A stretch of 34,278 nt of DNA, from IMG/VR virus record IMGVR_UViG_3300030328_003943, positions 1 through 34,278 of that record, one strand, 5' to 3'. The notes beneath the pieces were generated by a model that was given only the letters and a program-made list of their open reading frames with translations, made no database searches and was not told the origin of the DNA. Shown one piece after another: positions 1 to 34,278 of this stretch (position 1 is the stretch's first letter; the number at the start of each line of letters is the position of its first letter). The stretch is from a virus. The translations under genes and the position numbers were made by a program.

Positions 1-405
1 TTGCATCCAGTTAGGCAAATTTTCATATGCAAGTTGCAATCTGCCAAGTAAATCTCTAGCTGTGGATGCCTTGTTTGCCAGAACAGCAATGTTGACATTA
101 TCATTGAAAACTGCATAGTGTAATAAGTATGATATACAAGTTGTAGATTTACCTGTTTGACGAGGCATCTTACAGATATTAAATCTATTCTCATGGAACC
201 TTCTAATCAATTTCTCTTGGAAATCGTACATATTAAAAGAAACAAGTCCCTCATCAAGAGAGACAATTTTTATATACTTTCTAGTAAAATATATGGGATC
301 ATCCTTACACTTCAAAAACTCAAGAATATTATGTTGAGAAAATTCAATAGCAGTATTTGCTTTTTTTAGATTGGGGTTACCAAGATATACATCATTATTA
401 TTCAT
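1..405 (-). CDS. 17: Terminase large subunit gp17, N-terminal part (runs off window)
   Basis: ATPase motor that packages DNA into the prohead and cuts concatemers at headful. Only the first 135 codons are present: the frame is open from the ATG at 405 to base 1, so the nuclease domain lies outside the window. The visible part has the expected order: a short variable N-terminus, an adenine-binding/Q-type segment (NMYDFQEKLI, residues 59-68), then the Walker A loop PRQTGKST (residues 81-88, bases 142-165), followed by a hydrophobic helix and the strand IAVLANK. The PRQTGKST form resembles the large terminases I remember from T4-like marine phages. It starts 6 bp after the preceding gene and is the last visible cistron of the neck/packaging operon, directly after gp16 and one unknown gene. 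The truncation is due to the window edge, not a mutation. Confidence 0.93.
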   Translation of the reverse strand, partial: MNNNDVYLGNPNLKKANTAIEFSQHNILEFLKCKDDPIYFTRKYIKIVSLDEGLVSFNMYDFQEKLIRRFHENRFNICKMPRQTGKSTTCISYLLHYAVFNDNVNIAVLANKASTARDLLGRLQLAYENLPNWMQ

Positions 406-411
406 AATAAA

Positions 412-1125
412 TTAATTATTCAATATTTTATTAATCCTCATATTTTTATCATCTCTCCAACTATATGATGCAACAATATCTTGTCCACCACCCTGTCTTA
501 CTGCTTGTATTTTTTTAAGTAAAACTTGTTTCTTTATTTGATCTGCTTTCTTCTGTTTTGAATCAATTTGTTTCTTTTGTTGTGCATTATCAGTTTCAAT
601 ATTGTCATCATCTGCCATTTGCTCTTTAACCCCTTTTACATTGTGATGACTTTCACCACACTTGATACAAGGATCTTGTCCACAATCACAATCACAATCA
701 GATTTCTTTTCAGTAATCTGTTCAGTTCCTTTCCATACGCCATTTGATACAAGAGGTTTCATATGAGCAGGACCAATAATATCCATAACTCTAGCAAAAG
801 TGGTACCATTAGAATCATTAATATTTAATGATTCTGTTTGAGGTTGTGGTTTCTTATTAGTACTTTTTGATTTTGATATATTACTAGAAGATTTAGATTT
901 TGCACTTAATTCTGATTTTATTTCTTTCTTTAATTGTTCTCTATCAATACTTGGTTTTGTTTTAGTGGATATTTTTGGTACGAATCTAGATCCTGAAGAT
1001 TTTGATTTACCTTCAGTTTCTTTCTTTTTTTGATAAGCAGCAGTTTCAGCAGCAGAATCTCTAAACTTTTTAACTTTATCAACTTGCTTTTGACGCAACT
1101 GTTGTCTTCTTTGAACTAAATCCAC
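412..1125 (-). CDS. Unknown protein with a Cys cluster, between gp16 and gp17
   Basis: A 237-residue protein I do not recognise by function. The N-terminal half is lysine/serine-rich and low complexity, with helical charged stretches (residues 1-30 and about 60-95). A dense cysteine cluster, CDCDCGQDPCIKCG followed by ESHH (about residues 140-158, bases 650-705), looks like a small metal-binding knuckle. The rest of the C-terminal half is Lys/Gln-rich and probably coiled coil. It starts 4 bp after gp16 ends and stops 6 bp before gp17 starts, so it is co-transcribed with both terminase genes; in T4 gp16 and gp17 are adjacent. A role near packaging or the virion is inferred from position only. 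It could equally be a structural or host-interaction protein. Confidence 0.8.
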   Translation of the reverse strand: MDLVQRRQQLRQKQVDKVKKFRDSAAETAAYQKKKETEGKSKSSGSRFVPKISTKTKPSIDREQLKKEIKSELSAKSKSSSNISKSKSTNKKPQPQTESLNINDSNGTTFARVMDIIGPAHMKPLVSNGVWKGTEQITEKKSDCDCDCGQDPCIKCGESHHNVKGVKEQMADDDNIETDNAQQKKQIDSKQKKADQIKKQVLLKKIQAVRQGGGQDIVASYSWRDDKNMRINKILNN

Positions 1126-1129
1126 TTTA

Positions 1130-1567
1130 TTACTCTTTATTACTATTATTTAGGAATTGTTGTTTAATCATCTTTGATAAGTCACTAGTAGAACCTACAA
1201 ACACTGCATTATTAGTTACATTGTTTGTAGTTTTTACTTTATCTTCATCAACTTCTTTAATCTTTTTTTGTAATTCCATTAACTTATCAGTTGTATCAGC
1301 AACAGACTTAATAATCTGTCCTGCAACTTCATATGCTCTTGGACTTGCACTTTCACCTGCCAATTCCATAATACCATTAAGAGATTCTTGTCCCTTTTCA
1401 ATCAAAGAATATAAGTTAGCACGAGTATATTCGTAATCTTTTTCAACATCATCTGTAACATTCTTTGTACTATCTTTTCTTGTAACACATCCATTTTCTG
1501 GTGTGGTACTCACTTCGATTGCACTAGTGGTATTCAGTGCTTCATCTATAGGATCATAACTAGACAT
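1130..1567 (-). CDS. 16: Terminase small subunit gp16
   Basis: Small terminase, the ring-forming regulator that binds DNA and stimulates the gp17 packaging motor. It has 145 residues (T4 gp16 is 164). The central region (about residues 43-100) matches the T4 pattern: an acidic DDVEKDYEYTRANLY segment, two long helices of the coiled-coil oligomerisation core, the element ESASPRAYEVAGQI (T4 has a NADSPRHMEVFATL-like segment), and then a helix ending KKIKEVDED. The C-terminal part has the N/V-rich NNAVFVGSTSDLSK stretch, like T4 NATVFMGSPTEL. It lies 8 bp after gp15 and 4 bp before the Cys-cluster gene, in the T4-like order 13-14-15-16. The match is from memory but continuous along the protein. 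Confidence 0.88.
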   Translation of the reverse strand: MSSYDPIDEALNTTSAIEVSTTPENGCVTRKDSTKNVTDDVEKDYEYTRANLYSLIEKGQESLNGIMELAGESASPRAYEVAGQIIKSVADTTDKLMELQKKIKEVDEDKVKTTNNVTNNAVFVGSTSDLSKMIKQQFLNNSNKE

Positions 1568-1575
1568 GGCATTAA

Positions 1576-2619
1576 TTATACGTCAGTTTGTTGTGTTGGG
1601 CTATAAGTTTTACCGTCATCAAAATCTGTTAAGAACTCATTAAATCCAAAATCATCACCAGGTAAAATCGAAGCATCATCCGCAGTAGTTAATAAATTAA
1701 CAGTTGCTCCAGATATGTGAGTAGCAGCTATAGAACTATCATAACCTCTGTAAACATTAATTGTGGCAACATCAGGTATCTTAGTAATTTTCATAATTTC
1801 ACTATCAATTACAACTCTATCACCAATACTGAATGCAGTTGCATTATTGACAGAAATTCTACTATCATCAACTGTTAGATTTTCTGTTATAGTAGTTGTA
1901 TTATCTTCATTATAATCTTTAAGTGCTTTAGGAGTAGCAGTGTAACGCATTTGACGTTTTGCATTTCTAGCAGTATCTGCAGCATAATCAACTTGAACTT
2001 TCTTAATAAGTCCATCGGTAGTAGGTGAAACAGGACCAAATAGATAAGTTTTAGCAGTAAAATTCAAAGTATATATTAATGCTGTTCTAGTACTAAAATC
2101 TCCTTCATATTCATCCCTAAAATTTATATTATCCAATACAATAGGAACATCTCTTTTTTCACCGATTGATTTAACCAAATCAATTGTTATATTAAATGAT
2201 GGTTGAAAATATGGTAATATCTGTTCAATAATTTGAAGTGCATCATCATTTAATTTTGAAAATATACTTAACTCAAATCCAATATTATATGGAACAGGCA
2301 TAAAAACTTTTTTTAATTTATTACCATCTTGTGCTTTAAATGTCTGTGTTATTCCAGATTTTCTAGTTGGATCATATTGAACTGATACCATTTCAAATGA
2401 CATTCTTGGTAAAGTTATTGCAATAGATTTTGTTAGCATCTCTTGCTCACGTATTTTAGCAAAGAATTTTTGTTGTGGACCATAAGCAAGACCTACTTTT
2501 GTTTGATCAAGAGTAGTATCATCTATTTTTTCATGCCTGATACTTATATTATTGAATAAAGTACCAAACCCAATAATAGTTTTTCTAACAATTTCGTGAT
2601 AATAATATGTACCTAACAT
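1576..2619 (-). CDS. 15: Tail sheath stabiliser and completion protein gp15
   Basis: Caps the tail tube and sheath at the head-proximal end and docks the tail to the neck. The N-terminus (MLGTYYYHEIVRK, then GTLFNNISIRH) and the segments FMPVPYNIGFELSIF and IIEQILPYFQPSFN follow T4 gp15 closely. The protein is 347 residues against 272 in T4. The excess lies in the C-terminal part, where residues about 250-313 form a separate beta module (VIDSEIMKI ... YRGYDSSIAATHISGA) of a kind also found in gp7 and in the 2401-aa protein. The ATG overlaps the gp14 stop by one base (TAATG), with GGAG seven bases upstream, so translational coupling with gp14 is likely. Confidence 0.92.
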   Translation of the reverse strand: MLGTYYYHEIVRKTIIGFGTLFNNISIRHEKIDDTTLDQTKVGLAYGPQQKFFAKIREQEMLTKSIAITLPRMSFEMVSVQYDPTRKSGITQTFKAQDGNKLKKVFMPVPYNIGFELSIFSKLNDDALQIIEQILPYFQPSFNITIDLVKSIGEKRDVPIVLDNINFRDEYEGDFSTRTALIYTLNFTAKTYLFGPVSPTTDGLIKKVQVDYAADTARNAKRQMRYTATPKALKDYNEDNTTTITENLTVDDSRISVNNATAFSIGDRVVIDSEIMKITKIPDVATINVYRGYDSSIAATHISGATVNLLTTADDASILPGDDFGFNEFLTDFDDGKTYSPTQQTDV

Positions 2620-4046
2620 TAATATTCTCCAAATGGGTTTTTCTCACTAAAATCTAATATTGATTCAGCAGCCTTTTGAATCTCTTCATTAGAATCAAAT
2701 GGCTCATCAAAACTATCAGTACTATATGATTGTACTATATATCTAGCATTAGATATAGATCCAACAAGAACATCACCAGGAGAAAAGACTCCACTATTTA
2801 AAGAAACCTTAAGTTCAACGGGTGGAAAAACTGCCGATAAATCAGTACGTTTTCTAAAATCTCTAACTCTAGCAGTAGTTCCTGATAAGGAACCTGTAAC
2901 TTCTTCATTATAAAGATAAGTACCAATACCAGTAGTACTTATACCACTAAATGTAACTGTTGGTGTTACTGTATAACCAACTCCAGTATTAGTAAATTGT
3001 ACCTGTTTTACAAATCCTTGTTCAATAATTACTTTACCAGTAGCAGTTGTTCCAATTCCAGGACCACTAAATGTAACCGTCGGATCAGAAGGGTAACCTC
3101 TTCCAGTCTCAATCATATTAATACCACTTATTCCAGCATCAACAATAGTAAAATCAACAGCAGCACCATTTCCATTACCTCCAGTTATAGTTATTAATGG
3201 AGGATCATTAAGCAAGTATCCACTACCTGGATTAATAATTCTTACTTCTTTTACCGATTGTAAACCACCAATTGAAGTTGTTATTGCAACAGCAGTAGCT
3301 TGAACTCCACCAGCTGGTGGTTGAGATATATTTACCGTTGGTGTTGATAGATAACCAGCCCCATCATTAGTCATAACTATATTGCCTATCATTCCTGTTC
3401 CACCAACTAATGCAGTACCAGTAGCAGTAACACCCAATCCAACTAACATTAACTTAGTAATATATCCTTCATCTTCCACAGTATTATCAACTTCCTCAAT
3501 AGTAGTATCAACAAGTTCATTCTCATATTCATAAAGTTCACAACTTAGCTCATAAACATAGTTCTTACCTAATTGATAAAATGGTTTTTCAGACTCAACT
3601 CTTTTAATTTCAAATAATCTTTCTCCGAGAGGGAAGTATACCAAATCTCCTTCTTTTGGTCTAGTTATTAAATCTTCAAATGTATATTCTGTAATAGAAC
3701 CTTCTTTAATACCAGAAGTCATACCTTCTAGGAAAGGAGCAATAAATTCTTCATATCTTTCACGAGAAATTGTAATACTAATCTCATTTTTTAACCTCAA
3801 TCCAAACTTAGTCATTAAATCACTACCAGGAGCATATCCATCCTCATTATTTAAATATGCTTCAATTAAAAAAGAATCATCAAATTTAGATGATTGAACT
3901 TCTCTTATTATATCATCAGATTTAAATATTTTTCTAGGTAAATAATATACTTCTATACCAAAAATTTTTAATTGTTCATTAACTAAATCTTGAACTAAAA
4001 ATTGCTCATTTCTAGATCCTTGTAAAAAATAGGAATTTAATGTCAT
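2619..4046 (-). CDS. 14: Neck protein gp14 with inserted GxGY repeats
   Basis: Head-completion/neck protein that, with gp13, forms the connector surface joining head and tail. Residues 1-190 track T4 gp14: GIEVYYLPRKIF, EAYLNNEDGY, the hallmark PKEGDLVYFPLGERLFEI, then FYQLGKN. The C-terminus (EPFDSNEE ... EKNPFGEY) also fits the gp14 tail. Between them (about residues 200-380) sits an insert of four degenerate GxGY repeats (GAGYLSTPTVNIS, GSGYLLNDPPLITI, GRGYPSDPTVTFS, GVGYTVTPTVTFS), followed by a short beta module. This explains 475 residues against 256 in T4. It starts 4 bp after gp13 and overlaps gp15 by one base. The ends are conserved and the frame is intact, so the insert is probably a functional surface-exposed domain rather than damage. 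Confidence 0.92.
   Translation of the reverse strand: MTLNSYFLQGSRNEQFLVQDLVNEQLKIFGIEVYYLPRKIFKSDDIIREVQSSKFDDSFLIEAYLNNEDGYAPGSDLMTKFGLRLKNEISITISRERYEEFIAPFLEGMTSGIKEGSITEYTFEDLITRPKEGDLVYFPLGERLFEIKRVESEKPFYQLGKNYVYELSCELYEYENELVDTTIEEVDNTVEDEGYITKLMLVGLGVTATGTALVGGTGMIGNIVMTNDGAGYLSTPTVNISQPPAGGVQATAVAITTSIGGLQSVKEVRIINPGSGYLLNDPPLITITGGNGNGAAVDFTIVDAGISGINMIETGRGYPSDPTVTFSGPGIGTTATGKVIIEQGFVKQVQFTNTGVGYTVTPTVTFSGISTTGIGTYLYNEEVTGSLSGTTARVRDFRKRTDLSAVFPPVELKVSLNSGVFSPGDVLVGSISNARYIVQSYSTDSFDEPFDSNEEIQKAAESILDFSEKNPFGEY
2905..3440 (-). repeat. Four degenerate GxGY repeats inside gp14
   Basis: Four protein-level repeats of about 35-45 residues with the pattern (N/E)xGxGYxxxPTVxIx, separated by Ala/Gly/Thr-rich linkers. 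The nucleotide sequence has diverged, so this is an old repeat rather than a recent tandem duplication. Similar units occur in gp8, gp7 and the 2401-aa protein. Confidence 0.75.
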
Positions 4047-4050
4047 ATTA

Positions 4051-4908
4051 TTAACCTATAAGATCAAGAGGTGGTAACTCATATTCAAGAGCCATTTTTG
4101 ATTCAATTGCTTCAAGATCTTTTTCTGCATCATCAAATAATTGTCTACCATTTAATTCAATTCCACCAGGAAGTTTAACTCCTTGAAACTTGATTAGATT
4201 TTGTCCCCATTGTCTTTTAATTAAAGCAGTTAAATATTTTTTAACAAAGAAATCATTATAAACACCTGCAAAATTAGTAGGATCTAAAGCTCTATAACAA
4301 TCAAGAACAATAAAAGTATCTACTGTTTCTGAACCCCAATCAATATCCAAATATAATCTATCTTGTCTCTTATTAAATCTTATTTGTTTATCTGTTGTTA
4401 GTAAAAAATCAATATCTTCAAGATATGTTTTAGTCATTGAATATTGAAGTAATGCAACAGAATTAAAATTATATAAATCATTCAAAAATAGTTGATACTT
4501 AACACTGAACATACCAGATGATATAGTACTACTATCAAATTTAAATATCTTTTCTACACCAATTACAGAATCTGGAACCTGTAAAAAATTAGAAGTTTCA
4601 TACCAATTAGAAGTAATAGTTCCTAATCCACTTACATTAGTAGAAGTTGCAGTAGTAGTTACAATACCAGCAGTGTTTGTACTATCTGTTTTATTATGTG
4701 CCTGTCCTCTATCAATATCATCCTGAGTAAATTTATATTTAAGATACATTCTCTCAACACCATCAAAATGTCGTTCATTAAATAATTGAATAGTATCATC
4801 AACTAAATCATCAATTTGATCATCATCAACATTAATTTCTAATACTGGTGCACCTAATTTTCTTAAACAATAATCTACTAATTCTTGTCTAGTGGTTGGT
4901 TTTGCCAT
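4051..4908 (-). CDS. 13: Neck protein gp13
   Basis: Head-completion protein of the neck, partner of gp14. The N-terminal signature LVDYCLRKLGAPVLEINVDDDQIDD, split here as LVDYCLRKLGAP and VDDDQIDDLVDDTI, followed by LFNERHFDG, matches T4 gp13 (a LRRLGAPII ... DQIYD ... YHFDG pattern). Length is 285 residues (T4 309). Start choice: an upstream in-frame TTG at 4911 exists, but ATG at 4908 gives MAKPTTRQEL, forms a TGATG overlap with the stop of the fibre-like gene, and has GGAGGA eight bases upstream, so 4908 is preferred. The rest is mixed helix and beta with the gp13-like segment KKYLTALIKRQWGQNL near the C-terminus. It is coupled to gp14, which follows 4 bp later. Confidence 0.92.
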   Translation of the reverse strand: MAKPTTRQELVDYCLRKLGAPVLEINVDDDQIDDLVDDTIQLFNERHFDGVERMYLKYKFTQDDIDRGQAHNKTDSTNTAGIVTTTATSTNVSGLGTITSNWYETSNFLQVPDSVIGVEKIFKFDSSTISSGMFSVKYQLFLNDLYNFNSVALLQYSMTKTYLEDIDFLLTTDKQIRFNKRQDRLYLDIDWGSETVDTFIVLDCYRALDPTNFAGVYNDFFVKKYLTALIKRQWGQNLIKFQGVKLPGGIELNGRQLFDDAEKDLEAIESKMALEYELPPLDLIG

Positions 4909-6461
4909 CAATAAGTTCCTCCATCGATCAATCCTGTTACTTGAGTAGCTGTAATAGTACCTCCGACAAACACATTACCTGTTGTTGTCACTATTCCTAC
5001 AAAAGTAGAAAGACCAGATACGCTTAAAGAATTATCAACAGTCATACTACCTGCCACACCAACACCTTTTTGTGTGGTTTCTAGTTTTTTGACAGCATCA
5101 TAGTATAAATCAACTCCTTGATGTGGAGTAAATACTGCAGAATCCTCTCCAAGTTGTGCCTGAACTCTAATTGCATATCCTAAGTCATCAGATATGTTAT
5201 TTCTAAGATATAATATTGAAGCATTATTATCAATATATGATGCTGTTGCAGCACTATGATAAACTTTAAGTTCATCATTGTCACCGAGTTTTATTACACT
5301 ACCATCAGGATAATCAATATTACCTTGACCAAGTATATCACCTATAAATGTGGAAACACCCACTACATTTAATTGTTGTGTAGTAGTAAGTCCAGCAACT
5401 TGCAAATCATTATTAATATCAACTATTCCTTCAAACGTAGAAATACCAGAAGTAACTTTAATACCACTAGCAAAAGTTGATAATCCAACAAAAGTTGATA
5501 AACCAGTTACTTGAAGACCACTAAATGTATTTGGACCATCTACAATAGCAGCTTCAATTGTTGCTGTTGTCGTAGCATCAAGAGATGCAATATTCTTTAA
5601 CTGTTTAGCAGAACTAACAATTTCATCAGTACCAACATAAAGAGATCCAACTGTAGCAATACCAGTTGCTTTAATTGTGTTATTGTCAAGGTGACCAGCA
5701 AAAGTTGATATTCCACTTGCATATAAATGCTCAACATCTATTCTACCACTAACATCAAGAGATGGTGTAGTAATTCCTTCTGCACTACCAATTGTTACTC
5801 CACCTCCAACATTAATTACATCAGCATCACTATTAAGTACAATACTTGATGTACCAACAGTTAAAATACCAACTATATGAGCATTAGTGGCATTAAGAGT
5901 AGCAACTGTACCAATACCTGTTATATTCCAATTTCTACCTGTAACTTCATCATATACTAAATCATCTTTTACAAATAAATCACCACCAATATACATGTCA
6001 CCACCAGTAGTAGTAATACCACCACTACTAGAGAGAGTTGTTACTCCTACACTTTTAAAATTTTGATTGACAACTAAACTCTTTAAAACATCAACTGCAC
6101 CATCAATATTTAAATCATTCTGGAATGTTGATAGTCCAGTAACATTTAAATTGCCAGCAATATTAACATCTTTCGCTACACCAAGACCACCACTAAGTAC
6201 TAAACCACCAGTTGTTGCAGAATGAGATTGTCTAGTATTTGTAAAAGTAACAAGTCCTGTCATGACTGATATCGATGAATCGATAATATCCGTCATTATA
6301 AAACTTTCAGCATCTAAATCCCACACAAGGATCATTCCATCCTTAGTTTTATTAGTGGATTGTACGTCTAATAGATTAACTAATCTAGTCGGAGGTGCCG
6401 ACGCATTAGATAATACCCTAATTACATTTTGTGAACCGATTCTATCGTTAATATTTGGCAT
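4908..6461 (-). CDS. Fibre-like virion protein with GISTF repeats
   Basis: A 517-residue probable fibre or whisker-type structural protein. After a distinct N-terminal head (MPNINDRIGSQNVIRV ... LVNLLDVQ, residues 1-60), which probably anchors it to the particle, residues about 60-380 are a run of short beta repeats marked by GLSTF, GISTF, GVTTL and GIGTV, alternating with D/N-rich strands, as in trimeric beta-helix fibres. Then comes a segment common in marine phage fibres (GDNDELKVYHSA, YIDNNASILYLRN) and a final GLSTFVG unit. It occupies the position of wac (fibritin) in T4, just upstream of gp13, but I see no sequence similarity to fibritin. Its ATG overlaps the preceding stop by one base (TAATG). 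A functional analogue of fibritin is inference from position; another tail or neck fibre is possible. Confidence 0.75.
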   Translation of the reverse strand: MPNINDRIGSQNVIRVLSNASAPPTRLVNLLDVQSTNKTKDGMILVWDLDAESFIMTDIIDSSISVMTGLVTFTNTRQSHSATTGGLVLSGGLGVAKDVNIAGNLNVTGLSTFQNDLNIDGAVDVLKSLVVNQNFKSVGVTTLSSSGGITTTGGDMYIGGDLFVKDDLVYDEVTGRNWNITGIGTVATLNATNAHIVGILTVGTSSIVLNSDADVINVGGGVTIGSAEGITTPSLDVSGRIDVEHLYASGISTFAGHLDNNTIKATGIATVGSLYVGTDEIVSSAKQLKNIASLDATTTATIEAAIVDGPNTFSGLQVTGLSTFVGLSTFASGIKVTSGISTFEGIVDINNDLQVAGLTTTQQLNVVGVSTFIGDILGQGNIDYPDGSVIKLGDNDELKVYHSAATASYIDNNASILYLRNNISDDLGYAIRVQAQLGEDSAVFTPHQGVDLYYDAVKKLETTQKGVGVAGSMTVDNSLSVSGLSTFVGIVTTTGNVFVGGTITATQVTGLIDGGTY

Positions 6462-6799
6462 TACCTAGTTACTCCTGCTCTTACTAATGCTGCTCCTTCA
6501 ACAGCTTTATATTCACTTCCATCTAAAGTGGTCAACTTTACATCATAAACATATCTTCCAGCTTTTAATGTTGATGTTTTAGCTGCTGTCATTGTAATAC
6601 TAATAATACCTTGTTCAGGCGAACTAACTGAAGTCGCAAAAGAGACTGATGTTGAAGCTGTTGGATGCTTTCTTATTTGTGCAGTTGTAGCTGCTCCAGT
6701 TAAATTTAAAAATGCATTAGAACGAGTATCCTCTAATTGAAAGGATGTATCAAAATCAAATCCCTGCTCAATCACAATGTTGGATACATATACTGCCAT
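6461..6799 (-). CDS. Small beta-sandwich tail/fibre-associated protein
   Basis: A 112-residue protein with the pattern of a small phage beta-sandwich domain that in other phages is found at the N-terminus of receptor-binding or upper-baseplate proteins (BppU-like): an opening strand with an aromatic/acidic turn (VIEQGFDFDTSFQL), then LNLTGAATTAQIRK, the segment GIISITMTAAKTSTLKAGRYVYDVKL, described here by its core AGRYVYDVKL, and a terminal VRAGVTR. No signal peptide or membrane segment. It is the first cistron after a TATAAATA late box 23-30 bp upstream and is coupled to the fibre-like gene by a TAATG overlap, which suggests the two products form one structure. The domain assignment is a pattern match from memory. 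Confidence 0.75.
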   Translation of the reverse strand: MAVYVSNIVIEQGFDFDTSFQLEDTRSNAFLNLTGAATTAQIRKHPTASTSVSFATSVSSPEQGIISITMTAAKTSTLKAGRYVYDVKLTTLDGSEYKAVEGAALVRAGVTR

Positions 6800-6821
6800 T
6801 ATTAATCAATATACTTTTAGA

Positions 6822-6829
6822 TATTTATA
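6822..6829 (-). promoter_or_regulatory. T4-type late promoter box upstream of the neck/packaging operon
   Basis: Exact TATAAATA on the minus strand, the T4 late consensus recognised by the gp55-type sigma factor with the sliding clamp. It sits in the 44-bp gap between the 63-aa gene and the 112-aa gene and would start transcription about 15-20 bp before the ATG at 6799. It is one of three such boxes, each in one of the few real gaps of the window. Confidence 0.75.
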
Positions 6830-6843
6830 TACATACCAATTCA

Positions 6844-7035
6844 TCAATTTTTATTTACCAATTGTTGTAGTAAAAATTTAATTTCATCAATATCAGAACG
6901 CATTCTTTTGAGTTCATCCTCTTCAGATTTCTTCTTTTCTCTCATTCTAATATACTGTGAGTATCCTTGTGTGTCATGATTTATTATCGCACCTGATTTA
7001 TCCCTATACAGATGCTTATGTCCATCAACTCTCAT
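6844..7035 (-). CDS. Small coiled-coil protein of unknown function
   Basis: A 63-residue protein. The N-terminal half (VDGHKHLYRDKSGAIINHD) is polar with several His residues. The C-terminal half from about residue 30 is strongly charged with heptad spacing (MREKKKSEEDELKRM ... IDEIKFLLQQLVNK) and predicts a coiled coil. It follows the 2401-aa gene after only 2 bp and is the last gene before the next late promoter. Small proteins of this kind occur at this place in T4-like marine phages as I recall, but no function is known to me. A chaperone or trimerisation helper for the preceding giant protein is only a positional guess. Confidence 0.75.
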   Translation of the reverse strand: MRVDGHKHLYRDKSGAIINHDTQGYSQYIRMREKKKSEEDELKRMRSDIDEIKFLLQQLVNKN

Positions 7036-7037
7036 AA

Positions 7038-10000
7038 TTATGCTAGTGCAATAGTTCTAAAATCTTTAAATTTAGGTGGATAAGCCTCATTTGTTCCACT
7101 ACACTCAATCTTAATTTGAAATCCTGTAAACTCTTCAGTATTATCCCAAGCAGTGAATTCATAATCCTTGAATTCATCAGTTCTACTTGCAGAAACAAAA
7201 GTATCAGGTTTTCCATTATTTAAATTAGAATCTACAACTTGCTTTTCAATATCAACATCCTTAAGATTATCATATCCAGGGAATAATCTATAAGACTGAT
7301 CAACTTCACTGGAATCTGGTTTAAATAATCTATAAAGAACTCTAAAATCAGCTGATGAATGTCTATATGCAGAAACTAAAACCTTAAGTGAAGTTGATGG
7401 ATTTTTCAAATTAACTTTTTGAGAAATATAAACTGCAGCATGTGGATCTCCAGTAATTTGATTAACTCTACTATCTTTAGCATAATTAGATACTGGTGAA
7501 TCTAATCTATTTCTCAATAATCTAAATGAACCAGTAGATAGATCTAACGCTGGTGATAAATTAGAATCACTAGACTTAAATTGGGCAACAAATGTAATAG
7601 ATTTATTCTTAGGTAAAGATGTTAATCTTACAGATTCATTGATTTCGGAACATAACAATCTTGGAGAACTTAATTTATTTAATTGATTAAATTCTACATC
7701 TTCATAACCTTGATCAATAAATGATGCTTCTGATCCACCATCACTAGTACCACTAACTGATCGCAATTGCCCTGTTATAGAAACATTATTGCTAGGTGCT
7801 AATATATTAAATGATGGAATAAATGAATCATATTGGAAGTTTTGTGTAGTAAATATTTCATCACCACCAGCAAATCCAGTTTCACTAAAACTTAATTGAT
7901 TAGTACCAGTAGATCTATTTTGAAGATTTTCTCTTCCTGTTCTTGGTACTTGTATATGATAGGTATCTATAGTTCTAAGTGCCTTCAAATCAGCATCAGA
8001 TGGTAAATCATGAGTTGTATTTATTCCAGTTAAAGAAACCCCATTAAACTCATATTTAGAACACTGAGACTCGTTTGGATGTGTATCTTGAGCAGATCCA
8101 CCATACCCTCTAGAACCAACTGAAAGAGTTCCTGTACCAATAGCATCATAGAAAATAATTTCTTGATTAATTTTTACATATCCTCTATTTGTAGAAATTC
8201 CTTCAAAAGTAGCAAATCCAGTAGTATCCGCAACAGATATTTGAGTATCATTAAATGCCAATTCAGCATTTAATTTTACTGGAACAGTGTTTGGTTCAAT
8301 ACCACTAATAGTAACTTTATTATTATCTGCTGTCAATCCATGATTGTAATGATTAACTTCTATAACATCACCTTCATATAATTTTTCAGAATTATATAAT
8401 GATGTTATAACTGTAGAAGCTGTTCCAGCAGATACTGGATTTTCATCCGTAGGAAGAGTATATAAAACTAGATAATCACTCGCAGTAAATTGTTGTCCTT
8501 TAACATTTGTCAAATAAAGAGTATCAACACCAGAAATAGCATCAACAGTCAATAAAGCACCTTCCCCTTTTTTATCATTCCCTAAATTACTAGTTGTAAC
8601 CCCAAGAACATCACCAACAGAATATCCATTTCCAGCAGCAGTTACAGTTATTGAACTAACTTGACCTTCTGCATTGGTATCAACAGTAGCTTGTGCACCA
8701 GTTCCAGATCCAGTAATATTGAATAATGGAACGCTAGTAAATGCTCCAGTTTGACTTGGTTTATATCCAGAACCACCATTACTAACACCTATAGTTCCTG
8801 AAATCTCACTTCCAACTTTTTCAATAATACCTGTTGGGTTTGTAGCAACTGCAGGAGCACCTGAAGCAGCAGCACTTATTTTTCTACCTGGTACTAACTT
8901 GGCAATAGTTGGTGCATGAGTTGTCTTTGTAATACCAACTTTAAGTTTCTTAGTATAACTTTTTATAGAATTAGGTAAAGATTTAAAGTTTAGATTTTTA
9001 GAACTTAACCTTGGATTATATAATGTTAAATCTGATGCTTGATTTGTTATAAAATCACACTTATAAAGAGTAAATTTAAGATCTTCTTCTTGAGATGCTG
9101 TCCAAATAGTTCCATTTTGTGATTTATATAAACTTCCACCAAGATATTGTGAATTCACAATAGATTGACTACCTTCACCAAGATTTCTAGTTGCCACAGT
9201 AGGTTCACCCATTCTAGAAATCCATACTTTATACTTAGTACTAGTAGGTGCTAAAAGAACTATTGCATACATTCTTCCAGGTTCCAAATAAATTGGTGAT
9301 GGGAACTTAACATTAGTTGCTACTGAACCATCTGCAGAAGTTTTGATAATAGATCCACCATTAACTTCTATTTGTGATGGATCCAATTCAACTTGAGCAA
9401 AATCTTGTACTATCCTATTAGTTGGAGTTCCTAATTCAGTGCTTCTAAGTTGAACTGTTATTTTTTCAGTTGGATCTTTCTCAAAGAAATATAAATCAAC
9501 TGAAGATAAAAATGCTCCAGTTTCATCTACAGTAAATGATTGTGCCAATGGGTCATCATCATCTACCCGTACTTCTACTACCCTTTCAACTATTCTAGTA
9601 ATAACAACAGGTGGTGGTGGAACAGGTCTTCTAATAACCGTAGTAACTAGTTCATATTCTTCTACTATACCACTTGTGTTATATACTGTTTGAGCTTGAC
9701 TAATTGAATCATCTCCTGGAGTTGGAGTTGAATTAGTAGAGTCTGATGTTAATTTAAAGGTCTTAGTTCCATTTGTAAATGTTAATGGTGGAACTGGATT
9801 TGCTAATGGATTTCTAAAGAAGAAAGAACCATTAAGGTCACCAACAGAATCTGCAAATAGTCTAACATCAGAAATTATTGCAACAGCTTTACTTGTTACA
9901 CCAATTAATTTCATACCATTGGTTATTCTACCAACGAATTCCCCTTGAGCATCTTCAGTTAATGATGCAATATCAACATTTAATATTGTTGATGATGCAG

Positions 10001-13000
10001 AATATGCTGATGGAATTGTAACTGATTGGTTATATGGATTGGTTCCATACTTAGTAGTTGGTGAATTATAAGTTCCTGTCTTATGATTTGGTTGAGCAAG
10101 TCTAAATGAAATTCTTCTGGTTCCAGGAGTTGAAATACCAGTAATAAATCCCTCAACAGTTTCTCCAACTTGGAATTGTCCTGTTGTCATTGCAATTTCA
10201 ATTAATTTAGGTATAATATCAATACCAGATTTTCCATCAAAAAATGTATGATAATTAGTAAATGGTTTTAAACCAGACGCATTAAATCCAACATTACGTG
10301 AACGAATATGTGTTTCTGGTCTACTACCAGTAAATATATTGTCAGTAACAGTTCTATCCTCATCACCTAAAACTACTCTTTGATCACCTTCAATAATTTC
10401 TGTTCTAGTCCAATTATCAGAAGCTGGATTTAACGTAACTCTACCTCTAAAAAGAATTACTTCAAAAGGATTTACATTTTCAACTCTAGATGCAAAAGTA
10501 TTTTCAATCCATGATTTTTCTGAATAATTTAAAGTAACTATATCACCTGTTTTTTGTACATTACTGTCTAATAAACTTAAGTTCTGAGAAAAATCTGCCG
10601 TATATAGATCATATCCACCAGATAATCCTGGTTCTGGTTTGAATGAATATCTATCTAATGGGACAATCATTTCACCATTTGTAGAATCAATATCCATTTT
10701 ATTATCTGGACTTTCAATATCCATTCTCTTATTATCTTTAAAATCATCAACAAAGAATCCAGACTTAAATCTATCTCCAGTTGCATCTTTAATCTGCAAA
10801 GTCTTTGTATCCAATTCAAGTAAAGATAAAGTAGTAACAATTTCTAGATTTTCAACTCTATCTTCAATTTTACCAATATCCCTCATAGTATATCTCTTAT
10901 TATCTACAAGAGATATTTTTATATTATTTGGATCATACAAATATGGTGGAAGTGATATGGTAGCAACATGCATTCCAGTATCAATAGTTGTAGGTGGTTT
11001 TGGATTTGATGAAGATACACCTTTAACTACAGTAAATATTCCTGAGGGATCAAGAACTAATTTATCAATTCTTGGAAGATAATAACTATATCCAATTACA
11101 GAATCTCCTTCTGGAGAAACAACTAAAGACGAAGTTGCTCCACTTCCATTAAATGCTCTAGTAGTAAATGAAAATGGTGATTTATCAGTATCAGTAAATT
11201 CAGATACTCTTGGTCTAAAGTCTAAAGTATCAGATGCTCGCAATTCATTTGCTAAAGTAGGAACATCATTAATAAATCTCTCTTTAGTATAAGAATCTAC
11301 AGTAAATACATCTCCAGTATCATCACTAGGAACTGTATAATGATTATAGATTACTAACAATCTTCTAGTTGGTGCAGAAACATTTCTCTTTCTTACCAAT
11401 CTAGAATAATCATAAAATTGTTCTTTCTGTCCTTTATCTAATGCAAATTTATCAGTTATATTTAAATATATTCCGAGAGTTATTTGTTGTAAAGTAGTAA
11501 CAATACCAGACTCTTCAAAAGTTATTAATTCACCAACAGTAAAAGTATTACTATTCAGATAAACAATCTCAATATCCTGTCCATTAGCATCTCTATTAAC
11601 AATCTGTGCAACTGCTTTACTTTCTGCACCAGTAATTTTTTCCCCTAATACTGTTGCAGTATTTAAAGATAATCCACTGACAAAACTTAATTTATCTAAT
11701 GTAGGATTAGAACCATCTTTTGATTCATATACAGCAACAACTTCAGCAACATCACAAACGTTTAATGATATTTCCTGATCTTCAATTCTTAAACCATAAA
11801 AATTATTTTGTGATAATCCATTAGTCACAGTAGACACACCAGAAATGGTCTTATCTACAGTTAATTGAGTACTTCTCTTATACTCTTTATTTTTTCTCTT
11901 AATTGAATTTTTTTCTATTGTAGCATTTACAACTACATTATTAGTCTGACTTAATTTTGATAATCCATTAAATACAACTTGATTTGATCCAGCTTGTAAA
12001 TCAAATTGATCTTTTGTTAAAGTCTCAGTTGTTCCATCATTGTAATGAATAGAGTACTTTTGTGTATCAAAATTATCAAAATATGCACTAGTTATTCCAG
12101 TTGGAAGGTTTAATGTTAATGTACCATTTCCATCTGTACTTTGATTTGTTATTTGATTAACTATTGCTAATTTTGATCCAGAAAGATTAACATCTGATAT
12201 ATTAGATTGTTCAATTGGAGTATAGAGTCCAGAATTATCAGTATCTACAATTTGAGGAGTAGCAATTGATAATGAAACATTAGTTGCTATTCCTATTGAT
12301 CCTGTAGCAATTCCTGTAACAGTGTCTATAGCACCAAGAACCATAGTTCTTCCATCAGGGGAAACACTATTAACTTTATTATAATTACTAGTCGTATTAA
12401 TACCAGTTTGATATCTAACAACAGAACCTGCTTTAATACCAGTAAATTTATTTCCAGCAGAAGTAACATTTCCACTACCATCAATATCAACAGTATCTGT
12501 TGGTGAAAAACCTTTAAGTGGTTTATTTACTAATACAGTATCAGCAATAAAATCTATACCCAATGTAGAATCTACATTTTGATATACTGATCGTATATCC
12601 TCAATTCCATAAACAGTTATTGCATTAATAGATCTAGAAACCTCTTCATTTTCATTTATTATAATAGCTTCACCAACAATAAATGAACCTGAAGTTTGAA
12701 CTAAATTCATAGTATTAGTACCACTGGCAGCAACATTTGCATATCCTGTAGCACCACTACTCTTACCTCTAATATATGAACTCTTAGGTAATTGTGCAGA
12801 AGTTAATGTATCATTAAAAGTTAATTTAGTATAAGTTTGGATATCATACAAATATAAATTCCACTGACTAGAAGCATCAGTATATGGAGTATTTCTCAAC
12901 CCATATGAATATACTCTAGCTTTTCCTATTTCTGCTCCAGTACCTGCATTTGTAGTAGAAAGAGCTCTTCTTTCAGCATGTAATGCTATATTTGAACCAT

Positions 13001-14243
13001 TACTTACATCTAAATTTATTAATGCTGAACCTTGTGGGTTGTCAACCCTAAGTAATGTTCCCATTTCAAATGGAACATTTACAGTACCTATAGTTTCAGT
13101 GTCTCTTGGTTTTTCTACATCTACAATAGTAGTTCCTGGTTTATCAACACGTTTTCCTTTAACATATGCAGTACCTGGTGATACTCTTACACACATTAAA
13201 TCATCAGATGGAGTACCTCCTTCTTCAGTAGATTGATTTGCTTGAAATATTCCTTCGTTTGAAATATTATCATTTAAGGAATTAGCAACTTCAACTTTAA
13301 AATTACCTAATGAATAATTACCAGACTCTTCAAATGTTCTTAATGCAAAATAGTCATCAATTATAGAATATGTTGAAGTATTCTGAATTTTCTTAATTTC
13401 ACCATTATCTACTCTAAGTAACTCAATAAAACTAGTATCATTAAAATCTGTTAGTGATTTTTTAGTTAAAGTTGTACTAATTTTTAATCTATCTGCACCT
13501 GGAGCAGCATAATTAGAGAATCCTTTTGCATTATCATATAATGATGGATCTTCATTTGATGAAACTATTGATTCTAAAACATTAAATCCAACTCTATATG
13601 AAGGTGTATTTGAATATGGATCTAAAACTACCCTATCATCAGAAACATCTACAAAATTACCTCTTATAAAATAGACTCCACTAGAAATTCCAACAGAACT
13701 ACCAGTTGCAGTAGCAGAAGATGATATTAAAGTGGCTACAGTATCTCCAATATCTATAGTAGTATTTCCATATACTATAGTTTCTTGTGATATTAAACTT
13801 TCACTATTTGTTAATTTACCTTCAGTATTATCATTATCTGATGTTAAATATTTTACAAATATTGTTATATCTGTAATATCACTAGAATCGGATGGTAACT
13901 TATAATCTAAAATTATAATAGTTACACCAGAGTTTTGTCCTTTAAACTTTTTACCTTTTAAATCATTCAGGTATAAAGAAATAGGTATTCCAAGATGATC
14001 AGATTCTAATTTTACTGAGAAATATTCATTATCATAAGTTATATTTCCAGGGATCACCATTGATCCTTCTTTAAATATATGTCTACCAAAAGATTCTACT
14101 TGATTTTGAAAAGTAGACTGAAGAGTAGTTAACTCTCTTGCTTGAACAGGTCTTCCTGGTCTGAATAAAACCTTATGATAATTATTTTCTACATTAAAAT
14201 CATCATAATACGGATTTATATTTAAATTAGTTTTTTGTGGCAT
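7038..14243 (-). CDS. Giant virion structural protein, DUF4815-type (baseplate/fibre)
   Basis: A 2401-residue structural protein. The N-terminus (NPYYDDFN, NYHKVLFRPGRPVQARELTT, then QNQVESFGRHIFKEGS, residues 9-62) is characteristic of the DUF4815 family of phage tail proteins, which probably extends to about residue 470 (GTAYVKGKRVDKPG). Further parts: a conserved region at about 1000-1250 ending in a helical/coiled segment (IGKIEDRVENLEIVTTLSLL); a proline-rich linker RRPVPPPPVV with an acidic VDDDDP at about 1540-1565; a beta domain starting DPLAQSFTVDETG; GSGY repeats and an IDxE-type module (about 1790-2065); and a conserved C-terminal domain (YISQKVNL ... RVLYRLF ... LFPGYDN). It stands where T4 has genes 9-12, so it probably supplies peripheral baseplate or fibre functions. 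I see no clear match to gp9-gp12. It starts 6 bp after gp8. Confidence 0.85.
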   Translation of the reverse strand: MPQKTNLNINPYYDDFNVENNYHKVLFRPGRPVQARELTTLQSTFQNQVESFGRHIFKEGSMVIPGNITYDNEYFSVKLESDHLGIPISLYLNDLKGKKFKGQNSGVTIIILDYKLPSDSSDITDITIFVKYLTSDNDNTEGKLTNSESLISQETIVYGNTTIDIGDTVATLISSSATATGSSVGISSGVYFIRGNFVDVSDDRVVLDPYSNTPSYRVGFNVLESIVSSNEDPSLYDNAKGFSNYAAPGADRLKISTTLTKKSLTDFNDTSFIELLRVDNGEIKKIQNTSTYSIIDDYFALRTFEESGNYSLGNFKVEVANSLNDNISNEGIFQANQSTEEGGTPSDDLMCVRVSPGTAYVKGKRVDKPGTTIVDVEKPRDTETIGTVNVPFEMGTLLRVDNPQGSALINLDVSNGSNIALHAERRALSTTNAGTGAEIGKARVYSYGLRNTPYTDASSQWNLYLYDIQTYTKLTFNDTLTSAQLPKSSYIRGKSSGATGYANVAASGTNTMNLVQTSGSFIVGEAIIINENEEVSRSINAITVYGIEDIRSVYQNVDSTLGIDFIADTVLVNKPLKGFSPTDTVDIDGSGNVTSAGNKFTGIKAGSVVRYQTGINTTSNYNKVNSVSPDGRTMVLGAIDTVTGIATGSIGIATNVSLSIATPQIVDTDNSGLYTPIEQSNISDVNLSGSKLAIVNQITNQSTDGNGTLTLNLPTGITSAYFDNFDTQKYSIHYNDGTTETLTKDQFDLQAGSNQVVFNGLSKLSQTNNVVVNATIEKNSIKRKNKEYKRSTQLTVDKTISGVSTVTNGLSQNNFYGLRIEDQEISLNVCDVAEVVAVYESKDGSNPTLDKLSFVSGLSLNTATVLGEKITGAESKAVAQIVNRDANGQDIEIVYLNSNTFTVGELITFEESGIVTTLQQITLGIYLNITDKFALDKGQKEQFYDYSRLVRKRNVSAPTRRLLVIYNHYTVPSDDTGDVFTVDSYTKERFINDVPTLANELRASDTLDFRPRVSEFTDTDKSPFSFTTRAFNGSGATSSLVVSPEGDSVIGYSYYLPRIDKLVLDPSGIFTVVKGVSSSNPKPPTTIDTGMHVATISLPPYLYDPNNIKISLVDNKRYTMRDIGKIEDRVENLEIVTTLSLLELDTKTLQIKDATGDRFKSGFFVDDFKDNKRMDIESPDNKMDIDSTNGEMIVPLDRYSFKPEPGLSGGYDLYTADFSQNLSLLDSNVQKTGDIVTLNYSEKSWIENTFASRVENVNPFEVILFRGRVTLNPASDNWTRTEIIEGDQRVVLGDEDRTVTDNIFTGSRPETHIRSRNVGFNASGLKPFTNYHTFFDGKSGIDIIPKLIEIAMTTGQFQVGETVEGFITGISTPGTRRISFRLAQPNHKTGTYNSPTTKYGTNPYNQSVTIPSAYSASSTILNVDIASLTEDAQGEFVGRITNGMKLIGVTSKAVAIISDVRLFADSVGDLNGSFFFRNPLANPVPPLTFTNGTKTFKLTSDSTNSTPTPGDDSISQAQTVYNTSGIVEEYELVTTVIRRPVPPPPVVITRIVERVVEVRVDDDDPLAQSFTVDETGAFLSSVDLYFFEKDPTEKITVQLRSTELGTPTNRIVQDFAQVELDPSQIEVNGGSIIKTSADGSVATNVKFPSPIYLEPGRMYAIVLLAPTSTKYKVWISRMGEPTVATRNLGEGSQSIVNSQYLGGSLYKSQNGTIWTASQEEDLKFTLYKCDFITNQASDLTLYNPRLSSKNLNFKSLPNSIKSYTKKLKVGITKTTHAPTIAKLVPGRKISAAASGAPAVATNPTGIIEKVGSEISGTIGVSNGGSGYKPSQTGAFTSVPLFNITGSGTGAQATVDTNAEGQVSSITVTAAGNGYSVGDVLGVTTSNLGNDKKGEGALLTVDAISGVDTLYLTNVKGQQFTASDYLVLYTLPTDENPVSAGTASTVITSLYNSEKLYEGDVIEVNHYNHGLTADNNKVTISGIEPNTVPVKLNAELAFNDTQISVADTTGFATFEGISTNRGYVKINQEIIFYDAIGTGTLSVGSRGYGGSAQDTHPNESQCSKYEFNGVSLTGINTTHDLPSDADLKALRTIDTYHIQVPRTGRENLQNRSTGTNQLSFSETGFAGGDEIFTTQNFQYDSFIPSFNILAPSNNVSITGQLRSVSGTSDGGSEASFIDQGYEDVEFNQLNKLSSPRLLCSEINESVRLTSLPKNKSITFVAQFKSSDSNLSPALDLSTGSFRLLRNRLDSPVSNYAKDSRVNQITGDPHAAVYISQKVNLKNPSTSLKVLVSAYRHSSADFRVLYRLFKPDSSEVDQSYRLFPGYDNLKDVDIEKQVVDSNLNNGKPDTFVSASRTDEFKDYEFTAWDNTEEFTGFQIKIECSGTNEAYPPKFKDFRTIALA

Positions 14244-14249
14244 TTTTCT

Positions 14250-15878
14250 TTAGAATTCCAGAATGATTTTAACGTCTTCTTTTTGTCTCGGATCTCGATT
14301 TATTAATTTTCTATTATCTAAATAAATTATTTCACCAGACCCTTTATTTATCTCAGCAAGAGCAATACCAGAATTAAATTCAACTCCCAAATCGATAATT
14401 TTGTTTCCAGTTGGATTTGTACTAATTCCATTAAAACTAGTTTCTATTCCAGAACTAAAACCACCACCAATTTTTTTAATTTGTTCGGTAGTTGATTGGA
14501 ATGTATAAATCTGACCTGTAGACTGATTACCAAGTCTAGTAATATTAGCAAAATCTGTTTGATCTCCACTTTCTGGATTAAAATATAAAGATCTATCTTG
14601 ATAATATTTCAAAACTGCACTTGTACTAACTCCTGATGTAATTACATCATAAGAAACGACATATCCATATGCAGTACCTATAGAAACAGAACCAGATTTA
14701 ATATCTTGATATATTCTATCTCCAGGTGTAATTGATCCACTTGGAGCGTCTAAGTAAAGAGCACCTACAGATGAAAATTGACTTTCAGTAAATGTTGATG
14801 AAGATCCAACTGCAGTTGGATTTTTAATAATTCCAATTTGTGCAAATTTTGTATCTATAGGAAAATCTTTTGTAGAATCATCAAATCTTGCATATACCAT
14901 AACTTTATCACCACCAAGTTCTTGGTATATGTCATAACCATGTCCTTTTGTAGGTGGTATGATTGGTATCAACTTTGCTGGTGTTGGTGGATTAGCAGCA
15001 AGAGGTGCTGTTGAAATTCCACTTAAATCAACAACACCATATGTATATCCTTGACCACCAGATGAAACAACTATATTATCAATAGAACTGTTTACAACAT
15101 CAATAATAACTTTACCATTAGAACCATCACCAACAATATTAAATTCTTGTCCTGTTATATCTGGATATCCACTTCCTGGATTATCTATCCATACCTTTTT
15201 AATTTGATTATTATTTACATCAGAATCAGAATTTTCTCTAACAGATACTATTTGAGAATCTGATGTACTTGACCAATCATTAGGAAGAGGTATATATTCT
15301 GTCGAATCAAATTTTATAATATCACTTGGAGAAACTGAAAATAAGAATTTCCAAATATAACCATCATCATTTGTACCTGATGCTCTAGAAGCTTCTAATC
15401 CAGTAAATAAAGGTTCATTTTGTGAAGGTTGTCCTTCTTTAGAAATAGTACTAATTCCAGTAGATCCATTATCAATACAAATATAAACATTATAATCTTT
15501 ATTTACAATAAAATAACTAGTATCATATAACTTAGATTTATCTGTTAATGGTGAAGGATTACTAATACTATAATCATGGCGATACATTTCATATCTAGAA
15601 CCTTGTGTCCATGTTCGTTTCTTGATAACTCTTCTAGCATTTGCAGGAGTAATCTTCTTACCAAAAATCATAGTATCAGTAACATGATTTTCATAATTGA
15701 TATTGTCTATAGGAGATTGTGGGCTAGAATCCCAATCTGTTTTTCTACCATAGGCACTTTGAATTCCAGGATTTACTAATCCCAAGAAAATATAATACGA
15801 ATTATTGGGATCAGTTATATCTCCCAAAAAATTACCAGCATTATTGATTCTAAATTGATCTGTTACAAGTGCGGCCAT
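14250..15878 (-). CDS. 8: Baseplate wedge protein gp8
   Basis: Wedge subunit of the baseplate that binds gp7, gp6 and gp10 in T4. The N-terminal part has the gp8 pattern (VTDQFRINNAGNFL, SYYIFLGL, DTMIFGKKITPANARRVIKKR, given here by its core PANARRVIKKR, YDTSYFIVNKDYNVYICIDN, DGYIWKFLFSVSP, EYIPLPNDW). The C-terminus GEIIYLDNRKLI ... EDVKIILEF aligns with T4 GEMIYMENRPPI ... EEINILFTF. Length is 542 residues against 334 in T4; at least part of the excess is a GSGY-type insert (VWIDNPGSGYPDI to GGQGYTYGVVD, about residues 228-291). It has its own TATAAATA box in the 42-bp gap after gp7 and is followed 6 bp later by the 2401-aa gene. A gene 7-8 order as in T4 supports the call. Confidence 0.9.
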   Translation of the reverse strand: MAALVTDQFRINNAGNFLGDITDPNNSYYIFLGLVNPGIQSAYGRKTDWDSSPQSPIDNINYENHVTDTMIFGKKITPANARRVIKKRTWTQGSRYEMYRHDYSISNPSPLTDKSKLYDTSYFIVNKDYNVYICIDNGSTGISTISKEGQPSQNEPLFTGLEASRASGTNDDGYIWKFLFSVSPSDIIKFDSTEYIPLPNDWSSTSDSQIVSVRENSDSDVNNNQIKKVWIDNPGSGYPDITGQEFNIVGDGSNGKVIIDVVNSSIDNIVVSSGGQGYTYGVVDLSGISTAPLAANPPTPAKLIPIIPPTKGHGYDIYQELGGDKVMVYARFDDSTKDFPIDTKFAQIGIIKNPTAVGSSSTFTESQFSSVGALYLDAPSGSITPGDRIYQDIKSGSVSIGTAYGYVVSYDVITSGVSTSAVLKYYQDRSLYFNPESGDQTDFANITRLGNQSTGQIYTFQSTTEQIKKIGGGFSSGIETSFNGISTNPTGNKIIDLGVEFNSGIALAEINKGSGEIIYLDNRKLINRDPRQKEDVKIILEF

Positions 15879-15896
15879 ATTACCAGCTTTTTTCTA

Positions 15897-15904
15897 TATT
15901 TATA
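15897..15904 (-). promoter_or_regulatory. T4-type late promoter box upstream of gp8
   Basis: Exact TATAAATA on the minus strand, followed by TAGAAAAAAG, ending 18 bp before the gp8 ATG at 15878. It lies in the short gp7-gp8 gap and would give gp8 and the 2401-aa protein expression independent of a transcript that must otherwise first cross 13.4 kb of gp7. Confidence 0.75.
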
Positions 15905-15920
15905 CTATTTTTAGGATGAT

Positions 15921-18900
15921 TCATTTTTCAATAGCTCCTGTAGTTCTAAGTCCAGCATTTCTTCTTTGTATATATGGGAAAGTTGTTAATCCACTATTAA
16001 CAGTAAATCCAGCAACCTCTACAGATATTGGATTAATTCCAGATCTTGTAGCACCACTTAATCTACCCCAAGAAATTTCACCAATTGATCCACTTAACCC
16101 CTGAACATATGTATTAATTCCAGTAACTGGTGAATTTGAATCAATATTTGAAACAAATTCAAATGCGTTAAGTCCTCCAGGATTACTAAAAGAACTAACA
16201 TGATAAATGTTATCTAAGAAAGTTGTTCCTATACCTACAGTTGCACCTGTACCTGTTATAGACGTACATCCAGTACCAACTTCAGTGTTATAAATTACAA
16301 CAGGATAACTATTAAGTAAAGTATTTGCTGCACTACCACTAGTTCTTTGACCAAAGAACTTAAGTGCTAAAGGATTAGATCCTGTTCCAGAAGTTGTTGT
16401 TATTCCTGTAATTATTCCAGAAAAACCAGTAGTAGCACTAATACCAGTTATTGATTCTCTAGAAGTTTTAGGTAATGGAGCAATAGTTTGTGGTGGATTA
16501 GTCTCACTATATCCTAAACCTGGATTAGTAATACTAATAGAAGTAATAGTACCTCCTACACCAATTACTGTACTTACTGTAGCAGTAGTTCCTATTCCTG
16601 TTGCTATTTGAACTGGTGGATTAGAAATAGAAAGTGTAGGTGCTACTGTATAACCACTTCCTGGATTTGTAATAGTAACTGCAGATATTGTACCAGCAGT
16701 AGAAACCGTTGCAGTAAATGCAGCAGCAACTGGGGTAACTTGACTTACAATTAAAGCATCACATTCAAAATCTAAAACAGCTTCACCTTCATAATTAAAT
16801 AAATCAACAGAATCAACAAAGAACTCAGTAGTATTTGTAGTAATACCAGATGTTATTCCTGCATTTGGGAAAACTAATGTTTCAAGAACATTTCTAGTTT
16901 TATAAACAACTTCACCGCCAATAACTTTATCAGTTTTTTGCTTTATCCAATCCATTGGACGGAAATCACCTTGAACATAATTTGTCCGATTCATACCTAA
17001 TCCATAATACAAATTAGTTGAAAATTCATCAGAAGTTGTTATTCCTGTAATAGTTCTTTGTTCTTGTTCAACAAAATTATTTTTAAGTGCTCCGTTTGGA
17101 TCTGGGTATGGTGTATTTTGTTGATTAACTTTTACAAGATCACCATCTTTAAGAGTTTCTGGTACATCTACAATGAAACTATCAATTGAACTTCCCCTAT
17201 AGAAGAATATTGCAACATCATCTGCAGGATCTGGTGCTTCAAAGAAATTAACAACAGTTCCACCATTAAATGTATAAGCTACATCTGGTACTTGAATAAC
17301 TCCATTTATAAAGATTAACAATACAGATTTAAGATCAATATCTTGAGAATCTAAATCTTCTCTATCAGTTTGGAAAGATAATAATTCTCCATTTACTTTT
17401 AATGGGAATGAAGTTCTAGATCCATCTTGTATCTCTCTAGTACTATCAATATAATCAAACTCACCAACATTCCATGAACCAAATGAATCAGTAAATATCG
17501 AATCAACAGTAAGAGTAAAATCTGAAATAGGAGATTGTAAATACCTATCAGTTACTAATCCAACTGGTTTAATAACATCACCTCTCTTAAATGAGAATCC
17601 AGATCTAGGAACAGTGAATGATTTAACTTCAAATAAAGTTGATCCAATACCAGTTGTACTACTTGCACCAATATCAACATTTATCAATAATCCTTTACCA
17701 GTATCTGTAGTTGCACCAATACCTAATCTAGAAACACCAAGCACCTCCAAATTCTCATAAAATGGTTGAGGACAATGAATTTTAGGATTAACATATCCAG
17801 TTCCAGCAGTACCAACAGCAAATTGCAAAGCACCTCCAGTTCCTGCGGGGGATTTACCAACATTAACAGTAAAGTTAGTTGTATCTACAATACCTTCAAC
17901 ACCTAGTGTTGCATTATGTGAATCATCATTATATGGTCTAGGATATGCATGAGTTGATGTATGATTATCTTGAGCACATGTGAATGTTAAAGAACTAGTA
18001 CCAATTCCAACTGTACTATTTGCTTTTTGTATACCAGCAGCAGATGCAGAAACATAAGTATGTGCAGAAGTATTAGTGGAAGGTGTTGAATCTAATACTT
18101 GAATCTGGAAAGTATTTGAAGTAACATTTGAGATTTGAATCCACTTATTGCTTACTGGATCTGTAGATCTAGGATAAGTATGATTTGTTACATGCCCATC
18201 TTTAGCACAAGTAAAGGTTAAAGAATTATCTGCAATCTTAACATAATCACTATTACTATATCCATGATTGGATAATGTAGTAACTGTCATTATACCTGAA
18301 GTTGGATTATATACAGTACCTGTAGTTGCAGTTTGAATCCCTGCGGCACTCATACCATGTGCAACAGAAGTAGTTACTGTCAATATACCAGTTCTTGGAT
18401 CATATTGAGCATTATTAGCAGTTAAAGTCGCTCCAGACCCACCTGTAACACTAAGACCACTAGAAGTTGCACTTACAAACTTATGGATGTTATAAGGGGC
18501 AATAGAGGCAGTTATAACAGCATCTCTACCAGCTCCACCACCAGATCCAACTCCCACTGAAATTGTATCTGATGTTGCCTCAACAATTGATAAAGTTGCA
18601 TTATGTGCTGGATCAGTTGTTCTAGGATATGGGTAATTACTATTATATCCATCATCAGAACATGTAAATACAATTCCATCAGTAACAATTCCAACAGTAT
18701 TAGCAGATCTCTTTACAGAATTAGCAACAGAAGAATCAAATGTATGAACAGAGGTATGTGATGAAGGTGCCTCATCAAGAACATTAATTTCAAATTGATC
18801 TCCACCTGATACATTAGAAATAGGTAACCATTTACCACTTAAAGGATCTGTAGGTCTTGGATATGGATGAGTAGTAGCATTAGAATCTTTAGCACACTTA

Positions 18901-21900
18901 AATTTCAATCCATAATCATCAAATTTAACTAATTGACCATTTGCTAATGCTGGTGAAGGTGATGATGAAAGTTTTACAGTTAAAATTCCAACATTTGGAT
19001 CATATACAGTTCCTGTAGTTGCTGTATAATTATCAGATGTTATAAGATTATGTGCTGTTTTTATTAATGTTAATTTTCCATCAATTGGAGTATATGTAGC
19101 ATCTGTAGGATTAAATACTGCACTAGCAGCACCAATACCATTTCCAGCAACTGTTATTGAATTAACACCAACACTTACAAATTTATGATCATATCCAACA
19201 TCAGTAATTCCAATAGCAATTGAACCTTCAAAACGATATCCAGAACCAAATAGATCTTGAGTCCCTAATCCAACAGATACTATTGAACCTCCAGCACCAA
19301 TAACTGCAGTAACTGAAGCACCAACTAAAGGAGCAATTCCAAGTCCACCTTCAGAAGCAAATGATACTACTTGTCCACTTCTTGGTAATTGATTCTGTAC
19401 TACATCAATTTCACTCTTAATAATTGCTCCATTATCAGAACTAATACCAGTAAATACATAACTTGTTATTCCAGTATTACTTCCACCTATGAATGAATAA
19501 TTATTATTTGAATTATTTTCAGTAGTTGGTTTTTGGAATATTCCATTAATAACAACTAAACTACTTCCAGTAGTAATACCAGTTGTATTACTTGCACCAA
19601 TAGTTACATCAAAAGTTTGACCTATACCTGTAAATTTATCAGAAATATCATCATATATTGCATTTGTTGAATAATTTTGCCTTAAATAAACATTACCATT
19701 AAAGTTTGCATTATGTGGTGGATAATTACCAGGACTAATTCCTTCATAATTTTGTCCCGGAGGAACTTCTGTAAAATAAATTTTATTTCTTTCAATATTA
19801 AATCCACCATTATATAAACGAACGGTAGCACCATCACTATGAGTTGCAGCAGTAGATCCAACAAATCCTCTTTCTACTTCAAGTAATTTAATAGATCCAG
19901 TATTTGTTATAGGTCCAATATTAGTAGAACCAAGTCCAACATTAGTAATTTTTACATATTCATCATCAATCTTCAAAGTTTGTCCCGTTTCAAAGGTTGA
20001 AATACCAGCAAGAGAAATAATAGAAGTAGATATTGATACTGAACTACTAACATTATTTGCAAGAGTTGTAGTAACTGGAGTATATGATAATGGAGTTTGA
20101 ATTATATCATCAAGTGCTATTATACTTTTCTCAAGTTTTTTCTGCATCTCAAATCTATGAGCATTACCAGCACCTACAGAAGTAAATGTTACTGCAGTTC
20201 CAGCAGAAACAGTAGCAATTCCAATTATTGAGTTATTAATTTTTTTAATATAAACTTGACTTGGTAATACTGCACCATTACCCATTACCATAGATGATGC
20301 ACTAACACCCTCAATAGTAGAATCAGCAGTATATGTTACTCTTTCATTATCACTAAAGAAATGATTTGGTATATAGAATTCACCTATAGATAAATCACCT
20401 ATAACAGCACTAGGATTAAAAACTTTTTCAAAAATTGGAATTCTATTATATTTTAAATCAAAAGCATCAGAATTACTACTAGTACTTGCATAACCAGTAT
20501 ATTGAAGTAAAGATAATGATTCTTTAACTGAACCATATGTAAGATTTGGTGTTGCATTATCAAAATCTAAAGCAGTATATAATACTTCACTATAATTTTG
20601 AATTTGCATATTGCCACCACCACTAAATGAAGCATCTGGATAGAAATTAAGATTAAATTTAGATCCTACAAGAGTAGATCCAAATGTACCAATACCAGAG
20701 GTACTTCCAATAGATATAAATGGATATTGCAAGTCATAGGTGTTAACATTATTATGTGCAATTAATATTTGATGTAGTGCACTTGTCTGACCAACAGAAA
20801 CTCTTACTATATTCTTAACAGTAGTAACCTTAGACTTAGTAAATTCAAAAATAGTAGATGCAGATGAAACATTAGAATATGAAGATTCAAATCTTGCAGA
20901 ATTTTCAGAACCATCTGGAACAACAGATTCTTTAAATCTATAAGTCCCTACACCAGAAGCAGTTGTTCCAAAACCAACAATTTTAGAATTAACAGATACT
21001 TGATTTGTATTGTTATTTTCATAATTTAAGTATAAAATACCAGATTCTATATTTGAAGTAAATGTTCCTATAAAATTAGAATTAAGAATATCTAAATTAT
21101 AATCAGCAATATATGAATTAGTACCATCATGTGTTACATAAACATCAACAATATTAGTTTCATCTGCAAAAGTATCTTTTATTTCAACTGATGCAAAATA
21201 AGAATCTAATTTTGTAATTTCAGCAGATGCTATTACAGATGTAGTACTTGCTGCCACAGTATCATTAGTTCCAATTAAATCAACAAAACCAAGACTAGTA
21301 GATGTTAATCCTACAGAACTTACAAAAGAATCTTGTAATATTTTAATATTAACATCAGTATCAAAAGGATCAACTGGTGAAATTTTTAATCTATAAGTAT
21401 TATCTACTTCTTTTTCTCCAATATAATCTAAAAGACTTTGATTGTTATCAATACTAGAATTAGATAAAGATCCTTTATCAATAGTAAATATATCACCTGA
21501 GATAAAATCAATTGAAACAAGTGCTTCTGAGATTTGAATATCAGAAGTTGCTGGATTAATTGCCTGTATTAAAAGTCTATTATAACTAGCATTTAAATCT
21601 AATTCAGCAGTTGATGGACCACCCTGAATTCCAATGTTACTACTAACATTAGAGAATTGAGAACTAATATCATCTACTTTTAAAACTCTATTACTCTTAC
21701 AAAGAATATAATCAGTAAGTCTTACAGTTTTTAATCTAATCTTATTTCCTTTATTTGGTAATAAAGTACCAACATCAACTACATTATCAAAGTTATTAAT
21801 TGTATCAACTCTAGTTTCAGATATCAAATCACGAGTTACAATTGTTGCATCAGTACTACCAATACTTGCACTACCAGTTGGAATTGTAGTTCCTATACCA

Positions 21901-24900
21901 ACATCAGCAAAATTCTTAAGTCCAGTTGTATGAACTAATCTATTTACTGAATTTACTAAAGATTGATACTCAATTGGACTTTTAACAGTATAAGATAATG
22001 TTTGATAATAATCATTATCAGGTATAACCTGATAATCTTCATCTAATTTTCCGACTCCATCAATCCATCCTTGATTTTGTCTAGAAGAATAATCAACAGT
22101 ATATGTTCCAGAATTTCTATATGTCGAATTAATTGTAGCTACAGATCCTGATATACTTCCCTTAATAATATCACCAACTTTTAAATTATAATTACCTAGT
22201 AATTTAACATAATTATTAGCAACTTTATCAACACTAAGACCAATATCACTATAATAATCATTTGTAAATAATAAAACGACTTCATCCTCCATGAACTCTG
22301 CTTCAACTATCGTTGGATTAAATTTAGGATACCAATCAAATGGTATAACAGTACCAAATTCTTGATCAGTTTTAGCTAATCCAGGATTATTAGCAATTCC
22401 ATTAAGATCACATGTGATCTTAAGTGGATTAGCTGATGGGATAGATTTAACAGTATAGAATTTATAATCATTATCAGCAGAATTATAACCATTACCATAT
22501 TCATTTACAATACCTTCAACAAAAAACTTATCTCCAACTTTAAATGGTAAAGTTGAGAATCCAACCAAAGGTGGAGTTTTTAATGTAAATGTAGCAATTC
22601 CAGTAACACTATCAGTAATAATAGTACTACCAACAGAAATATTAGTGATATCAATACCATTACTATTATCAATTGTATATAATTCAACAACCCCTATTCC
22701 TTTAACTTCACTTCTAACAGTAACACCAACTATTGCAGATTTACTAGATCCAATAATTGGTTCCAAATAATCACTATTAACAATTTCTCTAGTATCTGAA
22801 TCAATAACAACTATCTTAGGAGGACTTATATAATTTTTACCACCATTATCAATTTTAACATCTATAATTTTATTATTTTTTGTTAAAGTTACTACTGGAG
22901 ATAATTTTGCTGAAGGTGCTAAGGTTTTATCAGAAGCATATTCAAATCCAATATCCATAATATTAACAGTATCAATATTATTAGTAGTCTTAGATGTTGG
23001 TAAAATAATAGCACCTGAACCTTCTGTTGAAGCAATACTTACAAATGCAGGTAGTTGTTTATATCCTATTCCACCAAAATTCATACCTATACCAGATACT
23101 CCACCTCTTGCAGTAAGAGATTTTGTTGTATAATGTAAAGTTTCTGTATTTGTTGAAAGATACTTAAAACTCTCTGGAATTTTGTTTAAAGAGATATTAA
23201 AAGTAGTACTGCCAATACCAGAAACACTATATTCTCCATTATACTCACTATTTCGATAAGATATTTGTGATCCTTTTTCAACATCAACATCAGAAGTGCT
23301 TATAAATCCACTTTTTTCTATATTATAATATAAATTTAATGGATTATAATCTGAATAATTTAAAGTAATTGTTGCATCTGTAGAAACTCCAATTGTACCA
23401 TCTCTTGTTATTGAAGTTGAATCAGTCTGTCCTGTTGAAACAAAACCATTTTTAAATTCTCTATCATAATAGAATTTAAATTCATATCCTGATAAAGAAC
23501 TATCAGAAACATCAAAAATTAAATTATTATTTCTAATTACATTTAATGGAGGATTTATTAATGATAATTCATGATTTGATCCACCTATTGACACTAAACT
23601 AACAACTTCTGGTGGAATTGATTTTGATCTAGAAAGGGTATCTGATAATTGAATCCTATTATTGTCTATTTTATAAACAAAATATCCACCAGTTTCTAAA
23701 CCACTAATTATATCTCCATCGGGAGAATCATAATAAACTTTATCTCCAGTATTAAGACCATGAGTAAAAATTCCAATTATATTTGTAGTTGTATTAACAC
23801 CTGCAGAAGTAAATCCAATATTATTAACTAATAATTTCTCAGATAATGCATTAAACTTAACTTTAAAAGGTATTGTTGCATTTGTACTTCCAATACCAAC
23901 TGTTTGATTTGGTTTAATTGATAAATTAACAATATCTCCATTTGATAAATTATGTTCAGTTGAAACTGAAACTTGAGTAGTTATCCTCTCAACAGACCCT
24001 GTTATTTGATTAAAAGTAGATTCAAATGAGTAATCATAATAATTACTAGCATTTCCAGTAAAGAATAACCCATTAGTTGTTGTTAATCCAACTTGAGTTA
24101 CAATTCCAATATAATTATCACCCTTGTTTATTATAAAAACTTCATCACCATTTGCAATACTAGTAGGACCACTACCACCAATATTACCATCAGTTGAAAC
24201 TGCAATATTTGTTCCACTAGGATTAGTATTAAATTTAACCTTTTGTCCTGTTATAAATGAATGATTTGGTAAATATAAACTTTGAGCTGGAATATCTATA
24301 CTTTCTGTTAACACTCCAACAGTAACATCAATTGATGTTGAAATACCTGCTATAGTTGCAATACCGACAGACTGTTTAGGGTTAAAATAAACAATATGAT
24401 TTACTTTAGAAGTAAATTGATCAGTTTTTAGAGGAATATCAAAATAACTTGGAATTAAACTAACTATTGTTGAAATTGTATGAGCAGTTCCAGAAATACC
24501 TCTCTTAACCCTTAATATATTTCTATCTTCAAATTTATTAAGAACATGTAATTTTTCAGTACCTATTCCAATACTACTACCTATAGAAATAAGATTTGTT
24601 CTTCCAACAAAAATATCCTCAATTTGAGATAAGGTAGTATTGCTCTCAACTTGTTTATATAAAATAGTAGTTTCTGTAGGTACTCCAACAATATGAGAAT
24701 CTGCAAGATAATTAATAGCTGTTGATAATCCAGAAATAGTAACAGGATTTTTATCACTCAATATATGTGATGTTGAAATATATGCAGATACTGTTTCTGG
24801 ACTACTCCAAACAAATACTACATCATCATATTTAACAATAGAAGTATCAATTTCTGTTATTGTTTTTCCTTCTAAAATACTAACAACAGCATTTACACCA

Positions 24901-27900
24901 TTACCATTAGTACCTGTATTATCAAATACTAAATTATCTCCTATTTTATAACTATCACCACTATTAAGAATATCAAATTCTTGAACAGATCCCTGAGTAA
25001 CTGAGTCAACAACTGTTATTTGTGATTGAATTTCGTTAGATTCTACAATAAAATCATTATCAGAAAATTCATTCGATATTTTATATGGGAAAGTATTTCT
25101 TATTAAACCAGACTCATTATAATTGAATAAAGATTGATCTGAAGTAAATACATTTTGATCTTCAATTACTAATGGATTGGATCTATAACTATTACCAATA
25201 AAATATGGAAATTGTGGTTTAAAATAATTTGAAGCATTTGTAGATAATCCAACAAAATATGCATAAATTCCGTCAGGATAATCTGGAGTTTTACAAAATC
25301 TTCCATTATGTTCGTCTAAATCACCACTACCAGTAAATAAGTAATCATTTACAAATAATCCATCATTTGCAATAGGTCTATCATCATAATCAGTATTTAA
25401 ACTATAACCACTATTAAGAACTCTTATATCAGATTGTGGATCTAAAGCATTACTATATCCATATGGTCCATATATTGGATTACCATCATATGCCCAACCA
25501 ATAATTTTAGAATGACCACCACCAGCATCTTGATCTACAAAATATTTTTCTAGAGAAGAACTAGCATTTTTATTTTTAAACCAAATATCAGTAGAGTATC
25601 CAACAATTGAATATTTTAAATTATTTGGAGAACTTAATAATAATTCATTATCCTTATTAAATCTTTCAAAATTATTTAAAGTCAATTCTCTTATATTTGT
25701 ATCAAATAATGCATTTAATCCAACAGATTTAACTTTAATTGTTGTTTTATCTTGAGTATAACTTATACCAGAACTAATAATCTTTACATCAGTAATTTTA
25801 TTATCGGTTATAACAGCCCTTAATTCTGCAGAAAAACCATCACCAGATACTTCTAAATCGGGTGGTGAATAATATTCAGATCCAGAAGATTCTATTACAA
25901 CTTTAATTATTTTACCATTAGAAATAATTGGTCTTAATGCACCACCTTTTCCATTTTGTAAAGAAATTATTGGTTTATTTTTAAAGTTTATAACATCCGT
26001 AGACCCATATCCAGTTCCTTTTTCATAAAGCAATCCAGATACTATTTCTCCACGAGCAATAGGAGTTGCTACAAAATCCTCTGTAGGTGCAATAAGTTTT
26101 GTAGTAGAATCAGTTGAAATACCAGATTTAAAGGCATTTATATTAATTGTAAGAGGTGGATATGCAAATTCTTGATAATCGGTACCTTTTGATTTAAGAT
26201 TTACATACTTATTATCCAAATATTCTGTTTTTATTGTTCCACCAACTCCAGCATTAGATAATCTAAAAGTATCATTATCCAATTTAATTACATAATATTG
26301 ATTTGATTGTGATAATCCAGAAATAAGTGATCCAGAACTAGAATAAGTTATTAATTCACCACTAGAAAATCCATGATCTTCAAATTTAATCGTTGATCTA
26401 AATGTATTAATACCTGCTTGTTTGACGAATATTCTTCTATTTTCATAAGGATTACCTGATTTTATTATATCAACAGAATCTAGTGTTTTCTTTGCTTCGG
26501 CAAGTCTAAATTTATGAATTCCAGACTTTCCTGCAAATGTAAATCCTATGGTGTTGATACCTGCAGCATAATCATCAATATTACCATATAGTTTGATAGT
26601 ATTAATTCCAACAACTTGAGGATAATATACTGCCTCTTCTGTTAAAAAATTATTTAAATATGCATTGGAAGCACCAAATGTACCTATACCTATTGCACTA
26701 CTATTATTATTTTTATCATAAACTAATCCCTGACCATTTCGTAAATTATGTGGGGTTAAAAATGTTATTGTTTCTGCAGTAATATCAATACCACCACCCT
26801 TATCATTTGTTCTTCCATCAAAAGAAATTTCTCTGAATCTCTTCTTTATTATTGGTTGTAATATACTTTCTGCACCATTACCACCACTCATTGTTATTGA
26901 ATTAATATCTTCAATATCAAAATTTTGCTCATCAATTATAATATCAACTATATCACCTCTTACTACTGGTTGTACTAATGCTGTTGTACCTAATCCAGAG
27001 GAAATAGTTATTTTTGGTAGATTAACTAAATCATAATTAGAACCACCATTTAAAACTAAGAATTTATCTATTGGACCATAAAAAATATTATCAGTTGACT
27101 TATAGTTAGAAATTTCAACACCATTTACTAACATACCAGTAGTACCTGGTATAGTTTTTACATCTTTTGAATCTTTTAAATTTGGAACTAATGGATATTT
27201 TCTAAGTAATTTTTGTGGACCAATTTTTGCATCTAAATGCCTTAGTAAAGTAAATGTATGTGTTGTTGTAGATCCTGGAATATCAAACTCAATATAACTA
27301 TCTGATTCTATAAAAGCTGGTGATAGATACAATCTAATTTTATTTTTTTCATCCAAAACCCTTACATAATAATTACCAGCAGATAAACCTATAAGTGGAG
27401 TAGTTCCTGGTTGATAATATACTTCATCTCCTGTAATAAAAGGAACATCATTTGCAAATGATAAAATAGAATATTTGAAATTAGTTGTATTTTGACCTTG
27501 AACAGTATCATTAGCAGTTATTGTAGTAATTCCAACCTGTAAAATTTTAGATTGTATAGGATATGAAGGTAAAGAATTGGAAGCAACATATAAATTTTTA
27601 TCAGAATCATTATATACATTCTGAATATCAGATGTTATTTCATTATTTCCATAAGTAATTGGAATATATGTACTAGAAGTTTTATTTAAAGATCTTCTTA
27701 TAGAATAATTTTTTCCAACATATGCATCAAATCCTGCTCTTAATTCAATATTATTATTACTAATTGCATCTACAACATCGATTCCAACAACAAAAGTAGT
27801 AATACCAGATGCATTTTTTTCTAAAATATCTATAGTATCTGTTACTTTTAAACTAGATTTATCAATATCAGATAAAACATTAAATTGTGTTATTTTAGCT

Positions 27901-29306
27901 GATGTATTAATACCACCAACAATTTTTTCAACAAATACATCAGTTTCATAAGTTGATGAAGTATTATAAATCCAAGAATTAGCAAAAACTTCCTTTTTAG
28001 TTTTATTAATATCTGGATTATCTATTAAATCACCTAATGTATCAACATATATACTTTCTCCTTCTATACATAACTTATTAGTATCTGAAGGAGTAAATTT
28101 AGATAAAACTCCAGTAATTCTTAATTCTACTTTATTTTCTAAATTACCATTTTCATACCCAAAAATAACTTCATCAGAACGTAAATTATCTGTACTATCA
28201 ATTTTTTCTTTTATATTTTTACAATTTAAAAATTGATTTATTGTTGTATCAGTATATGTAATATTTGTATTAATACCAGAATGTATTAATGTACCAGTAG
28301 TACTAAATCCTACAGTAGAATCTACTGTAATAACATCCGAATCCTTATCTACATCACCAATTACCTTTGTTTTACCTGGAATTGTAAATGTTCCTGTAAT
28401 AGAATCTCTTTCATTATATCCAACAAAAAGATCTAATCTATAATAATTTCCAACATTAACACCTGTAAGATACTCAACATCAGATACAGATGCAGTAGTT
28501 TGAGAGTCTGTGGATTTTACAATAGTTTGACCCTTTAATTTTAAAGGATCTCCTGAAATTAATTCAGCAACTACTTCTTCACGTCTAATATATTTTGCTG
28601 AAGATGGTTTAATTAAATAATCTTCAAGGTCAATAACTGATGGATCAACACCATATAATACATTAAATAAAATTCTAAAGGATTCTTCTGTTCCCTTAGT
28701 TTCATAAAAAGTTCTTGCTTCTTTTATAAAGTTATTAACATCTAATCTATCAACAAATTTACTATTCTCCATTCCAGGAGTAAGAGTATATTTGAGTTTT
28801 TTATAGAATTCTTGTAAAAATAAAGCACTTAAATTCTTTACTGTTGCGTTTTCTGCATGTTCAGATGCTACAGTATCAGAAAATACTAATTCTCCTGGAT
28901 TATTTGGCTCATGGTATGTGGAAATTCCACTAAATCCACGTTCACAACCTGTAAAAGTATTTGTAGTTAAACCTGTATATGTAATTATTTCATTATCAAT
29001 CTTTAAAAGACCATACTTATCAGGAAATCCTTTTGTGCTTTCGACTGAAATTGTTTTAGCACCAACAGTGGTTATTCCAGTTAAGGTTGTTTCTCCTTTG
29101 ATAACCTCTGGTGTTAAGTTATCTAATTTTAAATATTGGTCTAAATTATCCGCAAGATCAACAGGACCACCAGTATATTCTTGTGAAATATAGTATTGTT
29201 TTAAAAATTCGGGGTAATTTGGACTTTCAGATAAGAAAAATTCAGGAATTTGACTATCAACAATTTGCTGTACCTGAACACGTTTATTAATTCCAGTTGT
29301 TATCAT
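15921..29306 (-). CDS. 7: Giant baseplate wedge protein gp7-type (4461 aa)
   Basis: Probable gp7, the large wedge protein that starts baseplate wedge assembly. The evidence is in the first 300 residues: after SPNYPEFLKQYYISQEY (residues 28-44), the segment EARTFYETKGTEESFRILFNVLYG (about 195-218; core FYETKGTEESFRILFNVLYG) aligns with T4 gp7 FYSTKGIEASYKFLFKVLYN near the T4 C-terminus, and the position between gp6 and gp8 agrees. T4 gp7 is 1032 residues, so most of this protein is extra. Visible parts: IDxE modules (82-139, 3086-3164), many GxGY repeats, a YHYH-type domain (about 1268-1350), a duplicated CAKD/YPR region (about 3425-3830), and near 4000 a beta domain (IFINGVIQVPD). There is no frameshift or stop. 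It follows gp6 with a 3-bp gap. The function of the added regions is unknown; surface or host-recognition roles are inference. Confidence 0.82.
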   Translation of the reverse strand: MITTGINKRVQVQQIVDSQIPEFFLSESPNYPEFLKQYYISQEYTGGPVDLADNLDQYLKLDNLTPEVIKGETTLTGITTVGAKTISVESTKGFPDKYGLLKIDNEIITYTGLTTNTFTGCERGFSGISTYHEPNNPGELVFSDTVASEHAENATVKNLSALFLQEFYKKLKYTLTPGMENSKFVDRLDVNNFIKEARTFYETKGTEESFRILFNVLYGVDPSVIDLEDYLIKPSSAKYIRREEVVAELISGDPLKLKGQTIVKSTDSQTTASVSDVEYLTGVNVGNYYRLDLFVGYNERDSITGTFTIPGKTKVIGDVDKDSDVITVDSTVGFSTTGTLIHSGINTNITYTDTTINQFLNCKNIKEKIDSTDNLRSDEVIFGYENGNLENKVELRITGVLSKFTPSDTNKLCIEGESIYVDTLGDLIDNPDINKTKKEVFANSWIYNTSSTYETDVFVEKIVGGINTSAKITQFNVLSDIDKSSLKVTDTIDILEKNASGITTFVVGIDVVDAISNNNIELRAGFDAYVGKNYSIRRSLNKTSSTYIPITYGNNEITSDIQNVYNDSDKNLYVASNSLPSYPIQSKILQVGITTITANDTVQGQNTTNFKYSILSFANDVPFITGDEVYYQPGTTPLIGLSAGNYYVRVLDEKNKIRLYLSPAFIESDSYIEFDIPGSTTTHTFTLLRHLDAKIGPQKLLRKYPLVPNLKDSKDVKTIPGTTGMLVNGVEISNYKSTDNIFYGPIDKFLVLNGGSNYDLVNLPKITISSGLGTTALVQPVVRGDIVDIIIDEQNFDIEDINSITMSGGNGAESILQPIIKKRFREISFDGRTNDKGGGIDITAETITFLTPHNLRNGQGLVYDKNNNSSAIGIGTFGASNAYLNNFLTEEAVYYPQVVGINTIKLYGNIDDYAAGINTIGFTFAGKSGIHKFRLAEAKKTLDSVDIIKSGNPYENRRIFVKQAGINTFRSTIKFEDHGFSSGELITYSSSGSLISGLSQSNQYYVIKLDNDTFRLSNAGVGGTIKTEYLDNKYVNLKSKGTDYQEFAYPPLTININAFKSGISTDSTTKLIAPTEDFVATPIARGEIVSGLLYEKGTGYGSTDVINFKNKPIISLQNGKGGALRPIISNGKIIKVVIESSGSEYYSPPDLEVSGDGFSAELRAVITDNKITDVKIISSGISYTQDKTTIKVKSVGLNALFDTNIRELTLNNFERFNKDNELLLSSPNNLKYSIVGYSTDIWFKNKNASSSLEKYFVDQDAGGGHSKIIGWAYDGNPIYGPYGYSNALDPQSDIRVLNSGYSLNTDYDDRPIANDGLFVNDYLFTGSGDLDEHNGRFCKTPDYPDGIYAYFVGLSTNASNYFKPQFPYFIGNSYRSNPLVIEDQNVFTSDQSLFNYNESGLIRNTFPYKISNEFSDNDFIVESNEIQSQITVVDSVTQGSVQEFDILNSGDSYKIGDNLVFDNTGTNGNGVNAVVSILEGKTITEIDTSIVKYDDVVFVWSSPETVSAYISTSHILSDKNPVTISGLSTAINYLADSHIVGVPTETTILYKQVESNTTLSQIEDIFVGRTNLISIGSSIGIGTEKLHVLNKFEDRNILRVKRGISGTAHTISTIVSLIPSYFDIPLKTDQFTSKVNHIVYFNPKQSVGIATIAGISTSIDVTVGVLTESIDIPAQSLYLPNHSFITGQKVKFNTNPSGTNIAVSTDGNIGGSGPTSIANGDEVFIINKGDNYIGIVTQVGLTTTNGLFFTGNASNYYDYSFESTFNQITGSVERITTQVSVSTEHNLSNGDIVNLSIKPNQTVGIGSTNATIPFKVKFNALSEKLLVNNIGFTSAGVNTTTNIIGIFTHGLNTGDKVYYDSPDGDIISGLETGGYFVYKIDNNRIQLSDTLSRSKSIPPEVVSLVSIGGSNHELSLINPPLNVIRNNNLIFDVSDSSLSGYEFKFYYDREFKNGFVSTGQTDSTSITRDGTIGVSTDATITLNYSDYNPLNLYYNIEKSGFISTSDVDVEKGSQISYRNSEYNGEYSVSGIGSTTFNISLNKIPESFKYLSTNTETLHYTTKSLTARGGVSGIGMNFGGIGYKQLPAFVSIASTEGSGAIILPTSKTTNNIDTVNIMDIGFEYASDKTLAPSAKLSPVVTLTKNNKIIDVKIDNGGKNYISPPKIVVIDSDTREIVNSDYLEPIIGSSKSAIVGVTVRSEVKGIGVVELYTIDNSNGIDITNISVGSTIITDSVTGIATFTLKTPPLVGFSTLPFKVGDKFFVEGIVNEYGNGYNSADNDYKFYTVKSIPSANPLKITCDLNGIANNPGLAKTDQEFGTVIPFDWYPKFNPTIVEAEFMEDEVVLLFTNDYYSDIGLSVDKVANNYVKLLGNYNLKVGDIIKGSISGSVATINSTYRNSGTYTVDYSSRQNQGWIDGVGKLDEDYQVIPDNDYYQTLSYTVKSPIEYQSLVNSVNRLVHTTGLKNFADVGIGTTIPTGSASIGSTDATIVTRDLISETRVDTINNFDNVVDVGTLLPNKGNKIRLKTVRLTDYILCKSNRVLKVDDISSQFSNVSSNIGIQGGPSTAELDLNASYNRLLIQAINPATSDIQISEALVSIDFISGDIFTIDKGSLSNSSIDNNQSLLDYIGEKEVDNTYRLKISPVDPFDTDVNIKILQDSFVSSVGLTSTSLGFVDLIGTNDTVAASTTSVIASAEITKLDSYFASVEIKDTFADETNIVDVYVTHDGTNSYIADYNLDILNSNFIGTFTSNIESGILYLNYENNNTNQVSVNSKIVGFGTTASGVGTYRFKESVVPDGSENSARFESSYSNVSSASTIFEFTKSKVTTVKNIVRVSVGQTSALHQILIAHNNVNTYDLQYPFISIGSTSGIGTFGSTLVGSKFNLNFYPDASFSGGGNMQIQNYSEVLYTALDFDNATPNLTYGSVKESLSLLQYTGYASTSSNSDAFDLKYNRIPIFEKVFNPSAVIGDLSIGEFYIPNHFFSDNERVTYTADSTIEGVSASSMVMGNGAVLPSQVYIKKINNSIIGIATVSAGTAVTFTSVGAGNAHRFEMQKKLEKSIIALDDIIQTPLSYTPVTTTLANNVSSSVSISTSIISLAGISTFETGQTLKIDDEYVKITNVGLGSTNIGPITNTGSIKLLEVERGFVGSTAATHSDGATVRLYNGGFNIERNKIYFTEVPPGQNYEGISPGNYPPHNANFNGNVYLRQNYSTNAIYDDISDKFTGIGQTFDVTIGASNTTGITTGSSLVVINGIFQKPTTENNSNNNYSFIGGSNTGITSYVFTGISSDNGAIIKSEIDVVQNQLPRSGQVVSFASEGGLGIAPLVGASVTAVIGAGGSIVSVGLGTQDLFGSGYRFEGSIAIGITDVGYDHKFVSVGVNSITVAGNGIGAASAVFNPTDATYTPIDGKLTLIKTAHNLITSDNYTATTGTVYDPNVGILTVKLSSSPSPALANGQLVKFDDYGLKFKCAKDSNATTHPYPRPTDPLSGKWLPISNVSGGDQFEINVLDEAPSSHTSVHTFDSSVANSVKRSANTVGIVTDGIVFTCSDDGYNSNYPYPRTTDPAHNATLSIVEATSDTISVGVGSGGGAGRDAVITASIAPYNIHKFVSATSSGLSVTGGSGATLTANNAQYDPRTGILTVTTSVAHGMSAAGIQTATTGTVYNPTSGIMTVTTLSNHGYSNSDYVKIADNSLTFTCAKDGHVTNHTYPRSTDPVSNKWIQISNVTSNTFQIQVLDSTPSTNTSAHTYVSASAAGIQKANSTVGIGTSSLTFTCAQDNHTSTHAYPRPYNDDSHNATLGVEGIVDTTNFTVNVGKSPAGTGGALQFAVGTAGTGYVNPKIHCPQPFYENLEVLGVSRLGIGATTDTGKGLLINVDIGASSTTGIGSTLFEVKSFTVPRSGFSFKRGDVIKPVGLVTDRYLQSPISDFTLTVDSIFTDSFGSWNVGEFDYIDSTREIQDGSRTSFPLKVNGELLSFQTDREDLDSQDIDLKSVLLIFINGVIQVPDVAYTFNGGTVVNFFEAPDPADDVAIFFYRGSSIDSFIVDVPETLKDGDLVKVNQQNTPYPDPNGALKNNFVEQEQRTITGITTSDEFSTNLYYGLGMNRTNYVQGDFRPMDWIKQKTDKVIGGEVVYKTRNVLETLVFPNAGITSGITTNTTEFFVDSVDLFNYEGEAVLDFECDALIVSQVTPVAAAFTATVSTAGTISAVTITNPGSGYTVAPTLSISNPPVQIATGIGTTATVSTVIGVGGTITSISITNPGLGYSETNPPQTIAPLPKTSRESITGISATTGFSGIITGITTTSGTGSNPLALKFFGQRTSGSAANTLLNSYPVVIYNTEVGTGCTSITGTGATVGIGTTFLDNIYHVSSFSNPGGLNAFEFVSNIDSNSPVTGINTYVQGLSGSIGEISWGRLSGATRSGINPISVEVAGFTVNSGLTTFPYIQRRNAGLRTTGAIEK
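17810..19030 (-). repeat. In-frame direct duplication of about 690 bp within gp7
   Basis: Two copies of a composite unit lie head to tail. Landmarks recur at fixed distance: the word atacagt(t/a)cctgtagttgc at 19004 and 18311 (693 bp apart), ggatctgta at 18844 and 18157 (687 bp), gttgcattatgtg at 18595 and 17908 (687 bp). Each unit encodes TATTGTVY(D/N)P, then a CAKD...YPR.TDP..(G/N)KW module, then a second, shorter C..D....YPR module ending HNATL, so four Cys/YPR modules are present in all. Residual nucleotide identity suggests a younger event than the other repeats. Confidence 0.8.
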
Positions 29307-29309
29307 ATT

Positions 29310-31241
29310 CTATCCCCTGGTTAATACTCCATTTGTATAACTTGACGTAACTTTGAACCCAACTCCAGATATTTGCTCTCCTGAAGAAATGGTGTCTTTA
29401 ACCATATTTATTGAACTATCATTAATGCTAAATTTCAAATATAAATCTTGAAGTCCAATAATATCATTGGATTCTGGATATGCTTGAATTTCAATAACAT
29501 TATTTGCAATATCTGTTGATGTTATATTAACTGTAGTTAAAATTATTTCACCTTTTACATAATCTACTGTACCTGCAGATTGTACAATTACAACTTTTGA
29601 CCCATCAACTGTATCTGTCCTAACAATTGATATTTCACCTGTTAATTTATCAGGATTTGGACTATCTGTTAGATATACTGTATCTGCAACACCAGAAATC
29701 TTAAATCCAGTACTTTTAATGTTTAAACCCTCTGGTTTAACGTTAAATCTGTTACCAAAACACAATTCATACTGAGAAAATTGGTTTATAAGAGCATTTA
29801 AGTTTCTTCTAATACGTACTCTTGTAATATTTGATGTTATTGCCGTATTAATGTTATCAATAACACTTAAAACTTTACTATACTTAAATCTTCCACCAAA
29901 TTTATTAATATCAGTTGATTGTGAATAAGTTGTAAGACCACCTACAACTTCAGTCTTCAAATTATTAACAGTATCAACTTGAGAATTGTTATAATAAATG
30001 AAAGATTCTAATTCAACATATAATATTTTTAAATCTACTATTTTTTGGTTAATTCCAGTCAAAGAATAACTTTTTAAGTTTGAAAGAATCTGTTGTTTAT
30101 CAAAATCAGAGACAAATTCACCATTTTTTGGTTTAATTGAGATAAAAACAGTTCCAAACTGAGGTGGATCTATTTCTTCCCCACCAACAACTGAAACACT
30201 TTCAGTATTTGGATATACTTGTTGTATTACAGACTCATAATCCCTTGATGTAACAGCTCTATACTGTGCCGAATACAGTCTAGGAGCAAAGTATTTAATA
30301 GAATCGATAGATTCTATATCACCACCATTAGATGCCCTTGTAAGCGTTGTTATATTGGATATAGTAGTATCTGTAACAGTAGCATTTAAGGAATTTATAA
30401 AACTTCCTGAAAATGAGAATGCAGAAGGACCATTACCATCTACTCCATCTGTAACAATGTAACTAACTGTAATTTCTGCTCCATTATCTAACTTTTTACC
30501 AAAGATTCCATCACCAAAAAGTATCTCATATCGCTCATCTTGCACTTCTTGGAGTAAAAATGTTCTTGAATTTGAATCAATATTTAAAATATTGTCAATT
30601 TTAGTGTATTGTACACCTTTTCCTGTATCTGAAGTACCTTTTACATGTACAACTATGGTTGAAGTGTCGATAAATGAGTTATCTAGGATAAATCTTTGAT
30701 CTAATGACCCATCATAAGTAAAAGATTTAGTTAAATATGTGCCTTGATAGACTGTAATTGGACTAAATGTTGCTTTATAGAATGTTTTTGACGGTGTATT
30801 GGGAGTGGCAGCAGTTATAGAGTCATATTTAAGAGTTGTTGTAATACTTTCTGGTATAGAAAAGGTATATGATGTATTATCTACGTTACCTGTACATACT
30901 AAACCCTCTTTTAAGGTTAATGTTCCTCCTTGATCTTCTGTTACAACCGTAAATTCAACGGATGCTTGTGCTGCCGTCCTAGAACGAGGTACATATCCTA
31001 TATTTCTTGCTAAAGAAACTACATTTTCTCTTACAGTTGCTGAATCTAAGAAAGATTCATTCACAACCATATTAGAATTAAATGCTGTAATATACGTATT
31101 ATATGCTAAAGTATCAATTAAAGTTGAAAAGTTAGACCCTTCAAAGTCAAAATCAGTAAATGTCGAATTTGCACGTAGATAATCCTTAATTGAGGTTTTT
31201 ATCTGGTCAAAATCTAAGTTTGTAAATTTAGTAAAAGGCAT
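29310..31241 (-). CDS. 6: Baseplate wedge protein gp6
   Basis: Core wedge subunit whose dimers form the inner ring of the baseplate. It has 643 residues, close to the T4 length of 660. The diagnostic N-terminal region DFEGSNFSTLIDTLAYNT (about residues 46-65), followed by VVNESFLDSATVRENVVS and GYVPRSRTAAQASVEF, aligns with T4 gp6 (DFEGSRLNVLCDLLAYNT ... NGYLPTSKSAAQ). The middle has the gp6/J-like FGDGIFGKKLDNGAEITV and RAVTSRDYESVIQQVYPN, and the C-terminus is beta-rich. Unlike gp7, gp8, gp14 and gp15 it carries no extra module, consistent with its buried position in the particle. It starts 1 bp after gp25 ends and is separated from gp7 by 3 bp, so the three form one late operon. Confidence 0.95.
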   Translation of the reverse strand: MPFTKFTNLDFDQIKTSIKDYLRANSTFTDFDFEGSNFSTLIDTLAYNTYITAFNSNMVVNESFLDSATVRENVVSLARNIGYVPRSRTAAQASVEFTVVTEDQGGTLTLKEGLVCTGNVDNTSYTFSIPESITTTLKYDSITAATPNTPSKTFYKATFSPITVYQGTYLTKSFTYDGSLDQRFILDNSFIDTSTIVVHVKGTSDTGKGVQYTKIDNILNIDSNSRTFLLQEVQDERYEILFGDGIFGKKLDNGAEITVSYIVTDGVDGNGPSAFSFSGSFINSLNATVTDTTISNITTLTRASNGGDIESIDSIKYFAPRLYSAQYRAVTSRDYESVIQQVYPNTESVSVVGGEEIDPPQFGTVFISIKPKNGEFVSDFDKQQILSNLKSYSLTGINQKIVDLKILYVELESFIYYNNSQVDTVNNLKTEVVGGLTTYSQSTDINKFGGRFKYSKVLSVIDNINTAITSNITRVRIRRNLNALINQFSQYELCFGNRFNVKPEGLNIKSTGFKISGVADTVYLTDSPNPDKLTGEISIVRTDTVDGSKVVIVQSAGTVDYVKGEIILTTVNITSTDIANNVIEIQAYPESNDIIGLQDLYLKFSINDSSINMVKDTISSGEQISGVGFKVTSSYTNGVLTRG

Positions 31242-31242
31242 A

Positions 31243-31641
31243 TTATCTTGTAGCTTCTAGTATAAATGTAAATGCTTGAGTTGGTAAATCTAATCCTATT
31301 ATATTAAAATAAACAGTAACATTAAACTCATTTCTATCTATCTGAGGATCTACCTCTACTATTAAACTATCTACTCTTGGTTCAAAGTTAGTAATTGCAA
31401 TTTCAATTTGCTTTTCAATTACAGATGCAGTACCAATATCTACCAAATCAAAAAGACTAGATCTAACATCAGAACCTAAAATAGAATTAAAAAATCTTTC
31501 TTTTGGTATAGTTTGTACTATATTTCTTACAGATTTTGCGATTGCATTCGCATCTTTTATTACTGTAAGGTCTTTTGTAATAGGATGAGCATTAAAGGAT
31601 AGACTAATATCTTTAAATGATCTAGATATCCTTGTTTTCAT
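31243..31641 (-). CDS. 25: Baseplate wedge protein gp25
   Basis: Small wedge protein of the conserved gp25/lysozyme-like family found in contractile tails, phage baseplates and type VI secretion (TssE); it links the wedge core to the sheath. It has 132 residues, the same as T4. The family hallmark is the segment ITNFEPRVDSLIVEV (about residues 82-97), with the EPR motif intact. Upstream of it IPKERFFNSILGSDVRSSLFDL corresponds to the T4 region RPFDPEFGCDLSDQLFEN (core residues ERFFNSILGSDVRSSLFDL). It is the first gene after a TATAAATA late box (27 bp before the ATG) and is followed 1 bp later by gp6. In T4, gene 25 lies in another cluster, so the 25-6-7-8 arrangement differs from T4. Confidence 0.93.
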   Translation of the reverse strand: MKTRISRSFKDISLSFNAHPITKDLTVIKDANAIAKSVRNIVQTIPKERFFNSILGSDVRSSLFDLVDIGTASVIEKQIEIAITNFEPRVDSLIVEVDPQIDRNEFNVTVYFNIIGLDLPTQAFTFILEATR

Positions 31642-31667
31642 TCAATTTAATAGCAGTTTTCTAGATT

Positions 31668-31675
31668 TATTTATA
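31668..31675 (-). promoter_or_regulatory. T4-type late promoter box upstream of gp25
   Basis: Exact TATAAATA on the minus strand (context CTG-TATAAATA-AATC), 27-34 bp before the gp25 ATG and about 30 bp after the terminator that closes the upstream small genes. It would drive the gp25-gp6-gp7 transcript. Placement directly after a terminator marks a clean boundary between the accessory and structural regions. Confidence 0.8.
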
Positions 31676-31706
31676 CAGCAAATCTTAACAATTAGATAAT
31701 AACATT

Positions 31707-31730
31707 AAAAAAGCGTCCCTTTCGAGACGC
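31707..31730 (-). terminator. Rho-independent terminator after the 49-aa gene
   Basis: Minus-strand hairpin GCGTCTC-GAAA-GGGACGC (7 bp with one G-T pair, closed by a GNRA-type GAAA loop) followed by TTTTTT. It begins 6 bp after the stop codon of the 49-aa gene. It should end transcripts coming from the glycosyltransferase promoter before the late operon begins. Confidence 0.9.
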
Positions 31731-31736
31731 TCACGA

Positions 31737-31886
31737 CTATTTTCCTTGTCCTCTATATCTTTTACGAGACGAGTTACGGGATGTTGCCGAGTATTTCGAG
31801 TGTTTCCCGTTTCCCTGACGAGATTTCTTCGGCGGTGATTGAATAAAATCTCCACCACTAATACCACTTTTTGCTCTTACTGCCAT
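31737..31886 (-). CDS. 49-residue highly basic small protein
   Basis: A short gene starting MAVRAKSGISGGDFI and ending KRYRGQGK. It has a strong ribosome site (AAGGAGG four bases before the ATG) and a terminator immediately after the stop. The composition is Lys/Arg/Ser/Gly-rich with almost no acidic residues, so the product is probably disordered and could bind nucleic acid or the virion. I recall near-identical tiny proteins in T4-like marine cyanophages, always unannotated. The start codon lies inside the end of the upstream 58-aa gene (10-bp overlap), suggesting translational coupling. Another frame across this region is also open but lacks this ribosome site and runs into the terminator, so it is a shadow. 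Confidence 0.85.
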   Translation of the reverse strand: MAVRAKSGISGGDFIQSPPKKSRQGNGKHSKYSATSRNSSRKRYRGQGK

Positions 31887-32053
31887 TGATCCTCCTTAAT
31901 AACTTCAGTTGTAATACTATCTGGATGTGGTGTCCCTGTTTGATAGAATTCTATTGATAAGTCTTCTAGTCTATTGAAATACTCTAATTCCGATAGACTA
32001 GAATACACTAACTTGCCATCTATTAGAATATTATATGACTCTAGTTTTCTCAT
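31877..32053 (-). CDS. 58-residue small protein of unknown function
   Basis: A short protein (MRKLESYNILIDGKL ... EDLSIEFYQTGTPHP). Its ATG overlaps the end of the glycosyltransferase-like gene by 23 bp; an in-frame TAG lies two codons upstream, so this ATG is the only good start. Its own end contains the ribosome site of the 49-aa gene. It is acidic and soluble, with no membrane segment. The N-terminal pattern (aromatic-x-I-x-I-x-(G/N)-K ... L-S/T-E-x-E-F/Y-F) resembles the first half of the 55-56-aa protein encoded about 0.9 kb upstream, so the two may be distant paralogues. Function unknown; tight overlap on both sides supports it being a real gene. Confidence 0.75.
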   Translation of the reverse strand: MRKLESYNILIDGKLVYSSLSELEYFNRLEDLSIEFYQTGTPHPDSITTEVIKEDQWQ

Positions 32054-32786
32054 GTCCTACACGTACCCGTGGATCGCACCATATTTCGTAACCTGCTTCC
32101 TTTGCATCAAGACAGAAAGAAACATCTTCACCGCACATGTCTTGTACTTCGCCTGACTCGAAAACTTGCATCTTCGGTGCAAACCAAGGATACTTCATTT
32201 CTTCGTTCTCAAAGACTCCTTTCTTAATTAAAAGCCAACCGAAACCTGTATAATCTACTGTAAAAGGTTTGCGACGTTTGGATATACTTTCGACAGTTTC
32301 GTGATTCATCACTCCACCATTACCACGAAAATCATCCTCATCTAACCAATGTGCTACAGAAGTAGTCTTACCATCTTCGGTTGCATACCATCCTGCTGCA
32401 ATATCTTTATCCATCAATACAATTTGCCAAAACTTCTCTGTATTGAATACAATATCACTATCAATCCATAATTGATAATCATATGTTAATTTACCATCCC
32501 AAGGTAATTGATCTGGTCCCCTTAAAACATTTGCTCCAAGACACTTACATCTTGCAAAATTCACCATAGAAGAATAATCTTGTGAAATTTGTATACTTGC
32601 TCCTGCTTGTACAAGATCAAAACATAGCTGAACAAATGCCTTTAAGTAAACATATGAAACCCCTCTACCAGGTAAACAGAATACTACTGATTTTCCTTTT
32701 ACTAATTCCTTTGCTTTATCATAATCCCAATCAGGACTTTTATTTGCTGTAGGAGGTTTTGCTTTTACTGTAAATCCTTTAGCCAT
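32031..32786 (-). CDS. Glycosyltransferase-like protein (GT-A fold)
   Basis: A 251-residue probable nucleotide-sugar-dependent glycosyltransferase. Features of the GT-A/GT2-like fold: an N-terminal beta-alpha unit with VVFCLPGRGVSY (residues about 33-44), a DxD-type metal/nucleotide site in LWIDSDIVF (about 103-111), a YTGFGWLLIKKGVFE segment, and the acceptor-side motif CGEDVSFCLDAKEAGYEIW (about 217-236) followed by DPRVRVGHEKT. The GEDVSFC element is the equivalent of the ED-type catalytic motif. No membrane anchor. It is preceded by a perfect-consensus sigma70 promoter, so it is probably expressed early, unlike the neighbouring structural genes. It could modify phage DNA, virion glycans or host surface polysaccharide; the sequence does not tell which. 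Confidence 0.78.
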   Translation of the reverse strand: MAKGFTVKAKPPTANKSPDWDYDKAKELVKGKSVVFCLPGRGVSYVYLKAFVQLCFDLVQAGASIQISQDYSSMVNFARCKCLGANVLRGPDQLPWDGKLTYDYQLWIDSDIVFNTEKFWQIVLMDKDIAAGWYATEDGKTTSVAHWLDEDDFRGNGGVMNHETVESISKRRKPFTVDYTGFGWLLIKKGVFENEEMKYPWFAPKMQVFESGEVQDMCGEDVSFCLDAKEAGYEIWCDPRVRVGHEKTRVI

Positions 32787-32808
32787 AACGTGTTGTAATT
32801 ACATTTCA

Positions 32809-32837
32809 ATTATATCAGTTTATATATCATATGTCAA
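32809..32837 (-). promoter_or_regulatory. Perfect-consensus sigma70 promoter upstream of the glycosyltransferase gene
   Basis: Minus strand TTGACA (32837-32832), a 17-bp spacer, then TATAAT (32814-32809): an exact match to the vegetative bacterial promoter in sequence and spacing. The -35 box overlaps the stop region of the upstream small gene. The transcript would begin near 32802, about 15 bp before the ATG at 32786. It should be read by host RNA polymerase with no phage factor. Confidence 0.85.
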
Positions 32838-33004
32838 TATGATGCATCGACCATCTCAGGTTCGCTTAACTTTTCATACGTTAAATCTTCTGTAAAATAC
32901 GACTTATATATCCGTCTCCATATAATATTAAACTCCCATTCAGTTAAATCTTTGAACAAACAGTTGTTCTGTAAGTATATGTGATAAGTTGGATTAGTCA
33001 TCAT
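32834..33004 (-). CDS. Small protein of unknown function (56 aa)
   Basis: A short protein beginning MMTNPTYHIYLQNN and ending EPEMVDASY. A longer reading exists from a TTG at 33022, but the tandem ATGs at 33004/33001 overlap the stop of the upstream AbrB-like gene and give a start I recognise from small marine-phage proteins, so 33004 (or 33001) is preferred. It shares the pattern aromatic-H/N-I-x-(L/I) ... (F/Y)-xx-L-(T/S)-E-x-E-F with the 58-aa protein located after the glycosyltransferase gene. The stop lies within the -35 region of the next promoter. No domain with a known function is visible. Confidence 0.7.
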   Translation of the reverse strand: MMTNPTYHIYLQNNCLFKDLTEWEFNIIWRRIYKSYFTEDLTYEKLSEPEMVDASY

Positions 33005-33170
33005 CTTTTTGTGTAATAACAATTTCGCTACCGTCTAATGTAAGTTCTATTTCAGATCCTTCATACCATCCAAAATCATTGACGACCCATTCGGGCAATT
33101 CCACATAATAATGATTTGTTATAGAATCGACCTGTATGGTCTCAAAAATTTTCCCAGAATTTTTCTTCAT
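32994..33170 (-). CDS. AbrB/MazE-like small protein (58 aa)
   Basis: A 58-residue protein (MKKNSGKIFETIQV ... ITQKDDD) not previously delimited by a long reading frame. The core YVELPEWVVNDFGWYEGSEIELTLDG, in parts YVELPEWVVNDFGW and EGSEIELTLDGSEIVI, has the swapped-hairpin AbrB/MazE/SpoVT layout: a beta strand with LP, a short helix ending in a bulky aromatic, a GxxI/V turn, and two final strands. Such proteins act as dimeric DNA-binding regulators or antitoxins. AGGA lies about 11 bases before the ATG. No toxin-like partner is adjacent; the next gene overlaps it by 11 bp and is unlike known toxins. A phage transcriptional regulator is the simplest reading, at moderate certainty. Confidence 0.7.
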   Translation of the reverse strand: MKKNSGKIFETIQVDSITNHYYVELPEWVVNDFGWYEGSEIELTLDGSEIVITQKDDD

Positions 33171-33192
33171 ATAAATTCAATCCTGTGTCGAA

Positions 33193-33198
33193 ATTATA
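33193..33198 (-). promoter_or_regulatory. Possible -10 box upstream of the AbrB-like gene
   Basis: TATAAT on the minus strand, 23 bp before the ATG at 33170 and downstream of the C7-type terminator, in a 110-bp gap where a promoter is needed. No good -35 box is visible at 16-18 bp, where the sequence is A/T tract. Very AT-rich sequence makes chance matches likely. Confidence 0.35.
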
Positions 33199-33280
33199 TA
33201 TGAGAAAAAAAAATTTGATTTTCCTTATATTTAAAGGTCGATCTGGGTCGTTTATAGCTTAGGGGATCCATGCGTTTTTA

Positions 33281-33305
33281 AAACAACCCCCCGATCAACG
33301 GGGGG
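33281..33305 (-). terminator. Strong GC-rich terminator after the 150-aa gene
   Basis: Minus-strand hairpin CCCCCCG-TTGAT-CGGGGGG (7 bp, all G-C) followed by TTGTTTT. It begins 11 bp after the stop codon of the 150-aa gene, so that gene's transcript should end here and the genes to the left must have their own promoter. Confidence 0.85.
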
Positions 33306-33316
33306 GACTGTCTGAT

Positions 33317-33769
33317 TCACGAACGAATGGCAGTGAATCTCTCATTATCAATTGACTGTAATGCCATGAGTAATCCGTTTGCATAATCCTTCAAACCCTT
33401 AGCATCCTTTACTTGATTGTCTAATGCTCTACATGCTTGGGCGGCAATGTCGATTGCATTATCCGTATGGCGTTCAGAGAATAATCTAAACTCTTTGAGA
33501 ATAGCGGGGCGGTTGCCAGCGTGACGGACATAAGCGGCGGCGAGTGCATCATACTCTTCTGCTAACCATGTTCTTTCAGATGCACGAACGGCACGAACAG
33601 TGGTTTCAATCGCAGTTTCTAAGATTGTCCTACCACGCTTATAGAATCTTCTTTCCTCACGGTCTGCTAAGTGTAAGAGTCCGAACGCTTCAACGTTCCA
33701 TTTTTGGGATTGATAGAATTCCACTGCCTCAATATCAGCAGTTGAAATGTTAGAGAGATTTGCTTGCAT
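33317..33769 (-). CDS. Unknown soluble protein (150 aa)
   Basis: A 150-residue protein that I do not recognise. It is nearly all alpha-helical and rich in Ala, Arg and Glu (LADREERRFYKRG, AEEYDALAAAYVRHAG, IDIAAQACRALDNQ), with no membrane segment, signal peptide or cysteine pattern. Base composition is clearly more GC-rich than the structural genes to the left. It is bounded on the right by a hairpin and a TATAAT sequence about 20-30 bp before the ATG, and on the left by a strong terminator, so it is probably a single-gene transcription unit. The ATG at 33769 has no evident ribosome-binding site. A host-takeover or accessory role is a guess from position. Confidence 0.75.
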   Translation of the reverse strand: MQANLSNISTADIEAVEFYQSQKWNVEAFGLLHLADREERRFYKRGRTILETAIETTVRAVRASERTWLAEEYDALAAAYVRHAGNRPAILKEFRLFSERHTDNAIDIAAQACRALDNQVKDAKGLKDYANGLLMALQSIDNERFTAIRS

Positions 33770-33795
33770 GATGGGGTGGGGTTGCTTACTGTGTT

Positions 33796-33801
33796 ATTAT
33801 A
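33796..33801 (-). promoter_or_regulatory. Possible -10 box upstream of the 150-aa gene
   Basis: TATAAT on the minus strand about 27 bp before the ATG at 33769, immediately downstream of the 7-bp hairpin at 33808-33826. The -35 position falls within the hairpin and matches the consensus poorly. A promoter is expected here if the hairpin ends the preceding transcript. Confidence 0.35.
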
Positions 33802-33807
33802 GAGGAT

Positions 33808-33826
33808 GGGGTGAGAGAATCACCCC
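33808..33826 (-). terminator. Hairpin after the right-edge gene, weak terminator candidate
   Basis: Minus-strand GGGGTGA-TTCTC-TCACCCC, a perfect 7-bp stem located 15 bp after the stop of the right-edge gene. No T-tract follows on the minus strand (ATCCTCTATAAT), so it may be a weak terminator, an mRNA-stabilising 3' hairpin or an operator-like palindrome overlapping the promoter of the next gene. Confidence 0.4.
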
Positions 33827-33841
33827 GTTTGTTATAATCCT

Positions 33842-34278
33842 TTATGCTAAAGCAAACTTAGGATTAACGAAGTTTGAGTAACTAAACTCACGGCGACTGA
33901 CTAATTTGAAATATCCAAAGCGGGTGATCATAACGTATCCCTCACCCTTTGTGATTTCAGTGTAATTAATGCGGGTTTCAAACTCTGCATTGTCTTCGCA
34001 TGAATCCAACGCTGCCAACTTAATCTCATTAACAGTATGCCAGAACTCAATCAGGTTTGCCTTGCATAGACCCGCCCATTCAAAAATTTCAGGGTTAACG
34101 TCTTTACCCTCACGAATAAGAGCGTTGATGTTGGTTTTAATTTTCTTTGCTGTTCGCTCATCTACAAAGTCAACATCTGCTGCCATCTTCTTTGCATGGT
34201 CAATCAAAACTTTAAGATCATGAAAGGCATCATTTTTGCCCTCATTAAAATCATCTGATATGAACGCCGTGGGTTGAA
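33842..34278 (-). CDS. Unknown protein, 5' end cut by the window edge
   Basis: The frame is open from the stop at 33842 to the window end, and the codons beyond the TTG at 34207 still look coding (FNEGKNDAFHDLKVLIDHAKK, in part FNEGKNDAFHDLK), so the true start lies outside the window and at least 144 residues are present. The N-terminal visible half is helical and charged (ERTAKKIKTNINALIREGKD). The C-terminal half is beta-rich (INYTEITKGEGYVMITRFGYFKLVSRREFSY, core GEGYVMITRFGYFKL). GC content is higher than in the structural genes. No known family recognised; it belongs to the accessory block with the 150-aa gene. Confidence 0.7.
   Translation of the reverse strand, partial: QPTAFISDDFNEGKNDAFHDLKVLIDHAKKMAADVDFVDERTAKKIKTNINALIREGKDVNPEIFEWAGLCKANLIEFWHTVNEIKLAALDSCEDNAEFETRINYTEITKGEGYVMITRFGYFKLVSRREFSYSNFVNPKFALA

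What the first reader, a model, noticed from the sequence alone, without database searches (positions are those of the whole stretch)
32809..32837. Perfect sigma70 promoter in front of a glycosyltransferase-like gene
TTGACA-17-TATAAT is an exact consensus, rare even in host genomes, immediately upstream of the glycosyltransferase-like gene and the two tiny genes after it; the transcript is closed by the GAAA-loop terminator at 31707-31730. This small early-type unit lies next to the late structural operon. It implies strong expression right after infection, before virion assembly, which favours a target such as DNA or host envelope over virion decoration.
Basis: partly seen in the sequence, partly recalled or inferred. 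Interest (0 to 1): 0.6.

Follow-up and report, generated by a model that had tools for sequence, protein, structure and literature searches.

The report
Conserved early promoter before cyanophage glycosyltransferase
A marine virus of cyanobacteria carries a textbook-perfect early promoter in front of a sugar-transferring enzyme gene, and the same promoter sits at the same spot in nearly all relatives with the gene, so it is real and probably switches the enzyme on early, though what the enzyme decorates is unknown.

Summary
TTGACA-17-TATAAT lies on the minus strand at 32837-32809, 22 nt before the ATG of the gene at 32031-32786. It is the only exact match in the window (0.05 expected). The window is a fragment of a T4-like marine cyanophage. 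In related loci a sigma70-like promoter stands at nearly the same place (89 of 96). Exact copies are not rare in these phages: 2-9 per record, all on one strand. The GAAA-loop terminator is real, but only 18 of 93 loci have a terminator there. New here: the promoter spacer carries a second conserved motif (TANATAA, 67 of 89 loci, 0.6 expected), almost private to this gene. The protein is a GT-A-fold glycosyltransferase (phrog_1574, T4-GC 102), far more conserved than gp25 (88% against 64%). Its closest solved folds are protein-modifying enzymes, and six of seven gene-bearing records lack a thymidylate-synthase-fold gene. Early timing therefore fits; DNA as target does not. The acceptor and the actual transcription time are unproven.

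The parts
32809..32837 (-). sigma70-type promoter: -35 TTGACA 32837-32832, 17-nt spacer, -10 TATAAT 32814-32809, TG extended
   Evidence: conserved in 89 of 96 loci
32819..32826 (-). conserved spacer element TATATAAA (family consensus TANATAAT) inside the promoter
   Evidence: TANATA at this position in 67 of 89 loci against 0.59 expected; composite promoter nearly confined to this gene
32031..32786 (-). GT-A-fold glycosyltransferase, 251 aa, phrog_1574 / T4-GC 102 (P-SSM2 PSSM2_106); DxD D109-S-D111, E220-D221, H245 conserved
31877..32053 (-). tiny gene, 58 aa, phrog_3252, overlaps the end of the glycosyltransferase gene
   Evidence: found in 85 of 97 loci
31737..31886 (-). tiny basic gene, 49 aa, phrog_516, present in 399 cyanophage records
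31711..31732 (-). intrinsic terminator, GC-rich stem with GAAA loop and T run
   Evidence: terminators at this place in 18 of 93 loci against 0.2 in shuffles
31668..31675 (-). T4-type late promoter TATAAATA of the gp25 operon, marking the far border of the unit
   Evidence: sequence; motif 34 nt before gp25 ATG; 83 of 87 loci
31243..31641 (-). gp25 baseplate wedge gene, first gene of the late structural operon (context)
32994..33170 (-). AbrB/MazE-like small protein gene upstream of the promoter, conserved neighbour (context)
   Evidence: weak Pfam MazE hit, phrog_661; 79 of 97 loci

Best explanation
This is a genuine promoter for host RNA polymerase with its main sigma factor, placed before a short early (or early-to-middle) operon: glycosyltransferase, phrog_3252, phrog_516, then a terminator. 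The operon is the last sigma70-type unit before the gp55-dependent late baseplate operon, which has its own TATAAATA promoter. The enzyme is a probably metal-dependent GT-A glycosyltransferase made early in infection. Shown: the promoter, its conservation, the absence of a late promoter, the late promoter of the neighbour, and the predicted GT-A fold with conserved DxD, ED and His. Inferred: early timing, catalytic activity, and an acceptor that is more likely a protein or a conserved cell glycoconjugate than DNA. The spacer motif is probably a binding site that adjusts this one promoter; its binder is unknown.
For: Exact match, 0.05 expected. Sigma70-like promoter in 89 of 96 orthologous loci, mostly 22-24 nt before the ATG, while sequence further upstream is not conserved. 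TTGACA-17-TATRAT is a one-strand class in seven phage records, 37 hits against 0 in the reversed control. Late motif before gp25 in 83 of 87 loci, before the glycosyltransferase in 2 of 96. In P-SSM2 the orthologous promoter is the last strong sense-strand site before the 73-121 kb structural block, which has none. Overlapping or near-abutting genes support one transcript. Structure model pLDDT 88, pTM 0.84; PDB matches are GT-A glycosyltransferases: LH3, Mnn9, COLGALT1, GalNAc-Ts. Literature: cyanophages lack Alt/ModA/ModB, so early genes are thought to use host sigma70, and late genes use NATAAATA (PMC2984593).
Against: No transcript data for this gene could be read; the P-SSM2 and Syn9 transcriptome papers are not held. 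Sigma70-like sites also stand before gp32 and psbA in P-SSM2, so the class is not purely early. In phages without the glycosyltransferase, phrog_516 sits inside the structural cluster, so that gene need not be early. GT-A fold similarity is broad (10-13% identity, TM about 0.5-0.6) and does not fix donor or acceptor.
Confidence: 0.75

Rival explanations
1. The glycosyltransferase is a DNA-modifying enzyme that sugars hydroxylated bases of the phage genome, as in T4, and early expression serves that.
For: Early-type promoter; unusually strong protein conservation, as expected for an invariant target.
Against: No thymidylate-synthase-fold gene in six of seven records with the gene (S-TIM5 has one) and no Tet/JBP oxygenase above cut-off. 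Fold is GT-A, closest to protein and mannan glycosyltransferases. 2OG-Fe(II) oxygenase genes were found near in only 12 of 97 loci.
Confidence: 0.07
2. The enzyme alters the host envelope (LPS or other surface glycan) early in infection, for example to block a second phage.
For: Early-type promoter; weak best matches of single members to polysaccharide glycosyltransferases HpsE/HpsN and rhamnosyltransferase.
Against: Host surface glycans vary between strains, yet this protein is 84-90% identical across the close loci.
Confidence: 0.3
3. The enzyme O-glycosylates a protein, host or virion, in the manner of hydroxylysine or Ser/Thr glycosyltransferases; made early, it may act on virion parts later.
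For: Closest solved folds are LH3, COLGALT1 and GalNAc-Ts, besides the mannosyltransferase Mnn9; the archaeal viral GT-A protein A197 of STIV is the best PDB profile hit, E 0.017, and may glycosylate the capsid protein (PMC10551542). 2OG-Fe(II) oxygenases flank the gene in P-SSM2.
Against: Oxygenase neighbours found in only 12 of 97 loci; fold similarity across GT-A enzymes is not specific.
Confidence: 0.35
4. The promoter match is a chance product of an AT-rich genome.
For: With one mismatch allowed, 1.3 matches per window are expected by chance.
Against: Exact match expected 0.05; position conserved in 89 of 96 loci against non-conserved flanks.
Confidence: 0.01

Closest known systems
Early sigma70-type promoters of T4-like cyanophages (S-PM2, Syn9; PMC2984593)
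   Same: Host-like -35/-10 boxes, no MotA or Alt system, one-strand distribution
   Different: This one has an added conserved spacer motif TANATAAT, and its -10 is mostly TATGAT in relatives; the motif is nearly confined to this gene
T4-type gp55 late promoters (NATAAATA) of cyanophages
   Same: The spacer motif NATAAT(A) resembles NATAAATA
   Different: One A short of the late motif; true NATAAATA present before this gene in only 2 of 96 loci, against 83 of 87 for gp25
phrog_1574 / T4-GC 102 (P-SSM2 PSSM2_106; annotated glycosyltransferase in Sf-CH5)
   Same: Same family, 84-90% identity across close loci
   Different: No difference of kind; this is a further member
LH3 (PLOD3) and COLGALT1 hydroxylysine glycosyltransferases
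   Same: GT-A fold by Foldseek, E about 1e-8
   Different: 10-12% identity; no fused hydroxylase domain; acceptor unknown
STIV A197 viral GT-A glycosyltransferase
   Same: Viral, small, single GT-A domain; weak profile match E 0.017
   Different: Archaeal virus; match is short (55 positions) and marginal

Membership tests
Sigma70-type promoter | -35 TTGACA, 16-18 nt spacer, -10 TATAAT | tested here: met
   12 of 12 with 17 nt
Sigma70-type promoter | conserved position before the gene in relatives | tested here: met
   89 of 96 loci, mostly 22-24 nt before ATG
Cyanophage early gene | no late promoter NATAAATA upstream | tested here: met
   2 of 96 loci have one
Cyanophage early gene | transcript appears early in infection | not testable with these tools
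   P-SSM2 and Syn9 transcriptome papers not held
phrog_1574 | profile match over nearly the whole protein | tested here: met
   E 2.1e-121, residues 20-251 of 251
GT-A glycosyltransferase | GT-A (Rossmann-like nucleotide-sugar) fold | tested here: met
   model pLDDT 88; 90 PDB matches at E up to 0.001, the listed ones glycosyltransferases
GT-A glycosyltransferase | DxD metal-binding motif and C-terminal metal-ligand His | tested here: met
   D109, D111, E220, D221, H245 invariant in 35 sequences; spatial clustering not checked
GT-A glycosyltransferase | sugar transfer activity | not testable with these tools
   needs an assay
Known Pfam glycosyltransferase family | match above gathering score | tested here: not met
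   window protein none; best of 35 members E 0.024 Galactosyl_T
T4-type DNA glucosylation system | dCMP/dUMP hydroxymethylase (PF00303 fold) in the genome | tested here: not met
   absent in 6 of 7 records with the gene; present only in S-TIM5
JBP/TET-type base modification system | Tet_JBP oxygenase in the genome | tested here: not met
   0 of 7 above cut-off
PLOD/collagen glycosyltransferase | linked 2OG-Fe(II) lysyl hydroxylase | tested here: inconclusive
   2OG oxygenases found within the fetched flanks in 12 of 97 loci only

The most novel reading that the evidence does not exclude
A gene-private composite promoter, in which a sigma70 promoter carries an extra factor-binding element in its spacer, drives an early host-takeover glycosyltransferase that sugars a conserved host protein such as RNA polymerase or a translation factor, filling the role that ADP-ribosyltransferases Alt and ModA play in T4 and that cyanophages lack.
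Probability: 0.08. Interest if true: 0.85.

Novelty: new member of a known kind. Interest (0 to 1): 0.38.

Why it matters
It gives a clean, testable early/late boundary in one of the most abundant ocean virus groups. It also singles out a strikingly conserved, mostly unannotated enzyme (88% identity where its neighbour gp25 has 64%) and a promoter element shared by most relatives, so one 5'-end map and one glycoproteomics experiment in P-SSM2 could assign a function to a whole family.

Tried and rejected
DNA glucosylation: rejected as the leading idea for lack of a thymidylate-synthase-fold gene and of Tet/JBP. A fixed hydroxylase-glycosyltransferase pair, suggested by P-SSM2 and the LH3 fold hit: oxygenase neighbours in only 12 of 97 loci. 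The spacer motif as a gp55 late promoter: true NATAAATA in 2 of 96 loci. Control by the AbrB-like neighbour: the motif is common with and without an adjacent abrB gene, 48 of 59 with it and 19 of 30 without, so no clear link. The spacer motif as a general middle promoter: the stricter form occurs five times in 14 records, at most once per record, so it is not a class. Phmmer of the single protein against PDB gave only inositol phosphatase noise. Literature on PSSM2_106: none found.

Full report
What the window is. The 34,278-base window is a viral record of 31% GC. Its genes are terminase small subunit, tail sheath stabilizer, neck proteins, gp8, a 4,461-aa gp7-like baseplate protein, gp6 and gp25, in the order of the structural cluster of Prochlorococcus phage P-SSM2. 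It is a fragment of a T4-like marine cyanophage (Kyanoviridae).

Observation. The sequence TTGACATATGATATATAAACTGATATAAT lies at 32837..32809 on the minus strand. It is the only exact TTGACA-17-TATAAT in the window, with 0.05 expected in dinucleotide shuffles. With one mismatch allowed, chance would give 1.3, so the exactness and the conservation matter. The -10 is preceded by TG at the extended position.

Conservation. I collected 80 loci from viral contigs, 9 from binned genomes and several phage records. A promoter with a 17-nt spacer scoring at least 10 of 12 (TATGAT allowed as -10) stands before the gene in 89 of 96 loci; 51 have exactly 22 nt and 18 have 23 nt between the -10 and the ATG. 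The common form in relatives is TTGAC(A/T)-17-TATGAT; the window has the full consensus. Bases further upstream carry little information, so this is not mere relatedness. In most loci the leader is short, and only 10 of 96 have an SD-like motif.

Promoter class. In seven phage records TTGACA-17-TATRAT occurs 37 times, 2-9 per record, within each record all on one strand, against none for the reversed control. In P-SSM2 the exact sites stand before gp32, an endonuclease V gene, two genes of the small-ORF region at 57-70 kb, and psbA. The exact consensus is thus a usual form of a promoter class in these phages, not a rarity. Published work holds that cyanophages lack Alt, ModA and ModB, that early genes are thought to be read by host polymerase with sigma70, and late genes from NATAAATA (PMC2984593).

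Early/late border. The next core gene downstream, gp25, has NATAAATA within 80 nt in 83 of 87 loci (5.3 in shuffles). The glycosyltransferase has it in 2 of 96. In the window the late motif TATAAATA is at 31675..31668. In P-SSM2 no strong sense-strand sigma70 site lies in the structural block from 73 to 121 kb, and the site before the glycosyltransferase is the last one before it.

The unit. The glycosyltransferase gene overlaps or nearly touches phrog_3252 (found in 85 of 97 loci), which overlaps or nearly touches phrog_516 (92 of 97) in most loci. In the window a GAAA-loop terminator follows. A hairpin with T run follows phrog_516 in 18 of 93 loci, against 0.2 in shuffles, so the closed unit is found in a minority and in others transcription may run on. 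In phages without the glycosyltransferase (S-RIM2, S-RIM8, P-RSM4, S-RSM4), phrog_516 sits within the structural cluster before gp25, after a PAAR or uncharacterised gene. It is a broader cyanophage gene (399 records, against 103 for the glycosyltransferase) and need not be early everywhere.

A second element. In 67 of 89 loci the spacer carries TANATA at a fixed place, with 0.59 expected from shuffled spacers; the consensus is TANATAAT followed by G just before the -10. The window has TATATAAA. Across 14 phage records the composite pattern occurs ten times, all but one at this gene, and a stricter form five times, once in each of five records. It resembles a late promoter or a second -10 but is neither by the tests made. 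Its binder is unknown; the conserved AbrB-like neighbour (79 of 97 loci) is a candidate without clear statistical support.

The protein. It belongs to phrog_1574 (E 2e-121), T4-GC 102 in P-SSM2, and is annotated as glycosyltransferase in some records. No Pfam family matches it above threshold. An alignment of 35 members has invariant D109, D111, E220, D221 and H245. The model has pLDDT 88 and pTM 0.84. Foldseek against PDB gives GT-A enzymes: LH3, Mnn9, COLGALT1, GalNAc-Ts, and mimivirus R699, at 10-13% identity and TM near 0.5-0.6. The profile's best PDB sequence hit is STIV A197, a viral GT-A protein (E 0.017), whose suggested substrate is the capsid protein (PMC10551542).

Conservation of the enzyme. 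Its median identity to the window is 88%, against 64% for gp25, 60% for phrog_516 and 50% for phrog_3252 in the same loci; it exceeds gp25 in 79 of 79. The loci were chosen for similarity in the glycosyltransferase (the best 80 of more than 600), which inflates this contrast. It still suggests a target that does not vary between hosts, which speaks mildly against strain-specific surface glycans.

Target. For DNA: six of seven records with the gene lack a PF00303 gene and none has Tet_JBP above cut-off; the fold is GT-A. I rank protein first, envelope or other glycoconjugate second, DNA last. Early synthesis does not exclude a virion protein.

Limits. Loci are related and not independent; counts describe conservation, not independent events. 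Timing, activity, donor and acceptor are inferred. The key transcriptome papers could not be read.

Noticed in passing
31737-31886 (-); L082 near 6895: phrog_516, a 49-aa basic protein gene found in 399 cyanophage records, usually shortly before gp25; it is not annotated in P-SSM2 (gap between PSSM2_107 and PSSM2_108).
   Followed up: partly
32994-33170 (-): Small AbrB/MazE-like protein gene upstream of the promoter, kept in 79 of 97 loci at about 46% identity.
   Followed up: partly
32819-32826 (-) and relatives: Spacer motif TANATAAT, plus a frequent GTAA or GTAATTAC near the expected transcription start; possible operator of unknown binder.
   Followed up: partly
33287-33305 (-): A second strong terminator-like hairpin (CCCCCCGTTGATCGGGGGG) separates the gene at 33317-33769 from the AbrB-like gene.
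   Followed up: no
L095 3827-4426: A distant phrog_1574 member in a virus assigned to Methanobacteriales, one gene away from a tail protein.
   Followed up: no
L016, L029, L035, L083, L097 and others, about 1 kb after the glycosyltransferase start: A conserved protein annotated as ferredoxin/purM or transcriptional regulator lies between the unit and gp25 in 36 of 97 loci but the two examples tested have no Pfam match; the annotation looks unreliable.
   Followed up: no
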